DNA of 64,000 nt, from contig NZ_JAJAPX010000003.1 of NCBI RefSeq assembly GCF_020523965.1, positions 372,001 through 436,000 of the forward strand, in the 5' to 3' direction. Within the stretch, counting starts at the first letter, position 1. The number at the start of each line of letters is the position of its first letter. This document shows positions 1 to 64,000 of the stretch, piece by piece. A model generated the notes under the pieces. That model did no database searches. It saw only the letters and a program-made list of their open reading frames with translations, and was not told the DNA's origin. Source of the stretch: Neotamlana sargassicola (lineage in GTDB: Bacteria; Bacteroidota; Bacteroidia; Flavobacteriales; Flavobacteriaceae). The position numbers and the translations under genes are program-made.

Positions 1-991
1 TTATGCATTACAAAGAGATGAAGAAATTAAAAAGCTTTTAAACGATAATAACATCTCGTTTAAAACATTTAAAGATCAGGTTATTTTTGAAAAAAATGAG
101 ATTGTAAAGTCAGATGGCAATCCGTATGTAGTGTATACACCATACATGAAACTTTGGAAAAAAACCTTTGATAGCAATAATTTAAACATTTTTTACACAA
201 ACTCAGTTTTACACAATTTAATAGAACACACACGATTACCCAATGTAACATTACAAGATATTGGCTTTATAACCTCCAACCAAAATATTTCAGATTACGA
301 TGTTACACCAACTTTAATAGCTAATTACGAAGACACTAGAAACTTTCCTGCAAAAAATGGCACTTCACATTTAGGTCCGCACTTACGTTTTGGTACAGTA
401 AGTGTGCGCAAAATGATAAAAAAGGCTATTGCAGAAAAAAACGAGATATTTTGGCAAGAGCTTATATGGCGAGAATTTTTCATGCAGATATTATGGCATT
501 TCCCAGAAACTGTAACCAAAGCTTTTAAACCAAAATACGATAACATTAAATGGCGAAATAACGAAACCGAATTTAAAGCTTGGTGTGAAGGTAAAACAGG
601 TTATCCGCTAGTAGATGCAGGCATGCGAGAACTTAACGAAACAGGCTATATGCATAACCGCGTGCGCATGCTTGTAGGTAGTTTTTTATGTAAACACTTG
701 TTAATAGATTGGCGTTGGGGTGAAGCCTATTTTGCGGAGAAATTACATGATTATGAACTAGCAAGTAATATAGGTAATTGGCAATGGGTTTCTGGTTCTG
801 GGGTAGATGCAGCACCCTATTTCAGAATTTTTAATCCAACAACTCAAATTCAAAAGTTCGATAAGAATCATGAGTATATAAAAAAATGGGTTCCAGAATA
901 TCAAGAATTAACTTACCCTAAACCAATAGTAGAACACAAAGCCGCTCGTGAACGCTGTTTACAAACCTATAAATCAGCTTTAAATGAATAA
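1..991 (+). CDS. DNA photolyase / cryptochrome family protein, 5' truncated by window edge
   Basis: This is a light-driven DNA repair enzyme of the FAD-dependent cryptochrome/photolyase class. The reading frame is open from base 2, so the true start lies before the window. About 329 residues are visible, against roughly 430 to 480 for whole family members, so the N-terminal antenna-binding part is mostly missing. The C-terminal FAD and DNA-binding half is clear: the SHLGPHLRFG motif, WQELIWREFF, and the highly diagnostic stretch NWQW...SGVDAAPYFRIFNP followed by the Q-KFD motif. This motif set fits class I CPD photolyases or close cryptochromes. Substrate (CPD, 6-4 or a sensory role) cannot be decided from the visible part. 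The next gene ends only 2 bases away on the opposite strand. Confidence 0.93.
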   Translation, partial: YALQRDEEIKKLLNDNNISFKTFKDQVIFEKNEIVKSDGNPYVVYTPYMKLWKKTFDSNNLNIFYTNSVLHNLIEHTRLPNVTLQDIGFITSNQNISDYDVTPTLIANYEDTRNFPAKNGTSHLGPHLRFGTVSVRKMIKKAIAEKNEIFWQELIWREFFMQILWHFPETVTKAFKPKYDNIKWRNNETEFKAWCEGKTGYPLVDAGMRELNETGYMHNRVRMLVGSFLCKHLLIDWRWGEAYFAEKLHDYELASNIGNWQWVSGSGVDAAPYFRIFNPTTQIQKFDKNHEYIKKWVPEYQELTYPKPIVEHKAARERCLQTYKSALNE

Positions 992-993
992 AT

Positions 994-1314
994 TCATAAT
1001 ATATTTAAGGAATCGTACACCTTTACTTCCGACCACAATCCACTACACTCCCTAAGAAATTTATGATGGTTAGGTTCGTTTTGATAACTATCGTGGTCTT
1101 CCTTACTCTTAAAACTTAAGCTTAAGCAATACGTGTAACTATTATCAATTACCTCCCTATCAGTTTCAGCAGGAATACCAATATGTTTGGTTTTAATAAA
1201 CTCAGAATTATTAATAAAAAAAAATAGCGAACGCTCAAAAGTGTTTCTATCTTTCTCATTATTTGGGCGCTTTAACCAAAAGTATACGTTATGCTTAAAT
1301 TCCTGTGTTGCCAT
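994..1314 (-). CDS. Dabb (stress-responsive A/B barrel) domain protein
   Basis: This 106-residue protein matches the Dabb fold, a small dimeric ferredoxin-like alpha/beta barrel found in plant stress proteins and bacterial relatives. It starts with the typical strand KHNVYFWLK. A middle acidic segment and the late motif SFKSKEDHDSYQNEPNHHKF are also typical: an aromatic/His-rich helix before the last strand. The protein fills a single domain and has no signal peptide, so it should be cytoplasmic. The gene is tail-to-tail with the photolyase gene, 2 bases apart. The family has no agreed biochemical role, and I cannot name a substrate. Confidence 0.75.
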   Translation of the reverse strand: MATQEFKHNVYFWLKRPNNEKDRNTFERSLFFFINNSEFIKTKHIGIPAETDREVIDNSYTYCLSLSFKSKEDHDSYQNEPNHHKFLRECSGLWSEVKVYDSLNIL

Positions 1315-1561
1315 ATTATATTTAACTTAGTTTGAAATTTAAATTTATAAAAAAAGATACATTATAATCAAATTAAAATAAATCTTCTTTTAAAATAACA
1401 AGGTTAAGTTAGCAGCTTTTTACGATATTCTGTACCGATTTTATCATGAGATATACAAATCTACGGACAAATAGATTCAGAATTATTGTGCTTTTAATCG
1501 AAAAAATATTTTTTACACTATTTTTTTTGAAACCTAACTTCTTATTTATAAACTAATTACA

Positions 1562-1569
1562 TATATTTG
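1562..1569 (+). promoter_or_regulatory. candidate -7 box for the secreted protein gene
   Basis: TATATTTG fits the Bacteroidota -7 consensus TAnnTTTG and lies 40 bases before the start codon at 1610. No TTG sits 17 to 19 bases upstream, so the -33 element is weak or absent. Treat this as a candidate only. Confidence 0.4.
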
Positions 1570-1609
1570 TTATTAATAGTACCCCAATTTTAAACTAACC
1601 AATTAACCT

Positions 1610-2305
1610 ATGTTGCAAAATTCCAAGTTAAAAACAACTGTTTTATACTTATCAGTTTTGTTTTTTATTAGTTATTTACCTGTTTTTTCTCAAGATTACG
1701 ATTTTATTTTTAGTGAATCTAAAAATAATTCAGTAGTTGAATCCGAAGGAAAATCTCCTTATGTATATGAATTAATTGCGGAAAAAATTATAATTTCAGA
1801 TAAGGATAAGTATATTAAACGCATTTCACCATTTTATCAAAAAACACTTCTATATAAAGATCTAGCTCAAGAAGATAGTATAGAAATTGCTAAATTAAAA
1901 AAAGCCTTTAAACCTATAACTTTAGATGAAGCAGATGTTAATAAACGATTAGCAGTATATAGAAGAACCTTAAAACGCATTGATAAATACGAATTAGTCA
2001 CAGCAAAATCGTCCCCATTCTACAAATTAAAAATTAGACGCAATATATTTAAACCAGAACAAGTTATATTTGGACGATTTAAGGCTTTAGGTTTGTTCTA
2101 TGTAATAAAAAATGTAGAAGGTTTAACCGAGTGCAATTTAATACCAGTTGAAGAAGCTAAAGAAAATAACATTGGGAAAGATCAATTTCTTTTTGATAAC
2201 CAATTTGTTGTTATGCAAAATGTACACTCCAAGACATATTACATGGTTTTCCCAGATTTTATAAAAAAGTACCCTGTTAAAATTTCCGAAAACATAAAAA
2301 CCTGA
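1610..2305 (+). CDS. secreted protein of unknown function
   Basis: This 231-residue protein starts with a clear signal peptide: basic start, hydrophobic segment at about residues 11 to 25, and likely cleavage after VFS before QDYDF. The mature part is soluble and rich in Lys and acidic residues. It contains a helical, charged region (about residues 70 to 125) and a C-terminal beta-like segment ending in YYMVFPDFIKKYP. I recognise no domain. It appears monocistronic, with its own candidate promoter and a terminator whose first arm overlaps the stop codon. Periplasmic or outer-membrane-associated location is inferred from the signal peptide only. Confidence 0.7.
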   Translation: MLQNSKLKTTVLYLSVLFFISYLPVFSQDYDFIFSESKNNSVVESEGKSPYVYELIAEKIIISDKDKYIKRISPFYQKTLLYKDLAQEDSIEIAKLKKAFKPITLDEADVNKRLAVYRRTLKRIDKYELVTAKSSPFYKLKIRRNIFKPEQVIFGRFKALGLFYVIKNVEGLTECNLIPVEEAKENNIGKDQFLFDNQFVVMQNVHSKTYYMVFPDFIKKYPVKISENIKT

Positions 2306-2331
2306 TAGCTAAAAATAGCCACCAGGTTTTT
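2296..2331. terminator. bidirectional terminator between secreted protein gene and leuB
   Basis: The 9-base arms AAAAACCTG and CAGGTTTTT are perfectly complementary around an 18-base loop. The A-run on one side and T-run on the other let it serve both convergent transcription units. The stop codon of the upstream gene lies at the first arm. Confidence 0.75.
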
Positions 2332-2354
2332 ACATTATTTATATTATGATTTGA

Positions 2355-3410
2355 TTAAATATTTTTAGCTAACCAATCTCCTACTTCTGTAGTTCCGTAA
2401 GCTTTACCACCTTCAGCTAAATCTTCAGTAACAATACCTTCAGCTAAAGCTTTATTTACAGCCTCACGAATAACTTTACCTTCTTCTGCTAAGCCAAAGT
2501 TTTCAAACATCATAGCTGCAGATAATACCGTAGCCATTGGGTTTGCAATGTTTTTTCCTGTAGCCTGTGGGTACGAACCGTGAATTGGCTCGAATAAAGA
2601 AATGCTAGTACCTAAAGAAGCAGATGGCATTAATCCCATAGATCCAGAAATTACAGAAGCCTCATCAGTTAAAACATCACCAAATAAGTTTTCAGTAATT
2701 AACACATCATAATCTTTTGGCCATTGTACCAAGCGCATGGCAACGGCATCAACAAACTCATAGCTTACCTCTACCTCTGGGTAATCTTTTTCCATACCTT
2801 GCACAGTCTCTCTCCATAAACGCGATGTTTCCATAACGTTTGCTTTATCTACACAACATAATTTTTTCGAGCGTTGCATAGCTGCTTCAAAACCTTTTTT
2901 AGCCAAACGTGTAACCTCTTCTTTCGTGTACATGTTAGTATCATAAGCCGTATTACCATCGTCTTTTCTACCTTTTTCTCCAAAATAAACACCAGAAGTT
3001 AACTCACGGAAAAATACTAAATCCGTACCTTCAATGCGTTCCTTTTTTAATGGAGATTTATCTAATAACGACGGGAAAACAAATGTAGGACGCACATTAG
3101 CAAATAAACCTAATTTTTTACGCATTTTAAGTAAACCTTGCTCAGGGCGTACCTTTGCAGTTGGGTCGTTATCAAATTTTGGATGACCGATAGCTCCAAA
3201 TAAAACCGCATCAGACGATGCACAAATTTCGTGAGTTTCATCTGGGTAAGGTTCACCAACAGCATCAATAGCCGCTGCACCTGTTAAAGCAGGTTTCCAT
3301 GTAATTTCATGACCAAATTTAGCAGCAACAGCATCACTTACTTTAACGGCTTGGTCTATAACCTCTGGTCCTATACCGTCTCCGGCTAAAAGGGCTATGT
3401 TTAATTTCAT
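2355..3410 (-). CDS. leuB: 3-isopropylmalate dehydrogenase
   Basis: This enzyme oxidises and decarboxylates 3-isopropylmalate to 4-methyl-2-oxopentanoate with NAD in leucine synthesis. The 351 residues match the family's normal length. Visible signatures are GDGIGPEV near the N terminus, the active-site run RELTSGVYFG (usually RELTGGIYFG), the metal-binding motif NLFGDVLTDEAS, and the NAD-binding motif FEPIHGSYPQATGKNIANP. It is the last gene of the minus-strand leu operon, after the LeuA-type gene. A palindromic REP-like element separates the two genes, and the bidirectional terminator at 2296-2331 follows it. Confidence 0.97.
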   Translation of the reverse strand: MKLNIALLAGDGIGPEVIDQAVKVSDAVAAKFGHEITWKPALTGAAAIDAVGEPYPDETHEICASSDAVLFGAIGHPKFDNDPTAKVRPEQGLLKMRKKLGLFANVRPTFVFPSLLDKSPLKKERIEGTDLVFFRELTSGVYFGEKGRKDDGNTAYDTNMYTKEEVTRLAKKGFEAAMQRSKKLCCVDKANVMETSRLWRETVQGMEKDYPEVEVSYEFVDAVAMRLVQWPKDYDVLITENLFGDVLTDEASVISGSMGLMPSASLGTSISLFEPIHGSYPQATGKNIANPMATVLSAAMMFENFGLAEEGKVIREAVNKALAEGIVTEDLAEGGKAYGTTEVGDWLAKNI

Positions 3411-3450
3411 TTTAGTTGTTTTATCTAAATTATTAAATTTTATTCATTTT

Positions 3451-3566
3451 GGGCGTTACCCCGAAGCTTCGGGGTCGGGCTTTACACTATATCTTTTTTT
3501 ATGCCTACCCTTTCGCTGCGCTCAAGGAGACATAAAAAAAGGATGCCGTTTCAATCCCTAACGCGC
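3451..3566. repeat. REP-like palindromic intergenic element (family A)
   Basis: The gap between the LeuA-type gene and leuB holds a structured, GC-richer element. The 18-base ACCCCGAAGCTTCGGGGT at 3458-3475 is a perfect palindrome. TTTTTTTATG at 3494-3503 pairs with CATAAAAAAA at 3531-3540. GCGTTA at 3453-3458 pairs with TAACGC at 3559-3564 at the outer ends. From memory, similar motifs (GGGCGTTACC..., ...AATCCCTAACGCG) recur between genes in Flavobacteriaceae genomes. Function is unknown; in a transcript it would fold and could tune leuB expression or RNA stability. Confidence 0.65.
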
Positions 3567-3587
3567 TGTATTACTAACAATAAACAT

Positions 3588-5108
3588 TTAGTTAGTAATA
3601 ATATTCAGCATTTTTTCGGTAGCAATAATTGCCGATACTGTTTGGTCGGAATCTAAACCACGAGTTTTAAACTCTTTAGTATCCGATTTCCAAGTTATTA
3701 TAGTTTCACACAAAGCATCAGAATTACTACCAGGCGGAATGCGCACAGCATAATCTATTAATGCCGGTAAAATCATTTTCTTTTTCTTAAAAATTTTCCG
3801 CAAGGCGTTCATAAATGCATCAAATTGTCCGTCACCTTGTGCATGCTCTTCAAACATTTCACCTTCAATAGTTATAGAAACTGTAGTTGAAGGTTTCAAG
3901 CCTTTAGAGTGTGTTAACACATAATTATTTACAGTTACCTTTTCTTCGTAAGTTCTATCTAAAACATCCGAAATAATATAAGGTAAATCTTCTTTAGTAA
4001 CCACTTGCTTTTTGTCGCCTAACTCAATAATACGCTGCGTTACTTTTTTTAAGGCATCATCATTTAACTGAAGCCCTAATTCTTGCAAGTTTTTTTGAAT
4101 ATTAGCCTTTCCAGACGATTTTCCCAATGCATATTGGCGTTTTCTACCAAAACGTTCTGGCATTAAATCGCTAAAATACAAGTTGTTTTTATTGTCGCCA
4201 TCAGCATGAATACCAGCTGTTTGTGTAAATACATTAGCACCAACAATAGGTTTATTAGCTGGAATTAAAACACCAGAAAAATTCTCTACCAGCTTACTAA
4301 CGGTATAAAGCGCTTTTTCGTTAGCATTAATGGTAACATTGGGTAAGTAATCGTTAATAACAGCAATAGTGCTTGCCATTGGTGCATTACCAGCACGTTC
4401 GCCCATGCCATTTATGGTTAAATGCAAACCATCGGCTCCAGCTTTTATGCCTTCAATAGCATTCGAAACACCTAAATCGTAATCGTTATGTGTATGAAAA
4501 TCGAAATGTGTATTTGGGTATTTATCTTTTATTTCTTTTATAAATTCAAAAGATTCCGAAGGCGTTAATACACCTAAAGTATCTGGCAACATAACACGCT
4601 TTACCGGTTGTGATGCTAAAAACTCTAAAAATTCAAAAACATATTCTTTAGAATTTCGCATGCCATTACTCCAATCTTCTAAATAAATATTAGTTTCAAT
4701 ACCTTTACTTTGCGCCAAAGAAATATTTTCTTTTATATCTGCAAAGTGCTGATTAGGAGTTTTTTTAAGCTGATAAGTTAAATGATTAAGCGAACCTTTT
4801 GTTAATAGGTTTTGCACTTTTGCACCAGCTTCGATCATCCAATTAATAGAAACCCCATTATCAACAAAAGTAAGTACTTCAACCTTGTTTAAATAATTAC
4901 TTTCTTTGGCCCAATGGGTAATATTTTTAACCGCTTGAAATTCACCTTCAGAAACACGTGCTGAAGCAATTTCTATGCGATCTACTTTTAATTCTTCTAA
5001 AAGTAACTTAGCTATCGTTAACTTCTCTGAAGCAGAAAACGACACACCGGAGGTTTGCTCACCATCGCGAAGTGTCGTATCCATTATTTCTATATGTTTC
5101 TTACTCAT
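3588..5108 (-). CDS. 2-isopropylmalate synthase-family enzyme (LeuA or citramalate synthase type)
   Basis: This 506-residue protein belongs to the acyl-CoA-dependent synthase family that condenses acetyl-CoA with a 2-oxo acid. The N-terminal HMGL-like TIM barrel shows DTTLRDGEQ (residues 9-17), HTHNDYDLGVSNAIEG and the GERAGNA loop, which supply the metal and catalytic residues. The C-terminal third (from about residue 370) resembles the LeuA allosteric dimerisation domain. It sits between leuD and leuB, which favours leucine synthesis. However, the AGIHADG...GKSSGKANI segment is not the usual LeuA text, and LeuCDB can also process citramalate. A citramalate synthase (CimA) feeding isoleucine is therefore a real alternative. 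Confidence 0.85.
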   Translation of the reverse strand: MSKKHIEIMDTTLRDGEQTSGVSFSASEKLTIAKLLLEELKVDRIEIASARVSEGEFQAVKNITHWAKESNYLNKVEVLTFVDNGVSINWMIEAGAKVQNLLTKGSLNHLTYQLKKTPNQHFADIKENISLAQSKGIETNIYLEDWSNGMRNSKEYVFEFLEFLASQPVKRVMLPDTLGVLTPSESFEFIKEIKDKYPNTHFDFHTHNDYDLGVSNAIEGIKAGADGLHLTINGMGERAGNAPMASTIAVINDYLPNVTINANEKALYTVSKLVENFSGVLIPANKPIVGANVFTQTAGIHADGDNKNNLYFSDLMPERFGRKRQYALGKSSGKANIQKNLQELGLQLNDDALKKVTQRIIELGDKKQVVTKEDLPYIISDVLDRTYEEKVTVNNYVLTHSKGLKPSTTVSITIEGEMFEEHAQGDGQFDAFMNALRKIFKKKKMILPALIDYAVRIPPGSNSDALCETIITWKSDTKEFKTRGLDSDQTVSAIIATEKMLNIITN

Positions 5109-5206
5109 TGAAGATTTTGATCAATTTAATATTATTCTGAATTTTCAGAATCCTTTTAAATTTTCTTTAGTAAGCTCAAAATAGTTTAGGCTAACTATTA
5201 TATTAT

Positions 5207-5806
5207 TTAAAAAGGTCTTGTTTCTCCAAAAGAAGCTATTTCTTCTTTCATGTTTTGTAAATAATCAATATCATCAAAACCGTTTAGCATATTACCTTTT
5301 TTGTAACCATTAATATCAAAAGATTCCGATTCTCCTGTAGATACAAGTGTTACGGTTTGGTTAGGTAAATCTACTTTAATTTCAGTTTTTGGGTCGGCTT
5401 CAATGGCATCAAACAATTTTTGAGCAAAAACAGCAGAAACTTGGACTGGTAAAACACCAATATTCAAGCAGTTATTTCTAAAAATATCTGCAAAAAACGA
5501 CGATATTACACAACGTAAACCAAAATCGTAAACAGACCAAGCAGCATGCTCTCTAGACGAACCAGAACCAAAGTTTTTACCTCCAACTAATATTTTAGAA
5601 CCTGCATATTTTGCATCGTTTAATGGAAAATCTGCAATTGGGTTTCCTTCGGAATCGTATCTCCAATCACGGAAAAAGTTATCTCCAAAGCCCTTACGCT
5701 CTGTTGCTTTTAAAAAACGTGCAGGAATAATTTGATCTGTATCTACGTTTTCTATTGGTAATGGATATGCTGTGCTTGTTAAAACTTCAAATTTATCGTA
5801 AGCCAT
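5207..5806 (-). CDS. leuD: 3-isopropylmalate dehydratase small subunit
   Basis: This is the swivelling small subunit of isopropylmalate isomerase and works with LeuC. Signatures are ENVDTDQIIPARFLK near the N terminus and the substrate loop GGKNFGSGSSREHA. The chosen start gives MAYDKFEVL and 199 residues, the normal family length. An in-frame ATG at 5827 would add seven residues (MAKSKNI), which look unlike the family. The gene follows leuC after about 100 bases and precedes the LeuA-type gene by about 100 bases, all on the minus strand. Confidence 0.95.
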   Translation of the reverse strand: MAYDKFEVLTSTAYPLPIENVDTDQIIPARFLKATERKGFGDNFFRDWRYDSEGNPIADFPLNDAKYAGSKILVGGKNFGSGSSREHAAWSVYDFGLRCVISSFFADIFRNNCLNIGVLPVQVSAVFAQKLFDAIEADPKTEIKVDLPNQTVTLVSTGESESFDINGYKKGNMLNGFDDIDYLQNMKEEIASFGETRPF

Positions 5807-5904
5807 AATATTTTTACTTTTGGCCATTAGCTTTTAGCTGTTGGCAAATGTTATTTATTTTTTCGCTTTATAGTTAAATAGTAAGTACAAAGCGAAGTCT
5901 GATT

Positions 5905-7311
5905 TTAGACTAATTCTTTCATTAATGTTCTTGGGTCTGTTACCACACCTTCTACCGCTGTTGCTGCTGCAACTAATGGTGACGCTAATAAGGTTCTAGA
6001 TCCAGGACCTTGTCGACCTTCAAAATTACGGTTAGATGTTGAAACCGCTAATTTCCCAGCAGGAACTTTATCGTCGTTCATTGCTAAACAAGCAGAACAA
6101 CCAGGCTCTCTTAAAACAAAACCGGCATCGGTTAATATTTTATCTAAACCTTCTTCCTTAATTTGATCGACAACTTTATGCGATCCAGGAACTAACCAAG
6201 CTGTAATGTTTGGTGCTTTTTGCTTCCCTTCAACAATAGAACAAAATGCTCTAAAATCTTCTATACGTCCGTTTGTACATGATCCTAAGAAAACGTAATC
6301 AACTGTTTTACCAATCATGTCGTCACCTTCGTTAAAATTCATGTAGCCTAAAGACTTTTTGTAAGTTGCTACGCCACCTTCAACATTTTCTGCTAAAGGA
6401 ATTGAATTTGTTACGCCCATTCCCATTCCTGGGTTGGTTCCGTAAGTAATCATTGGTTCAATATCTGCTGCATCATAAGTAAATTCAGTATCAAATTCAG
6501 CATCTTCTTCGGTATATAATGTTTCCCAATATGCCATGGCTTTATCCCAATCGGCACCGGTTGGAGCATGTTTTCTACCTTTAATGTATTCAAATGTTTT
6601 TTCGTCTGGAGCAATCATACCACCACGTGCACCCATCTCGATAGATAAGTTACAAACCGTCATACGACCTTCCATAGACATGTTTTCAAAAACATCTCCG
6701 GCATATTCTACAAAATAACCTGTAGCTCCAGAAGTAGTTTGTTTTGAAATTATGTAAAGCGCCACATCTTTAGGTGTAACACCGAAACCTAACTTTCCAT
6801 TTACGTTAATACGCATTTTTTTAGGCTTAGGTTGCATAATACATTGAGTAGACAATACCATCTCTACCTCCGATGTACCAATACCAAATGCAATTGCACC
6901 AAAAGCACCGTGTGTTGATGTATGTGAGTCTCCACAAACAATAGTTGCTCCAGGTAAGGTAATACCATTTTCTGGCCCAACAATGTGAACAATACCATTA
7001 TTTCTATGGCCTAAACCCCAGTGAGAAATACCATATTCAGCAGCATTATTAGCTAATGCTTCTAATTGGTTTGCCGATAATGGATCGGCTACTGGTAAAT
7101 GTTGATTCCAAGTTGGTGTGTTATGATCTGCAGTTGCAAATGTTTTTTCAGGGTACATAACATCGATACCTCTGTTTTTTAAACCAACAAAAGCAACAGG
7201 ACTTGTAACTTCATGAATAAAATGACGATCGATAAAAAACACATCTGGACCATCTTCTATTTTTCTAACAACATGGGAATCCCACACTTTGTCAAACAAC
7301 GTTTTGCTCAT
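5905..7311 (-). CDS. leuC: 3-isopropylmalate dehydratase large subunit
   Basis: LeuC carries the 4Fe-4S cluster that isomerises 2- to 3-isopropylmalate, with LeuD. It has 468 residues, as usual for bacterial LeuC. The cluster cysteines are seen in [13 protein letters not shown] and in [12 protein letters not shown]. Other signatures are ATADHNTPT and [14 protein letters not shown]. It is the first gene of the leu operon on this strand, with a promoter-like element about 70 to 100 bases upstream. I found no Leu-rich leader peptide in the upstream region: there is no minus-strand ATG between this gene and the neighbouring thioesterase gene. Confidence 0.97.
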
Positions 7312-7379
7312 TATAATTTGATTTTTCTTATTTGTAAAAATTGAATCTTTTATGAAAAAAACTTTTCAAAAAAGGTGGA

Positions 7380-7410
7380 CAAATTTAGTTTTTATTAAAC
7401 TTATTTGAAA
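7380..7410 (-). promoter_or_regulatory. candidate leu operon promoter
   Basis: On the minus strand TTTC (one base off the -33 TTTG) is followed after 19 bases by TAAATTTG, a full match to TAnnTTTG. The -7 box ends about 69 bases before the leuC start. Confidence 0.45.
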
Positions 7411-7507
7411 CTTTAGAAGGATTAGTTATTTAATTTTTATAATATTTCCAATAGAAAGTATATAAACTGCTTTTTTTTCAACAGAATACGAGAATTGATT
7501 ATAATTT

Positions 7508-7900
7508 TTAATCATTATTTAAACGATCTGCAACGTATTCAATTTCTGTTTTGCCATGAGGCAAGGCTTTTCCGTCTTCACCAAGGTTAACCATAACTAT
7601 ATTTGATATGGTAATAATAGTTTCACGCGTCATTTTATTACGCACTTCGCAACTTAGTGTTATTGATGCTTTACCAAATTTTACAACATCGATACCAATT
7701 TCTATAATATCACCTTGACGTGCCGATGCTTTAAAATCTATTTCACTGATATATTTTGTTACTACTTTTCTGTTTTCTAATTGAATAATGGTATATAATG
7801 CAGCTTCCTCATCGATCCATTCAAGTAAACGACCACCAAATAAAGTTCCGTTTGCATTTAAATCTTCTGGTTTTATCCATTTTCTGGTATGAAATCTCAT
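7508..7900 (-). CDS. hotdog-fold acyl-CoA thioesterase
   Basis: This 130-residue protein looks like a single hotdog domain of the YciA/cytosolic acyl-CoA thioesterase group, which hydrolyses acyl-CoA to free acid and CoA. The motif NANGTLFGGRLLEWIDEEAA (about residues 15-34) is the typical central helix with the acidic catalytic residue. The later strand pattern ISEIDFKASARQGDIIEIG is also typical. It lies 11 bases after the DUF72 gene on the same strand, so the two are probably co-transcribed. The preferred acyl chain length cannot be told. Confidence 0.9.
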   Translation of the reverse strand: MRFHTRKWIKPEDLNANGTLFGGRLLEWIDEEAALYTIIQLENRKVVTKYISEIDFKASARQGDIIEIGIDVVKFGKASITLSCEVRNKMTRETIITISNIVMVNLGEDGKALPHGKTEIEYVADRLNND

Positions 7901-7911
7901 AATTTTAATTT

Positions 7912-8805
7912 TTAAAATAGGTTTTGTTGTATGTGCTGTTCTTCATTAGGTATTTTTAAATTATACCCAAGTTCAGAATTTAATTTTTTTATAAAATACG
8001 CTGATAATAAAGGGGATTCTTTTTCTAGATTTTGATGCACAAAAAAATCAATTTCTTTTATGCCTTGTTTGCTCCAAAATTTAATTCGTTCTATCCAATC
8101 ATCTAAACGGCTATAATCGCTTTCATGGTTTGCACCAACATAGCGTACAAATGCCGTGGCATTAGTAAGCCTCATATGCATTAAATCGCGCCTTCCAGCG
8201 GTATCAACAATTATATTACTAATGTTGTTTTCTTCTAAAAGCTTGTAAAGATCTTTTGCTACAACAGCATCATTATACCAATTGGTATGCCTAAACTCCA
8301 TTGCTAAGGGTATTTGTTTGGGCCAACTTTCGGCGAAAGCCACTACTCTATCAAAATCTTTTGGGGCAAAATTATTATGCATTTGCAAGAAAATAGTGCC
8401 TAATTTTTCTTTTAAATTAGATGCGTTGTATAAGTAATGTTCAACAACGGCTTTAGTGTCGTTTAACCGTTTCCAATGGCTAATTTCTTGATTTAATTTT
8501 GGAAAAAATTTAAAATCTTTAGGTGTTTTTTTATACCAATTTTCAAACTGTTCTGCGGGAAATATTCTGTAAAATGTTGCATTTAGCTCAATGGCATTAA
8601 ACTGAGAGGAATAATATTGAAGCTCATCTTTCGTACCACGAGGATAAAATCCTTTTAAATCGGCTCTATTCCATTTTGCACAACCCACATAAATTTTAGG
8701 TTTAGTATTAGTTGAGTAAGAATTTAATAATTTTTTAGTTTCTGGATGATCTTTAGGTAATGTAAAATCAATAATTTCAGGGTTTTCAACACTGCCAAAC
8801 TTCAT
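7912..8805 (-). CDS. DUF72 (YecE-like) family protein
   Basis: This 297-residue protein belongs to the DUF72 TIM-barrel family. Evidence is the N-terminal motif KIYVGCAKWN, the downstream YSSQFNAIELNATFYR run, and the later IPLAMEFRHTNWYN and ATAFVRYVGAN strands. Family members are conserved across bacteria and archaea but have no established reaction; an endonuclease-like barrel and sugar-phosphate chemistry have been discussed. There is no signal peptide. The gene heads a two-gene unit with the thioesterase. Confidence 0.85.
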   Translation of the reverse strand: MKFGSVENPEIIDFTLPKDHPETKKLLNSYSTNTKPKIYVGCAKWNRADLKGFYPRGTKDELQYYSSQFNAIELNATFYRIFPAEQFENWYKKTPKDFKFFPKLNQEISHWKRLNDTKAVVEHYLYNASNLKEKLGTIFLQMHNNFAPKDFDRVVAFAESWPKQIPLAMEFRHTNWYNDAVVAKDLYKLLEENNISNIIVDTAGRRDLMHMRLTNATAFVRYVGANHESDYSRLDDWIERIKFWSKQGIKEIDFFVHQNLEKESPLLSAYFIKKLNSELGYNLKIPNEEQHIQQNLF

Positions 8806-8923
8806 TTTTAATTTTTATATAAAGGTACAAAATTGCGTATTGTTGATAAGCCCGTTAATAATTAAAATTATTATAATTAATAAACGTTTAAATATTGTAT
8901 AATTTTAATGAAAACTTCGCAAT

Positions 8924-9340
8924 ATGAGCAATCGAGATTTAGATTTAAAGAAAATTAGACCGGCTATTAAAACGTTAACTATAAACGAAAATATGAGCGG
9001 TGATGAGTATTTTCAAAATGCTGTTTTACGCCCTGTAATTAAATTGCAAAATGATTTATTTATAGAGGTTTTTAGAAATTATATTGCTAAACATAAATAT
9101 GTTTTTTATGATTTATCTTTAGATAAGCGTACAACCTACATTGAAAACGCCATACAAAAAGATATGAAATTTAGAAATTCTTTAAAAGGTATGGTAATTG
9201 GGCAGTTTACCACAGATGAGTATTTGCTTTATATTAAAAACTCGTCTGCTTTAAACAAACGTATGATGAATATTGTAAAAGAGCGTTTGCTAAGCAATAT
9301 TCAATTATTTGTTAAGCCTGAGTATTTAACTGCGGTTTAA
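8924..9340 (+). CDS. conserved small protein of unknown function
   Basis: This 138-residue, helical, charged soluble protein contains SNRDLDLKKIRPAIK at the start and FRNSLKGMVIGQFT in the middle. I recall near-identical proteins throughout Flavobacteriaceae. Some carry the label 'glyoxalase' in databases, but no glyoxalase (VOC) metal motif is visible here, so I would not use that name. The last four bases overlap the convergent DUF2461 gene. The start chosen is the first ATG, in AATATG at 8924. Confidence 0.8.
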   Translation: MSNRDLDLKKIRPAIKTLTINENMSGDEYFQNAVLRPVIKLQNDLFIEVFRNYIAKHKYVFYDLSLDKRTTYIENAIQKDMKFRNSLKGMVIGQFTTDEYLLYIKNSSALNKRMMNIVKERLLSNIQLFVKPEYLTAV

Positions 9341-10020
9341 TCTATTAAAGATACACCATTTAAGTCGGTGGTAAGCACATCGCTCATGTAATTAAAAAAT
9401 GGGCGTATAGCTTTAAACGACGCGTTAACATCCTCTAAAAAATTAGGAGACAATACTTCTTTATCTGTATATTTTTTGGTGAAAATGTACTGTTTTTTCT
9501 TAATAAAATTTATAGCTTCATGATCTTTACTAAAACCTTTTGGTGCGGTTTTTAATTCGTCCCCTTCAAAAGAACTTCCCCAAATAGAGTTAAATTTTGG
9601 GTTAGATAGAATGTCTTTAATTTCTGTGATATCCATTTCAAATTCTTTTCTTATCCTTAGTAAATCTTCTTTTTCGGGTTGCCAAAACCCTGTAGCTATA
9701 AAACTTTCATTATTTGGCTGGATATGCAAATAGTAACCACCTCTTAATCTTGGTTTGGTTCGGTGAAACGAACCACCAAAATGTGTTTTGTAAGGTTGTT
9801 TGTTTTTAGAAAAACGTACGTCTCTGTAAATTCTGAAGATTTTTAATTTATCAATATCATCATGAGTGTTTAATTTTTCTAGAACTAAATTATAGAATTG
9901 TTTTACTTCATCTTGAATAGTTTTAAACTCAGATTTATTATCGTTAAACCAATCGCGATTGTTATTCTGTTCTAAAGCTTTTAAAAATGTAAAAACGGAC
10001 TTCGATAGTGTAGTACTCAT
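9337..10020 (-). CDS. DUF2461 family protein
   Basis: This 227-residue protein matches DUF2461, a family common in Bacteroidota and also found in fungi. Its marks are FLKALEQNNNRDWFNDNKSEF near the N terminus, IYRDVRFSKNKQPYKTHF in the centre, and GGYYLHIQP followed by FIATGFWQPE. It has no signal peptide or membrane segment. Function is unknown. The gene overlaps the 3' end of the convergent gene by 4 bases. A terminator-like hairpin just upstream of its start belongs to the next gene on the same strand. Confidence 0.88.
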   Translation of the reverse strand: MSTTLSKSVFTFLKALEQNNNRDWFNDNKSEFKTIQDEVKQFYNLVLEKLNTHDDIDKLKIFRIYRDVRFSKNKQPYKTHFGGSFHRTKPRLRGGYYLHIQPNNESFIATGFWQPEKEDLLRIRKEFEMDITEIKDILSNPKFNSIWGSSFEGDELKTAPKGFSKDHEAINFIKKKQYIFTKKYTDKEVLSPNFLEDVNASFKAIRPFFNYMSDVLTTDLNGVSLID

Positions 10021-10044
10021 TAAAAAATATTTTTTTAAAAATAC

Positions 10045-10070
10045 AAAAGCCCTAATTAATTAGGGCTTTT
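10045..10070 (-). terminator. terminator after the 185-residue secreted protein gene
   Basis: AAAAGCCCTAATTAATTAGGGCTTTT is a near-perfect palindrome with a T-run on the exit side. It lies 22 bases after the stop of the gene at 10092-10649. Confidence 0.75.
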
Positions 10071-10091
10071 AAAATGTTATTTATTTAGAAA

Positions 10092-10649
10092 TTATAAACT
10101 AGGTTGTGCCATTTTATAAGATTTAGTTACAATTTCATCTTTATCTTTATCGAAATATTCTATAGTGAAATCGCCATTTTCATTAAAATAACCAATTCCT
10201 GCGTAGTTTTTATGATCTACTAGATAATTACCGTTTTGAGTATTGTAAGCAGATCCGGTTTTTACAAATTTATTTTCTTCTTTATTAAAAGCAATATCAA
10301 AACCTCTATCGTGTGGTTTAAATAAATATTCTTTATCTCCTAATTTGTAAAAAGTACTTTTGGTTAACAATTCGTAGTTATTGTCTCCATCATCATCTAC
10401 CATTACCATTTTTTCAACCTTCGACACGCTATTTACGCGTTCTTGGTTTACTTTATTTTTATCGGTTTCTGCCAACTCTACATTGGCTGTTTCTCTGGTA
10501 ATTACTTTTACTTTTTTTTCGATAATTTCACTGCCATTATTTACTTTAACAGTTTCAATTTCTACTTCTTCTTTAGCTTCTTCTTTTTCTGTTTGAGAAA
10601 AAGCACTTGTGCACAATAAAAAGGCACTTATATATATTAAACTTTTCAT
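10092..10649 (-). CDS. secreted protein of unknown function
   Basis: This 185-residue protein has a signal peptide ending near SAFSQ (residues 1 to about 19). A strongly acidic/basic charged segment follows (Glu- and Lys-rich, about residues 20-75). The C-terminal half contains short beta-like repeats with GDKEYLFK, NGNYLVD and NGDFTIEYFDKDKDEI. No known domain is recognised. It follows a small lipoprotein gene by 23 bases on the same strand and is followed by a clear terminator, so it ends a short transcription unit. Location is inferred to be periplasmic. Confidence 0.7.
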   Translation of the reverse strand: MKSLIYISAFLLCTSAFSQTEKEEAKEEVEIETVKVNNGSEIIEKKVKVITRETANVELAETDKNKVNQERVNSVSKVEKMVMVDDDGDNNYELLTKSTFYKLGDKEYLFKPHDRGFDIAFNKEENKFVKTGSAYNTQNGNYLVDHKNYAGIGYFNENGDFTIEYFDKDKDEIVTKSYKMAQPSL

Positions 10650-10672
10650 TTTTATTAAATTTTAAAGGATTA

Positions 10673-10870
10673 TTATTTCATTTCATCTTCAATGTCGTCT
10701 GCAGTATCTTCTACTTCATCAGAAACATCATCTGCTGCATCTTCAATTTCATCTCCAGCATCTTCCATGGTTTCCTCTATTTTTTCTCCTGTAGATTTTT
10801 CTTCTCTACAACCAATAAATGCGGTTGATACTGTAAATAATATAGCTAAGGTTAAAATTACTTTTTTCAT
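10673..10870 (-). CDS. small acidic lipoprotein
   Basis: This 65-residue protein has a signal peptide with the lipobox AFIGC, so Cys21 would be lipidated. The mature part is almost entirely Asp/Glu/Ala with a heptad-like pattern (EDAGDEIEDAADDVSDEVED) and is likely an amphipathic helix or coiled coil. Similar acidic mini-lipoproteins are common in Bacteroidota. The residues after the Cys (REEK) resemble the K-(D/E)2 surface-export signal described in Capnocytophaga, but this is only suggestive. Neighbours are a DUF1328 remnant upstream and a secreted protein downstream, and further upstream MscS and Dps, which suggests an envelope-stress setting. Confidence 0.75.
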   Translation of the reverse strand: MKKVILTLAILFTVSTAFIGCREEKSTGEKIEETMEDAGDEIEDAADDVSDEVEDTADDIEDEMK

Positions 10871-10928
10871 GATTGTTGTTTTTAAAGTTGTTTTGATATA
10901 ATTTTTAATTAAAAAGGTTTTAGGATTA

Positions 10929-11091
10929 ATTACCTTTTTACTAAACCTTTTAAAAGAGATAAAACAAACAATACTATAAATATGAAGAATAAAATTTTAG
11001 CAATTCCTGCAGATGCTCCTGCGATTCCTCCAAAGCCTAAAACTCCGGCTATTAATGCGATTATTACAAATGTGATTGTCCAACGTAACAT
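10929..11091 (-). pseudogene. DUF1328 (YtjA-like) small membrane protein, frameshifted
   Basis: Reading from the ATG at 11091 gives [17 protein letters not shown], the exact start of the DUF1328 family (about 53 residues, two membrane helices). The expected continuation LGFGGIAG is then found one frame over and runs cleanly through [10 protein letters not shown] to a TAA ending at 10929. The switch falls in a run of five A at 11038-11042 (plus strand) where four would keep the frame. As written, the open frame stops after about 31 residues. Either the gene is broken or the run length is a sequencing/assembly error. It sits between MscS and a small lipoprotein, a usual place for this stress-linked family. 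Confidence 0.8.
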
Positions 11092-11121
11092 AATTTTTTG
11101 ATTTTAATAAGTGAATAATTT

Positions 11122-11144
11122 AAAACTGAAACTTTTTCAGTTTT
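11122..11144. other. hairpin upstream of the DUF1328 remnant
   Basis: AAAACTGAAA and TTTCAGTTTT form a perfect 10-base stem with a 3-base loop, about 30 bases before the DUF1328 start. It may be a 5' UTR structure or a late terminator for the upstream MscS unit; the sequence does not decide. Confidence 0.45.
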
Positions 11145-11255
11145 ACTCTAAATCTATTTTAGAGATTTGTAAAGTGTAATAGCTATTAATTGTTTCTATA
11201 TAAGAATCAATTGTTTACTATAAATACGAGGCTAAAATGCTTAGTAGATTTTTTA

Positions 11256-11292
11256 TTAACATAGTTTATGATGGTTTCATAAACTATGTTAA
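11256..11292. terminator. 16-bp stem palindrome after the mscS gene
   Basis: TTAACATAGTTTATGA pairs perfectly with TCATAAACTATGTTAA around a 5-base loop, 18 bases past the mscS stop. This position suits a terminator for the dps-mscS unit. The T-run (six T) lies on the plus-strand side, however, so it is not a classic intrinsic terminator for that direction. It shares the TTAACATA/TATGTTAA core with the palindrome upstream of dps. Confidence 0.5.
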
Positions 11293-11310
11293 TTTTTTAA
11301 AATTTATCTA

Positions 11311-12213
11311 TTAATTATTAGAATATTGATTATCTAAAATAGCCTCATCAAAAGATAACTTGTTGTTAAATTCAAGTGTTCTTATAGGGAATGGTATATT
11401 AATTCCAGCTTTATCGTAAGCTTTCTTAATTTCTATTATTGCTTTTGTTTTAACTCGTTTTTTCTCCAGCAAATCGCTTGTATTTATCCAGAATCTGCAT
11501 AAATAGTTTATAGAACTATCTCCAAACTCGGTATAATAAAATTCTACATCTTCTGCCGATTTTACATCAGAAAAAGCATTTGCAATTGTTTTTTGAGTTA
11601 AATCTTTAACCTGTTCTAAATCCGATTCGTAACCAACACCACAATTAATAAATACACGCATTTTATTGGCTAACGAATAATTTTTTAAAGGATTTTCAAG
11701 AATTGTTTTGTTCGGGATAATTACAATATGATTATCAGCTTCTTTTAAAACAAACTCTTTTAAATTAACATCAATAACTTCCCCGGAATATCCGCTAGTT
11801 TCTACCCAATTACCAATTTGTATGCGTTTTCTAAACGATATTACAATACCAGCAAATGTGTTAGATAATGTGCCTTGTAAAGCTAAACCAATAGCTAAAC
11901 CAGCAACCCCAGCACCAGCCAATAACGAGGTTAACATTTTACTTAGGTTTAATATACCTAATGATAAAAACAAACCTGCCATTACTATTACTACTGCAGA
12001 TATTTTTGCTATCATGTTGGCAATAGATTGTTGCTTTACTTTGTGGTTTACTAGTTTTAATACTAACTTTTTAATATAAGTTGCAATAAAATATGAAGCC
12101 ACCATTACAACAATGGCCAATATTAAATTAGGTATATTTTGAATGATTGCATTTAACCAACCTTGTAATTTGGTAATTAAATTATTAAATGCTTCTGTTA
12201 TGGTACTTTCCAT
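11311..12213 (-). CDS. small-conductance mechanosensitive ion channel, MscS family
   Basis: This 300-residue membrane protein would release solutes during osmotic downshock. The architecture is MscS-like. An amphipathic N-terminal helix (about 1-20) is followed by TM helices at about 25-47 and 65-87. The pore-lining TM3 is rich in Gly/Ala (SLLAGAGVAGLAIGLALQGTL, about 90-110), followed by the beta domain with IGNWVETSGYSGEVIDVNLKEF and the C-terminal alpha/beta part. It follows dps by about 48 bases on the same strand, with a hairpin in between, so co-transcription with dps is likely. Confidence 0.93.
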   Translation of the reverse strand: MESTITEAFNNLITKLQGWLNAIIQNIPNLILAIVVMVASYFIATYIKKLVLKLVNHKVKQQSIANMIAKISAVVIVMAGLFLSLGILNLSKMLTSLLAGAGVAGLAIGLALQGTLSNTFAGIVISFRKRIQIGNWVETSGYSGEVIDVNLKEFVLKEADNHIVIIPNKTILENPLKNYSLANKMRVFINCGVGYESDLEQVKDLTQKTIANAFSDVKSAEDVEFYYTEFGDSSINYLCRFWINTSDLLEKKRVKTKAIIEIKKAYDKAGINIPFPIRTLEFNNKLSFDEAILDNQYSNN

Positions 12214-12232
12214 GATTTTTTAATTTTATATG

Positions 12233-12262
12233 ATTAATACTTTCTTTTGTTTCAGTATTAAT
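12233..12262 (-). other. intercistronic hairpin between dps and mscS
   Basis: ATTAATACT and AGTATTAAT form a perfect 9-base stem around a 12-base loop immediately after the dps stop. It could attenuate read-through into mscS or protect the dps 3' end. No strong T-run follows. Confidence 0.4.
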
Positions 12263-12768
12263 TATTGTACTTCGGCAACTCTAGTTTTTAAGGCATCGGA
12301 TGTGTTTTTGCTCCAAGCATCTAGCATCCAACTTGCTTTTTCTAGTTCGCGAATGTAAGCTCCAATTAAATCTATAGTACCTTCATCATTCACACCTTCA
12401 GCAACTTCAATAACTTTTCCCATTTGTTTTAAAATTAACTTATGGTCCTTTATGGTTTCTGTAACCATATCCATGTCTGATTTTATTGGTGCAGCTTCAG
12501 CTATAGATGATACTCTTAAGTAATCGCTAAATTTACTCATTGGGTGGTATCGTAAAGTTAAAATACGCTCTGCAATTTCATCAATTTTAACTCTGGCATC
12601 GGTGTATAATTCTTCGAATTGTACGTGTAAATCAAAGAAGTTTTTACCTAAAATGTTCCAGTGATTACTGCGTAATTTTTGGTAATAAATGTGGTAATCT
12701 GCTAGCAGAATATTTAGTTCTACAACAACAGTTAATAATTCTTCATCTTTCATATTCAAATAACTCAT
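12262..12768 (-). CDS. dps: Dps-family ferritin-like protein
   Basis: Dps assembles as a 12-subunit cage that oxidises and stores iron and protects DNA in starvation and oxidative stress. This protein has 168 residues, the family norm. The ferroxidase residues are visible in SNHWNILGKNFFDLHVQFEE (His36, His48) and KIDEIAERI (Asp63, Glu67), in the spacing expected for Dps. There is no long Lys-rich DNA-binding tail, so any DNA binding may be weak. A promoter-like element and a long palindrome lie upstream, and mscS follows. Confidence 0.93.
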   Translation of the reverse strand: MSYLNMKDEELLTVVVELNILLADYHIYYQKLRSNHWNILGKNFFDLHVQFEELYTDARVKIDEIAERILTLRYHPMSKFSDYLRVSSIAEAAPIKSDMDMVTETIKDHKLILKQMGKVIEVAEGVNDEGTIDLIGAYIRELEKASWMLDAWSKNTSDALKTRVAEVQ

Positions 12769-12800
12769 AATATTTCTGTTTTTTTGTGTTCAACTGTTAT

Positions 12801-12829
12801 CAAACTAAGGCAAATAGCAATTTTGTCAA
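12801..12829 (-). promoter_or_regulatory. candidate dps promoter
   Basis: On the minus strand TTG(ACA) is followed after 18 bases by TTAGTTTG, one base off TAnnTTTG. This gives a predicted transcript start about 25 bases before the dps ATG. Confidence 0.5.
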
Positions 12830-12858
12830 GGCATTTAACAGGGTTTAACGGCATTAAG

Positions 12859-12889
12859 TTTTAATTAACATAAATTATGTTAATTAAAA
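12859..12889. promoter_or_regulatory. long AT-rich palindrome upstream of dps (possible operator)
   Basis: TTTTAATTAACATAA, one spacer base and TTATGTTAATTAAAA form a perfect 15-base inverted repeat. It is centred about 80 bases upstream of the predicted dps transcript start, a usual place for an activator site. The core TTAACATA...TATGTTAA recurs at 11256-11292. Confidence 0.45.
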
Positions 12890-13047
12890 TTTGAGTTGTT
12901 AATTAATTTAAGAAGAAGCAGTTAGGTTTTTAAAATGTGTAATTGGCTTAATTCATAAAATCAAACCTCTTTTATCTTTTTGAGTTGTTAATCAAATTAC
13001 ATCGAAATTTTACGCTTTATATTGCGTTAGTATTTAAAATAAATTAA

Positions 13048-13593
13048 ATGAAGACCTCGTTATTATTTTTCGTAATGATTTGCTGTTCTATAAACATAAA
13101 CGCACAAATTATTGAAGCTAAAAAACAAGAATCGAAAAACTTTAAACGCTTTTATAAGGTATCTGAAGCTATTTATAGATCGGAACAACCTAGCAAAAAA
13201 GGATTTAAAGAAATTGAAGCGCTTGGAATAAAAACCATTTTGAATTTTAGGCGTAAATGGAGAGACGATAAAAAAACTAAGCACACTAAGTTACAATTAG
13301 AACATGTTAAGTTAAAGTCTAAAGAAATGACTGAAGCTAAAGTTGTAGAAGTGCTTAAAATTATTAAAAAGGCTGAAAAACCTGTATTAATTCATTGCTG
13401 GCACGGATCGGATAGAACCGGAATTATAATTGCTGCCTACAGAATTGTTTTTGAAAATTGGACTAAAGCTGATGCTATTGCCGAATTTAGAAGGCCAGAG
13501 TTTGGTTACCATGAAAAGTGGTATCCTAATTTAATTGATATCTTAAATGATTTAAATGTCGATGAAATTCGATCGGAATTAGGAATTGAATAA
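13048..13593 (+). CDS. secreted dual-specificity/tyrosine phosphatase-like protein
   Basis: This 181-residue protein has a signal peptide (residues 1 to about 20, ending NINAQ) and a cysteine-phosphatase domain. The P-loop HCWHGSDRTG contains the CX5R signature (Cys117, Arg123). A general acid could come from the RKWRDD region at about 69-74. Proteins of this shape in bacteria act as periplasmic phosphotyrosine, phosphoinositide or polyphosphate-type phosphatases; the substrate is not evident. Downstream lies a large tandem repeat array. No partner gene is adjacent. Confidence 0.85.
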   Translation: MKTSLLFFVMICCSININAQIIEAKKQESKNFKRFYKVSEAIYRSEQPSKKGFKEIEALGIKTILNFRRKWRDDKKTKHTKLQLEHVKLKSKEMTEAKVVEVLKIIKKAEKPVLIHCWHGSDRTGIIIAAYRIVFENWTKADAIAEFRRPEFGYHEKWYPNLIDILNDLNVDEIRSELGIE

Positions 13594-14274
13594 AACGTCA
13601 ATTCGAGTGAATTTGTTAAGCCAAAGCGGAACAAATTTGTATCGAGAAGTTATAATTAAATTATTTATAGAGTTGAATGGTTCTCGATACAATTCTTCGT
13701 ACCTAGAATTACTCGAACTGACGACTCGTTAACTTTAATGTTTAGTTTAAACGTCATTCGAGTGAATTTGTGAAGCTAAAGCGGAACAAATTTGTATCGA
13801 GAAGTTGGAATTAAATTATTTATAGTACTGAATGGTTCTCGATACAATTCTTCGTACCTCGAATTACTCGAACTGACAAATCGTTAGGTTTAAGGTTTAG
13901 TTCAAACGTCTCCTCGAGTGAGTTTGAGAAGCTAAAGCGGAACAAATTTGTATCGAGAAGTTGTAATTTAATTATTTAAAGTACTGAATGGTTCTCGATA
14001 CAATTCTTCGTACCTCGAATTACTCGAACTGACGAATCGTTAGGTTTAAGGTTTAGTTCAAATGTCACTTCGAGTGAATTTATGAAGCTAAAGCGGAACA
14101 AATTTGTATCGAGAAGTTATAATTAAATTATTTATAGTTTTGAAGGTTCTCGATACAATTCTTCGTACCTCGAATTACTCGAACTGACGATTCGTTAACT
14201 TTAATGTTTAGTTTAAACGTCTCTTTGAGTAAATTTAAGAAGCCAAAGCAAAGCAAATTTGTATCGAGAAGAAA
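13593..14274. repeat. tandem array of 155/156-bp palindromic units (4 full, 1 partial)
   Basis: This 682-base stretch without a gene holds units starting at 13593, 13749, 13904, 14060 and 14215 (AAACGTC or AAATGTC), with periods of 156, 155, 156 and 155. Each full unit has a left arm with TTCGAGTGAATTTG and GTATCGAGAAG, a spacer of about 30 bases, and a right arm with GGTTCTCGATACAATTC and TTACTCGAACTGACG. The whole unit is therefore a large imperfect inverted repeat. A linker of about 22 bases follows. Linkers of units 1 and 4 match each other, as do those of units 2 and 3. The partial fifth unit runs into the truA stop codon. A single related element sits at 16594-16687. Confidence 0.93.
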
Positions 14275-15063
14275 TTATAAAAAATCAACCTTATTTAAAA
14301 TAAGCCCTGAAGCTGGCGCAATAAAATTCATTTTTACAGTGTTATCAGGCTCTAAGCTTGCTTTAATATCATCTAAAGTGAGTTTTCCTTTTCCTAAATC
14401 GAATAAAGTCCCCATCATTAATCGTATTTGATTTCGCATAAAACCTTTACCTCGAACTCGTAAAATGTAGGTTTTATCAGGAAAGTAATTTGCTGTGTAA
14501 ATTGTATTTTCAACCAATTCGCAGGTTTCAATAATTCTGGTGTAAATGCCTTTATCGGTTGGTTTGTAGCAATAAGCTTTTAGGTAATGCTCGCCTTCAA
14601 ACAATTTTGCACCTTCTTTCATGATTTCAATGTTTAAATCATCTAAAATAGTCGTCATTATTGGTGCGCAAAACGGATGACACTTTTCGCCGTATGTAAA
14701 TAAATAGAGGTACTCTTTGTTTTTTGGGTGATTTATAATATTGAATTTAGCATCAACTTCCTTAATAGCTAAAGCGCGAATATCTTGCGGAAGATTATAA
14801 TTAAACAGGGCTAAAAAAGCATCTAAATCTTCTATTTCATGCTGAAGAAACAACTCGAACGTTGCATTTTCGGCCGAAACCATAGCATCGGTTCTTCCCG
14901 ATACTAAAGTTTTAAAATACTTGCCTACAAGAATATAGTTTAAGGTTCTATCAACCATTAAATGCAAGGTTTTTACATTTGGTTGCTTTTGCCAACCATG
15001 AAACCTATAGCCTAAATATTGGAAGTTTATTAAATAATAATACTTTTTGGGCTGAAACTGCAT
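14275..15063 (-). CDS. TruA-family tRNA pseudouridine synthase
   Basis: This 262-residue protein belongs to the TruA family, which converts uridines in the tRNA anticodon arm to pseudouridine. The catalytic Asp is Asp59 in SGRTDAMVSAENA, and the N-terminal strand YYYLINFQYLGYRFHGWQKQP is typical. The catalytic loop reads GRTDAMVSA rather than the canonical GRTDAGVHA. This marks the second TruA-like paralog that I recall in Bacteroidota, so the target position may differ from classical TruA (38-40). It follows hisIE directly (adjacent bases) at the end of the his operon. In enterobacteria truA is hisT, a regulator of his attenuation. Confidence 0.88.
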   Translation of the reverse strand: MQFQPKKYYYLINFQYLGYRFHGWQKQPNVKTLHLMVDRTLNYILVGKYFKTLVSGRTDAMVSAENATFELFLQHEIEDLDAFLALFNYNLPQDIRALAIKEVDAKFNIINHPKNKEYLYLFTYGEKCHPFCAPIMTTILDDLNIEIMKEGAKLFEGEHYLKAYCYKPTDKGIYTRIIETCELVENTIYTANYFPDKTYILRVRGKGFMRNQIRLMMGTLFDLGKGKLTLDDIKASLEPDNTVKMNFIAPASGLILNKVDFL

Positions 15064-15657
15064 TTATTTATGTCTGCCTTTTAATTCTGCTTCAATATCC
15101 TTTAAAGTAAATCCTTTTGCTTGAAGTAACATTAAGTAGTGAAATAATAAATCGGCCGATTCGTATAAAAACAACTCATCATTATTATCCATAGCTTCAA
15201 TAACCGTTTCTACAGCTTCTTCCCCTACTTTTTGAGCTACTTTATTAATGCCCTTTGAAAATAAACTCGCCACATACGATTTTGCGGTATCTTTATTAGC
15301 AACACGTTCTGCAATAATAGCTTCCAAGGTTGAAAAGAACCCGTAATTAGGTGTATTATCTTCGCCCCAACAATTTCCTGTTCCTTTATGGCAAGTTGGT
15401 CCAGCAGGATTTACTTGAATTAATAAAGAATCATTATCGCAATCGTTTTTCAGTCCAACCAAGTTTAAAAAGTTACCACTCTCCTCGCCTTTTGTCCATA
15501 AACGTTGTTTACTACGGCTAAAAAATGTCACTTTTTTAGTTTCTATTGTTTTCTTATAAGCTTCTTCATTCATGTAACCCAACATTAATACATTTTTTGT
15601 TGTAGCATCTTGAATAATTGCAGGAACTAAGCCGTTATTATCGTATTTTATTTTCAT
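15064..15657 (-). CDS. hisIE: bifunctional phosphoribosyl-AMP cyclohydrolase / phosphoribosyl-ATP pyrophosphatase
   Basis: This fused enzyme carries out steps 2 and 3 of histidine synthesis. The N-terminal HisI part shows GYMNEEAYKKTI, FFSRSKQRLWTKGEESGN and the metal-binding Cys residues near DCDNDSLL and TCHKGTGNCW. The C-terminal HisE part shows LEAIIAERVAN and KVGEEAVETVIEA. The chosen start gives MKIKYDNNG and 197 residues. A longer frame from 15693 would add 12 residues (MPETYSGLIKKS) that derive from the REP-like repeat upstream, so it is rejected. The gene lies between hisF and truA. Confidence 0.95.
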   Translation of the reverse strand: MKIKYDNNGLVPAIIQDATTKNVLMLGYMNEEAYKKTIETKKVTFFSRSKQRLWTKGEESGNFLNLVGLKNDCDNDSLLIQVNPAGPTCHKGTGNCWGEDNTPNYGFFSTLEAIIAERVANKDTAKSYVASLFSKGINKVAQKVGEEAVETVIEAMDNNDELFLYESADLLFHYLMLLQAKGFTLKDIEAELKGRHK

Positions 15658-15673
15658 TGATTTTTTTATTAAT

Positions 15674-15731
15674 CCTGAATATGTTTCAGGCACTTATTAT
15701 TATGAGATACTGAAACGAGTTCAGTATGACA
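15674..15731. repeat. REP-like hairpins between hisF and hisIE (family C)
   Basis: CCTGAA/TTCAGG form a small hairpin at 15674-15690. ATGAGATACTGAAACGAGTTCAGTATGACA (given here in two overlapping parts: ATGAGATACTGAAACG and GAGTTCAGTATGACA) lies at 15702-15731. The latter matches 20418-20447 except for a paired A-T to G-C change in its stem. Confidence 0.7.
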
Positions 15732-15732
15732 C

Positions 15733-16488
15733 CTAAAGTCGAATCTCAATATTATGTTTTTTTAATTCTTGTTTTAATTCAGGGATAGGTATTTCACCAA
15801 AATGAAAAACACTAGCTGCTAGAGCAGCATCAGATTTTCCTTCCTTAAATGTATCTACAAAATGCTGAACATTACCAGCACCACCAGATGCAATAATAGG
15901 GATATTTAAGGTATCAGACAATTGCGCTAAAGCTTCGTTTGCAAAACCAGCTTTTGTACCATCGTGATCCATTGATGTGAATAAAATTTCGCCCGCACCG
16001 CGAGTTTCAACCTCTTTTGCCCATTCAAATAAATCGATTTCTGTTGGAATAGTTCCACCAGCTAAATGTACTTTCCAATGTCCATCAACTTGTTTCGCAT
16101 CAATAGCAACTACAACACATTGGCTACCAAATTTATTAGCTAATTCGTTTACCAAATCTGGTCTTTTTACTGCAGATGAGTTGATAGAAACCTTATCGGC
16201 ACCACATTTTAACAAAGCATCAACGTGTTCTACAGACGAAATGCCACCGCCAACAGTAAACGGTATATTAACTTGTTCGGCAACACGAGTTACCATATCT
16301 AGAGTCGTGCCTCGATTTTCTAAAGTGGCTGCGATGTCTAAAAACACCAATTCGTCTGCACCTACTTCGGCATATTGCTTAGCGAGCTCTACAGGGTCTC
16401 CGGCATCACGTAAATCGACGAAATTAACACCTTTTACGGTGCGTCCGTTTTTTATATCTAGACAGGGAACAATTCTTTTTGTTAGCAT
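15733..16488 (-). CDS. hisF: imidazole glycerol phosphate synthase, cyclase subunit
   Basis: HisF is the TIM-barrel cyclase that joins ammonia from HisH to PRFAR, giving IGP and AICAR. It has 251 residues, as usual. Signatures are [19 protein letters not shown] (catalytic Asp near the N terminus), [26 protein letters not shown], and the second-half Asp in [13 protein letters not shown]. It follows hisA on the same strand, separated by a heptamer repeat and a REP-like element. Confidence 0.97.
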
Positions 16489-16496
16489 TATTGTAT

Positions 16497-16537
16497 TTGG
16501 TTGTTGGTTGTTGGTTGTTGGTTGTTGGTTGTTGGTT
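16497..16537. repeat. heptanucleotide microsatellite upstream of hisF
   Basis: Five perfect copies of TTGTTGG run from 16501 to 16535, with a half copy (TTGG) before them. The array begins 9 bases upstream of the hisF start codon. A degenerate relative occurs at about 18061-18088, just upstream of hisH. Copy number is likely to vary by slippage. Confidence 0.9.
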
Positions 16538-16593
16538 AAAAAAAACTAATAACTAGCAACCATCAACTGTTAACTATATAATTTCCAATTTCT

Positions 16594-16687
16594 CGTCAGT
16601 TGGAGTGATGCGATTTTATGAGCATTGTATCGAGAACTAAAGTTTCTCGATGCCATTTTTCATGCCTCAAAATCACTCGAAGTGACG
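16594..16687. repeat. REP-like long hairpin (family B) abutting the hisA stop
   Basis: CGTCAGTTGGAGTGAT...TTGTATCGAGAACT and TTTCTCGATGCC...ATCACTCGAAGTGACG form two arms of about 45 bases around a 4-base centre. The arms carry the same words (TTCGAGTGA, TATCGAGAA) as the tandem array at 13593-14274, so this is a single copy of that family. It ends at the base before the hisA stop codon. Confidence 0.85.
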
Positions 16688-17443
16688 TTATTTATTTATT
16701 ATAAAATTTTCTAGTTGTTTCAAACTTATTTTATTCTCGTAAATGGCTTTTCCTATTATGGTGCCTTCGCAACCAATTTCGGCTAATTTTGGTAATTCAT
16801 CAAATTTCGAAATACCTCCAGAGGCGATTAACTTTAAAGTTGATTCGTTTTCACTTTGACTGGGCTTTGTGTTACATTCAGCAATCATTTTCTTATACAA
16901 ATCGAATGAAGGGCCTTGTAACATGCCATCCTTAGCTATATCGGTACAAATTACATAGCTAACACCTTTAGTCATATAATTCTGCACAAACGGAATGAGC
17001 TCTTCATCACTTTCTTCTAACCAACCGCTAATGGCTATTTTCTCATTATTTGCATCGGCACCTAAAATTATTTTATCACTACCGTATTTGGTTAGCCAAC
17101 TTTCAAAAACTTCTGGTTTTTTAACAGCAATACTTCCACCGGTAATTTGTTTTGCACCAGATTCAAATGCAATGTGTAAATCTTCATCAGTTTTTAAACC
17201 ACCACCAAAATCTATCTTTAAATTGGTTTTAGTCGCAATAGTTTCTAACACTTTATGGTTTACAATATGGCTTGCCTTGGCACCATCTAAATCTACTAAA
17301 TGCAAATGCTCTATACCATGAGCTTCGTATTGCTTCGCAATTTCTAATGGGTTTTCGTTATATACTTTTTTTGTGTTGTAATCACCTTTTGATAATCTTA
17401 CACATTTACCGTCTATTATGTCTATTGCTGGTATTATTCTCAA
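16688..17443 (-). CDS. hisA: ProFAR isomerase
   Basis: HisA is the TIM-barrel isomerase that opens the ribose of ProFAR to give PRFAR. It has 251 residues and is a homolog of HisF. Signatures are [21 protein letters not shown] with the catalytic Asp, [17 protein letters not shown], and the C-terminal half [16 protein letters not shown] with the second Asp. The gene follows hisH by 15 bases and is flanked downstream by the family B hairpin. Confidence 0.97.
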
Positions 17444-17458
17444 AATAGTTGTTAGTTT

Positions 17459-18052
17459 CTAGTTGTTAGTATTTAATTCTAAAAAATTCTTAAGAATTTT
17501 TTCGCCTTCTTTTCCGCTTTTTTCAGGGTGAAATTGCACGCCATAAAAATTTTCGTGTTGTAATGCCGATGCGTAATTAATCTCGTAATCGGTAGCAGCA
17601 ATAGTTTCATTACAATGTTCGGCATAAAAACTATGCACTAAATACATGTATTCGTTTTCTTTGATGCCTTTAAATAAATCGGATTTTAAATCTTTTATAA
17701 CATTCCAACCCATTTGCGGTACTTTTACGCTATTTGAAAAACGCTTTACTTTTGTTTGAAAAATCCCCAAGCCCTCTGTATTACCTTCTTCGGAGTGTAA
17801 ACACATGAGTTGCATACCTAAACAAATGCCCAAAACAGGTTGTTTTAAATTAGGAATTAAGGTATCCAAACCACTTTTTTTAAGCATTTTCATAGCGGAA
17901 CTAGCTTCGCCTACTCCTGGGAAAATGACTTTATCGGCCGCTTTTATTTCTTCAGCATTATTCGATAAAACAGCATCGACACCTAAGCGTTTAAAAGCAA
18001 ATTGTATACTTTTTATATTTCCTGCACCGTAATCTATTATTACTAATTTCAT
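17459..18052 (-). CDS. hisH: imidazole glycerol phosphate synthase, glutaminase subunit
   Basis: HisH is the class I glutamine amidotransferase that supplies ammonia to HisF. The nucleophile is Cys77 in GICLGMQLM, and the His and Glu of the triad are in VQFHPEKSG. The chosen start gives MKLVIIDYGAGN and 197 residues. A longer frame from 18100 reads through the degenerate TTGTTGG-type repeat (ISLTNNQRRTTNNK) and is unlikely. It follows hisB and precedes hisA. Confidence 0.96.
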   Translation of the reverse strand: MKLVIIDYGAGNIKSIQFAFKRLGVDAVLSNNAEEIKAADKVIFPGVGEASSAMKMLKKSGLDTLIPNLKQPVLGICLGMQLMCLHSEEGNTEGLGIFQTKVKRFSNSVKVPQMGWNVIKDLKSDLFKGIKENEYMYLVHSFYAEHCNETIAATDYEINYASALQHENFYGVQFHPEKSGKEGEKILKNFLELNTNN

Positions 18053-18130
18053 TATTTTGTTGTTGGTTGTTCGTCGTTGGTTGTTGGTCAATGAAATCAA
18101 TTAACCAATAACTAGCAACAAACAACTAGT

Positions 18131-19273
18131 TTACAATAACCCTTTTGTACTTGGTAAAAACATTTTATTGGCATCACGTTTTACGGCCATTTTCATGGCT
18201 TTTGCAAATGCTTTAAAAATGCCTTCAATTTTATGATGCTCGTTTACACCTTCTGCTTTTACATTTAAATTACATTTTGCGCCATCGGTAAACGATTTAA
18301 ATAAATGATAAAACATTTCGGTTGGCATATCGCCTATTTTTTCGCGTTTAAATTCGGCATCCCATTCTAACCAATTTCTACCTCCAAAATCTACCGCTAC
18401 TTGTGCTAAACAATCATCCATTGGCAAGCAAAAACCGTAGCGCTCTATACCTAATTTATTACCTAAAGCTTTATTGAATAATTCACCAAGCGCAATCATA
18501 GTATCTTCAATGGTATGGTGTTCGTCTACTTCTAAATCGCCATTTACTTTTATGGTTAAATCCATAGCACCATGACGCCCAATTTGGTCTAACATATGAT
18601 CGAAAAACGATAAACCTGTATCAATATCGTTTTTACCCGAACCATCAAGATTTAATTTGATGTAAATTTGAGTTTCATTGGTGTTACGTGTAATTTCTGA
18701 AACTCTGTCTTTTAACTTTAAAAACTCATAGATTTCTTTCCAATCGGTACTCGTTAAAGCAATACAATCTAAAATATCTTGTTTAGAAGACTCTATTTCA
18801 TCGGCTCCTAATTCGGGATCTTCAGACAAATAAATACCCTTTGCGCCAAGGTTTTTAGCAAGTTCCATATCGGTAATTCTATCACCTAAAACAAAAGAGT
18901 TTTTTAAATCGTAATCTTCAGAAAAATACTTGGTTAATAAGCCTGTTCTAGGCTTACGCGTATCTGCATTTTCATGCGGAAAGGTTTTATCTATATGAAT
19001 TTCAGCAAACTCTACACCTTCCTTTTTAAAGGCATCAATAATTTTATTTTGCGGTGGCCAAAAGGTGTCTTCAGGAAACGAATCGGTTCCTAAGCCATCT
19101 TGATTAGTAACCATTACCAACTCAAAATCTAATTCGCTAGCAATTTTAGCCATGTATTGAAACACTTTTGGGTAAAATTCTAGTTTTTCAAGACTGTCTA
19201 ATTGATAATCTACTGGCGGTTCTAGCACCAATGTGCCGTCTCTATCTATAAATAGTACTTTTGTTTTGCTCAT
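18131..19273 (-). CDS. hisB: bifunctional histidinol-phosphatase / imidazoleglycerol-phosphate dehydratase
   Basis: This fused enzyme runs steps 6 and 8 of histidine synthesis. The N-terminal HAD phosphatase domain (residues 1 to about 165) shows [13 protein letters not shown] with the nucleophilic Asp, and [17 protein letters not shown]. The C-terminal IGPD domain shows the two metal-binding HHxxE motifs DEHHTIEDT and [13 protein letters not shown]. Its 380 residues fit the fused form known in gamma-proteobacteria and Bacteroidota. It starts 1 base after the hisC stop, so the two are probably coupled. Confidence 0.97.
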
Positions 19274-19274
19274 G

Positions 19275-20321
19275 TTAGTCTAATTCTTTTAATGCCTTAA
19301 TTAAAACTTCATTTTCAGCGTCGATTCCTACGGTAAAACGCAACGTGTTTTCACAAAGTGGTTGTGTGGTGCGATTTCTAATAACAATGCCTTTTTCTAG
19401 TAGCTGATTGTAGCGTTTTGTAGCATCATCAACTCGTGCAAGCACAAAATTAGCTTCCGTAGGGAAAATAGTTTCTACAAAACTGATATTTTTTAATGCC
19501 TCAATTAAAATTTGACGTTCTTTTAAAACCGCATTTACTTCGTTTGTAACCGCTTCTAAATTTGAAACACGTTCTAGCGCTCGTTTTTGTGTTAATTCGT
19601 TAACATTATATGGCGGTTTAATTTTGTTTAAAATTGAAATAATTTCCGCGGAAGCGTAACACAATCCTAAACGAATTCCTGCTAAGCCATAAGCTTTAGA
19701 TAGTGTTTGCGTAACAATTAAATTAGGATAATTATTTAATTCTGAAATCCAACTTTGTTGATTTGAAAAATCGATATAAGCTTCATCAATCACCACTAAG
19801 CCACTAAAATTATCAAGTAATGTTTTTATTTTTCCTGAAGCTATTAAATTACCAGTTGGGTTATTTGGCGAACAAATAAATAGCATTTTTGAATTGGCGT
19901 CAATAGCTTCTAAAATGGCTTCAACATTGGGCTGAAAATCTGAGTTTAACTCAACTTTTCGCTCTTCAATCTCGTTTAAATTAGATAAAACAGTGTACAT
20001 GCCATAAGTTGGTGGCAGTGTAATGATGTTGTCTTTTTTAGGTTCGCAAAAGGCTCTAAATAATAAATCTAGCACTTCGTCGCTACCGTTACCTAACAAA
20101 ATCTGATTTGGAGAAACGTTTTTCTGTTCTGCTAAAACAGCTTTTAACGAACGCTGTAACGGATCTGGATAACGATTTACACCATTTTCGAACGGATTTT
20201 CGTTGGCATCTAAAAAAATCATTTTAGACCCATCGGAAACATATTCGTCGCGAGCAGAACTGTAGGCTTTCATTGCTTTTACGTTCTCTCGAATTATATT
20301 TTGTAAATTAAAGTTATTCAT
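19275..20321 (-). CDS. hisC: histidinol-phosphate aminotransferase
   Basis: HisC is a PLP-dependent class I/II aminotransferase that makes histidinol phosphate. It has 348 residues. The PLP lysine lies in [24 protein letters not shown] supplies the PLP-binding Asp, and the early motifs [18 protein letters not shown] and [14 protein letters not shown] are typical. A family of REP-like palindromes lies between it and hisD. Confidence 0.97.
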
Positions 20322-20352
20322 TTTATTAATTCTGAATGGTCACGCTTAACAC

Positions 20353-20447
20353 CGTCGAAGTGTTTTCTAAAAGGCTTCGACTGCGCTCAGCCTGACATAA
20401 CGATACTTCTTTATGTTATGAGATGCTGAAACGAGTTCAGCATGACA
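20353..20447. repeat. REP-like palindrome cluster between hisD and hisC (families C and D)
   Basis: GTCGAAG (20353 on) pairs with CTTCGAC about 20 bases later. This second arm is part of CTTCGACTGCGCTCAGCCTGACA, a word I recall as widespread in Flavobacteriaceae (read here as CTTCGACTGCGC then GCTCAGCCTGACA). ATAAC and GTTAT pair further on. GCTGAA/TTCAGC form the stem of the 20418-20447 copy of family C. Confidence 0.75.
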
Positions 20448-20455
20448 AAACAATT

Positions 20456-21739
20456 TTATTTTAAATCTTTTAAACGGATACTAACCGCATTTTTATGCGC
20501 TTGTAAACCTTCTGCTTCGGCCATTAATTCAATAGTTTCTCCAATATTTAAAATACCTTCTTTTGATATTTTTTGAAACGTCATGCTCTTCATAAAACTA
20601 TCTAAATTCACACCCGAATATGCTTTACTAAATCCGTTTGTTGGCAACGTATGGTTAGTTCCAGATGCATAATCGCCTGCGCTTTCTGGTGTATAATCAC
20701 CTATAAAAACCGAACCTGCATTTCTTATGTTTTCAACGTAATAATCTTCATTTTTAGAACAAATTATGAAGTGTTCTGGCCCATATTGATTAATTAAATC
20801 TAACGCTATTTCATCATTTTCAACAAATATAGATTTAGAATTAGCGATGGCTTTTTCGGCTATTTCTTTACGCGGCAACACTTGTAATTGCGCTTCTACT
20901 TCTTCTGAAACCTTAGCTATAAGTTCTTGTGATGTTGCTACTAAAATAACCTGACTATCAGCACCGTGTTCTGCCTGACTTAATAAATCTGATGCAATAT
21001 AGCTTGCATTTGCACCATTATCGGCAACAACTAACAATTCACTTGGACCAGCAGGCATATCGATAGCCACACCGTATTTAGTGGCTAATTGTTTTGCCAC
21101 GGTTACAAATTGGTTGCCAGGACCAAAAATTTTATAAACTTGTGGTATGGTTTCTGTACCAAAAGTTAATGCAGCAATGGCTTGAATACCGCCAACTTTA
21201 AATATTTTAGTTACGCCACATAGTTTGGCTGCATACAAAATTTCGGGAGCTAATTTACCTTCTTTATTTGGTGGCGAACACAATACAATTTCGTTACAAC
21301 CTGCAATTTTCGCAGGAGCAGCCAGCATTAAAACCGTTGAAAACAAAGGCGCTGTTCCTCCTGGAATATATAAACCAACGCGTTCTATGGCGCGCTTTTC
21401 TTGCCAGCATTGAACACCGTTTGTGGTTTCTAATTCTATTTTTTCTGTTTTTTGAGCCGCATGAAATGCTTCAATATTATTTTTAGCATTTGCAATTGCA
21501 GTTTTTAAAGCTTCAGGAATGCTTTTAACGGCTTCTTCAATTTCTTCGGAAGACACTAAATTGCTTTCCAAGGTTACCTTATCGAAACGTTCTGTATATG
21601 TTTTTATAGCACTGTCGCCATTAGTCTTAACATCGTTAAACACCTCGCTTACAATACCTTCAATATCATCGACGGTTTGTGTTGGGCGTTTTAAAATATC
21701 GGCCCATGTGTTTTTATCTGGATTGTTAATTATTTGCAT
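20456..21739 (-). CDS. hisD: histidinol dehydrogenase
   Basis: HisD is the zinc- and NAD-dependent enzyme that oxidises histidinol to histidine in the last two steps. It has 427 residues, as usual. Signatures are IFGPGNQFVTVAKQL, DMPAGPSELLVVAD, the zinc/catalytic region LLSQAEHGADSQVIL, and the C-terminal GTNHTLPTNGFSKAYSGV. It follows hisG after a 99-base gap that contains two small palindromes. Confidence 0.97.
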   Translation of the reverse strand: MQIINNPDKNTWADILKRPTQTVDDIEGIVSEVFNDVKTNGDSAIKTYTERFDKVTLESNLVSSEEIEEAVKSIPEALKTAIANAKNNIEAFHAAQKTEKIELETTNGVQCWQEKRAIERVGLYIPGGTAPLFSTVLMLAAPAKIAGCNEIVLCSPPNKEGKLAPEILYAAKLCGVTKIFKVGGIQAIAALTFGTETIPQVYKIFGPGNQFVTVAKQLATKYGVAIDMPAGPSELLVVADNGANASYIASDLLSQAEHGADSQVILVATSQELIAKVSEEVEAQLQVLPRKEIAEKAIANSKSIFVENDEIALDLINQYGPEHFIICSKNEDYYVENIRNAGSVFIGDYTPESAGDYASGTNHTLPTNGFSKAYSGVNLDSFMKSMTFQKISKEGILNIGETIELMAEAEGLQAHKNAVSIRLKDLK

Positions 21740-21756
21740 AAAACTTTCTTTTCTTC

Positions 21757-21822
21757 ATTTCCGCAAAAGCAGAAATCTTAAAGTGTATAAATTTAATTTG
21801 AGATTTCCGTTTTCACGGAAAT
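21757..21822. repeat. paired small palindromes between hisG and hisD (family E)
   Basis: ATTTCCGC-AAAA-GCAGAAAT at 21757-21776 has one mismatch. ATTTCCGT-TTTC-ACGGAAAT at 21803-21822 is perfect. The two form tandem hairpins of the same sequence type, a typical REP-pair layout. They may stabilise or cut the hisG part of the message. Confidence 0.65.
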
Positions 21823-21838
21823 ACAAAAAGCTATTATA

Positions 21839-22696
21839 TTAAAGTACCATTTTTTCAATTGGGCAAACTAAAATACCTTCGGCACCGTTGGCTTTTAACT
21901 CATCAATAACTTCCCAAAAATCGTTTTTATTAATAACAGAATGTACAGAGCTCCAACCTTCTTGTGCTAAAGGCAACACGGTTGGACTTTTCATTCCTGG
22001 CAATAAACTCACAATTTTATCTAACCTGTCGTTTGGTGCGTTTAATAAAACATATTTAGAGTTTTTTCCTTTTAAAACCGATTTCATTCTAAATAATAAC
22101 TTGTCTAGAATGGCTTGTTTTTCTTCGGTTAATTCTGGAGCCGAAGTTAATACGGCTTCACTTTTAAAAAGTACTTCTACTTCTTTTAAATTGTTTTTAA
22201 AAAGCGTGCTTCCGCTTGAAACAATATCAACAATAGCGTGAGATAACCCAATATTTGGAGCAATTTCTACCGAACCATTAATAACATGAATATCGGCTTT
22301 TTCGCCTTTCTTTTCAAAATACTGATTTACGGTATTGGGGTATGATGTTGCAATTTTTTTACCTCGTAAATCTTCAATAGAATTATATTCTGCATTTTTA
22401 GGTACAGCAATAGATACTTTACATTTTGAAAAGCCCAAACGCTCTACAATTGGTAAATCGTTACCTTTTTCTATTAATGTATTTTCGCCTAAAATGGCAA
22501 TATCTACAACACCATCGCGTAAATACTGCGGAATATCGCCGTTACGTAAATACAAAACTTCCATAGGGAAATTTCTAGCTTCGGCTTTTAATTGGTCTTT
22601 ACCATTATCGATAGAGATGCCACAATTTTTTAGTAAGTCTAACGATTCTTCATTTAATCGTCCTGATTTTTGTACTGCAATTTTTAGTTTACTCAT
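21839..22696 (-). CDS. hisG: ATP phosphoribosyltransferase, long form
   Basis: HisG makes phosphoribosyl-ATP, the committed step of histidine synthesis. At 285 residues this is the long form with its own C-terminal ACT-like regulatory domain, so no HisZ is needed and feedback inhibition by histidine is expected. Signatures are KIAVQKSGRLNEES at the start, IGLSHAIVDIVSSGSTL, and the regulatory-domain stretch GMKSPTVLPLAQEGWSSVHSVI. It is the first structural gene of the his operon, about 110 bases after the His leader peptide. Confidence 0.97.
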   Translation of the reverse strand: MSKLKIAVQKSGRLNEESLDLLKNCGISIDNGKDQLKAEARNFPMEVLYLRNGDIPQYLRDGVVDIAILGENTLIEKGNDLPIVERLGFSKCKVSIAVPKNAEYNSIEDLRGKKIATSYPNTVNQYFEKKGEKADIHVINGSVEIAPNIGLSHAIVDIVSSGSTLFKNNLKEVEVLFKSEAVLTSAPELTEEKQAILDKLLFRMKSVLKGKNSKYVLLNAPNDRLDKIVSLLPGMKSPTVLPLAQEGWSSVHSVINKNDFWEVIDELKANGAEGILVCPIEKMVL

Positions 22697-22747
22697 TGTT
22701 GATTTTTATATGAGTTTGAAACAATCTTGTTGATTTTTTTAAATGAA

Positions 22748-22776
22748 AAACCCGCTTGATTGTCTCAAACGGGTTT
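22748..22776 (-). terminator. his attenuator terminator
   Basis: On the transcribed strand AAACCCGTTTGA pairs with TCAAGCGGGTTT (12 pairs, one G-U) around the loop GACAA, followed by T residues. It lies 52 bases before the hisG start and 31 bases after the leader peptide stop. The leader segment TCTCAAGCG (22813-22821) can instead pair with CGTTTGAGA (22763-22771), which removes most of the terminator's first arm. Confidence 0.85.
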
Positions 22777-22806
22777 AAATATATTTTCATTTTATTCAAT
22801 ACATTT

Positions 22807-22860
22807 TTACTTCGCTTGAGAGCAAATGTAAAAATGATGATGTGTTTGAATAAAAGTCAT
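22807..22860 (-). CDS. hisL: his operon leader peptide (MTFIQTHHHFYICSQAK)
   Basis: This 17-residue frame lies upstream of hisG and contains three consecutive His codons (CAT CAT CAT, 22834-22842) in positions 7 to 9. It begins with ATG 21 bases after the candidate -7 box and ends with TAA just before the attenuator hairpin. By analogy with enterobacterial hisL, ribosome stalling at the His codons would expose TCTCAAGCG for antiterminator pairing. Normal translation to the stop would cover that segment and let the terminator form. The frame is too short to prove by coding statistics; the His run, position and paired structures are the evidence. Confidence 0.82.
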   Translation of the reverse strand: MTFIQTHHHFYICSQAK

Positions 22861-22880
22861 GTCTTTTTGTTTTACTGAAG

Positions 22881-22911
22881 CAAATATCTGTAATAAAAGT
22901 AAATTTTCAAA
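22881..22911 (-). promoter_or_regulatory. candidate his operon promoter
   Basis: On the minus strand TTTG is followed after 19 bases by GATATTTG, one base off TAnnTTTG. The predicted transcript start is about 15 bases before the leader peptide ATG, which suits an attenuator transcript. Confidence 0.55.
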
Positions 22912-22934
22912 CTTTAATTTACAAATATTAAAAC

Positions 22935-22963
22935 ATTTTACAATTTTTAGGTATTTGTAAAAT
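22935..22963 (-). terminator. terminator-like hairpin after the prohibitin gene
   Basis: ATTTTACAA and TTGTAAAAT form a perfect 9-base stem around an 11-base loop, 16 bases after the prohibitin stop. It ends that unit before the his promoter. The T-run is short. Confidence 0.5.
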
Positions 22964-22978
22964 ATTTATCGTGAATGT

Positions 22979-23794
22979 TTATTGATTTCCTAGAATAATT
23001 GGCATTCCACTATCTCCCGAACCTATAACAATAACTTTACTATTTGGTGATTCAGATAATTTTATGGTTGCCTCGATACCTTTATCCTGTAAAATTTTAT
23101 CGGTTAACGATGCACTTAAAATTTTATTAGCTTCAGCTTTACCTTCGGCTTCAATAATTTGTTTTTCAGCTTCTTTTTCTGCAGTTACAAGTCTAAACTC
23201 ATACTCTAACGACTCTTGTTCTTGCTTTAATTTACGCTCAATTGCCTCTTTTATAGTTGATGGCAACGTTACATCGCGAACTAAAAACTCATTTAACTTA
23301 ATATATTGTTTTTCTAGAATTTTTTTAGTCTCTACAAAAATTTCATCTTGTATAGCATCACGCTTACTAGAATATAATTGCTCTGGTGTGTAACGACCTA
23401 CAACACTACGAGCGGCACTTCTAATAGCAGGTTGAATTACACGCTGCAAATAGTTTTCGCCTAAAGTTTGGTGTAGTTTTCCTAAATCTTGAAATACAGG
23501 TTGAAACCAAGCAGAACCATCAATTTGAATTTCTAACCCGTTTGAAGATAGTACTTTCATTTTTTCAAATAATTCTTGTTGACGCACTTCGTAAACAATA
23601 ACTTTATTCCAAGGTGCTACTATGTGAAAACCTTCGCCTAAAGGAGGCTGATCGGTTACCACTCCATTATCAAAAGTTTTGTACAAAACTCCAGCTTCAC
23701 CGGAACCTATTGTTACTGCCGATTTGGATAATATTATAATTAAAACCACAATTGAAATAATTGCAGGAAATGCTATTTTAGGTAATTTGTCCAT
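22979..23794 (-). CDS. prohibitin-type SPFH membrane protein
   Basis: This 271-residue protein has an N-terminal membrane anchor (about residues 9-24, AIISIVVLIIILS). It is followed by an SPFH/band-7 domain with TIGSGEAGVLYKTF, EGFHIVAPWNKVIVYEVR and VRDVTLPSTIKEAIERK. A Glu/Lys/Ala-rich coiled coil (about 185-240, QEQESLEYEFRLVTAEKEAEKQI) comes next, and a short hydrophobic tail. Such proteins form large rings that organise membranes and modulate AAA proteases such as FtsH. It follows the VWA-type gene by about 20 bases, in an apparent fabG-VWA-prohibitin unit. Confidence 0.93.
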   Translation of the reverse strand: MDKLPKIAFPAIISIVVLIIILSKSAVTIGSGEAGVLYKTFDNGVVTDQPPLGEGFHIVAPWNKVIVYEVRQQELFEKMKVLSSNGLEIQIDGSAWFQPVFQDLGKLHQTLGENYLQRVIQPAIRSAARSVVGRYTPEQLYSSKRDAIQDEIFVETKKILEKQYIKLNEFLVRDVTLPSTIKEAIERKLKQEQESLEYEFRLVTAEKEAEKQIIEAEGKAEANKILSASLTDKILQDKGIEATIKLSESPNSKVIVIGSGDSGMPIILGNQ

Positions 23795-23814
23795 TTGTTG
23801 TTTATTTAGTTTAT

Positions 23815-25851
23815 CTATGTTAATCCGTTATATTTTCGTAAAAACCATTCTACACTTAAGCTTATAGCTATAATTGCTAATAGAATTTTCCAATCTATTA
23901 AAGGTAGGGTTTCTTTTTTACTTTTTTGAATAGGCGTAAAACGCTCATCGTTTACTAAAGTTGATATTAAATTATCTGTATTATTTATAAAAAACGCTTC
24001 TCCATTACTGTTTGTCGCTATACTTTTTAGTTTTGTTACATTGGCGCTTAAAAATTGTTCTTCCACATTATAATCTAAAATCTCGAAACGCCCAGATTTA
24101 GTTAGTTTATCTGTTGAAGTTTGAATATTGAATTTATATGAACCTGGAGATAAATTACTTAAATCTACTTGATAATTGTTGTTTTTTAGAACAAAAGGAT
24201 ATGTTTTTTGCTCGTTTGAAGCTTCGTTAATCACAGTAATGTTGATAGTTTCGCGAGTATCAAAAACAAAGTTTTTATCGAAATATTCTGCTTTTACAAA
24301 AATATTTGTTCCGCTGTTATAAAATGAATTATAATCGATATTTAAGCGGCTTCTTTGTTGATTGGTATTTAAAAATTGAATTAGCTTGCCTATAAAATCA
24401 TCAAAATCGTTAAATGACTTTGTGTTTAAAAAACTTTGAGCCCGCCATTGCCAAATGTTTTCACCTAAAATTAAAACTTCACGTTGTTTATCGTTTTCAA
24501 TAGTAGCAACAAGCGGTTCGTTAATAGAAACTCCATTTAAAGTTTTATTTAAAAGGACTTGATAAGGCGTGTTGAAAATAACCGAGCTGTAGTTGGAAAG
24601 CAACGGTGGAAAACTTTCAAATTCGATATCGCTTACAATAAAAGGAGAGAAACCTGAATTTAATTGAGCTTGATAATTTTCGGTTTGATTAGTAATTTCA
24701 AACTCATATTCTTTCACGGTATTATTTAAAAAAGACAAGTCGGTTTTAGAACCAACAATAACTAATTTATTTATTTTGTTTTTTTTAATAATCTCAAAAA
24801 CAGACTTAAATGAATTATTTGGTTGATTTAATATAACCAACTTAAAATCATTCACTTGAGAAACAAACTCGTTAGGTTTTAAAATAACGATTTCGCGCTG
24901 TTTATTAGTTTCTATACTTTTTTTAAGAAGCCCAATATCTGGATGAATTATATCGCTAACAATTGCAATTTTTGTTTTTTCATTAATAACATCAACTGCA
25001 AAATTTTTAGTATTATTTACCTTGTTTTTTTCATTTTCAATTGGAGAAATAGTTGCTTTATAATTACTAAATCCTACCGAATTAGCTGGTAATGTAAAGT
25101 TTAAAACTTTTGAATTGCTTTCTTCTGAAAACTTCAAAGTTGAAAAATATACCGTTCTGCCATTATTTGATACCGTAAAACTAGAACTTACTTGTTCTTT
25201 CCCGTTGTAAACTAAAATAACCTCTACAGGGAATTTATTATTTAGATAGGCATACTTGTTTACGTTAAGTTGTTCTATTTTTAAATCGATATGAGTTAGT
25301 GTATCACCTAAAACAATGGGGTAAATTGGATGTTTATAAGTATTATTTACAAATTGATAATCGTTACCATAGGTTTGATTACCATCTGTAATTAAAATGG
25401 TTGGTGCTGTAGTTTGCCTATAAATTTTGTTTAGTTTGTTAAACGCAGAAGAAATATTGGTTTGATTTTCTGAAAAATCTAGACTATCTGATAAGTTTAA
25501 AGTTTCACCAAAGTTGTAAAATTGAATGTTAAATTTAGAGTTTAAATCTTGATTTGAAGCTAGTTTTTTTAATAGTTGAACTGTTTTTTGGTCTTGTTTT
25601 AAAAATTTTACCGATTTAGAATTATCTGTAGCTATAATTAAATTAGCTTTTTCTGTATAAATGTTGGTTCTATTGAATTGCGGATTAATAATTAAAACTA
25701 AAACCGAAAAAATACTAATAAACCGCAAAACTGAAAAAAGCATGTTTAATTTGAACATGCTTTTTTCATTTTTTTTATAGTACTGAAAAAGAGCAAGTAA
25801 CAATGCTATAATTCCAGCTAAAACAATATATAAAATAGTTTGTATTTGCAT
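23815..25851 (-). CDS. VWA-like membrane protein
   Basis: This 678-residue protein has two N-terminal membrane helices (about 7-24 and 36-58) and one at the C terminus (about 651-667, LLAIIAISLSVEWFL). Between them lies a periplasmic part. Its first section looks like a von Willebrand A domain (LIIATDNSKSV, a degenerate MIDAS DxSxS; TAPTILITDGNQT). Beta-sandwich and gatase-like segments follow. This matches the uncharacterised VWA proteins of Bacteroidota that resemble BatA/BatB topology. Function is unknown; protein complex assembly in the envelope is a guess. It lies 9 bases after fabG. Confidence 0.72.
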   Translation of the reverse strand: MQIQTILYIVLAGIIALLLALFQYYKKNEKSMFKLNMLFSVLRFISIFSVLVLIINPQFNRTNIYTEKANLIIATDNSKSVKFLKQDQKTVQLLKKLASNQDLNSKFNIQFYNFGETLNLSDSLDFSENQTNISSAFNKLNKIYRQTTAPTILITDGNQTYGNDYQFVNNTYKHPIYPIVLGDTLTHIDLKIEQLNVNKYAYLNNKFPVEVILVYNGKEQVSSSFTVSNNGRTVYFSTLKFSEESNSKVLNFTLPANSVGFSNYKATISPIENEKNKVNNTKNFAVDVINEKTKIAIVSDIIHPDIGLLKKSIETNKQREIVILKPNEFVSQVNDFKLVILNQPNNSFKSVFEIIKKNKINKLVIVGSKTDLSFLNNTVKEYEFEITNQTENYQAQLNSGFSPFIVSDIEFESFPPLLSNYSSVIFNTPYQVLLNKTLNGVSINEPLVATIENDKQREVLILGENIWQWRAQSFLNTKSFNDFDDFIGKLIQFLNTNQQRSRLNIDYNSFYNSGTNIFVKAEYFDKNFVFDTRETINITVINEASNEQKTYPFVLKNNNYQVDLSNLSPGSYKFNIQTSTDKLTKSGRFEILDYNVEEQFLSANVTKLKSIATNSNGEAFFINNTDNLISTLVNDERFTPIQKSKKETLPLIDWKILLAIIAISLSVEWFLRKYNGLT

Positions 25852-25860
25852 TAATTGCTA

Positions 25861-26607
25861 TTAGGTTAGCATACCGCCGTCTACATTTAATGTTTGTCCT
25901 GTAACATAAGCACTCATGTCGCTAGCCAAAAATACACAAACATTAGCAACATCTTCTGGAGTTCCTCCACGTTTTAAAGGAATTCCTGCACGCCATCCTT
26001 TTACAACTTCCTCATCTAATTTTGCAGTCATTTCTGTTTCAATAAAACCAGGAGCAACTACGTTACTTCTAATATTACGAGAACCTAACTCTAAAGCAAC
26101 AGATTTAGAAAAACCAATAATTCCAGCTTTACTAGCAGCATAATTGGTTTGTCCAGCATTTCCTTTTACACCAACCACAGAACTCATGTTAATAATAGAA
26201 CCTTTGCGTTGCTTTAACATGGTACGTTGTACCGCTTTGGTCATGTTAAAAACTGACTTAAGATTTACTTCAATAACTTTATCGAAATCATCTTCGGTTA
26301 TACGCATTAATAAATTATCTTTTGTAATTCCAGCATTATTAATTAATACATCTATGCTACCAAACTCTTTGGCAACATCGGAAGCTAATTCTTGTGCTTC
26401 ATCAAAACTTGCAGCATTACTTTGGTAACCTTTAGCTTTTACACCTAAGGCGTTTAATTCTTTTTCAAGTTCGTTAGCTGCTTCAACAGAAGAACTATAT
26501 GTAAATGCTACATTCGCACCTTGTTTAGCAAATTCCTGAGCAATTCCTTTGCCAATACCACGGCTAGCTCCAGTAATAATAGCTGTTTTTCCTTCTAATA
26601 ATTTCAT
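25861..26607 (-). CDS. fabG: 3-oxoacyl-[acyl-carrier-protein] reductase
   Basis: FabG is the NADPH-dependent ketoreductase of fatty acid elongation. The protein has 248 residues and a full short-chain dehydrogenase pattern: TGASRGIG for cofactor binding, NNAG (residues 90-93), Ser143 in INMSSVVG, Tyr156 and Lys160 in YAASK, and the C-terminal VTGQTLNVDGGM typical of FabG. A strong promoter-like pair lies 39 to 67 bases upstream. The VWA-type gene follows after 9 bases. Confidence 0.96.
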   Translation of the reverse strand: MKLLEGKTAIITGASRGIGKGIAQEFAKQGANVAFTYSSSVEAANELEKELNALGVKAKGYQSNAASFDEAQELASDVAKEFGSIDVLINNAGITKDNLLMRITEDDFDKVIEVNLKSVFNMTKAVQRTMLKQRKGSIINMSSVVGVKGNAGQTNYAASKAGIIGFSKSVALELGSRNIRSNVVAPGFIETEMTAKLDEEVVKGWRAGIPLKRGGTPEDVANVCVFLASDMSAYVTGQTLNVDGGMLT

Positions 26608-26645
26608 TTATAAAATTCTAGTTAGTTCGTTATTCTTTATTAAAT

Positions 26646-26674
26646 CAAAGATAAGAAATACAAATGTTATCAAA
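26646..26674 (-). promoter_or_regulatory. fabG promoter
   Basis: On the minus strand TTTG is followed after 17 bases by TATCTTTG, an exact match to both Bacteroidota promoter boxes. The -7 box ends 38 bases before the fabG start. Confidence 0.7.
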
Positions 26675-26675
26675 T

Positions 26676-26706
26676 AAAAAAACCTTACAACATTTTGCAA
26701 GGTTTT
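26676..26706 (-). terminator. sucD terminator
   Basis: AAACCTTGCAA pairs with TTGTAAGGTTT (one G-U) around a 4-base loop, with a run of seven T on the exit side. It is 20 bases past the sucD stop and overlaps the -33 edge of the fabG promoter region. Confidence 0.75.
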
Positions 26707-26726
26707 ATTATATTTTTAATGTGTTT

Positions 26727-27599
26727 TTATCCTAAAACTTCGGCAACTTTTACACCTATTTTAGCCGGAGAATCTACTACGTGAATACCACATTCTCTCA
26801 TAATTGCTTTTTTAGCTTGAGCTGTATCATCGCTACCGCCTACAATTGCACCAGCGTGCCCCATTGTACGACCAGCAGGAGCTGTTTCACCAGCAATAAA
26901 ACCAATTACAGGTTTTTTACTACCGCTTTCTTTGTACCATTTAGCAGCATCGGCTTCTAATTGACCACCAATTTCACCAATCATTACTACTGCTTCTGTT
27001 TCTGGATCGTTAATTAATAACTCAACAGCTTCTTTAGTAGTTGTTCCAATAATTGGATCTCCACCAATTCCAATAGCTGTTGTAATTCCTAAACCTTGTT
27101 TTACAACTTGGTCTGCAGCTTCGTAAGTTAATGTACCAGATTTAGAAACGATACCAACTTTACCTTTTTTAAATACAAAACCAGGCATAATACCAACTTT
27201 TGCTTCTCCTGGAGTAATAACACCTGGACAGTTAGGACCGATTAAACGACAATCTTTATCTTTTATATAGTTTGAAGCAGTTATCATATCTGCAACAGGA
27301 ATACCTTCGGTAATAGCTATAATTACTTTTATACCAGCGTCAGCAGCTTCCATAATAGCATCTGCAGCAAATGCAGGCGGCACGAAAATAAGCGTTGTAT
27401 CTGCACCAACTTGTTCTACAGCTTCTGCTACTGTATTAAAAACTGGCTTATCTAGGTGAGTTTGCCCACCTTTTCCTGGTGTAACACCACCAACAACATT
27501 AGTTCCGTATTCAATCATTTGACCAGCGTGAAAAGTTCCTTCACTTCCTGTAAAACCTTGAACTATTATTTTCGAATCTTTGTTTACTAAAACGCTCAT
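26727..27599 (-). CDS. sucD: succinyl-CoA synthetase alpha subunit
   Basis: SucD binds CoA and carries the phosphohistidine of the TCA-cycle enzyme that makes ATP or GTP from succinyl-CoA. It has 290 residues. Signatures are [18 protein letters not shown] (CoA binding), [26 protein letters not shown], and the active-site His in [11 protein letters not shown]. The beta-subunit gene sucC is not adjacent, as I recall for other Flavobacteriaceae. It is followed by a clear terminator. Confidence 0.97.
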
Positions 27600-27635
27600 T
27601 TGTTTATATTTTCGTTTATTTAATTATGTTGAAAA

Positions 27636-27643
27636 CAAAAGTA
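27636..27643 (-). promoter_or_regulatory. candidate -7 box for sucD
   Basis: TACTTTTG on the minus strand fits TAnnTTTG and ends 37 bases before the sucD start. The nearest TTTG upstream is 24 bases away, longer than usual. Confidence 0.42.
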
Positions 27644-27684
27644 ATTTTTTGAATTAAATTTTTAAAGCAAAAACTGAATTACTT

Positions 27685-28623
27685 TTAGTTATTTTTCTTT
27701 AAAGCTTCAATTAATTTTGGCAATTGTTTAATTAAAGCCATTTCCTTTAATTTTAAACGCACTTCCTGTATTGGTGTTCCCCAATATGTTTTATTACCTT
27801 CAATTGATTTTGTTACTCCAGACTGCCCTTGAACAACGGCTCCTTTACCTATTGTTATACCACTTGTAGTGCCAACTTGCCCCCAAAGTGTTACTTCATC
27901 TTCTACAACTACACAGCCGGCAATACCAACATGGGACGCAATTAAACACTTTTTACCAATTACGGTATCATGTCCAATTTGTACCAAATTATCTATTTTA
28001 GTACCTTCTTTAATTGTTGTATCCCCAGTAACACCTCTATCTATAGTGCATGATGCACCAATATCTACAAAATCTTCAATAACAACTCTTCCGCAAGAAA
28101 TTAATCTATCGAAGCCTTCAGGACGCTTTTTGTAATAAAAGGCATTGGCTCCAATAATGGTTCCTGAATGAATGGTAACATTATTACCAATAACAGCATC
28201 GTCGTATATACTTACATTAGAATGAATGGTACAATTATCACCAATAACCACATTATTTCCTATAAATGTATTAGGCTGAATTATGGTGTTTTTGCCAATA
28301 GTTGCTGTTTCAGAAATTGAAACATTTGAAGCTTTGAATGGTTTAAAATGAAGACTTAACTTATTGAAGTCTCTAAAAGGATCGTCGCTAACTAATAATG
28401 CTTTTCCTTCTGGGCAATCTACTTTTTTATTAATTAAAATGATAGTTGCCGCGGAGTTTAATGCTTTATCGTAATATTTAGGATGATCTACAAAAACAAT
28501 ATCTCCAGGTTCTACAACATGAATTTCGTTCATGCCTAACACCTGAAAGTCATCTGCACCTACAAATTCACAATTAATTAATTCTGAAATTTGTTTTAAA
28601 GTATGTGGCTTAGGAAACTTCAA
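27685..28623 (-). CDS. LpxD-like left-handed beta-helix acyltransferase (second paralog)
   Basis: This 312-residue protein has an LpxD-like N-terminal domain (TLKQISELINCEFVG) and a long hexapeptide-repeat beta helix ([I/V]GxxxxI pattern from about residue 105 to 265). It ends in a C-terminal helical segment (RLKLKEMALIKQLPKLIEAL). It resembles the LpxD at 31430-32458 but is shorter and divergent. It may N-acylate a UDP-sugar with a different acyl chain or act on another glycan. The catalytic His expected in LpxD may correspond to the IGHDTVIGKK segment. It lies 3 bases after efp, at the end of the lipid A cluster. Confidence 0.85.
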   Translation of the reverse strand: MKFPKPHTLKQISELINCEFVGADDFQVLGMNEIHVVEPGDIVFVDHPKYYDKALNSAATIILINKKVDCPEGKALLVSDDPFRDFNKLSLHFKPFKASNVSISETATIGKNTIIQPNTFIGNNVVIGDNCTIHSNVSIYDDAVIGNNVTIHSGTIIGANAFYYKKRPEGFDRLISCGRVVIEDFVDIGASCTIDRGVTGDTTIKEGTKIDNLVQIGHDTVIGKKCLIASHVGIAGCVVVEDEVTLWGQVGTTSGITIGKGAVVQGQSGVTKSIEGNKTYWGTPIQEVRLKLKEMALIKQLPKLIEALKKNN

Positions 28624-28626
28624 TCG

Positions 28627-29193
28627 TTATTCTTTAACGCGTTCTTTGTAAGTACCTTTTTCGGTTTCCACCTTAATTTTATCACCTTCATTTATAAAAA
28701 GCGGCACGTTTACTTCTGCACCAGTTTCTACAGTAGCTGGTTTTGTAGCATTTGTAGCGGTATTTCCTTTTACTCCAGGTTCGGTATGTGTAACTTCTAA
28801 AATAACAGTAGCCGGCATATCTACAGAAAGTGGCATGTTATCTTCCGAATTAATTTGAATGGTAACAATTTCGCCTTCTTTCATTAAATCAGACCTGTCT
28901 AGAGCAGATTCTGTTAATTGAATTTGAGTGTAATCGGCTTCATTCATAAAATGAAAATATTCACCATCATTGTATAAATATTGAAATTTATGTGTTTCTA
29001 CGCGAACATCATCTAATTTATGACCTGCAGAAAACGTATTATCTATAACCTTTCCGTTAGTTACACTTTTAAGTTTAGTTCTTACAAACGCAGGTCCTTT
29101 TCCTGGTTTTACGTGTAAAAACTCTACTACTTTATAAATATCATTGTTATAGCGAATGCATAATCCGTTTCTAATGTCACTAGTTGTTGCCAT
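28627..29193 (-). CDS. efp: translation elongation factor P
   Basis: EF-P relieves ribosome stalling at polyproline. It has 188 residues with the KOW-like N domain. The tip loop HVKPGKGPAFVRTKLKS carries the Lys in the position that is modified in other bacteria (GKG type). The OB domains end in GAEVNVPLFINEGDKIKVETEKGTYKERV. The gene sits inside the lipid A cluster between lpxA and the second LpxD-like gene, an arrangement I recall from other Bacteroidota. Confidence 0.97.
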   Translation of the reverse strand: MATTSDIRNGLCIRYNNDIYKVVEFLHVKPGKGPAFVRTKLKSVTNGKVIDNTFSAGHKLDDVRVETHKFQYLYNDGEYFHFMNEADYTQIQLTESALDRSDLMKEGEIVTIQINSEDNMPLSVDMPATVILEVTHTEPGVKGNTATNATKPATVETGAEVNVPLFINEGDKIKVETEKGTYKERVKE

Positions 29194-29216
29194 TTTTATA
29201 TATTAAATTACTTATT

Positions 29217-30002
29217 TTAATTTGATTTGAAATACCCTTTCATAATTCCGCGTTGTGAATCTTTTATAAATTGAAGAATTTCATCGCGTTCTGGAGTAGC
29301 TTCCATTTCAGCTTCAATAATTTCTGAAGCTTGAGTATTATTATAATTTTTTTGATACAGGATTCTGTATATATTTTGAATTTCTCTTATTTTTTCGGTT
29401 GAAAATCCACGACGACGTAAACCGACTGAATTTATTCCAACATACGAAAGTGGTTCTCGAGCAGCTTTTACAAATGGTGGCACATCTTTTCGTACTAAAG
29501 ACCCTCCTGTTACAAAAGCATGATTACCAACAGATACAAATTGATGAACGGCCGTCATACCCGCTAAAACCACATAATCGCCGATGGTAATGTGTCCAGC
29601 TAAAGTACTGTTATTTGAAAAAATACAATTATTACCAACAATGCAATCGTGAGCAATATGGCAATAGGCCATAATTAAACAATTATCACCAACTACGGTT
29701 TTCATTTTATCTGCCGTACCACGGTTAATAGTAACACATTCACGAATAGTAACATTGTTGCCTATTTCAACTGTTGTGTCTTCATCATTGTATTTTAAAT
29801 CCTGTGGAACTGCCGAAATTACTGCTCCAGGAAATATGTTACAATTTTTACCTATTCTAGCACCTTCCATTATGGTAACGTTGCTCCCAATCCAGGTACC
29901 TTCACCTATAATAACATTGTTGTGTATTGTAGCAAAAGGCTCTATAACTACATTTTTTGCAATTTTTGCACCCGGGTGCACATACGCTAAAGGTTGATTC
30001 AT
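29217..30002 (-). CDS. lpxA: acyl-ACP-UDP-N-acetylglucosamine O-acyltransferase
   Basis: LpxA performs the first step of lipid A synthesis, O-acylating UDP-GlcNAc. It has 261 residues: an N-terminal hexapeptide beta-helix and a C-terminal helical domain. Signatures are HPGAKIAKNVVIEPFATI, the active-site region CHIAHDCIVGNNCIFSN (catalytic His), AGHITIGDYVVLAG, and GLRRRGFSTEKI. It follows lpxC-fabZ by 34 bases and precedes efp. Confidence 0.96.
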   Translation of the reverse strand: MNQPLAYVHPGAKIAKNVVIEPFATIHNNVIIGEGTWIGSNVTIMEGARIGKNCNIFPGAVISAVPQDLKYNDEDTTVEIGNNVTIRECVTINRGTADKMKTVVGDNCLIMAYCHIAHDCIVGNNCIFSNNSTLAGHITIGDYVVLAGMTAVHQFVSVGNHAFVTGGSLVRKDVPPFVKAAREPLSYVGINSVGLRRRGFSTEKIREIQNIYRILYQKNYNNTQASEIIEAEMEATPERDEILQFIKDSQRGIMKGYFKSN

Positions 30003-30036
30003 TTTTGAAAATTAAATTTTAATAAAAAAGCAAATA

Positions 30037-31443
30037 TTATTTTACTTTAGAAATTTGAGCCATTAACTCGGCTTCAGCACAAAGTTTTCCATTAGCATAA
30101 GCATAACCTTGCATATGGCAAATACCGCGACGTATTGGTGTAATTAACGAGCATTTAAAAATTAAAGTATCGCCAGGCATTACTTTTTGTTTGAATTTAA
30201 CGTTATCCATTTTCATGAAAAATGTTAGATAATTTTCTGGATCCGGCACTGTGTTTAACACTAAAATACCGCCAGTTTGCGCCATGGCTTCAACAATTAG
30301 CACTCCAGGCATTACAGGAGCTCCTGGGAAATGGCCTTTAAAAAACTCTTCGTTCATGGTTACATTTTTTGTAGCCGTAACGTAGTTTTCTTCAAGCTCA
30401 AAAACTTTATCTATTAGTAAAAATGGTTGCCTATGTGGTAACATGGCCATAATTTGAGTAACATCCATTAATGGAGGCTGATTCAAATCAATATTTGGCA
30501 CGTTATTACGACGCTCATTTTTTATAAGTTTAGCAAGTTTTTTTGCAAATTGTGTATTTATATAATGCCCTGGTTTATTTGCTATAACTTTACCTCGAAT
30601 TCGAGTACCAATTAAAGCTAAATCTCCTAAAACATCTAGTAATTTATGTCTTGCAGCTTCGTTTGGATGATGTAAGGTTAAATTATCTAGAATGCCGTTT
30701 GGTTTTACAGCAATACTATCTTTATTAAAGGCTTCTTTTAATTTAGCCATAGTTTCTTCAGATAAGGGTTTATCCACATAAACTATAGCGTTGTTTAAAT
30801 CGCCTCCTTTTATTAATCCGTTTTCAAGAAGCATTTCAATTTCATGTAAAAAACTAAATGTTCTAGAATTCGATATTTGATCTTTAAAATCTGAAATTTG
30901 ATTTAAGGTTGCGTTTTGCGTACCCAAAACTTTAGTACCAAAATCTACCATTGTAGTTATTTGGTATTCTTTTGCAGGCATTACTAAAATTTCGCTACCG
31001 CTTTCTTCATCTGTATAAGAAATAACGTCTGTGATTTCAAATTCTTCACGAGTTTCTTCAAGTTCTACAATTTCAGCTTTTTCAATAGCTTCAACAAAAA
31101 ACTTTGAAGACCCGTCCATAATAGGAGGCTCAGAAGCATCTAACTCAATTAAAACGTTATCTACATCCAAACCAACTAAGGCAGCTAAAACATGTTCTGA
31201 AGTTTGTATGGACACACCGTTTTTTTCTAAACATGTGCCACGTTGCGTACTAGTAACATAATTAGCGTCAGCTTCAATAACTGGTTCACCTTCTAAATCC
31301 ACGCGTTTAAAAGCCAATCCGGAGTTACCTGCAGCAGGTTTAAAAGTTAAGGTAACATTTTTACCTGTATGTAAACCAACACCGGTTAAAGTAACCGCTT
31401 TTTTAATAGTTTTTTGCTTTATTTCAGTGTTAATTATTCCCAT
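30037..31443 (-). CDS. lpxC-fabZ: fused UDP-3-O-acyl-GlcNAc deacetylase / 3-hydroxyacyl-ACP dehydratase
   Basis: This 468-residue fusion is typical of Bacteroidota. The N-terminal LpxC part (about 1-305) deacetylates the UDP-acyl-sugar and shows [28 protein letters not shown] (first zinc His) and the [18 protein letters not shown] motif (zinc His and Asp). The C-terminal FabZ part (about 320-468) shows [11 protein letters not shown] and [20 protein letters not shown] with catalytic His and Glu. Joining the two couples lipid A and fatty acid synthesis. It overlaps lpxD by 14 bases. Confidence 0.97.
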
Positions 31444-32458
31444 CTAGTTTTTTTTCGATTTCATTAATATTTTTAACAATTTTGGGTAGGTTTTTAAAAT
31501 AAACATAAGATTTATTATAATCGCCATAACCTAAAGCTGGCGAACCTTGCAATACTTCGTTGTCTTTTATATTTCTTCCAATACCCGATTGCGCTTGTAT
31601 TTTTACATTATTACCAATAGCAATATGACCAACAATACCAACTTGACCACCAATAATACAATTCTCTCCAATTTTTGTTGATCCTGCAACACCTGTTTGT
31701 GCTGCTATTACAGTGTTTTTACCAATTTCGACATTGTGTGCTATTTGTATTTGATTATCAAGTTTTACACCCTTACGAATAATGGTTGAGCCTAAAGTTG
31801 CCCTATCTATAGTTGTACCTGCGCCAATATCAACATTATCTTCTAAAATAACATTTCCTGTTTGTGGCACTTTAATGTATTCGCCTTCTTCATTTGGCGC
31901 AAAACCAAAGCCATCTGCACCAATTATTGCACCCGAATTAATAACACAATTGTTACCAATAATACAATCTGAATAAACTTTTGCACCCGCAAAAACTACC
32001 ACATTATCACCTATTTTTACATTATCTCCTAAATAAGCATTTGGAAAAATTTTCACATTATCTCCAATAACTACATTATCTCCAACATAAGAAAAAGCAC
32101 CTAAATATATGTTTTCTCCATATGAAGCAGATTCTGAAATAAATGATGGGTTTTCAATACCCGTTTTATTCATTTTAACTTGATTGTAATATTCCAGTAA
32201 TTTTGAAAACGACTTATAAGCATCATCAACCTTAATAAGTGTTGTTTCTACAGGATTTTCTGGTTCGAAAGTTTTATTTACAATAGTTATTGATGCCTTT
32301 GTTGAATATATATAGGATGTATATTTTGGATTTGCCAAAAAAGTTAAAGCTCCCGCCTGCCCCTCTTCAATTTTAGAAAGTTTAAATACTTCAATATCTG
32401 GATTTCCAACAACATCTCCTTCTAAAATGCTTGCTATTTGTTGTGCAGTAAATTTCAC
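31430..32458 (-). CDS. lpxD: UDP-3-O-acylglucosamine N-acyltransferase
   Basis: LpxD adds the second acyl chain in lipid A synthesis. The protein has 342 residues, the full family length. The N-terminal uridine-binding domain ([22 protein letters not shown]) is followed by a hexapeptide-repeat helix. [22 protein letters not shown] carries the catalytic His, and GPxQ-like [12 protein letters not shown] motifs and a C-terminal helix follow. It heads the lpxD-lpxC/fabZ-lpxA-efp-lpxD2 unit. Confidence 0.96.
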
Positions 32459-32490
32459 AAATAATTAAGTTAGTTCTTATTTAATTCACG

Positions 32491-32498
32491 CAAAAATA
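32491..32498 (-). promoter_or_regulatory. candidate -7 box of the lipid A operon
   Basis: TATTTTTG on the minus strand fits TAnnTTTG and ends 33 bases before the lpxD start. No clear -33 TTG is seen at the usual distance. Confidence 0.42.
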
Positions 32499-32509
32499 TA
32501 AAAAATGTA

Positions 32510-33730
32510 CTAAAGTTTTTGCTTGGGGTAGCATATATAATATTTTGTAACTGGTTTTGAGAGTGCTTTAAGGTTTAGTTGATCGGAGGCTTTTACTATA
32601 TCTTCAATTTTTCCAGACTTATGTAAAATATTAATTCCCTTAGTGTTTAATTGATATGCTTGATTAGACATGCTTCCTGAAAACACAAAATATTCGGCTT
32701 CTTTTTCTGTAATATTATAGGTGTTAATTATTTCGTTTTTATGTTTTTCTAAAATCGCCTCTTTAATAGGCTTCTTTTTCACTTTTATTTTTAATAAGTC
32801 TCTATTAATAATCATATTACATAACGAACGTAGCACAAAATCTGGATGATCTTGCCATTGTTTCATAGCTGAAATAATATCATAATCGTCTAACTTCGAA
32901 AAAATCTCAATAATTTCGTTATTAAAGTTATTAAGAGTAATTTTATTATTTAAAAAATACAAAAATGGTTCGCTGGCTTTTATAATGACCCCATCTTTAT
33001 TTAATTCTTTAGCGCGCTTTAAAACTCTAATTAATAGTTGTTCGGCAACTAAACTTGTTTTATGCAAGTAAACCTGCCAATACATTAAACGCCTTGCTAT
33101 AATAAACTTTTCAATACTATAAATACCTTTTTCTTCAACAACCAAATTATCATCAATTACATTCAACATTGTAATTAATCGTTCACTATTTATATTACCT
33201 TCTGCTACTCCGGTATAAAAACTATCGCGCTTTAAATAATCTGCACGATCCATATCTATTTGCCCCGAAATTAACTGACAAAGAAATTTGCGATGATAAT
33301 CACCTTTAAAAATCTCGATAGCTAGCGTTAAACTTCCGTTAAATTCTTCATTTAAACGTTGCATAAAAATGAGAGAAATCTCTTCATGAGACACATCGCT
33401 TACAATACTATGCTCCATAGCATGCGAAAATGGTCCATGCCCAATATCGTGTAACAAAATAGCACAATACAAGGCCGTTTCTTCATCTTCTGAAATGTTA
33501 ACACCCTTAAAACGAAGCACATTCACAGCTTTCTGCATTAAATGCATGCAACCAATTGCATGATGAAAACGTGTGTGGTGCGCACCGGGATACACCAAAT
33601 ACGACATACCCATTTGAGTAATTCGTCGTAATCGCTGAAAATATTTATGTTGAATTAAATCGAAAATTAGCGAATTGGGAATCGTAATAAATCCGTAAAT
33701 TGGATCGTTTAATATTTTGAGTTTATTCAA
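32510..33730 (-). CDS. HD-domain phosphohydrolase
   Basis: This 406-residue cytoplasmic protein belongs to the HD superfamily related to SAMHD1/dGTPase-like hydrolases. The metal-binding pattern is YPGAHHTRFHHAIGCMHLM, then LLHDIGHGPFSHAMEH (HD pair), then a later conserved Asp in QIDMDRADYLKRD. Such enzymes cleave nucleotides or cyclic nucleotides; the exact substrate is not clear. It is divergent from porX and shares the intergenic region of about 75 bases. Confidence 0.9.
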   Translation of the reverse strand: MNKLKILNDPIYGFITIPNSLIFDLIQHKYFQRLRRITQMGMSYLVYPGAHHTRFHHAIGCMHLMQKAVNVLRFKGVNISEDEETALYCAILLHDIGHGPFSHAMEHSIVSDVSHEEISLIFMQRLNEEFNGSLTLAIEIFKGDYHRKFLCQLISGQIDMDRADYLKRDSFYTGVAEGNINSERLITMLNVIDDNLVVEEKGIYSIEKFIIARRLMYWQVYLHKTSLVAEQLLIRVLKRAKELNKDGVIIKASEPFLYFLNNKITLNNFNNEIIEIFSKLDDYDIISAMKQWQDHPDFVLRSLCNMIINRDLLKIKVKKKPIKEAILEKHKNEIINTYNITEKEAEYFVFSGSMSNQAYQLNTKGINILHKSGKIEDIVKASDQLNLKALSKPVTKYYICYPKQKL

Positions 33731-33754
33731 ACTTCTTATTTTTTTAAATATTTA

Positions 33755-33762
33755 CAAATATA
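33755..33762 (-). promoter_or_regulatory. candidate -7 box of the HD phosphohydrolase gene
   Basis: TATATTTG on the minus strand fits TAnnTTTG and ends 24 bases before the start codon. The -33 element is not clear. Confidence 0.45.
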
Positions 33763-33804
33763 ATAATAGTGCTCGCAAGGGCATACAATAAAAGACTAAA
33801 CATT

Positions 33805-35352
33805 ATGATAAATATACTTTGGGTTGATGATGAAATAGATTTACTGAAACCTCACATTTTATTTCTGGAGAAAAAAAATTACAAAGTAAGCACATGCAAA
33901 AGTGGCACCGAAGCCATTGATGCTTTAGAAGAAGATAATTTTGATATTGTTTTTTTAGATGAAAACATGCCGGGTTTAACGGGCTTAGAAACCCTTAATG
34001 AAATTAAAGAAAAAAAAGACACGCTACCGGTGGTAATGATTACCAAAAGTGAAGAAGAATATATAATGGAAGAGGCTATTGGAAATAAAATTGCCGATTA
34101 CCTAATTAAACCTGTAAACCCAAACCAAATTCTTTTAAGCTTAAAAAAGAATTTAGACCATTCAAGGTTAGTAAACGAAAAAACCACCTCAAATTACCAA
34201 CAGGAATTTAGAAAAATAGCTATGGATTTGACTATGGTTAATAGTTATGAAGATTGGGTAAGTTTATATCAAAAGTTAATTTACTGGGAAATACAATTAG
34301 AAGATATTGAAGATGCGAGTATGTTTGAGATTTTAGAATCTCAAAAAGTTGAAGCAAACTCTCAATTTGGAAAATTTATAGACAAGAATTATTCCAATTG
34401 GTTTAAACCAAATACCGATGCTCCTATTATGTCGCACACTTTATTTAAAGAAAAGGTAGTCCCTGAAATTGGAAAGGACCAACCAACTTTATTATTGGTT
34501 ATTGATAATTTACGTTACGACCAATGGAAAGTTTTTGAGCCCATAATTAATAATTACTTTAAAAAAGATAAAGAAGATGCCTTTTTTAGTATTCTTCCAA
34601 CCGCTACTCAATACGCTAGAAATGCCATTTTTTCTGGATTAATGCCCAGCGAAATGGAAAAATTATATCCGCAGTTCTGGAAAAACGACGTAGATGAAGG
34701 TGGTAAAAATTTACATGAAGCCGATTTTTTAGATACACAAATAAAACGTCTTGGTTTAACTCATTTAAATTACGAATATCATAAAATAACCAATTTAAAA
34801 ACAGGAAAGAAACTTGCAGAAAATTTTAAATCTCTAAAAAACAACGACTTAACAGTAGTGGTGTACAATTTTGTAGACATGCTCTCCCACTCTAAAACGG
34901 AAATGGAAGTTGTAAAAGAATTAGCCTCTAACGATAAGGCCTACCGATCGTTAACATTAAGTTGGTTTAAAAATTCGCCTTTATTAGAAATGATTCAGCA
35001 AGCCCAACGTATGGGTTTTAAATTAATTTTAACCACAGACCATGGTACTATTAATGTTAAAAATCCATCTAAAGTTATAGGAGATAAAGATACCAGTTTA
35101 AATTTGCGATATAAAACAGGGCGCAGTTTAACCTACGACAACAAGGATGTTTTGGTTGCTAAAAATCCAAATGAAGTATTTTTACCTTCAATTAATATGA
35201 GCAGCTCTTTTATATTCGCGAAAAACGACTTGTTTTTTGCTTACCCAAATAATTATAATCATTACGTTAGTTATTACAGAAACACTTACCAACATGGAGG
35301 TGTTTCACTAGAAGAAATGATTATTCCGTTTGTTACGTTTTCGCCCAAATAA
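33805..35352 (+). CDS. porX: PorX: response regulator fused to alkaline-phosphatase-like effector
   Basis: PorX is the response regulator that controls type IX secretion and gliding in Bacteroidota. The chosen start gives MINILWVDDE and 515 residues. A frame from 33769 would add 12 poorly fitting residues. The receiver domain (1-120) has Asp52 in FLDENMPG as phosphate acceptor, and its conserved Lys in YLIKPVNP. A helical linker follows, then a PglZ/alkaline-phosphatase-like domain with LLLVIDNLRYDQWK, ATQYARNAIF and TTDHGTINV (metal ligands). Structural work on PorX reported zinc binding and oligonucleotide phosphodiesterase activity. The partner sensor PorY and the PorX-interacting sigma factor SigP are not in view. 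Confidence 0.95.
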   Translation: MINILWVDDEIDLLKPHILFLEKKNYKVSTCKSGTEAIDALEEDNFDIVFLDENMPGLTGLETLNEIKEKKDTLPVVMITKSEEEYIMEEAIGNKIADYLIKPVNPNQILLSLKKNLDHSRLVNEKTTSNYQQEFRKIAMDLTMVNSYEDWVSLYQKLIYWEIQLEDIEDASMFEILESQKVEANSQFGKFIDKNYSNWFKPNTDAPIMSHTLFKEKVVPEIGKDQPTLLLVIDNLRYDQWKVFEPIINNYFKKDKEDAFFSILPTATQYARNAIFSGLMPSEMEKLYPQFWKNDVDEGGKNLHEADFLDTQIKRLGLTHLNYEYHKITNLKTGKKLAENFKSLKNNDLTVVVYNFVDMLSHSKTEMEVVKELASNDKAYRSLTLSWFKNSPLLEMIQQAQRMGFKLILTTDHGTINVKNPSKVIGDKDTSLNLRYKTGRSLTYDNKDVLVAKNPNEVFLPSINMSSSFIFAKNDLFFAYPNNYNHYVSYYRNTYQHGGVSLEEMIIPFVTFSPK

Positions 35353-35446
35353 TCCACTAAAAGTAAAAAAATCCGTTAAAACGCGTAGCTTTTTAGGAAA
35401 TTCAAAATTATTTGGCTAATATTGTTTAAGATAATTTATTAAAGAT

Positions 35447-35854
35447 TTGGAATTACAATACAAACTAAATGATATTGAACAAGTTGCTATAAAACTTGTA
35501 GATAACTTTAATACAAAAACCATATTGTTTTATGGTAATATGGGTGTAGGCAAAACCACTTTAATAAAAAAACTAGTTGAAATACTCGGAAGCGAAGACG
35601 AAGTTAGCAGCCCAACATTTTCTATTGTAAACGAATACCAAATAAAAAACGATAAAATTTATCACTTTGATTTATATAGAATCAAAGATGAAGAAGAATT
35701 GTATAATTTTGGAATAGAAGATTATTTAAGTACAAACAATTGGATTTTAATTGAATGGCCTGAAATAATTGAGCCGTTGTTATTTAAAGATTGTGATAAA
35801 GTCGAAATTAATCTAGACCAAGAGCTAAACAGAATACTAAACTTAACTAATTAA
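35447..35854 (+). CDS. tsaE: tRNA threonylcarbamoyladenosine synthesis ATPase TsaE
   Basis: TsaE is the small P-loop ATPase of the t6A tRNA modification complex with TsaB and TsaD. It has 135 residues. The Walker A is FYGNMGVGKTTLIKKL. EVSSPTFSIVNEYQ and YHFDLYRIKDEEELYNFGIEDYL follow, and WILIEWPE is also typical. The start is TTG (35447), as no ATG is available at the right place in this frame. It is about 95 bases after porX and may share its transcript. Confidence 0.95.
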   Translation: MELQYKLNDIEQVAIKLVDNFNTKTILFYGNMGVGKTTLIKKLVEILGSEDEVSSPTFSIVNEYQIKNDKIYHFDLYRIKDEEELYNFGIEDYLSTNNWILIEWPEIIEPLLFKDCDKVEINLDQELNRILNLTN

Positions 35855-35903
35855 CAGTTTGCTTATGAGTAAAAAATAACATTAAAACAAGCGAAAAATT
35901 AAA

Positions 35904-35921
35904 TTTTACGGGAAAGCCACA
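35904..35921 (+). repeat. 18-bp direct repeat, left copy
   Basis: TTTTACGGGAAAGCCACA is found 50 bases after the tsaE stop. The copy at 39182-39199 (TTTTACGGAAAACCCACA) differs at two positions and has the same orientation. The pair flanks the three-gene block 36033-39077. It may be a shared regulatory site or the trace of an insertion. Confidence 0.6.
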
Positions 35922-36032
35922 CAGAATTTTATTACAAACCACGGTTTTTAACATTTCTTTAACTTTTTCAGTCAATTTAAACAAACATGATGCTTTAAGT
36001 TTGGGATATAATTAATTTAATCCCTTATAAAA

Positions 36033-36176
36033 ATGAAAACAAAAAAGTATTTAGTTGCAATCGCAATTTTCGGAGGAATGTTATTTTTAGCTCAAGCTGC
36101 TAACCAGTACAACACCAATGCAGAACAAACAGCAAAGATTGAAAGAAAACCGTTCCCAGTTCCAAGAAGCTTATAG
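36033..36176 (+). CDS. small secreted peptide, 47 residues
   Basis: MKTKKYLVAIAIFGGMLFLAQAANQYN starts a short frame with a good N-terminal signal (basic start, about 16 hydrophobic residues, then AQA-like cleavage). It is followed by a polar basic tail ending in PFPVPRSL. It overlaps the next gene in another frame by 59 bases. I recall similar 40-50 residue secreted peptides in Flavobacteriaceae. The rule-like signal sequence is the main support; the function is unknown. Confidence 0.5.
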   Translation: MKTKKYLVAIAIFGGMLFLAQAANQYNTNAEQTAKIERKPFPVPRSL

Positions 36177-36660
36177 CAAAAACGCTATAATAAAAGGGTC
36201 AATAATTGCTACAATTATTGCTATTACCCCCTATTTATTTTCAATACATTTAAGTGTCCCAAAAACGCAAGTTTGGGACACTTTATTTTTTACATATGAC
36301 AGTAAAAGTTGGCAAAATGCTAATTTGGTTATGTGGATTTTTTCAGGAAAATCTATCCCTTTATTATTAATTTTAATCTGGTTTTTTACGAATAGGCATT
36401 GGTGGTACCATACTTTACTTGTTCCAATTGCCATGTATATTTATCAAATTTTTGATTTATTTTTTCAAGATCAAGAATTAGACAAATTTCAATTGATCTA
36501 TATGGTTCCAATAATGGCCATTGTAATCCCTTCTATTTATTTAATTAGAGCAAAAATTTTAAACAGTATTTCACAAGCTAATAAATCTATGGAAGAACTT
36601 GAGGAAGAACTAAAACTTCGCCCAAAAAATTTCTGGGGCAAAGTAAAAGATTACTTTTGA
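36118..36660 (+). CDS. membrane protein of unknown function
   Basis: This 180-residue protein has a polar N terminus (about 1-26) followed by four hydrophobic segments (about 27-45, 75-90, 98-112 and 121-140) and an acidic coiled-coil-like tail (ANKSMEELEEELKLRPKNFWG). No domain is recognised. Its start at 36118 lies inside the small peptide frame, so the true start could be later (a TTG at codon 8). Its last 10 bases overlap the convergent outer membrane protein gene. Confidence 0.65.
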   Translation: MQNKQQRLKENRSQFQEAYSKNAIIKGSIIATIIAITPYLFSIHLSVPKTQVWDTLFFTYDSKSWQNANLVMWIFSGKSIPLLLILIWFFTNRHWWYHTLLVPIAMYIYQIFDLFFQDQELDKFQLIYMVPIMAIVIPSIYLIRAKILNSISQANKSMEELEEELKLRPKNFWGKVKDYF

Positions 36661-39077
36661 TTAATTCCTAAGCGATCTCTTTCTTTTAAATTCATCTCCT
36701 TTTTGTTGGTTTTTAATTTATAATTACCAAACTTATAATTAAAACCTAAAACAAACATTCTGTTTTCCATTGTTGAATCTAGATAAGTATCTTGATCTAA
36801 AAATTTTGTGGTTTGCGTGAAATTTTGAGTATTAAAAATATCTGTAACACCCAGACTTAAAGAAGCTTTATTATCTAAAAAAGTTTTTCTTAAACTAATA
36901 TCTAACCCAGCGCGATCACTTACCTCCGATACTCCATCTATAATACTAGGTATGTAACTGTACATAACATCTAGTGTTAAGCTTTTATCTTTTAAAAATG
37001 AAAAATAATTAGCAACAACAAAATATAGTCCCCATTTGCTACTTTCAATAACATCATCACTATTTAAATATCTGTAGTTTGTTTTGTAATTAAAAAGTGA
37101 TGATAAGCAATATAAATCCCAATTATTAGTAATACTGGTGTAAGTTGTAAAGTCTAATCCATAAGAAACACCATAATCTATATTTGAGTAAATATTTTCT
37201 ATTTGGTTGTTCTCAACATCTTGTAATCTTAACTCGAAAATTGGATTATTTTCAAATCTATAATATAATTCAAAAGTATAGGTGTTTTTTAAGGTATAAC
37301 CCAAAATAAACGAATCATCAATTTCTATTCTTAAATTAGGATTACCAACTGAATAGCTATTATCTGTTAAATATAAACGAAACGGGTTTAATTGATTATA
37401 ATTAGGTCGGTAAATTCTTTTATTGTAACTAAAATACAATTGGTTATTATCATTTAAACTATGTAATACATAAAATGAAGGAAATAATCTTAAATAATCA
37501 TTATCATTAATTTCGTTATTCGCTATAGATTTACCTGTAAGGTCTGTATATTCTGTTCGCAGTCCTAGTTTTAAATTCCAATTTGTCCAATCTCTAGACC
37601 AACTAACATAAGCTGCATAATTAAATTCATCATATAAAAACACATCGGAATTATTAGCATCTAGTTGTGCTTCATCATTTTCGAAAAAAAATTGATTTAA
37701 CTCACTTTCAGAATTTATATAAGCAACTTTTGCACCAGTCTCAAAACTCCCGTGGTCTAGCGGTAATTCGTAGTCAAATTGTCCTGTAAAAATTTTAGTA
37801 ATTTGATCGGAATATGTTTGAAATCGATTATTTCTAAAAGCTATGCTTTCGTCTGGAAAAAAATATCCGGTTGTAACATCTTGAAAATCTGCATAATCGT
37901 AATAGGTATGATGTATGTTAGCCGTTAACTTCTCTCCTTCTCTTTTTAATTTTCTTGAATAGTTTAAAGTAAGTCCTAAATTAGTTTTTTCATTTACTGA
38001 ATTATTAAAGGTGTTAAAAATAGAATCTAGTTCCATGTTACTATTAAAAACTTCGGTTGAAGAATTTATATCCAATTGCCCCGTTTTTCGTGGCTGATAA
38101 AGAATATTTGCCGTTAAACCAATATTACTTTTTTCATTTATATCATAATCAATATTACTATTTATTGTTTTTAAAGCACTTTGGCGAACACGATTGTAAT
38201 CTGTTTTCCAACTTGTTTCAAGATTATTATTCAGTAAAAAATTATCAGATTGATTTTGATTGCGATAATCTTTCCTTGGGCTATCGCTAATATTTAAATA
38301 AGCATTTAGTTTTTTTGTTTTGAAAAACTGACTTGTACCATAAGATATCTTAGGATATTTAAAACCTTGCATAAAATTACCAAAAACATTGCCGTGATAT
38401 CCTGCAATTAAGTTTTTACTTACTACAATATTTAACACCGAACTTCCTTGCGCATCATATTTTGCCGGAGGGTTTGTAATAACTTCTATAGATTTTACAA
38501 TGGTTGCTGAAGTTCCCTCAAGTAGTTGAATTATTTCACTATCAGACAAATAAACTCGTCTGTCGTTAATATAAACAACAGGTGTTGCATTTTTAATTGT
38601 TATGCGATCGTCGTTAACCCATACACCTGGCGTTTGTTTTAAAACATCAAAAACGTTGTGATTCGACAAAGTCGAATTCTCAACGTTAAATATTAACCTA
38701 TCTACTGTTCGTGTAATAGTTGGCCGTTTACTTACAACTGTTACCCCTTCAAGAACTTCAATATTCTCTATTAAAATAATGGTTTTTAAATTTACACTTT
38801 CAGAAATTACCAAGTCCTTAGTATATTCTTCAAAACCTAGGTAGCTTATTTTTAATACATAATTGCCAGGTGCAATTTTTTCAATAAAAAAATCACCAGA
38901 TTCACTACTTATGGTTCCTTTTTCAGATTTATTGGTTTCTGCATTTAAAAGAACAACATTAGCATATGCAATTGGAAACTTATTTTCGTCTTTAATGAAC
39001 CCTGAAAGACTAAATTCTTGCGAAAAACTTAAAATTGAACATAATAAAAAAATGAAGTTTGTTAATTTTTGAGCCAT
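36651..39077 (-). CDS. TonB-receptor-like outer membrane beta-barrel protein
   Basis: This 808-residue protein has a signal peptide (ending SFSQEF), then a carboxypeptidase-regulatory-like beta domain (about 22-105, GFIKDENKFPIAYANVVLLN). A plug-like domain (VFDVLKQTPGVWVNDDRITIKNATPVVYINDR) is followed by a 16- to 22-strand barrel region with many aromatic-ended strands. It lacks a visible TonB box and matches the Bacteroidota 'outer membrane beta-barrel family' with degenerate TonB-dependent receptor layout. The substrate is unknown. No SusD-like partner is adjacent, so it is not a classic polysaccharide uptake locus. Confidence 0.88.
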   Translation of the reverse strand: MAQKLTNFIFLLCSILSFSQEFSLSGFIKDENKFPIAYANVVLLNAETNKSEKGTISSESGDFFIEKIAPGNYVLKISYLGFEEYTKDLVISESVNLKTIILIENIEVLEGVTVVSKRPTITRTVDRLIFNVENSTLSNHNVFDVLKQTPGVWVNDDRITIKNATPVVYINDRRVYLSDSEIIQLLEGTSATIVKSIEVITNPPAKYDAQGSSVLNIVVSKNLIAGYHGNVFGNFMQGFKYPKISYGTSQFFKTKKLNAYLNISDSPRKDYRNQNQSDNFLLNNNLETSWKTDYNRVRQSALKTINSNIDYDINEKSNIGLTANILYQPRKTGQLDINSSTEVFNSNMELDSIFNTFNNSVNEKTNLGLTLNYSRKLKREGEKLTANIHHTYYDYADFQDVTTGYFFPDESIAFRNNRFQTYSDQITKIFTGQFDYELPLDHGSFETGAKVAYINSESELNQFFFENDEAQLDANNSDVFLYDEFNYAAYVSWSRDWTNWNLKLGLRTEYTDLTGKSIANNEINDNDYLRLFPSFYVLHSLNDNNQLYFSYNKRIYRPNYNQLNPFRLYLTDNSYSVGNPNLRIEIDDSFILGYTLKNTYTFELYYRFENNPIFELRLQDVENNQIENIYSNIDYGVSYGLDFTTYTSITNNWDLYCLSSLFNYKTNYRYLNSDDVIESSKWGLYFVVANYFSFLKDKSLTLDVMYSYIPSIIDGVSEVSDRAGLDISLRKTFLDNKASLSLGVTDIFNTQNFTQTTKFLDQDTYLDSTMENRMFVLGFNYKFGNYKLKTNKKEMNLKERDRLGINQK

Positions 39078-39440
39078 CGAAATATTTAAAAATGTATAGA
39101 AAAAATAACCTATTTAGGTTAATTCTAGACTAAATTAAATAAATTTTCACTGTTATTAACGCTATATTTTATAAATTATATTTTTACGGAAAACCCACAG
39201 TGTCTATACAGAAAAAAACTACGATAAGCTGTGTTTTATTATAAAATGTTAATAGCTCTTTTTCTGAATAATGTCATAATTTATTTTAACATAAAGTCAT
39301 CATATAATATTTTAATTTGAAACAAAACCCGTAAGTGTTTGGTAACAACATGTAATATTATTTGTTTATTAATTTATTCCTGTGAAAAAGCATCATTTAA
39401 AAAAATATTTGTAATTTAATTTTTTATTAATAAAATTATT
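39078..39440. other. 363-base intergenic region before ald
   Basis: No gene is supported here. It is very AT-rich and holds the right copy of the 18-bp direct repeat (39182-39199). CACAG (39195 on) and CTGTG about 30 bases later could form a short stem. I see no TAnnTTTG box at a good distance from ald. Confidence 0.6.
39182..39199 (+). repeat. 18-bp direct repeat, right copy
   Basis: TTTTACGGAAAACCCACA matches 35904-35921 at 16 of 18 positions and lies in the same orientation, 242 bases before the ald start. Confidence 0.6.
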
Positions 39441-40640
39441 ATGCCAGAATCCTTATCGCCTTTTACCAAGCAACAGCTTATTCCGCAAGAAGAAAAACTA
39501 GAAGTTTTTAAGAAAAAAGGAGATTTATTTATAGGAATTCCCAAAGCTACCGCGTTTCAAGAAAAACGTGTTTGTTTAACTCCAGATGCCGTTTACGCGT
39601 TAGTTAGTAACGGGCATCGTGTTTTAATTGAAGCTGGTGCTGGTGAAAATGCCAATTTTAGCGATAAAGATTATAGTGAAGCTGGAGCGGAAGTAACCAA
39701 TGATACGGCAAAAGTATTTTCATGCCCAATGATTTTAAAGGTTGAGCCTTTAACATTAGAGCAAATTAAATTAATAAATCCGCAAACCATATTAATTTCT
39801 GCGTTGCAAATAAAAACACAATCTAAAAAATATTTTGAAGCTCTTGCTGCTAAAAGAGCAACTGCTTTAGCTTTTGAATTTATTAGAGATGACGACGGTA
39901 ATTATCCTGCCGTTCGATCGTTAAGTGAAATTGCTGGAACCGCATCTGTACTCATTGCTTCCGAGTTATTATCAAACACAAAAAACGGAAATGGGCTTAT
40001 GTTTGGTAATATAAGTGGCGTACCACCAATACAAGTTGTTGTTTTAGGCGGCGGAACGGTTGGTGAATTTGCTGCTAGAAGTGCCTTGGGTTTGGGTGCC
40101 AACGTAAAAGTTTTCGATAATTCGTTAACCAAACTTAGAAGGCTTCAAGCGCATTTAGGGCGACCTATTTTTACTTCAACCATACAGCCTAAAAATTTAG
40201 CAAAAGCATTAAAAAGATGTGATGTTGTTATTGGTGCAGTTCGGGGTACTAACCGCTCTCCTATTTTGGTAACAGATAGCATGGTGCAATCCATGAAAAA
40301 AGGGAGTATTGTAATTGATGTAAGCATAGATATGGGTGGTTGTTTTGAAACCAGCGAAGTTACTAACCATGACGAACCTACTTTTATGCGTCATGGTGTA
40401 GTGCATTATTGTGTTCCAAATATTCCGGCACGATATCCAAGAACTTCCTCAATATCAATTAGTAATATTTTTACTCCTTATTTATTAAAAATTGGCGAAG
40501 ACGGAGGCTTAGAAAATTCTCTTCGTTTTGATAGAGGTTTAAAAAATGGGTTGTACTTTTACCACGGAATTTTAACTAATAAATCGGTGGCAGATTGGTT
40601 CGATTTAGATTGTAGTGATATTAATTTGCTCATTTTTTAA
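39441..40640 (+). CDS. ald: alanine dehydrogenase
   Basis: This enzyme reversibly deaminates alanine to pyruvate with NAD. The 399-residue protein shows the Ald/PNT N-terminal domain with IGIPKATAFQEKRVCLTPDAV, the central VVVLGGGTVGEFAARSALGLGANVKVFDNS Rossmann motif, and the C-terminal HYCVPNIPARYPRTSSISISN. It has an N-terminal extension of about 30 residues compared with Bacillus Ald. It is followed after 28 bases by a DUF4258 protein gene in the same direction. Confidence 0.93.
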   Translation: MPESLSPFTKQQLIPQEEKLEVFKKKGDLFIGIPKATAFQEKRVCLTPDAVYALVSNGHRVLIEAGAGENANFSDKDYSEAGAEVTNDTAKVFSCPMILKVEPLTLEQIKLINPQTILISALQIKTQSKKYFEALAAKRATALAFEFIRDDDGNYPAVRSLSEIAGTASVLIASELLSNTKNGNGLMFGNISGVPPIQVVVLGGGTVGEFAARSALGLGANVKVFDNSLTKLRRLQAHLGRPIFTSTIQPKNLAKALKRCDVVIGAVRGTNRSPILVTDSMVQSMKKGSIVIDVSIDMGGCFETSEVTNHDEPTFMRHGVVHYCVPNIPARYPRTSSISISNIFTPYLLKIGEDGGLENSLRFDRGLKNGLYFYHGILTNKSVADWFDLDCSDINLLIF

Positions 40641-40668
40641 ATCCGATTTTTTTCAATTTATATTTTAA

Positions 40669-41043
40669 ATGAAATTTATTCATAGACTCGGATATTATCT
40701 CGGCGGTTTTTCAATAGGATTAATTGTTTTAGCCTTTTTTTTAAGTGGTAAAAAAACATCGTGTAGTTATGGGCCGGAAGCAAGAGTTATAAAAAATATT
40801 AATTCAAAAAAACTAGTGTATTCACACAACACCCATTTGGTTTTAAAACAAAACGCCATAGATACTGCAAAACTAAATGCTGCAATTAAACACGGAAACA
40901 TAAATTTTTCAAAAAGCGAAACACGAAAAGAACCTTGTGCTTTTTATTATTTAGAAAACATTATAGATGATAAAAATGTTGCAATAACCATAGAAAATTG
41001 CGATAGCATTGCAACCGTAACTTATTTGAAAATTTTAAAGTAA
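40669..41043 (+). CDS. DUF4258 domain protein
   Basis: This 124-residue protein has an N-terminal membrane segment (about residues 9-27, YYLGGFSIGLIVLAFFLSG), followed by a soluble DUF4258-like part. That part has NTHLVLKQNAIDTAKLNAAIKHGNINFSKSETRKEPC, the expected helix and His/Cys-bearing strand. Function is unknown, though the family resembles small toxin-like RelE folds. It follows ald and ends in TAATG, so its stop overlaps the start of the sugar transferase by one base, suggesting translational coupling. Confidence 0.82.
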   Translation: MKFIHRLGYYLGGFSIGLIVLAFFLSGKKTSCSYGPEARVIKNINSKKLVYSHNTHLVLKQNAIDTAKLNAAIKHGNINFSKSETRKEPCAFYYLENIIDDKNVAITIENCDSIATVTYLKILK

Positions 41044-41630
41044 TGGTAAAACGCTGTTTTGATGTTTTTTTTTCAATAACAGGACTTTTAATACTATTTC
41101 CACTCTTTATTCTACTTGCCATTTTTATTAAACTAGATTCTAAAGGTTCCGTTTTTTTTAAGCAAATTCGTGTTGGTAAAAACAGTAAGAATTTTGTACT
41201 TTATAAGTATCGAACCATGTTTACTAATTCTAAAACGTCTTCAAATTTAACTTTGGGAAATGATGATGAAAGAATTACTAAAATGGGATTTTATTTACGA
41301 AAATTAAAACTTGACGAACTTCCGCAGTTAGTCAATATTATAAAAGGCGATATGAGTTTTGTTGGTCCACGACCAGAAATACCATATTTCGTAAGTAAAT
41401 ATAAACCTGAATATCTCGAGGTTTTAAATGTAAAACCCGGCCTTACAGGTTTAGCTTCTTTAAAATATAAAAATGAAGATGAATTACTAAAAAACACGCA
41501 AAACCCCGAAAATGTTTATTTAAATACCATTTTACCAGATAAAATTAAACTAAATAAAACATATATTAATTCGCAAAGTTTAGCTTTAGATATTAAAATT
41601 ATAATTAAAACTATTTTTAGCATTTTTTGA
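41043..41630 (+). CDS. undecaprenyl-phosphate sugar phosphotransferase (initiating glycosyltransferase)
   Basis: This 195-residue protein is a short-form member of the polyprenyl phosphate sugar transferase family. It transfers sugar-1-phosphate to undecaprenyl phosphate and starts capsule or O-antigen synthesis. Evidence is a reentrant membrane helix (about residues 10-30), KQIRVGKNSKNFVLYKYRTM, LRKLKLDELPQLVNIIKGDMSFVGPRPE, and PGLTGLASL. Only the catalytic core is present, without the N-terminal four-helix part seen in WcaJ-type proteins. It starts on the overlapping TAATG of the DUF4258 gene and is followed by an NDP-sugar dehydratase gene after 71 bases. Confidence 0.92.
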   Translation: MVKRCFDVFFSITGLLILFPLFILLAIFIKLDSKGSVFFKQIRVGKNSKNFVLYKYRTMFTNSKTSSNLTLGNDDERITKMGFYLRKLKLDELPQLVNIIKGDMSFVGPRPEIPYFVSKYKPEYLEVLNVKPGLTGLASLKYKNEDELLKNTQNPENVYLNTILPDKIKLNKTYINSQSLALDIKIIIKTIFSIF

Positions 41631-41701
41631 GTAATAAACTTAAATGATTACTTTGCAATGCCTGCTATTAAGGCATTCTAAAAAAATTAGCATAACATTT
41701 T

Positions 41702-42757
41702 ATGGATAGTATTACCTCAAATCGTATTGATGACTTATTGCTAAATTCTGATGTGTTTTCAAATACAACAAAAGAAAATATTATTCAACATAATTTTTCC
41801 AACGATACCATATTAATTACAGGAGCTGCAGGATCCATTGGAAGCGAATTAGCAAAACAACTAATAAATTCATCTTTTAAAAAACTAATTCTTGTTGACA
41901 TTGCTGAATCTCCTCTTTATAACCTAATTAAAGTATTAGAAAAAGAAAACAATAAAAATGTAGATTTTGTTATTTTAAATATTACCGATAAAACGTCCCT
42001 TGAAATCGTATTTAAAAAATATAAACCTACACTAATTTTTCATGCAGCCGCTTATAAGCATGTGCCACTTATGGAAAGTAATCCTATTGAAGCTGTTAAA
42101 CTTAATATTTTTGGCACAAAATTATTAACCGACTTTTCAATTAAATTCAAGGTTAAAAAATTCGTATTCATCTCAACCGACAAAGCCGTTAACCCAATTA
42201 GCGTAATGGGTTTAACTAAATTGATTGCAGAGCAATATTTAAAATTCGTTTCGAAAGAAAATAAAGTTGCCTTTTTCATAACGCGCTTCGGAAATGTTTT
42301 AGGCTCAAACGGATCGGTTGTTCCTGTTTTAAAAAAACAATTAGATTATAACTCACCTATTACAATTACTAGCAAAGAAATTTCACGGTATTTTATAGCA
42401 AAAAACAAGGCTTGTCAACTTATTTTACACATTGCCGAAACCGAAAATGTTAGTAATACCTTTACTTTTAAAATGGGCGAACCTATAAAAATTATCGATT
42501 TAGCTAAACGCATGCTTTTTTTAGAAAAAAGAAAAGAAAATTACCCAATAATATTTACTGGTTTACGTCCTGGAGAAAAACTGCACGAAGAAATGACTAG
42601 TAATTCTGAGGAACTTATCGCTTCAAATCATCCTGATATTTTTATTGTAAAAAACACGAGTGAACATTTTGATTATGAAAAATTTTTAAATTTAATCAAT
42701 TTAAATACTGAATCTACTACCGAAGAAATAAAAACTATTTTAAAAAATTTAGTTTAA
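41702..42757 (+). CDS. CapD/FlaA1-type NDP-sugar 4,6-dehydratase/epimerase, short form
   Basis: This 351-residue SDR protein corresponds to the soluble catalytic part of CapD/WbpM-like enzymes. The Rossmann motif is ITGAAGSIGSELAKQL. The catalytic run is ISVMGLTK (Met where classical SDRs have Tyr, as in FlaA1/WbpM), and HVPLMESNPIEAVKLN and GLRPGEKLHEEM are typical. The long membrane part of WbpM is absent, so this is the soluble form. With the sugar transferase upstream it suggests synthesis of a UDP-sugar for surface polysaccharide. It ends 3 bases from the convergent putA gene. Confidence 0.88.
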   Translation: MDSITSNRIDDLLLNSDVFSNTTKENIIQHNFSNDTILITGAAGSIGSELAKQLINSSFKKLILVDIAESPLYNLIKVLEKENNKNVDFVILNITDKTSLEIVFKKYKPTLIFHAAAYKHVPLMESNPIEAVKLNIFGTKLLTDFSIKFKVKKFVFISTDKAVNPISVMGLTKLIAEQYLKFVSKENKVAFFITRFGNVLGSNGSVVPVLKKQLDYNSPITITSKEISRYFIAKNKACQLILHIAETENVSNTFTFKMGEPIKIIDLAKRMLFLEKRKENYPIIFTGLRPGEKLHEEMTSNSEELIASNHPDIFIVKNTSEHFDYEKFLNLINLNTESTTEEIKTILKNLV

Positions 42758-42759
42758 GA

Positions 42760-43932
42760 CTACACTTTTCTTCGGCGTTTTTCTGTACCTAATAGCGCTA
42801 ATTCTCTACCCGTTTGTCCAGCAACAGAAGTATTTTCTTCGGCGCGACGAATTAAATACGGCATAACATCTTTTACAGGACCAAACGGCACATATTTCGC
42901 AACATTATACCCCTTGTCGGCTAAGTTAAAACTAATATGATCACTCATACCGTAAAGCTGACCAAACCAAATACGTGAATCATTGTTTTGCAAACCTTGT
43001 TCTTCCATTAAACGCATTAACAAATAAGAACTATCTTCGTTATGTGTTCCTGCAAATAAATGGATTTTGTTCAAATTTTTCATAATAAAAAATAGCCCGT
43101 TATTAAAATTTTGATCGGTTGCAAATTTACTTTCGCAAATTGGAGTACTATAACCTTTTGCTTGTGCTCTATCATTTTCTTTTTCCATGTAAGCACCGCG
43201 AACCAATTTATACCCTAAAAAATACCCCCCGTTTTCTGCCTTATTTAATTCTTCTTTTAAAAATGCTAAACGATCATGCCTGTACATTTGTACAGTATTA
43301 AAAACAATAGGTTTTTCTGTATTATACTTTTTCATCATTTGGGTTACTAAACCATCGGCTGCAGTTTGCATCCAGCTTTCTTCGGCATCAATTAAAATAG
43401 TAACATCACAAGCTTTTGCAGCACTACAAACAACATCAAACCGCTGTACAACACGCTCCCACTCTGCTTGTTCTGCTTCTGTCAACGGCTTACCTTCTCC
43501 TAATTTTTCAAACAGATAAAACCGACCAAATCCTGTAGGTTTAAAAACAGCAATAGGCATTGCTTCATTGTCCTTTCCAAAATTTATTATTTTAATAATT
43601 TTATCTCTAGCAGCGTCAAATTCGTTTTCGTTAGCCTTACCTTCAACCGAATAATCTAATACAGAACTCACTCCTTTTGAGTACATTTTTTCTATAACCG
43701 GCAAGCAATCTTCTTCATTTACGCCTCCACAAAAATGATCGAAAACCGTAGAGCGAATTAAACCTTCAATAGGTAAATGTGCTTTTAGCGCAAAATTGGT
43801 TGCTGCCGTACCAATTTTAACCAATGGTTCAATAGAAATCATTTTAAATAAAAAATAGGCACGTTCTAATTCAGAATCAGTTTTAAGAGCAAAGGCTACT
43901 TCGGTATTATCAAAAATTAAGTCGGTATTCAT
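42760..43932 (-). CDS. putA: proline dehydrogenase
   Basis: This FAD-dependent enzyme oxidises proline to pyrroline-5-carboxylate. The 390-residue single-domain protein shows AMPIAVFKPTGFGRFY, LIDAEESWMQTAADGLV, KLVRGAYMEKENDRA (Arg-Gly-Ala-Tyr motif), GTHNEDSS and GQLYGMSDHISF. It is a monofunctional PRODH, not the PutA bifunctional form; the P5C dehydrogenase gene is elsewhere. A -7 box matching TATCTTTG lies 18 bases upstream of the start. Confidence 0.92.
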   Translation of the reverse strand: MNTDLIFDNTEVAFALKTDSELERAYFLFKMISIEPLVKIGTAATNFALKAHLPIEGLIRSTVFDHFCGGVNEEDCLPVIEKMYSKGVSSVLDYSVEGKANENEFDAARDKIIKIINFGKDNEAMPIAVFKPTGFGRFYLFEKLGEGKPLTEAEQAEWERVVQRFDVVCSAAKACDVTILIDAEESWMQTAADGLVTQMMKKYNTEKPIVFNTVQMYRHDRLAFLKEELNKAENGGYFLGYKLVRGAYMEKENDRAQAKGYSTPICESKFATDQNFNNGLFFIMKNLNKIHLFAGTHNEDSSYLLMRLMEEQGLQNNDSRIWFGQLYGMSDHISFNLADKGYNVAKYVPFGPVKDVMPYLIRRAEENTSVAGQTGRELALLGTEKRRRKV

Positions 43933-43949
43933 GATTGAAAAAATTTTGA

Positions 43950-43957
43950 CAAAGATA
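43950..43957 (-). promoter_or_regulatory. candidate -7 box of the proline dehydrogenase gene
   Basis: TATCTTTG on the minus strand matches TAnnTTTG and ends 17 bases before the start codon. No good -33 element is seen. Confidence 0.5.
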
Positions 43958-44028
43958 ATTATAGCTAAGCAATCTTTTTTTACAAAAAACTCCTTAATTT
44001 CACAGCTTTAAAAAATAATTTCATTTTC

Positions 44029-45096
44029 ATGGATGCAATAACTGCAAACAACAGCACAATATATTTTAACGAAAAATGCTACAAAGCTCTAAATAAGCAT
44101 ATTAAATTAAATAACTTTTCTAAAATTTTTATTTTAGTCGATGAAAACACTCATCAGTATTGTTTAGCAAGCTTTCTAGAAAAACTTGAAACCAATATTT
44201 CCCTTGAAATTATTGAAATTGAATCTGGAGAAATTAACAAAACTATTGACACTTGTGTTGGTGTTTGGAACACGTTGTCTGATTTAGACGCCGACAGAAA
44301 AAGTTTAATGATTAATGTTGGTGGCGGGGTTATAACGGATTTAGGAGGTTTTGTAGCTTGCACTTTTAAACGCGGTATTGCTTATATAAACGTACCAACT
44401 ACCCTACTTTCTATGGTTGACGCATCTGTTGGAGGAAAAACAGGAGTTGATTTAGGGCATTTGAAAAACCAAATTGGTGTTATTGATAGTCCCGATTTAG
44501 TGCTAATTGACACCTCATTTTTAAACACTTTGCCAACAAACCAAATGCGCTCTGGACTAGCCGAAATGCTAAAACACGGCCTAATTAGTGATATTGCTTA
44601 TTGGAATAAATTTAGCGACTTATCAAAACTTTCTTTAGATGATTTGGATGTATTAATTTACGAATCTGTAATTATTAAACGCAATGTGGTTACAGAAGAC
44701 CCTAGAGAAAACGGCTTACGAAAAACCCTTAATTTTGGACACACACTAGGGCATGCCATTGAAACATATTTTTTAGGTAACGAAAACAAAACAACACTTT
44801 TACATGGAGAAGCCATTATAATTGGAATGATTCTGGCATGTTACATTTCGTCTGAACTCACTGGTTTCCCTAAAACAGATAGAGATTTTATAAAAGATTT
44901 ATTTATTGGTTACTACGGAAAAACAACTATTGAAAACGTAGATATTAAACCCATTTTAGAATTACTTAAGTACGACAAGAAAAACAGTCATGGAAATATA
45001 AATTTTGTTTTATTGGAAAGTATAGGCAAGCCAAAAATAGATTGTATTGTAGATGAACAAATAATTTTAGATGCTTTTAAATATTACAATAATTAA
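44029..45096 (+). CDS. aroB: 3-dehydroquinate synthase
   Basis: AroB cyclises DAHP to 3-dehydroquinate in the shikimate pathway, using NAD and a divalent metal. The 355-residue protein shows GGGVITDLGGFVACTFKRGI, NVPTTLLSMVDASVGGKTGVDL, MLKHGLI and LNFGHTLGHAIE with the metal-binding His. It lies head-to-head with putA, with a 96-base gap. A strong bidirectional terminator follows. Confidence 0.97.
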   Translation: MDAITANNSTIYFNEKCYKALNKHIKLNNFSKIFILVDENTHQYCLASFLEKLETNISLEIIEIESGEINKTIDTCVGVWNTLSDLDADRKSLMINVGGGVITDLGGFVACTFKRGIAYINVPTTLLSMVDASVGGKTGVDLGHLKNQIGVIDSPDLVLIDTSFLNTLPTNQMRSGLAEMLKHGLISDIAYWNKFSDLSKLSLDDLDVLIYESVIIKRNVVTEDPRENGLRKTLNFGHTLGHAIETYFLGNENKTTLLHGEAIIIGMILACYISSELTGFPKTDRDFIKDLFIGYYGKTTIENVDIKPILELLKYDKKNSHGNINFVLLESIGKPKIDCIVDEQIILDAFKYYNN

Positions 45097-45125
45097 TTTT
45101 TTAAGAATAAAAAATTGATTACAAA

Positions 45126-45158
45126 AAAAAAGCCATACTTAAAAAGTATGGCTTTTTT
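45126..45158. terminator. bidirectional terminator between aroB and the export lipoprotein gene
   Basis: AAAAAAGCCATACTT and AAGTATGGCTTTTTT form a perfect 15-base stem with a 3-base loop. It separates the convergent aroB and Wza-like genes. Confidence 0.9.
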
Positions 45159-45173
45159 GTATATTAATAAAAT

Positions 45174-45947
45174 TTAATTTACTGTAACAAAAATAAGTGC
45201 TGTAGTGAGTAAAAATGATGTAATTGTCATTACTGTATTTAGACGTCTGTCTCCAGATGCAGTACTAATTGCAGAGTTATTAGGCTCAACATAAACATAG
45301 TCGTTTTGAGTTAAATAGAACACCGGAGAATTAAAAATCTCTTTACTTGTTAAATCGACTCTAGTGTATACTTTTGTACCATTTTGGTTTCTAATAACTA
45401 AAACATTATCTCTTTTACCATTTAAACTTAGGTCACCCGCCATTCCCAAAGCTTCAAGAATAGTTACACGTTCATTTTCAATATTATAAACTCCCGGCCT
45501 ATTAACAGCTCCAGCAATAGTAACACGGTAGTTTAAAATTCGAATAATAACCACAGGATCTTTTAACAAGTGGCCGTCTTTAAACTTTTTTTTGAATAAT
45601 TCCTTTGCTTCTTCAACTGTTAATCCAACAAGCTTAATTTTTCCCAGAACAGGATAATCAATGTTTCCATCAACATCAATAATATATGTTACCATTGCAC
45701 CAGCTGCACCTGTCTCCATTACCAAGTTATAAGGCTGCGCTAATGCTGGATTTAATGTTGAAATATATACACTAACAATATCACCAACCTTTAATTTAGC
45801 CTCAAAAGTATCTGTATCAACCATAGTTTCAAAATCTTTTGCATTTTGAAAATAAACAATGTCTTTTTTCGTAACGCAAGACGTGCCTAAAAAAGAAATA
45901 AAAAGGAATAATAGAAATTGCTTGAAATTTAGATTAAGTTTATTCAT
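45174..45947 (-). CDS. Wza-like polysaccharide export lipoprotein
   Basis: This 257-residue protein has a lipoprotein signal peptide with the lipobox FLGTSC (Cys24). It contains a poly_export domain (about 30-130, DIVYFQNAKDF, LKVGDIVSVYISTLNP) and an SLBB domain (about 135-195, VTIAGAVNRPGVYNIE) followed by a C-terminal hydrophobic helix (about 237-257). It resembles the outer membrane channel Wza of capsule export. The usual Wzc chain-length kinase partner does not follow. It is therefore an orphan copy here. Confidence 0.9.
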   Translation of the reverse strand: MNKLNLNFKQFLLFLFISFLGTSCVTKKDIVYFQNAKDFETMVDTDTFEAKLKVGDIVSVYISTLNPALAQPYNLVMETGAAGAMVTYIIDVDGNIDYPVLGKIKLVGLTVEEAKELFKKKFKDGHLLKDPVVIIRILNYRVTIAGAVNRPGVYNIENERVTILEALGMAGDLSLNGKRDNVLVIRNQNGTKVYTRVDLTSKEIFNSPVFYLTQNDYVYVEPNNSAISTASGDRRLNTVMTITSFLLTTALIFVTVN

Positions 45948-46064
45948 TATAATATTATTAGAATTGGGTGTACTTTATTTAAAAGTAAATATCATTTTTC
46001 GAATTTAAATGGTCAAAAAAATTCTTTAAATTACCAAATACTACTGTAATCTACACTTTTAATC

Positions 46065-46088
46065 AAAAAAAAGCTCTCAAAAGAGAGC
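46065..46088 (-). terminator. terminator of the Lrp-family gene
   Basis: GCTCTC-TTTT-GAGAGC on the minus strand is followed by a run of T. It lies about 20 bases after the Lrp stop codon. Confidence 0.8.
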
Positions 46089-46107
46089 CAAATACGTATT
46101 GTCTATA

Positions 46108-46587
46108 TTATAAATCGTTAAAAATGGAGTGCATTAAACGTTTTTTATCGTTTATACTCTCCTCTAGAGAAATCATAGTTTCTGTTCTATAAACACCTTC
46201 GATATCATCTAATAAGAATATAACTTCTTTAGCATGTTCTGTACTTCTCGCTCTAATTTTACAGAAAATATTAAACTTACCTGTTGTAATATGGGCTACA
46301 GTAACGTAAGGAATTTCATTAATACGCTCTAAAACAAACTTAGTTTGTGATGTGTTATTTAAATAAACACCAACATAAGCTATAAATGAATAACCTAATT
46401 TTTTATAATCTAACATTAACGAAGAACCTTTTATAATACCTGATTCTTCCATTTTTTTTACACGAACATGTACTGTTCCTGCCGATATTAATAATTTTTT
46501 TGCAATGTCTGTAAAAGGTATTCTTGTGTTATCTATCAACATATCAAGAATTTGATGATCGATTTCGTCCAGTTTAATTTTTCCCAT
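46108..46587 (-). CDS. Lrp/AsnC family transcriptional regulator
   Basis: This 159-residue regulator has an N-terminal winged helix (about residues 5-60, LDEIDHQILDMLIDNTRIPFTDIAKKLLISAGTVHVRVKKMEESGII) and a C-terminal RAM/ACT-like ligand domain (about 70-145, YVGVYLNNTSQTKFVLERINEIPYV). Members sense amino acids and bind DNA as multimers. It is monocistronic and ends in a clear terminator. The ligand and targets cannot be deduced. Confidence 0.95.
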   Translation of the reverse strand: MGKIKLDEIDHQILDMLIDNTRIPFTDIAKKLLISAGTVHVRVKKMEESGIIKGSSLMLDYKKLGYSFIAYVGVYLNNTSQTKFVLERINEIPYVTVAHITTGKFNIFCKIRARSTEHAKEVIFLLDDIEGVYRTETMISLEESINDKKRLMHSIFNDL

Positions 46588-46657
46588 AATTAATTTTTGT
46601 TAAACAAAAAGTAAAATTAATACATTTTTACTAAAAATAACATATAAAAACTACGTT

Positions 46658-47800
46658 TTATTTCGGAATTAATGAAGTTTTTTCATTATTTATTATTACG
46701 AAAACGTTTTCGTAACCTTTTTCTACCAATTCACCGTTTTCAGTATAAACAACGGCCTTATTAGCATCTATTTCCTTATGACCGAAAAACTGGCTTAATT
46801 TTTCAATTTTTTCAATTTTTGGTTTAAACTCAATTTTTTTACCAATTAACACTTCTTGGTATTGAATCGCTATATCTAAAAGCTCGTTATTAAACTTAGC
46901 ATTTCTTATTATAATATCATAAAAACATTTTTTATTTTCCGGGATTTTTAAGTAGTCTTTATAATAAGTTCCAGTAACCTCTGTATTGGCAATATATAAC
47001 AAAGATTTTACGTAGGATATGTAAATCAGTTCACGAGTAAATTCTCTGCCATAGTCTGCGTTATAATGACCAGCTTCAAACAATATTGTGGGTATATTTT
47101 CACTTTGAAACGTATCGCCAACACAATTTATATTAAAGGCGTCATCGTAAACACCAACCTGACCAGGAATTATTTCTTGCAAAGCGGTATTCATTTCTGA
47201 AATAATTTCCATAGCCACTTTTCTGTTGTCTGTTATGGTACAGGCTTGGTCTTGTGCCGGTGCTAAAAACGAAACGGTTGCCGACTTTCCTGTATTCCCT
47301 ACTCCAAAAATGGTACGCTGTCCATGTAAATTATAACAATAATGTGGTTTAAAACGAGTAAAAACAGCTTTTAAACAGTTACTTTCTGGTTGCGATAAAT
47401 TTTGGGCATCTCTATTTAAATCAATTTCATTGGCATTTATTCGAGTATAGGCTTCTGCCCCATCTGGATTTAAAATTGGTATAATATATAAGGTACATAC
47501 TTTTAGAACTGAACTTAACTGCTCTTCTTCTTTAAAGGTGTTTAATAAATCGAAAATAGCCTTTGTTGTCGTCGACTCGTTTCCATGCATTTGTGACCAC
47601 ATTAAAATTCGTTTCTCGCCAGATCCAATTTTTAAACCATAAATAGATTTGCCTAAAACAGAAGTTCCAATAGTTTCTACAATAACACTGTTATCTAAAT
47701 TTTTAATTAAATCGTCTATATGTTTATTAGTAATGTATCGATGAAACAAACTAATTTCCTTATGCTTATTAAATAATTGTTTTATTTCTAAAGTATCCAT
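46658..47800 (-). CDS. M14 family zinc carboxypeptidase
   Basis: This 380-residue peptidase has the M14 zinc site: His72 and Glu75 in SQMHGNES, and His159 in NLHGQRT. The catalytic Glu242 is in FEAGHY, and NPDGAEAY and DLNRDAQ are typical substrate-side motifs. There is no signal peptide, so it is probably cytoplasmic. The start ATG at 47800 is preferred. A longer frame from 47854 runs through operator-like repeats and adds a hydrophobic stretch that does not fit the family. It is divergent from an XRE regulator; see the motif cluster between them. Confidence 0.9.
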   Translation of the reverse strand: MDTLEIKQLFNKHKEISLFHRYITNKHIDDLIKNLDNSVIVETIGTSVLGKSIYGLKIGSGEKRILMWSQMHGNESTTTKAIFDLLNTFKEEEQLSSVLKVCTLYIIPILNPDGAEAYTRINANEIDLNRDAQNLSQPESNCLKAVFTRFKPHYCYNLHGQRTIFGVGNTGKSATVSFLAPAQDQACTITDNRKVAMEIISEMNTALQEIIPGQVGVYDDAFNINCVGDTFQSENIPTILFEAGHYNADYGREFTRELIYISYVKSLLYIANTEVTGTYYKDYLKIPENKKCFYDIIIRNAKFNNELLDIAIQYQEVLIGKKIEFKPKIEKIEKLSQFFGHKEIDANKAVVYTENGELVEKGYENVFVIINNEKTSLIPK

Positions 47801-47816
47801 GAATTTATATTGAGTT

Positions 47817-47888
47817 ACAAATGTAAACAATATAAATTTCACAAATGTAAACAAGTAAAAATCCGGAGTTGTATATAAATGTAAACAC
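47817..47888. promoter_or_regulatory. operator-like motif cluster upstream of the M14 peptidase gene
   Basis: ACAAATGTAAACAA occurs exactly at 47817-47830 and 47841-47854 (24 bases apart). A close copy, ATAAATGTAAACAC, is at 47875-47888. Each contains a reversed TACATTTG that fits the -7 box. The run beyond it (GTAAACA) is shared and exceeds the promoter consensus. Confidence 0.7.
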
Positions 47889-48047
47889 TCTAGTAGATGA
47901 TATTTAATATGGGTTTACAGGAATATCTATAAACAATTAATCTTTAAATTAAAATTTTATTTATCAGTAATTTACAAATCAATACTTAAACTAAAAGTTT
48001 AATAAAATTTTGAATTTTTCACCAATTGTTACAAATCAAAAACCCAC

Positions 48048-48090
48048 GTGTTTACATTTGTAATTAAAATTTTTGTTATTTTTGTTTACA
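48048..48090. promoter_or_regulatory. operator-like motifs upstream of the XRE regulator gene
   Basis: GTGTTTACATTTGT at 48048-48061 is the reverse complement of the motif seen at 47875 and nearly of those at 47817 and 47841. TTGTTTACA at 48082-48090, directly before the regulator's ATG, is a shorter copy. The layout suggests autoregulation and control of the divergent peptidase. Confidence 0.65.
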
Positions 48091-48498
48091 ATGATAAACA
48101 GTGAAGATTTTATAAAAAGACTCCAAAAAGTAATAGATTATTACAACGAATCTGCATCCTCTTTTGCCGAAAAAATTGGTGTGCAGCGTTCTAGTATATC
48201 TCATATTTTATCTGGAAGGAATAAACCCAGTTTAGACTTTATTTTAAAAATTTTAAATACCTACCCCGAAATAAACTTATATTGGCTTTTTAATGGCAAA
48301 GGTGATTTTTTTTCTGAAGCCCAAAACAAATCGGTTATTACAGAAAAACAAAAAGAAGATTTGTTTTCGACTAATTATAATGAACAGGAAAAAAAGACGA
48401 TTTCACCACCTATTCAAAATTTTGCGGAAAAAGGAAAAACTATTGAACGAATAGTTATTTTTTATTCTGACGGAACTTTTAAAAACTTCAATAATTAA
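48091..48498 (+). CDS. XRE-family helix-turn-helix regulator
   Basis: This protein of about 135 residues has an N-terminal Cro/C1-type HTH (about 15-65). It shows SASSFAEKIGVQRSSISHILSGRNKPSLDFILKIL, the typical recognition pattern, and then YPEINLYWLFNGKGDFF. A polar tail of about 65 residues follows. The chosen start gives MINSEDF; the frame from 48073 adds only a hydrophobic MLFLFT. It lies opposite the M14 peptidase gene, with a motif cluster in between that may be its operator. Confidence 0.9.
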   Translation: MINSEDFIKRLQKVIDYYNESASSFAEKIGVQRSSISHILSGRNKPSLDFILKILNTYPEINLYWLFNGKGDFFSEAQNKSVITEKQKEDLFSTNYNEQEKKTISPPIQNFAEKGKTIERIVIFYSDGTFKNFNN

Positions 48499-48513
48499 TA
48501 GAATTATCTTTTC

Positions 48514-48521
48514 TACTTTTG
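48514..48521 (+). promoter_or_regulatory. candidate -7 box of the small lipoprotein gene
   Basis: TACTTTTG fits TAnnTTTG and ends 22 bases before the start codon at 48544. Confidence 0.45.
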
Positions 48522-48543
48522 CATAAAATAGAAATAGAGAAAT

Positions 48544-48912
48544 ATGCGGTTTTTATATTTAATTTTATGTGTGTTGGTTTTTAGTTGTTATAGCACAACT
48601 AGAAATTGTAGCGATTTTAAAACTGGAAATTTTTACAGTGAAGTTTCAATAAACGGAAAATTATACAAATCGACCTTTTACAGAAATGAACACGTACAGG
48701 TTGAAACTTACAATAATAAAATAGACTCCTCGAAACTGCGCTGGATAAATGACTGTGAAGTTATTTTTAAAACAATCAATCCTAAAAATAGAGCCGAACG
48801 AAAAGATGTTCACTTAAAAATACTAACTACTACCGATTCTTCTTACACCTATGAATATTCATATGTAGGTGAAACAAAAAAACAAAAAGGAATTGCTTAT
48901 AAAGCCAATTAA
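48544..48912 (+). CDS. small lipoprotein of unknown function
   Basis: This 122-residue protein has a short lipoprotein signal (LVFSC, Cys15) and a mature part of about 107 residues with an alternating strand pattern: KTGNFYSEVSINGKLYKSTFYR, LRWINDCEVIF and HLKILTTTDSSYTYEY. It has a pair of Cys (NCSDF and NDCEV) that could form a disulphide. I recall similar sequences being labelled 'DNA topoisomerase IV', which nothing here supports. It is convergent with the following gene, 3 bases apart. Confidence 0.7.
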   Translation: MRFLYLILCVLVFSCYSTTRNCSDFKTGNFYSEVSINGKLYKSTFYRNEHVQVETYNNKIDSSKLRWINDCEVIFKTINPKNRAERKDVHLKILTTTDSSYTYEYSYVGETKKQKGIAYKAN

Positions 48913-48915
48913 AAT

Positions 48916-49416
48916 TTAATTAACTGGGTATAAAAAAGCTTCCGATAGCTCAAAATCTATTGATTTATCGGTATTAACAAAGTATTTCACTAAAACTTCT
49001 CCCCAAAATTCACCATCTGAAAAATTAGCTATTAACCATTTATGGTTTAAAAACTTAACATTGTTTATTCGCATTTGTCTGCCTGCGCTCGAAGTATATG
49101 GCACAATAGGATGTTCTCCTTTAACATTATTAGTTTCGTATAATTTATCTTTAATATAGGGCATTAATTCTGCAACCTCTAAACCATCTGCTTCGAAATA
49201 GCTTATAGCATCTTCGTTTTGCTCTAAACTAAAACCAGAATAGTCTTGTAATTTATGGTGCAAGCCTACTAAAGAATCTTTATATTTCTCTACTTGCGCT
49301 CTAAATCCTTGGTTTTGTTTATTTAAATCTTCAAAAATATGTTTTGCATTTACGTGTTGAAAAATTATTAACAATACCGCGAATACAAACAAATACATAA
49401 AAATTCTTTTCTTCAT
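48916..49416 (-). CDS. single-pass membrane protein of unknown function
   Basis: This 166-residue protein has an N-terminal hydrophobic segment (about residues 4-24, a signal or anchor). A predicted coiled coil follows (about 30-60, EDLNKQNQGFRAQVEKYKDSL), and then a compact C-terminal domain with FEADGLEVAELMPYIKDKLYE, KFLNHKWLIANFSDGEFWGEVLVKYF. Databases often call this 'hydrolase', for which I see no catalytic motif. It lies 17 bases after the MBL gene on the same strand. Confidence 0.7.
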   Translation of the reverse strand: MKKRIFMYLFVFAVLLIIFQHVNAKHIFEDLNKQNQGFRAQVEKYKDSLVGLHHKLQDYSGFSLEQNEDAISYFEADGLEVAELMPYIKDKLYETNNVKGEHPIVPYTSSAGRQMRINNVKFLNHKWLIANFSDGEFWGEVLVKYFVNTDKSIDFELSEAFLYPVN

Positions 49417-49433
49417 TTTATAATTTTCAATTT

Positions 49434-50195
49434 TTAAACAAATAATTCTAAACCATCAAATGCTAAAAATACATTTTCTGGTAACGATTTTTCAACTTCA
49501 TCATGAAAACCAAGTAAATGGCTAATATGTGTTAAATAGGCCTTTTTTGGATTTACACGTTTTATAAACGCTAATGCTTCTTCTAAATTAAAGTGTGAAT
49601 GATGTGGCTGCTCTCGTAAAGCATTTACAACCAGAACATCTATATTTTTAATTTTATCAACCTCTTCATCTGCGACTGTTTTCATATCGGTTAGGTATGC
49701 GAAATTTCCAAATTTATAACCAAAAACTTGAAGTTCGCCATGCAAACCATTTATAGGAACAACTTCAAGATTATATAAATTAAAAGGTTTGTTTTTTACA
49801 ACATTTTCAATAACGGCGGGTGCTCCAGGATATTTATTTTTATTTTCGAAAATATAATTAAAACGAATACTTAATTCTTTTAAAACGCGCTCATGCCCAT
49901 ATAACGGCATATCACCGTGCATATAATAAAATGGTCGAATATCATCTAAACCTAAAACATGATCGGAATGTTCGTGCGTAAAAATTATCCCATCGAGTTT
50001 TGTACAACCGCATCGTAACATTTGATATCTAAAATCTGGACCACAATCTACAACATACGTATAATTATCCCATTCAACTAAAATTGAAACTCGTAAGCGT
50101 TTATCTTTTTTATTTGAACTCAAACAAACCGGGTGATTACTCCCAATTATTGGAACACCTTGCGAAGTGCCTGTACCTAAAAATGTAATTTTCAA
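49434..50195 (-). CDS. MBL-fold metallo-hydrolase
   Basis: This 253-residue protein has the beta-lactamase metal site in FTHEHSDHVLGLDD (His74, His76, Asp78, His79). The early TGTSQGVPIIG motif resembles PhnP/lipoate-type MBL phosphodiesterases. Other conserved runs are VVDCGPDFRYQML, INGLHGELQVFGYKFG, FAYLTDM (third metal-site Asp) and LTHISH. Likely substrates are cyclic phosphodiesters or RNA/nucleotide products, not beta-lactams. It is divergent from the next gene, with promoter boxes on both strands. Confidence 0.87.
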   Translation of the reverse strand: MKITFLGTGTSQGVPIIGSNHPVCLSSNKKDKRLRVSILVEWDNYTYVVDCGPDFRYQMLRCGCTKLDGIIFTHEHSDHVLGLDDIRPFYYMHGDMPLYGHERVLKELSIRFNYIFENKNKYPGAPAVIENVVKNKPFNLYNLEVVPINGLHGELQVFGYKFGNFAYLTDMKTVADEEVDKIKNIDVLVVNALREQPHHSHFNLEEALAFIKRVNPKKAYLTHISHLLGFHDEVEKSLPENVFLAFDGLELFV

Positions 50196-50233
50196 TGTAA
50201 TATTAAAGTTTACTACAAAAATAAACTTATTTT

Positions 50234-50263
50234 TTTGTTTGCTTTACTTATTTAATACCTTTG
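50234..50263 (+). promoter_or_regulatory. promoter of the 488-residue protein gene
   Basis: TTTG at 50234-50237 is followed after 18 bases by TACCTTTG at 50256-50263, matching both Bacteroidota boxes. The -7 box ends 30 bases before the start codon at 50294. On the other strand, TATTTTTG (50216-50223) is a candidate -7 box for the MBL gene. Confidence 0.7.
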
Positions 50264-50293
50264 TGTTAAACTGTTTTAACCTATATACATAGT

Positions 50294-51760
50294 ATGGAAA
50301 TCACCATAAAAGGAGATAAAGAAATCGATAATGTGCCATCGCTTAAAACTAAGGCACTTCGTATAAATTTAAACGAAAATATTTACGGAACTTTTGCCGA
50401 AATTGGTGCTGGCCAAGAAACATGTAGGCATTTTTTTAGAGCAGGTGGTGCATCGGGAACAATTGCTAAAGCTATGTCGGCATACGATAAAGATTTTAGT
50501 GATGCCATTTATGGTACCGAAGATGACGGAAGATACGTTACAGAAGCCAGATTACGCAAAATGCTGGCGCATGAAATGAATTTAATTGAAGACCGCATTA
50601 CTCGAGAAAAAAACCCAAACAAAATATTTTTTACTTATGCCAATACGGTAGCAACTATTGATTTTGCAAAGCAATTTAAAGGCCATGGTTGGGTTGGTAT
50701 CCGATATCAAGTTGAGGCATCTGGCGAGTATAACGAAATTATTTTACATCTTAGGTTTAAAGAAACCGATGCGCGTTTACAACAAGAAACCCTTGGTATT
50801 TTAGGAACAAATCTTATTTATGGTGCATTTTATAAGTATAATCAACCTAAAAAATTATTGCGCTATTTATACGATCACTTACATAAAGATCAAGTAGAAA
50901 TAGACACGATAAACTTCTCTGGTCCGGTATTTAAAAATGTTGATAACCGCTTAATGAGTTTACAACTTGTTAAAAACGGCATGACAGATGCAGTAATGTT
51001 TGGGCCCGATGGCACGAATGTTTTACCTGCAAAAATATTTTATAAGAAAAATATTTTAGCCCTTCGTGGTAGTTTTAGACCTGTAACAAAGGTTAACATG
51101 GCTATGTATGAAAAGTCGTATGAGTTGTTTGTAAACGAAAATAAAGTGTCGAAAGAAAAAACCGAAGTGGTTTTTGAAATTACCTTATCAAACCTAAGAG
51201 CTGAAGGAGAGATTGATGAACAAGATTTTATCGACAGAGCCGATTTGCTTTGTTCTCTTGGGCATTCGGTAATGATTTCTAATTTCCAAGAATATTATAA
51301 AGTAGTAGAATATTTCTCAAATTACACCAAAGCAAGAATGGGATTAGTAATGGGTGTTAGTAATATGATTGAAACTTTCGACGAAAAATATTACCGCCAT
51401 ATTAGCGGAGGCATACTTGAGGCGTTTGGAAAATTATTCTTTAAGGACCTAAAAGTTTACTTATACCCTATGCTCGATGCGAAAACAGGAGAACTAATAA
51501 ATAGTGAAAATTTAAAAGTTCACCCAAGAATGAAAGAGCTTTACAAATTCTTTAAATACAACGGAAAAGTTATAGATATTGAGGAGTACGATGAAAGCAT
51601 CATGAATATTTTCTCCAGAGAAATATTAAAAATGATTTCTAATGGCGAAACGGGTTGGGAAGATATGGTTCCTGAAGGTACAGCAGAGTTAATAAAAGAT
51701 TATCGCCTGTTTGGATACAGCCGAAAACCATTAACATTAAATCGAAAAAGATTAAAATAA
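50294..51760 (+). CDS. large conserved soluble protein of unknown function
   Basis: This 488-residue protein has no signal peptide or membrane helix, so it is cytoplasmic. Conserved-looking runs include FAEIGAGQETCRHFFRAGGASGTIAKAMSAYDK, RKMLAHEMNLIEDRI and FFTYANTVATIDFA near the N terminus, VGIRYQVEASGEYNEIILHLR, and VMFGPDGTNVLPA in the middle. I recall the family as common in Bacteroidota and Cyanobacteria. It often carries stray names such as 'TonB-dependent receptor' or 'nicotinate-nucleotide adenylyltransferase'; nothing in the sequence supports either. It is transcribed alone from a good promoter and ends in a strong terminator. Confidence 0.85.
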   Translation: MEITIKGDKEIDNVPSLKTKALRINLNENIYGTFAEIGAGQETCRHFFRAGGASGTIAKAMSAYDKDFSDAIYGTEDDGRYVTEARLRKMLAHEMNLIEDRITREKNPNKIFFTYANTVATIDFAKQFKGHGWVGIRYQVEASGEYNEIILHLRFKETDARLQQETLGILGTNLIYGAFYKYNQPKKLLRYLYDHLHKDQVEIDTINFSGPVFKNVDNRLMSLQLVKNGMTDAVMFGPDGTNVLPAKIFYKKNILALRGSFRPVTKVNMAMYEKSYELFVNENKVSKEKTEVVFEITLSNLRAEGEIDEQDFIDRADLLCSLGHSVMISNFQEYYKVVEYFSNYTKARMGLVMGVSNMIETFDEKYYRHISGGILEAFGKLFFKDLKVYLYPMLDAKTGELINSENLKVHPRMKELYKFFKYNGKVIDIEEYDESIMNIFSREILKMISNGETGWEDMVPEGTAELIKDYRLFGYSRKPLTLNRKRLK

Positions 51761-51765
51761 ATATG

Positions 51766-51794
51766 AATAAAAGAGGCTGAAAGCCTCTTTTATT
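51766..51794. terminator. bidirectional terminator between the 488-residue gene and bcp
   Basis: AATAAAAGAGGCT and AGCCTCTTTTATT form a perfect 13-base stem with the loop GAA. It is 6 bases after the upstream stop codon and abuts the convergent bcp stop. Confidence 0.9.
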
Positions 51795-52247
51795 TTATTC
51801 TAAAATTTGAGCTGCGTGATCTTTAGTTTTTACTTTATTTATAACACGCTCTACAATGCCCTCCTCGTTAATAATAAAAGTTTTACGATGTATACCGTCG
51901 TATTCACGTCCCATAAATTTTTTTAATCCCCAAACACCAAAAGCATTAATTACCGTTTTGTCTTCATCGGCTAACAATGGAAACGGAAACTCATATTTAT
52001 TTTTAAAATTAGACTGACGTTTTTCGCTATCTGCACTTACACCCAACAACTCATAACCCGCATCCTGTAAAGCTTTGTAATTATCACGTAAATTACAAGC
52101 CTCGGCCGTACAACCTGGTGTACTTGCCTTTGGGTAAAAAAATACGATAAGTTTTTTTCCTTTATAATCGCTTAACGATACCACATTTCCTGACTCGTCG
52201 TTTACCGAAAAATTTGGAACAGCATCGCCTTGTTTTAATGTATTCAT
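51795..52247 (-). CDS. bcp: thiol peroxidase, Bcp/PrxQ type
   Basis: Bcp is a thioredoxin-dependent peroxiredoxin. The 150-residue protein has the peroxidatic Cys46 in YPKASTPGCTAEACN and the resolving Cys51 five residues later, the classic PrxQ spacing. The helix-strand pattern NYKALQDAGYELLGVSADSEK is typical. It is divergent from nth, and both genes share a 39-base gap with a -7 box on each strand. Confidence 0.95.
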   Translation of the reverse strand: MNTLKQGDAVPNFSVNDESGNVVSLSDYKGKKLIVFFYPKASTPGCTAEACNLRDNYKALQDAGYELLGVSADSEKRQSNFKNKYEFPFPLLADEDKTVINAFGVWGLKKFMGREYDGIHRKTFIINEEGIVERVINKVKTKDHAAQILE

Positions 52248-52252
52248 AATAT

Positions 52253-52260
52253 TAACTTTG
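52253..52260 (+). promoter_or_regulatory. candidate -7 box for nth
   Basis: TAACTTTG matches TAnnTTTG and ends 26 bases before the nth start. Confidence 0.5.
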
Positions 52261-52273
52261 ATTTTTTACAAAA

Positions 52274-52281
52274 CAAAAATA
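52274..52281 (-). promoter_or_regulatory. candidate -7 box for bcp
   Basis: TATTTTTG on the minus strand matches TAnnTTTG and ends 26 bases before the bcp start, mirroring the nth box. Confidence 0.5.
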
Positions 52282-52286
52282 CAACA

Positions 52287-52946
52287 ATGACAAAGAAAGA
52301 AAAGGTGAATTTCGTAATAAATACCTTGTATAAATTATATCCTGAAATTCCTATTCCATTAGATCATAAAGATCCGTACACGTTGCTAATTGCAGTTTTA
52401 ATGTCTGCACAAAGTACCGATGTTCGTGTAAATCAAATTACACCTTTGTTATTTGAACAAGCCGATAACCCTTACGATATGGTAAAACTTACCGTTGAGG
52501 ACATTAGAGAAATAATAAAACCTGTTGGGTTATCTCCAATGAAAAGTAAAGGCATTCATGGTTTATCGAAAATTTTAATTGAAAAATACGATGGTAAAGT
52601 GCCCCAGACTTACGAGGCGCTCGAAGCCTTACCAGCTGTTGGACATAAAACCGCTGCTGTAGTACTTTCTCAAGCTTTCGGTATTCCGGCATTTCCTGTA
52701 GATACGCATATTCATCGATTAATGTACCGTTGGAATTTTACAAACGGAAAAAATGTAGTACAAACCGAAAAAGATGCCAAACGCTTATTTCCTAAAGAAC
52801 TTTGGAACGATTTACATTTACAAATTATTTGGTATGGTCGCCAATACTCTCCTGCACGTGGTTGGGACTTAGAAAAAGACGTAATTACTAAAACCATTGG
52901 AAGAAAATCGGTTTTAGATGATTACTATAAATCAAAAAAGTCCTGA
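52287..52946 (+). CDS. nth: endonuclease III, Fe-S-less type
   Basis: This 219-residue DNA glycosylase/AP lyase acts on oxidised pyrimidines. The HhH-GPD fold is clear: catalytic Lys121 in LPAVGHKTAAVV and catalytic Asp139 in FPVDTHIHRLMYR. The C-terminal four-Cys cluster (C-X6-C-X2-C-X5-C) of E. coli Nth is missing: the whole protein has no cysteine, and the end reads YGRQYSPARGWDLEKDVITKTIGRKSVLDDYY. A cluster-free form is known in some lineages, and I recall this as usual in Flavobacteriaceae. Confidence 0.93.
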   Translation: MTKKEKVNFVINTLYKLYPEIPIPLDHKDPYTLLIAVLMSAQSTDVRVNQITPLLFEQADNPYDMVKLTVEDIREIIKPVGLSPMKSKGIHGLSKILIEKYDGKVPQTYEALEALPAVGHKTAAVVLSQAFGIPAFPVDTHIHRLMYRWNFTNGKNVVQTEKDAKRLFPKELWNDLHLQIIWYGRQYSPARGWDLEKDVITKTIGRKSVLDDYYKSKKS

Positions 52947-52959
52947 AAACAGGACTTTT
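52936..52959 (+). terminator. nth terminator
   Basis: AAAAGTCCTG and CAGGACTTTT form a perfect 10-base stem with loop AAAA. The nth stop codon lies inside the first arm and T-rich sequence follows. Confidence 0.85.
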
Positions 52960-52962
52960 ATT

Positions 52963-53103
52963 TTAATTAAGAAGCGCTTCAAACTTCATTTTTTTATAAT
53001 TTATAACACTTAAAGCCTTTGAGTAATTTAGAAGAAATTTTACTGTTTCTTCTTTTGGCTGCATTTCGTTTAAAAATTTTTTTTCGGAGTAAAGTTTTGC
53101 CAT
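52963..53103 (-). CDS. small conserved protein, 46 residues
   Basis: The frame reads MAKLYSEKKFLNEMQPKEET (residues 1-20), then VKFLLNYSKALSVINYKK, ending in MKFEALLN. It is charged and helical, with no signal peptide. I recall almost the same sequence as a conserved small protein next to this sigma factor gene in many Flavobacteriaceae. It lies 57 bases downstream of the sigma factor gene on the same strand, so it may be co-transcribed. Function is unknown. Confidence 0.75.
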   Translation of the reverse strand: MAKLYSEKKFLNEMQPKEETVKFLLNYSKALSVINYKKMKFEALLN

Positions 53104-53160
53104 TTTATTATGTTAAAAGTTAATTTAAACTAATAACGCAGCAAAATTTACTTTATTGTT

Positions 53161-53763
53161 TTAATTTGTTAAAACGATGTTATGCTTGTCTATTATTTTT
53201 CTTAGGTTAATAAGTGCGTAGCGCATTCTGCCTAAAGCTGTATTAATGCTAACACCTGTTTTTTCAGAAATTTCTTTAAAGCTCATATCTTTGTAAATAC
53301 GCATTAATAAAACCTCTTTTTGGTCATCGGGCAATTCATCAACCAAACGGCGAACATCACTTTCTACTTGGTCTTTAATAATACTTTTTTCTGCATTTAA
53401 ACTAGAATCGCTTAAAACAGAAAAAATACTAAATTCACCTGTGTTATCGAATTTTGGCATGCGATTGTTTTTTCTAAAATAATCTATTACTAAATTGTGA
53501 GCAATACGCATTACCCAAGGTAAAAACTTTCCTTCTTCGTTATAAGCACCTCTTTTTAAAGTGTTTATAACTTTAATAAATGTGTCTTGAAAAATATCTT
53601 CTGCCACATCTTTATCATATACCTTCGAATAAATAAAACTGTAAATTTTTTGCTTGTGTCTTACTATTAAAGTTTCTAAAGCCAATTCTTGGCCTTTAAT
53701 ATAGTTACTTACTAATGTCGCGTCAGAAATTAATTGATATTGCATAATCATTACTTTTTTCAA
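53161..53763 (-). CDS. ECF-type RNA polymerase sigma factor
   Basis: This protein of about 200 residues has sigma region 2 (LETLIVRHKQKIYSFIYSKVYDKDVAEDIFQDTFIKVINTL, with the WVMRIAHNLVIDYFRKN helix) and region 4 (DQKEVLLMRIYKDMSFKEISEKTGVSINTALGRMRYAL). Its length and two-domain layout fit ECF sigma factors. No anti-sigma gene is adjacent. The start is uncertain: in-frame ATGs also give MIMQYQ and MQYQLISD, and the last fits homologs best. It is well conserved in Flavobacteriaceae, where it behaves like a housekeeping-style alternative sigma. Confidence 0.93.
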   Translation of the reverse strand: MKKVMIMQYQLISDATLVSNYIKGQELALETLIVRHKQKIYSFIYSKVYDKDVAEDIFQDTFIKVINTLKRGAYNEEGKFLPWVMRIAHNLVIDYFRKNNRMPKFDNTGEFSIFSVLSDSSLNAEKSIIKDQVESDVRRLVDELPDDQKEVLLMRIYKDMSFKEISEKTGVSINTALGRMRYALINLRKIIDKHNIVLTN

Positions 53764-53849
53764 AGAATTGCTTCTTTATTTGGGGTTAAATGTTAAAAAA
53801 GTAATGTTACGCTATAGGCAGGTTTTTATTTAAAAAAATTATATAATGT

Positions 53850-53857
53850 CAAATATA
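53850..53857 (-). promoter_or_regulatory. candidate -7 box for the sigma factor gene
   Basis: TATATTTG on the minus strand matches TAnnTTTG about 86 bases before the first start codon. A TTG lies 21 bases further upstream, slightly longer than usual. Confidence 0.42.
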
Positions 53858-54025
53858 ACAACAATCGTTCCTAAAAAACAATTTTTAAATTCATTTTTTA
53901 ACAAAAACACTAATTTTTCTGATTTTTAACGATTTACAAAGACACTAAAACGTATTTTAAGCCTAAGCAATCACTTCAAACATCATTTTAAACACTAATA
54001 ATTTAGCTAAATAATTACTTAATAG

Positions 54026-54033
54026 TATCTTTG
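54026..54033 (+). promoter_or_regulatory. candidate -7 box for uvrA
   Basis: TATCTTTG matches TAnnTTTG and ends 22 bases before the uvrA ATG. No SOS-type box was seen. Confidence 0.5.
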
Positions 54034-54055
54034 TTTTTTATCCTTATTTAAGTGT

Positions 54056-56839
54056 ATGAGCGTAAATATTTCCGAAGTAAATCCTAAAGAAAACATTATA
54101 ATAAAGGGTGCTAAATTGCACAATTTAAAAAATATAGATGTTATAATTCCTCGAAACAAATTGGTTGTTATTACTGGTTTATCGGGGTCTGGAAAATCTA
54201 GCTTAGCATTCGATACGCTTTATGCAGAAGGCCAGCGCCGCTATGTAGAAAGTTTGTCTAGTTACGCTCGCCAGTTTTTAGGACGCTTAAATAAACCAAA
54301 AGTAGATTATATAAAAGGAATAGCACCTGCTATTGCTATTGAGCAAAAAGTAAACTCAACAAACCCGCGTTCTACTGTTGGTACTACCACCGAAATTTAC
54401 GATTACCTAAAACTTTTATTTGCGCGAATTGGCAAAACCTACTCGCCTATTTCTGGCAATGAGGTAAAAAAAGATACAGTTACCGATGTTATAAATTATA
54501 TAAAAACGTTTCCCGAACGAGAAAAAATGCTGCTTCTCGCTCCTATCTACTTAGAAGAAGGACGCAGTATAAACGATAAACTTAAAGCTTTAAACCAGCA
54601 AGGATACTCCAGAATTAAAGTTAAAGAAGAAGTTTTAAGAATTGATGAAGTTGAAAATTTAGGTAATAAAGATTCGGTTTTATTGGTTGTAGATAGAATA
54701 ATTACCAAAACCGATGAAGATTTTTATAACCGTTTGGCCGATGCTGTACAAACCGCTTTTTTTGAAGGTAAAGGTGAATGTATTATTGAAACTTTAAATA
54801 ATAATAAACAACGACATTTTAGCAATAAATTTGAATTGGATGGCATTAATTTTTTAGAACCAAACATTCATTTATTTAGTTTTAATAACCCTTATGGTGC
54901 ATGTCCCAAATGCGAAGGTTACGGCGATATTATTGGTATAGATGAAGATTTAGTAATACCAAACACCGCACTCTCTGTATACGAAAATGCTATTTTCCCA
55001 TGGCGTGGAGAAAGCATGAGTTGGTATAAAGACCAATTGGTAAATAACTCACATAAATTCGATTTTCCTATTCATAAACCTTATTTCGAATTAACCGAAG
55101 CACAAAAACAATTAGTTTGGGATGGTAACGAATATTTTGAAGGATTAAATTCATTTTTTGAAGAACTAGAATCGAAGGCATACAAAATACAAAACCGTGT
55201 TATGCTATCGCGTTACCGCGGAAAAACCAAATGCAAAGCTTGTAATGGTAAACGATTACGAAAAGAAGCTAATTATGTTAAAATTGCTGGAGCCACGTTA
55301 ACCGATTTGGTTGAAATGCCATTAAACAAACTAGCGAATTTCTTTAATCAGCTAGAATTAAACGATTACGATACTACAATCGCAAAAAGATTATTAAAGG
55401 AAATTAACAGTCGTTTATCATTTTTAAGCAATGTTGGTTTAGATTACTTAACGCTAAACCGAAAATCGAATACGCTTTCTGGTGGCGAAAGTCAGCGTAT
55501 AAACTTAGCGACGTCGTTGGGCAGTAGTTTGGTTGGGTCGATGTATATTTTAGACGAACCAAGTATTGGTTTGCACCCTAAAGACACGGAACGTCTCATT
55601 TTAGTTTTAAAACAATTACGCGATTTAGGTAACACCGTAATTGTTGTAGAACACGATGAAGATATAATGAAAGCTGCCGATAATATTATAGATATTGGTC
55701 CCGAAGCTGGAACTTTTGGAGGACATGTGGTTGCAGAAGGAGATTTTGATGGTATTTTAAACTCCGAATCTTTAACAGCTAAGTATTTAAATGAAAATTT
55801 AAAAATTGAAGTTCCTAAAAAACGTAGAACCTCAAAGTATAATGTCGAAATTATAGGTGCTCGCGAAAACAATTTAAAAAATATTGATGTTAGCTTTCCG
55901 CTAGGCATGCTTACCGTTATTACTGGAGTTTCTGGAAGCGGAAAAAGCACCTTAATAAAAAAAATACTTTTTCCTGCTTTACAAAAAAGGCTAACCGATT
56001 TCAGTGATAAACCTGGGCAATTTTCAGAAATAAAAGGCAATTTTACCAATATAAAACATATAGAATTTGTCGATCAAAATCCTATTGGGCGCTCGTCGCG
56101 CTCAAACCCTGTAACTTATGTAAAAGCTTACGACGATATTCGTTCGTTATTCTCAAAACAAAAATTAAGTTTAATTCGCAATTACCAACCCAAACATTTT
56201 AGTTTTAATGTAGATGGCGGACGTTGTGAAACTTGTAAAGGCGAAGGTGAAGTAACCATTGAAATGCAATTTATGGCCGATGTGCATTTAGAATGCGAAA
56301 CTTGCAAAGGAAAACGCTTTAAAAAAGAAGTTTTAGAAGTACAATTTAACAATAAAAACATCGATGATATTTTAAACCTTACAATCGATGATGCTATTGC
56401 CTTTTTTGAAGCTTCAAAACAAACAAAAATTAAAAAGAAATTACAACCATTACAAGATGTTGGTTTAGGGTATGTAACTTTAGGACAAAGCTCTTCTACC
56501 CTTTCTGGTGGCGAAGCGCAACGTATTAAACTGGCTACTTTTTTAGGAAAAGGCAGTAATAAAGACAATACCTTATTTATTTTTGACGAACCTACAACTG
56601 GACTTCATTTTCACGACATTAAAAAACTTTTAAAATCGTTTAATGCTTTAATAGATAACGGTCACTCCATTATTGTTGTAGAGCACAATTTAGATTTAAT
56701 TAAATGTGCCGACCATATTATTGATTTGGGTCCGGAAGGTGGTGAAAATGGCGGTAATTTGGTTGCATTTGGAACACCAGAAGAAATTGTAAAAGTAAAA
56801 GCTTCAGAAACTGGTAAATATTTAAAAGATAAAATTTAA
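54056..56839 (+). CDS. uvrA: excinuclease ABC subunit A
   Basis: UvrA is the damage-sensing ATPase of nucleotide excision repair. The 927-residue protein shows two ABC modules: Walker A GLSGSGKSSLAFDTLYAEG and LSGGESQRI in the first, and GVSGSGKSTLIKK and LSGGEAQRIKLAT in the second. Zinc-binding CxxC pairs are in CPKCEGYGD / CKACNGKRL and CETCKGEGE / CETCKGKRF. DEPSIGLHPKD and DEPTTGLHFHD are the Walker B motifs. The length is slightly shorter than E. coli UvrA (940). Recognition does not require uvrB nearby, and none is present. Confidence 0.97.
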   Translation: MSVNISEVNPKENIIIKGAKLHNLKNIDVIIPRNKLVVITGLSGSGKSSLAFDTLYAEGQRRYVESLSSYARQFLGRLNKPKVDYIKGIAPAIAIEQKVNSTNPRSTVGTTTEIYDYLKLLFARIGKTYSPISGNEVKKDTVTDVINYIKTFPEREKMLLLAPIYLEEGRSINDKLKALNQQGYSRIKVKEEVLRIDEVENLGNKDSVLLVVDRIITKTDEDFYNRLADAVQTAFFEGKGECIIETLNNNKQRHFSNKFELDGINFLEPNIHLFSFNNPYGACPKCEGYGDIIGIDEDLVIPNTALSVYENAIFPWRGESMSWYKDQLVNNSHKFDFPIHKPYFELTEAQKQLVWDGNEYFEGLNSFFEELESKAYKIQNRVMLSRYRGKTKCKACNGKRLRKEANYVKIAGATLTDLVEMPLNKLANFFNQLELNDYDTTIAKRLLKEINSRLSFLSNVGLDYLTLNRKSNTLSGGESQRINLATSLGSSLVGSMYILDEPSIGLHPKDTERLILVLKQLRDLGNTVIVVEHDEDIMKAADNIIDIGPEAGTFGGHVVAEGDFDGILNSESLTAKYLNENLKIEVPKKRRTSKYNVEIIGARENNLKNIDVSFPLGMLTVITGVSGSGKSTLIKKILFPALQKRLTDFSDKPGQFSEIKGNFTNIKHIEFVDQNPIGRSSRSNPVTYVKAYDDIRSLFSKQKLSLIRNYQPKHFSFNVDGGRCETCKGEGEVTIEMQFMADVHLECETCKGKRFKKEVLEVQFNNKNIDDILNLTIDDAIAFFEASKQTKIKKKLQPLQDVGLGYVTLGQSSSTLSGGEAQRIKLATFLGKGSNKDNTLFIFDEPTTGLHFHDIKKLLKSFNALIDNGHSIIVVEHNLDLIKCADHIIDLGPEGGENGGNLVAFGTPEEIVKVKASETGKYLKDKI

Positions 56840-56864
56840 ATTCATTCTTCTTTTTAAATTCACA

Positions 56865-57953
56865 TTAATAAAATAAAAAAGAAAACAAGCCTAAAATAAC
56901 AACGGTTGCTGGTATAACAAACGACATAAACAAAAAAGTCACCAATCCGCCCTTTAAAAAGCTCATAAATTTACCCTGTTTATAAAATTGCTTTAACGCT
57001 AAAACTAAATAAATAAAAGTAGATAAGCTTATTAAAAAATTAACCCACGCTGGAAGTTTAAACACAAAATTTACACCAAGTGTAATACTAAAGGTGGCAA
57101 ATAAAAACGAAAAAAAGTAAAAGCTAAACACCAAATGATGAGCGTACAAGCCACGCTTCCAGTAAAACAACTTTAATATAAAAGCAAAAATTGGAAGCAA
57201 AAAGAACATCGCAATGGGAAAGGTGTCAAAAAAAGCCTTTAAAATACTACCACCTCTTTTCGATTTATAAAATTTTAGTGCTTGCGAGTACATGCGTTTA
57301 CTCAACCAATTATCGTCTTCGTCCATTCCCATACTTTTATAAATTTCTTGGTCGGAAGCATTAATAGCAATTAATGAATCGATTACTTTTTCGTCGAAAC
57401 TAAAATTTATATTGGTGTTTTTTTTATTCGAAGTATTGTTTGCTATAGAATCTATTGCCTTATCACTTAAATTTATAAAACCCTTGGTTTGCTGCAACGC
57501 ATCACGTATTTCGGCTTTAGCAATTGAGTCTTCACGCTTAATTTCCGCTAATAATAAAGAATCTTTTATTTGCGAATTACTCGATAAAATACTTGAGTTT
57601 TCATCTAAATTTTTAGCCAATTGTTTATCGAAATTTTCAATTTGTTTTGTTTGAATAAACGAAAACAAAAAGAAAAACACTACTGTTACAAACAAATACA
57701 TTTGTGCCGGATGCAAATACATTAAACGCCTGCCTTCTACAAATTTTCGGGCTAAAAACCCTGGTTTAAATAATAACGGGAAGAAACTTTTAAAAAAGCG
57801 CGCATCGAAAGCAAAATAATTTTGAATAGTATTAGCAAATAAAACACCAACGGTAAGTTTATCTTTAGTTTGTTGCCCACAGTGAGGACAAAATTTATAA
57901 GCCGAATAAAATACCTTCTCACAATTTTTACAGGTTTCTAACAGCTCACTCAT
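56865..57953 (-). CDS. DUF3667 family membrane protein
   Basis: This 362-residue protein starts with a zinc ribbon (CKNCEKVFYSAYKFCPHCGQQ, four Cys), typical of DUF3667. A cytoplasmic segment and hydrophobic helices follow (about residues 80-110, 230-260, 265-290, 300-320 and 335-360). The middle charged loop (about 120-210) is poorly conserved. The chosen start gives MSELLETCKNC. The long frame from 58076 adds 41 residues of unusual composition (LFTIQFVCQNFNMLICSF) and is rejected. Function is unknown; the family is mostly Bacteroidota. Confidence 0.85.
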   Translation of the reverse strand: MSELLETCKNCEKVFYSAYKFCPHCGQQTKDKLTVGVLFANTIQNYFAFDARFFKSFFPLLFKPGFLARKFVEGRRLMYLHPAQMYLFVTVVFFFLFSFIQTKQIENFDKQLAKNLDENSSILSSNSQIKDSLLLAEIKREDSIAKAEIRDALQQTKGFINLSDKAIDSIANNTSNKKNTNINFSFDEKVIDSLIAINASDQEIYKSMGMDEDDNWLSKRMYSQALKFYKSKRGGSILKAFFDTFPIAMFFLLPIFAFILKLFYWKRGLYAHHLVFSFYFFSFLFATFSITLGVNFVFKLPAWVNFLISLSTFIYLVLALKQFYKQGKFMSFLKGGLVTFLFMSFVIPATVVILGLFSFLFY

Positions 57954-58040
57954 GTATTCTTTTTTAGTTGATTTAAAATTAATAAAAGAATTCATATTTA
58001 TCCAATCACATAAAAAACTACAAATCAGCATGTTAAAATT

Positions 58041-58056
58041 TTGGCACACAAATTGA
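58041..58056 (+). promoter_or_regulatory. sigma-54-like promoter, gene 58145
   Basis: TTGGCAC, 5 bases and TTGA match the sigma-54 -24/-12 pattern TTGGCACGnnnnTTGC except for the last C. Expected start of transcription is about 12 bases further on, giving a 5' UTR of about 77 to 86 bases. Confidence 0.55.
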
Positions 58057-58144
58057 ATTGTAAAAAGCAACAACAAAACCGAAAAGCCCTAATCAAGCTT
58101 TATTTAACAAGCGATTTAACTTTCGGAAAATATTAATTTAAAAA

Positions 58145-58651
58145 ATGAACATTATGAAGAAATTAGCAGTAGTTTTAGCAGGATTATTTATTGGAGCAAC
58201 CGCATTTGCTAAAACACCAAATACAGATAACCTAAACAACAACAAAAGAATTGTAACAACCTATAGAAATGCAGAGCCAATTATTTTTATTGAAGGCGGC
58301 ATAGAATTTTACATTTATCCAAATGGTAACTTTAATTATAACACAAAAATTAATTACGCTAATAGCAGACGTGGAAATTCGGTTATAAAAGACAGAACAG
58401 GAAAAATTACCAGAATTGGCACCGTAAATATTAATTATGATAGATTTGGAAATATTACCAGAGCCGGAACTATAAATATTAATTATAATAACGCCGTTGT
58501 TTCAAAAATTGGAGGTTTACATGTTAACTACAACAGAAATGGTAAAATTGTTACTAGAAAAGGTAGTGTAAAAATCAATAATAAAGTAACTAAAACAAAA
58601 GTGATAACTAAAAAAACGGTTGTGAAAACAACTAATAAAAATAGAAGGTAA
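58145..58651 (+). CDS. secreted repeat protein (shorter paralog)
   Basis: This 168-residue protein has a signal peptide (cleavage near AFAKT). A mature part follows with IIFIEGGIEFYIYPNGNFNYN (about residues 43-63) and an imperfect repeat of about 16 residues: GKITRIGTVNINYDRF, GNITRAGTININYNNA, VSKIGGLHVNYNRNGK. It ends in a Lys/Thr-rich tail. Each repeat looks like a beta hairpin with G-x-(I/V)-x-x-(I/A)-G. It is paralogous to the gene at 58983-60152 over this whole region. The start could be the ATG three codons later. Function is unknown. Confidence 0.75.
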   Translation: MNIMKKLAVVLAGLFIGATAFAKTPNTDNLNNNKRIVTTYRNAEPIIFIEGGIEFYIYPNGNFNYNTKINYANSRRGNSVIKDRTGKITRIGTVNINYDRFGNITRAGTININYNNAVVSKIGGLHVNYNRNGKIVTRKGSVKINNKVTKTKVITKKTVVKTTNKNRR

Positions 58652-58681
58652 TTTTAATAAAAATTAATTTATTAAATAATA

Positions 58682-58726
58682 TAAAATCCCTAAACGCAAG
58701 TTTTTGCCTTGGGGATTTATTTTTTC
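58682..58726 (+). terminator. terminator after the shorter repeat protein gene
   Basis: AAATCCC pairs with GGGATTT around a 21-base loop that contains an inner CAAG/CTTG pair. A run of T follows. It is 31 bases past the stop codon. Confidence 0.65.
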
Positions 58727-58930
58727 TACCAAAAATTTAATTACAGAGCCTTCACCATAATAGTATAAAACTTCTTTTCAAATCTATTTCATTTTAACAT
58801 TATAAAATGAATTACAGGTTAAAAAACCTTAAGTAAAATTTATTAAAAAAGTTGATTTTTTCATAAAGACAAACCAAAAAACCACCATTAATAAAATGAA
58901 AATCAAGCAATTAACTATATAATTTAATTT

Positions 58931-58946
58931 TTGGCACGCTGTTTGT
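58931..58946 (+). promoter_or_regulatory. sigma-54-like promoter, gene 58983
   Basis: TTGGCACGCTGTTTGT matches TTGGCACGnnnnTTGC at all but the last base. The predicted transcript start is near 58958 and leaves a 5' UTR of about 25 bases. Confidence 0.65.
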
Positions 58947-58982
58947 TTATAATTAAGCGTAACACATTAAAACAAAACAATT

Positions 58983-60152
58983 ATGAAAAAGTTTATATTT
59001 TTAATAACAGCTTTAGTCCTTACAGGATTTACTGTTAATGCAGCCACAACCAACGCAAAAGTAAATACTACAAAATCTTCAATTTATGATGGTTATGCAA
59101 ACTCTATCATTTTTGTTGAAAATGGAATCGAGTTTTCAATTTTCCGCGACGGACAATTCGATTTTAATATTTTAAACAACAACCCTAGAGTTAATGTTTC
59201 TATTGGATCGCCAAATGTAAATTTAAGTTTTAATTCAGGTTATGATTATAATGCTTATGTACAATACGATGAGTATGGAGCTATAATTCAAATTGAAAAT
59301 ACACCCGTTTACTACGACTACTACGGTAGAGTAAGCCAAATTGGTAACATAAATGTGTTTTATAACAATTTCGGATTTGTTTCACGTGTAGGTGGGTTAA
59401 ATGTACATTATAACAATTATAATAGATTTACACATTACAGCGGATTTATAAATGTTTACAACCGCAGATATGTTTACAGACCATGGCACAGATTTTACGT
59501 AGTACCATCTGTAAACTTTAGAGTGGTGTTTAATAGACCTTACAGACAATTTTATAACCCAGTTAGATACGTTTATAACAGACCGTTTTATAATAACTTT
59601 AGGCCAAGAACGGCTGTTGCAACAAGACGAGGCAACACTATTGCGAGACACAGAAATTATGCTACTGTAAACAGAAGTAATAGAAACGTTACAAGAATTA
59701 ACACAAATGCTAACAGAAACAATGTTTCTAGAAATAAAGGATACCGTAACAATACAAAAGTTACTAGAAATAACACTACGGTAAACAGAAACGCTAATAA
59801 CCGTAATAATAATGTAACACGAAATAGCAGAACAGTAACGAGAACAAATAATAATGGAACCGTTACAACTAGAACTAGTAGAACAGTTACTAAAGCAAAC
59901 ACAAACAATAATCGTTCGAATGCCAGAGTAGCCTCTAATTACAGAAAAAATGCGGTTACACAAAAAGTAAAAACAACGAACAACCGTAACTACAATAGTA
60001 ACGGTAATAGAAACAACTCACGAACAACTACAAAAGCAACTGCTTCTCGTTCGGTAAGTAAAAAAAGCACACAAACAAGAACTTCAGCAAATAAAAGCAA
60101 CAGAAGTTCCGGCAACAATACAAGATCGACATCGGTAAGAAGACGATCGTAA
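58983..60152 (+). CDS. secreted repeat protein with Asn/Arg/Thr-rich tail (longer paralog)
   Basis: This 389-residue protein has a signal peptide (ending TVNAAT), then a domain shared with the 58145 gene (IIFVENGIEFSIFRDGQFDFN; YGRVSQIGNINVFYNNFGFVSRVGGLNVHYN). A Tyr/Arg-rich linker follows (about 155-205, YVYRPWHRFYVVP). The long C-terminal tail (about 205-389) is almost entirely Asn, Arg, Thr, Ser and Lys with no aromatic core. The tail should be disordered and highly basic. No catalytic motif is seen. An antisense frame over this region is a composition artefact. Confidence 0.75.
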   Translation: MKKFIFLITALVLTGFTVNAATTNAKVNTTKSSIYDGYANSIIFVENGIEFSIFRDGQFDFNILNNNPRVNVSIGSPNVNLSFNSGYDYNAYVQYDEYGAIIQIENTPVYYDYYGRVSQIGNINVFYNNFGFVSRVGGLNVHYNNYNRFTHYSGFINVYNRRYVYRPWHRFYVVPSVNFRVVFNRPYRQFYNPVRYVYNRPFYNNFRPRTAVATRRGNTIARHRNYATVNRSNRNVTRINTNANRNNVSRNKGYRNNTKVTRNNTTVNRNANNRNNNVTRNSRTVTRTNNNGTVTTRTSRTVTKANTNNNRSNARVASNYRKNAVTQKVKTTNNRNYNSNGNRNNSRTTTKATASRSVSKKSTQTRTSANKSNRSSGNNTRSTSVRRRS

Positions 60153-60172
60153 CAATTTTGGTTGGTTAGTTA

Positions 60173-60219
60173 AGAAAACCCTCGACAAGTTTGCCTCAAA
60201 GCAACGTCGAGGGTTTTCT
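60173..60219 (+). terminator. terminator after the longer repeat protein gene
   Basis: AGAAAACCCTCGAC pairs perfectly with GTCGAGGGTTTTCT (14 bases). The 19-base loop has an inner GC pair (TGC/GCA), and a T-run follows. Confidence 0.9.
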
Positions 60220-60426
60220 GTTTTTATTCGCTTTTCTAAGATTGAAATTTATTTATAAACTTTCCTTGAAATACTCATAATTCCGTTTTAAGACTTTATA
60301 CACCTGAAAGTCAGACATAAAATCAGTAAAATCCCGTATTGATTTAAGTAATTTCAAATACTAATTTTACTGTAATTAATTAGCTATTAATTTTTTACTC
60401 AACAAACTTAGTCCAACTTCAGAATT

Positions 60427-60915
60427 ATGAAAAAACAGCTTTTAACTTTATTTTTATCATCACTATTTCTTTTTAATTGTTCTGAAAATTCAGAATCGGA
60501 AACAGAAAATTTCAAACCGGATGGGCATTATATTACCTGTAAACTAAACGGAGAATCGTTTGAACCAACACTTACATTAGGTTCTTATTCTACAAAATAT
60601 TTAACTATTACAGGTAGCACTAAAAACCCAGGAAAAATTATAATCATTACCATTGAAAACCCCGAAAAAGGAAAAACTTATAATTTAAACAATAATGATT
60701 CCGAGGTAGATTTAACAAGTATCCTCGTGGAAACTGAAACTGATAAAAAGTATTCTGCAAATTTTAGCAAAGGATCAGGTAGCATAACATTGACCCACCT
60801 TGATGAAGATTCTGCAGCAGGAATTTTTAACGCCATAACAGTTTATAACGACGATAATAATGACACCATTAAAATAACCTCAGGGAAATTTTCCCTCACT
60901 AGTTTCTTTCTTTAA
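60427..60915 (+). CDS. lipoprotein of unknown function
   Basis: This 162-residue protein has a lipoprotein signal with the lipobox LFNC (Cys18) and then SENSESETEN, an acidic/Ser linker. The mature part is beta-rich: YITCKLNGESFEPTLTLGSYS, IIIITIENPEKGKTYNL, GSGSITLTHLDEDSAAGIFNAI. It resembles small lipoproteins that share an 'ITLTxLD...GxFxxT' end, but I cannot name the family. A terminator for the previous gene lies upstream, and no terminator was seen after it. Confidence 0.7.
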   Translation: MKKQLLTLFLSSLFLFNCSENSESETENFKPDGHYITCKLNGESFEPTLTLGSYSTKYLTITGSTKNPGKIIIITIENPEKGKTYNLNNNDSEVDLTSILVETETDKKYSANFSKGSGSITLTHLDEDSAAGIFNAITVYNDDNNDTIKITSGKFSLTSFFL

Positions 60916-60989
60916 AGTAATCATTTCTTTATAAGATACTTAACACAATAAAAACACACTAACTATAGAAGTGATAACATTAAAAATAA

Positions 60990-61523
60990 ATGAAAACTAA
61001 AAAATTAACAACCACTACTATTTTAACAATTTTACTAATTTCTTTTAGCACCTATGGCCAGAGACTAGTTAAAAACGAAATAGATGAATTCACTGGAGAA
61101 AGTATAAAAGAAACTTCATGGGCAACAATTTCTGCGTCATTATTCGAAGGTTTTTTTGCATATTATAGGTTCACTAAAATTAATGAAACATACTATTTTA
61201 ATTTTAAGCTTATTGATGAAGGGAAAGTTTTCTCAATTGATAAAGGACAAGAATTTTTATTTAAACTTGAAAATAACGACATTTTAAAACTAGTTAACCC
61301 TAAAACTAAACTTACTTGTTATGGTTGTGGTTCTATTAGTTTAGTTGGCAGTGAAGCGGAAGGTGTTGAAGTGGCTTACCCTATAAGTAAACAGCAATTA
61401 GAAACTCTAAAAAAATTTAGTCCCGCAAAATTTAGAGTTTATGTTGATGAAAAACATATTGAAAAAACCATAAGACCTAAATTTGTTAAAAATTTCTATG
61501 ATGTTATTTCTTTAATAATTTAA
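60990..61523 (+). CDS. secreted protein of unknown function
   Basis: This 177-residue protein has a signal peptide (cleavage near STYGQ). The mature part starts RLVKNEIDEFTGESIKETSW, followed by strands with FAYYRFTKINETYYFNFKL and FLFKLENNDILKLVNPKTKLTCYGCGSI. The CYGCG pair of Cys could form a disulphide or bind metal. It follows the lipoprotein gene by 74 bases and may share its transcript. No known domain is recognised. Confidence 0.68.
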   Translation: MKTKKLTTTTILTILLISFSTYGQRLVKNEIDEFTGESIKETSWATISASLFEGFFAYYRFTKINETYYFNFKLIDEGKVFSIDKGQEFLFKLENNDILKLVNPKTKLTCYGCGSISLVGSEAEGVEVAYPISKQQLETLKKFSPAKFRVYVDEKHIEKTIRPKFVKNFYDVISLII

Positions 61524-61545
61524 CCATAACCTATCAACCAAACCA

Positions 61546-61581
61546 AAAAATCCTGAAAACATAATCGCTTTCAGGATTTTT
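61546..61581. terminator. bidirectional terminator before murA
   Basis: AAAAATCCTGAAA and TTTCAGGATTTTT form a perfect 13-base stem around a 10-base loop. It serves the secreted protein gene and the convergent murA gene. Confidence 0.9.
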
Positions 61582-61609
61582 AATTTATAAATTTTGTTTG
61601 GTTATTACC

Positions 61610-62920
61610 TTAATCTAAACGTTCAATTTTAGCGCCAATAGCTCGTAAACGTTCGTCTATATTTTCGTAACCTCTATCAATTTGCTCAATATTCATAATA
61701 GTTGAAGTCCCTTTTGCAGATAGTGCCGCAATTAACAACGATACACCAGCACGAATATCGGGCGATGTCATGGTTGTTGCTTTTAAGGTCGATTTAAAAT
61801 CGTGGCCAATAACTGTAGCTCTATGTGGATCGCAAAGTATAATTTTTGCTCCCATATCAATTAGTTTATCAACAAAAAACAAGCGGCTTTCAAACATTTT
61901 TTGATGAATTAAAACACTTCCTCTAGCCTGTGTTGCTACAACTAAAATAATACTTAATAAATCGGGTGTAAATCCTGGCCAAGGTGCATCGGCAATGGTT
62001 AAAATAGAACCATCAATAAAACTCTGTATTTCATAACCATCCGTATGCGCCGGAATATAAATATCGTCGTTTCGTTTTTCAACCGTAATTCCTAATTTTC
62101 TAAAAACCGAAGGAATAATCCCTAAATCGTTCCAGCTTACGTTGGTAATAGTTAATTCACTTTTGGTCATAGCTGCTAAACCAATCCAGCTACCAATCTC
62201 AATCATATCTGGCAACATGGTATGTTCTGTTCCGCCAAGACTATCAACACCTTCAATAATTAACATATTAGAACCAACACCACTAATTTTCGCCCCCATG
62301 CGGTTAAGCATTTTACAAAGTTGCTGTAAATACGGTTCGCAAGCTGCATTGTAAATTGTGGTTTGTCCTTCAGCTAAAACGGCTGCCATTACAATATTAG
62401 CCGTTCCAGTAACCGAAGCTTCTTCAAGCAACATATAGGTTCCTTTTAGCTTTTTGGCTTCAACACCGTAAAACTGCTCTTCCCTGCTGTAACCAAATTT
62501 GGCTCCTAATTTTATTAAACCTTCAAAATGCGTATCTAAACGACGACGACCAATTTTATCTCCTCCTGGTTTTGGTATGTAACCTTTACCAAATCGCGCT
62601 AAAAGCGGACCAACTATCATTATAGAACCACGTAAGCCACGGCCATCTATTTTAAATTGATCGGATTCTAAATATTGTAAGTTTACCTCGTCGGCTTGAA
62701 ATGTATAAGTGCTTTTGCTTAATTTTTCAATTTTAACACCTAGTTTTTCAAGTAGTTTAATTAGCTTATTAACATCTACAATATCCGGTATGTTGTTAAT
62801 AGTTACTTTTTCTGGTGTTAATAATACGGCACATAAAATTTGCAAAGCTTCGTTTTTTGCGCCTTGTGGTTGAATGCTGCCTTTTAATTGGTGGCCGCCT
62901 TCAATTTTAAATGTTCCCAT
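61610..62920 (-). CDS. murA: UDP-N-acetylglucosamine 1-carboxyvinyltransferase
   Basis: MurA performs the first committed step of peptidoglycan synthesis, adding enolpyruvate from PEP to UDP-GlcNAc. The 436-residue protein shows GGHQLKGSIQPQGAKNEALQI near the N terminus, DIRAGVSLLIAAL near the C terminus, and the catalytic loop KPGGDKIGRRRLDTH. Asp121 stands where E. coli has Cys115, the residue alkylated by fosfomycin. The Asp form is active in other species but resists the drug. The gene precedes the DUF4290 gene by 5 bases on the transcribed strand, in the order DUF4290-murA. Confidence 0.97.
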   Translation of the reverse strand: MGTFKIEGGHQLKGSIQPQGAKNEALQILCAVLLTPEKVTINNIPDIVDVNKLIKLLEKLGVKIEKLSKSTYTFQADEVNLQYLESDQFKIDGRGLRGSIMIVGPLLARFGKGYIPKPGGDKIGRRRLDTHFEGLIKLGAKFGYSREEQFYGVEAKKLKGTYMLLEEASVTGTANIVMAAVLAEGQTTIYNAACEPYLQQLCKMLNRMGAKISGVGSNMLIIEGVDSLGGTEHTMLPDMIEIGSWIGLAAMTKSELTITNVSWNDLGIIPSVFRKLGITVEKRNDDIYIPAHTDGYEIQSFIDGSILTIADAPWPGFTPDLLSIILVVATQARGSVLIHQKMFESRLFFVDKLIDMGAKIILCDPHRATVIGHDFKSTLKATTMTSPDIRAGVSLLIAALSAKGTSTIMNIEQIDRGYENIDERLRAIGAKIERLD

Positions 62921-62925
62921 AACGT

Positions 62926-63567
62926 TTAGTAGCGTTTTCTTTGACGATTATTTTTTTTGTGGTGTCCTCCTTTTTTGTTGTTCGAGAATTTTCCTTTATT
63001 TCTCATTAAACTTGAAGCATCGGTTAAATCTTCATCAGAGTTTTTAAGGTTAATTTTTCCGCCAGAAAGCTCGAATAAATGGTCGTAAATTACAGTATCT
63101 TCAACCGTGTCTTTATTCCAGTTTAAAAAACATTTTTTCATGTGGTTGGCAATAGTGTACACTAAAGCTTCCTTTAAATCGCCTTCTTCCCAAGTATTTG
63201 CAACATCAATCATCGTTTTAATATTATTACCATAAAAACGGTATTTAGGATGATTTTGTGGATATTTTAAAGGTTCTGGGCGCTCATCAAAAAGTTCTTT
63301 GGTAGGCTTTTCGTAAGGCGAATCTACATCTAATTCGAAATTAGACATAATAAACAATTGATCCCAAAGTTTATGCTGAAAATCTGGAACATCGCGTAAA
63401 TGCGGTTGCATATTACCCATTACAGCAATAATAGATTTGGCAATTTTATTACGTTCTTCTTTATCTTCAATGCTTTTAGCATGATTAATCATTTTCTGCA
63501 TATGGCGACCATATTCTGGAATAATTAAATGTTCGCGCTCGGTATTGTATTCTAAGTTATCTATCAA
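62926..63567 (-). CDS. DUF4290 family protein
   Basis: This 213-residue protein is Bacteroidota-specific. It is helical and charged: LEYNTEREHLIIPEYGRHMQKMINHA near the N terminus and ALVYTIANHMKKCFLNWN in the middle. The strongly basic, Lys/Arg/Asn-rich tail (RNKGKFSNNKKGGHHKKNNRQRKRY, read here in two parts: RNKGKFSNNKKGG and HHKKNNRQRKRY) suggests nucleic-acid or ribosome contact. Function is unknown. It is upstream of murA by 5 bases, so the two are probably one unit. Confidence 0.9.
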   Translation of the reverse strand: MIDNLEYNTEREHLIIPEYGRHMQKMINHAKSIEDKEERNKIAKSIIAVMGNMQPHLRDVPDFQHKLWDQLFIMSNFELDVDSPYEKPTKELFDERPEPLKYPQNHPKYRFYGNNIKTMIDVANTWEEGDLKEALVYTIANHMKKCFLNWNKDTVEDTVIYDHLFELSGGKINLKNSDEDLTDASSLMRNKGKFSNNKKGGHHKKNNRQRKRY

Positions 63568-63631
63568 AATAAATGTGAAGTTTTAAATTTTCGCATGTAG
63601 TAATTATGCCTTGGCAAAATACAAAAAAAAA

Positions 63632-63925
63632 CTAAAGACTAATGACGCCTTCTACTTTTTCTGCCACTTCTTTGTATTTTTCTATTACAGCATCAGGATT
63701 TTTCATCACGACATTAATAGAAACACTGGTGTATTTTCCATTTTTCGATTCTACCGTATTAATTACCGCACCCAAATTATCAAAAATTAAGGCAACTTGC
63801 TTAATTTTAATGGGGTCGGTTTTTACAATAAACTTATATAAATACTCAGATGGCCAAAGTGCCGTATCTTGTAATTGTGACTTTAATTTTTTGTAGAATT
63901 CTTCCGGATTTTGTGCTGTACTCAT
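63632..63925 (-). CDS. DUF493 family protein
   Basis: This 97-residue protein matches the DUF493 (YbeD-like) family, a small ACT-like alpha/beta domain. Its marks are FKFIVKTDP-like strand YLYKFIVKTDPIKIKQVALIF and the later KYTSVSINVVMKNPDAVIEKYKEVAEKVEGVISL. The chosen start gives MSTAQNPEEFYKKL. A frame from 63946 adds MHLIKVT and runs through the -7 box. Function is unknown; the E. coli relative YbeD sits near lipoate ligase. Confidence 0.85.
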   Translation of the reverse strand: MSTAQNPEEFYKKLKSQLQDTALWPSEYLYKFIVKTDPIKIKQVALIFDNLGAVINTVESKNGKYTSVSINVVMKNPDAVIEKYKEVAEKVEGVISL

Positions 63926-63943
63926 AGTTACTTTTATAAGATG

Positions 63944-63951
63944 CAAATATA
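63944..63951 (-). promoter_or_regulatory. candidate -7 box for the DUF493 gene
   Basis: TATATTTG on the minus strand matches TAnnTTTG and ends 18 bases before the chosen start codon, which supports that start. Confidence 0.5.
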
Positions 63952-64000
63952 GAGTTTTGTTTCCATTTTTTTTATAACGCTTTTATTACGATTTTTACCA

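Follow-up and report, generated by a model that had tools for sequence, protein, structure and literature searches.

The window (the whole 64,000-nucleotide stretch of DNA analyzed here) carries a his operon on its minus strand, along which promoter-like elements, a 17-codon open reading frame (ORF), and a terminator are followed by hisG-D-C-B-H-A-F-IE. The first gene of the operon, hisG, lies at positions 21839 to 22696 (NCBIfam TIGR00070), and hisD, hisC, hisB, hisH, hisA, hisF, and hisIE occupy positions 15064 to 21739 (NCBIfam and the ORF list). The window's genome is closely related to Tamlana laminarinivorans (HisG 99%).

The leader peptide ORF (22807 to 22860, minus strand) was read from the sequence and is kept in relatives. 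It encodes MTFIQTHHHFYICSQAK, ends at a TAA stop codon (22809-22807), and contains three CAT (His) codons at 22842-22834. An earlier, sequence-only reading of this DNA had described a 17-codon frame with three consecutive CAT codons, and the coordinates that it gave check out. Sequence, folding, and a terminator scan each placed an intrinsic terminator at 22746 to 22776 (minus strand), with 12 pairs between arms 22776-22765 (segment 3) and 22759-22748 (segment 4), a GACAA loop (22764-22760), and a T-run (22750-22746). The scan of 22650-23000 returned exactly this hairpin (mean for shuffles, 0.0), the same 12-pair stem with GACAA loop and T-run that had been proposed from the sequence. The leader fold lay 7 standard deviations below its own shuffles (z = -6.96, 0/200).

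Segment 2, the antiterminator strand (TCTCAAGCG, 22813 to 22821, minus strand), can pair with segment 3 (CGTTTGAGA, 22763 to 22771, minus strand), which as paired here comprises part of the first terminator arm and of the loop; sequence and folding gave 9 bp with one G-U, as the sequence-only reading had claimed. That reading had called the attenuator complete. Its frame, terminator, and 2:3 pairing stand, but it did not list a 1:2 hairpin (22836-22802, minus strand; minimum free energy and centroid folds), which hides segment 2 without a ribosome, and it overlooked a fifth segment (22726-22714). The 1:2 hairpin completes the classical scheme of 1:2, 2:3, and 3:4 pairings.

Covariance models were also considered. 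The Rfam His_leader family (RF00514) did not appear among the 11 hits that a search of 22600-22990 gave up to E = 10; the best leader model in that region was Trp_leader, at 18.7 bits, below the gathering score of 41. A T-box riboswitch had no match at the gathering score in the window, nor up to E = 10 in 22600-22990. At 3469-3571 on the minus strand, the window holds a Flavo-1 RNA (RF01705; 56 bits, E 1.8e-09), a widespread flavobacterial element.

The promoter-like elements, read from the sequence (22881 to 22911, minus strand), consist of TTTG at 22911-22908 and GATATTTG at 22888-22881. The GATATTTG box has one mismatch to the -7 consensus TAnnTTTG, which occupies positions -12 to -5 according to PMC9723704. 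A strict pattern search of the window did not pick this box and matched instead 33 bases before the ATG. Across 80 leaders, a strict TAnnTTT(G/A) match was found no more than 60 bases from the leader ATG in 51, and in 39 of these 51 the last match ended 6 to 8 bases 5' of the ATG; this spacing was noticed in relatives from the Maribacter/Allomuricauda group. Since the box is located at -12 to -5 (PMC9723704, in part), those 39 leader ORFs would begin no more than a few bases from the transcript start, and translation of the leader ORF in those relatives may use an almost leaderless transcript. The window is not among the 39; its GATATTTG box would give about 16 bases. The host phylum mostly lacks Shine-Dalgarno sequences, according to PMC9723704.

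Conservation of the leader

The leader was compared in 80 hisG loci from other genomes, which together with the window gave 81 upstream regions. Of the 80 loci, 79 had a small ORF in which His codons stand side by side; the exception was L048, for which just 180 bases of upstream sequence were present. By one fixed rule, a His-rich short ORF was found in 78 of the 81 regions (window included), the misses being L048, L025 (TTG start, HH only), and L071 (YHH), and HHH was present in 76 of the 81. Shuffled copies passed the His-ORF rule at 2.1% and the HHH rule at 0.1%, and control regions upstream of pheA and ilvD passed in 1 of 60 cases, with HHH in 0 of 60. The comparison of Flavobacteriaceae hisG upstream regions that the sequence-only reading had called for thus returned an HHH frame and a terminator in nearly all relatives. 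In Maribacter L030 and L042, a stop replaces the leader Gln codon and makes the peptide 3 residues shorter, and the surrounding antiterminator bases are largely retained despite the new stop.

A simpler account is that the hairpin merely terminates an upstream gene and that the His frame arose by chance. An upstream ORF (22979-23794) is indeed co-directional with the leader; however, 78 of the 81 regions but only 1 of 60 controls have a His frame, and promoter-like elements separate the upstream gene from the leader, which leaves this account with almost no credibility.

Broader samples were also read. In a class-level sample, HisG was found in 56 of 119 genomes, the window's own included, and the other 55 upstream regions were all taken. 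A His ORF was present in 47 of the 55 and HHH in 36, and 42 had both the ORF and a called hairpin under a lenient rule. This class-wide leader set provides comparative material for attenuation outside the Proteobacteria. In an order-level sample, HisG was found in 47 of 79 genomes; 26 loci yielded 25 new regions (the orientation of L233 could not be established), and 18 match rows without a locus were left out. A His ORF was present in 24 of the 25, some of which may come from species already among the 80.

Ribosome-dependent switching in silico

Switching was examined by folding the transcript as it stands before segment 4 exists, with ribosome positions as constraints. In the window, the probability of the 2:3 pairing was 0.13 in free RNA and rose to 0.996 when a ribosome occupied the first His codon; a ribosome at the stop codon gave 0, a value forced by the constraint. 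Mean values for 80 leaders, window included, were 0.60 (free), 0.91 (stalled), and 0.00 (at the stop), and the stalled probability exceeded 0.5 in 80 of 80. The free-RNA mean of 0.60 indicates that protection by the 1:2 hairpin is unequal among relatives. Equilibrium folding of the whole leader or of longer RNA was dropped as a switch test; it gave 3:4 in every ribosome state, which implies that switching depends on which segments are made first, as it does in known attenuators. In the distant relatives L090 and L230, segments 2, 3, 4, and 5 change together.

Several features expected of a leader-peptide attenuator were found at this locus: a small ORF in which codons for the amino acid made by the operon follow one another; an intrinsic terminator between the leader and the first gene; an antiterminator that depends on ribosome position, in silico only; and, downstream, the genes for making that amino acid (hisG, D, C, B, H, A, F, IE). 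Under a shortage of histidyl-tRNA, the ribosome on the leader would stall at the CAT codons. Segment 2 could then pair with segment 3 ahead of the synthesis of segment 4, and RNA polymerase would pass the terminator. With ample histidine, the ribosome would reach the stop codon and cover segment 2, and 3:4 would terminate transcription. The recurrence of the frame and terminator and the co-changing segments make translation-dependent his attenuation the best reading, and the attenuator is supported by sequence, folding, and comparison. The proposal in the sequence-only reading that his leader-peptide attenuation logic works at this locus is supported by this recurrence and by the joint segment changes in L090 and L230.

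A fifth segment before hisG

The fifth segment (GATTGTTTCAAAC, 22714 to 22726, minus strand) was delineated by duplex energy and covariation. It lies 17 bases 5' of hisG and is complementary to 22770-22758 (GTTTGAGACAATC), so that its 13 pairs involve the first arm of the terminator, the loop, and the start of the second arm. With a duplex energy of -9 kcal/mol or better as the threshold for presence, 67 of the 80 leaders, the window among them, have the 3:5 duplex, and in 53 of the 67 the last paired base was 14 to 17 bases before the hisG ATG. The segment was below threshold in 13 of the 80, including the close relative L003 (Tamlana nanhaiensis). In 77 leaders, the mean duplex energy was -13.4, versus -5.3 with shuffled downstream sequence, and p was below 0.01 in 58. 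When partners were exchanged within a set of 59 unique combinations, drawn from the 67 leaders above threshold, the pairing weakened from -14.6 to -10.1, and for the loop part alone it weakened from -6.0 to -3.1; in each case, 0 of 2,000 permutations reached the observed value.

Covariation was scored on five-base-loop loci only (32 of 80, giving 26 unique rows); the 46 four-base-loop loci were counted separately, and the longer-loop loci L021 and L038 were skipped. The covariation score was 0.452, versus 0.211 for shuffles (0/500) and 0.05 to 0.12 for slid partners. In the 26 unique rows, 89.6% of cells paired, versus 75.9% in shuffles and 26 to 50% with slid partners, and 45 cells were changed on both sides, versus 17.3; all pair counts are favored by a register picked for best pairing, and the shuffle controls are inflated by kinship among the sequences. 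Two of the five covariation measures were weak: pairs with changes on both sides numbered 5 versus 4.7 (360/500), and further pair types numbered 21 versus 17.6 (18/500). Parsimony on a HisG tree of the 32 loci, applied to the five loop columns, gave 27 double compensatory changes, 8 one-sided changes, and 13 losses. Because it split the loop region, a 54-locus MAFFT alignment played no part in the counts; six loci (L003, L011, L014, L047, L059, and L073) were outside that alignment by choice or threshold. Taken together, the comparisons support the conclusion that segment 3 and the terminator loop are kept complementary to segment 5.

The distribution of the fifth segment was determined next to that of the leader. 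Among order-level regions, 19 of 25 had it (energy of -9 or better, p of 0.015 or less), and it is present in L224 and L230 despite quite different terminator sequences. In the class sample, in which 8 regions had no called hairpin and L093, at a contig edge, was mis-cut, it was clear in 5 of 55 regions: L082, L084, and L091 from the order and L090 and L108 from other orders. A few other regions had weak values, among them L129 (-11.5, p 0.03), L114 (-9.6, p 0.02), and L113 (-9.3, p 0.035). Besides the segment, L090 and L108 share a flavobacterial-type leader (ending in QAC and QASWK), a likeness that could reflect passage of the his operon from one order to another or an earlier common origin.

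Other leaders were tested with 100 shuffles per locus. No convincing segment 5 was found in pheA leaders of the family (30 loci, 22 with enough posthairpin sequence; lowest p, 0.04) or in ilvD leaders (30 loci, 26 with a called hairpin), where the single p of 0.00, at L178, came from a hairpin unlike a terminator. In the E. coli his leader (L234), segment 5 was absent by the same test (energy of -8.8, p 0.26 of 500). The window genome has its own leaders of these kinds: a Phe-rich ORF (MTVHYTYFINFFYFFFSGRNEALYV, then a stop) with a terminator at pheA (L153) and an Ile/Leu/Val-rich ORF (MRKNLLNIVLVIVVVIFSQ, then a stop) with a terminator at ilvD (L195). Across the family, 26 of the 30 pheA loci showed a Phe-rich leader with a hairpin. 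Segment 5 thus seems to be specific to his and to have been added, mainly in Flavobacteriales, to a class-wide attenuator.

The fifth segment might nevertheless be a functionless resemblance, due to chance or inheritance. Its absence from 13 of 80 leaders and the inflation of shuffle controls by related sequences speak for this view, which we regard as very improbable given 27 double compensatory branches on the HisG tree, the presence of the segment in L224 and L230, whose terminator sequences are unrelated, and the lack of a convincing case in pheA and ilvD leaders or E. coli his. Leaving aside the direction of its effect, it is likely that the locus combines a ribosome-mediated his attenuator with a functional 3:5 pairing. 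The retention of segment 5 through many compensatory changes, even where the terminator differs, points to a job for the attenuator RNA after termination has been decided.

Possible roles of the 3:5 pairing

Segment 5 is transcribed after the terminator and can thus take no part in the termination decision. Once the terminator has been passed, segment 5 would emerge, start pairing on the loop bases left free by 2:3, and displace segment 2, forming 3:5. This pairing would stop the terminator hairpin 3:4 from forming again in the mRNA and would leave the hisG start more open, so that antitermination would thereby be carried into translation. We propose tentatively, and with somewhat less than even confidence, that 3:5 holds the antiterminated mRNA open for hisG translation in this manner.

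The layout of 3:5, which covers the span of segment 2 plus the loop, is suited to displacement of segment 2, and 3:5 extends at least 3 bases beyond the edge of 2:3 in 59 of 67 leaders. With 3:5 rather than 3:4 enforced, the modeled hisG start (-13 to +12) was more open in 54 of 67 and less open in 6, although this may be a trivial result of tying up segment 5. At equilibrium, 3:4 dominated (mean probability, 0.87 to 0.93) and 3:5 was rare (0.05 to 0.07), and with pairs enforced, 3:5 was lower in ensemble energy than 3:4 in only 10 of 67. By duplex energy, 3:5 beat 2:3 in only 36 of 80 leaders (means, -13.1 versus -14.3), which weakens the displacement step.

The same helix could act in the opposite direction, as a translational off-switch: when the stall is over, a 3:5 hairpin beside the hisG start would lower translation of read-through mRNA. 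The constant position of segment 5, 14 to 17 bases before the ATG in 53 of 67, would suit such a switch, and 2:3 would presumably keep segment 3 from segment 5 during starvation, in keeping with the logic of the operon. However, a free segment 3 should prefer segment 4 to segment 5 at equilibrium, the modeled hisG start is more, not less, open with 3:5 in 54 of 67, and L011, L014, and L073 carry an insert between segment 5 and hisG. We therefore consider an off-switch rather unlikely.

Alternatively, the terminated leader RNA could act in trans, the top of its hairpin binding segment 5 of a full-length his transcript and repressing hisG when histidine is ample. The complement is centered on the terminator loop, the usual entry point for RNA-RNA contacts, in lineages with differing sequences, and trans-acting attenuator RNAs are known (rnTrpL). 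Against this, the same sequence would be available in cis at a far higher local concentration, and the window's genome has no further perfect site; its nine one-mismatch sites are at chance level (11 hits versus 14 in the control). An action in trans is, in our judgment, clearly unlikely. It is also quite improbable that 3:5 acts on RNA polymerase, as a hairpin that makes it pause close to the hisG start, or on mRNA stability, as a shielding hairpin; a helix at a near-constant distance from the ATG would fit either role, but the inserts in L011, L014, and L073 hold segment 5 away from the ATG.

To a reading in two tiers we give close to an even chance. Segment 3 would be contested in turn by segment 2 (antiterminator), segment 4 (terminator), and segment 5 (beside the hisG start), and one stalled ribosome would govern transcription to begin with and, later, how the completed his mRNA is translated or what becomes of it. 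On this reading, segment 5 belongs mainly to Flavobacteriales and, within the set of leaders examined, occurs only at his.

Comparison with known systems

Leader-peptide attenuation is textbook knowledge, and the fifth segment lies outside the textbook scheme. A comparative study of attenuation by Vitreschak and others (2004) reportedly mentions Bacteroidetes/Chlorobi in its abstract. The authors of a 2010 report of a Firmicutes case knew of no earlier demonstration of leader-peptide systems outside Proteobacteria and Actinobacteria (PMC2965389, in part). In Flavobacterium psychrophilum, clues to leader-peptide attenuation precede amino acid operons, and a structured 5' element of hisG, without an Rfam hit, is conserved in other Flavobacteriaceae (PMC9723704, in the portion consulted). 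That element resembles the one described here in gene, family, and suspected leader-peptide attenuation; the sections of the main text consulted mention no segment after the terminator, and the structure itself is given in the supplement (PMC9723704). The attenuator itself is of a known kind, not the first for its phylum, and was already suspected at a flavobacterial hisG (PMC9723704, in part).

No description of a fifth segment was found in the open-access literature searched; the portions of PMC7366714, PMC4833913, PMC8305728, and PMC1262725 consulted do not describe such an element. As far as the open literature searched extends, the fifth segment appears to be new. The enterobacterial his attenuator (hisL of E. 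coli) likewise has a run of His codons in a leader peptide, competing hairpins, and a terminator before hisG, but it differs in sequence and, by the test applied here, is without a fifth segment. A second point of comparison is rnTrpL, an attenuator-derived RNA that acts in trans. It illustrates that the RNA of an attenuator may take on a second job once termination has occurred; it differs in belonging to trp, in another phylum, and in having other mRNAs as targets, whereas here the complement lies within the same leader.
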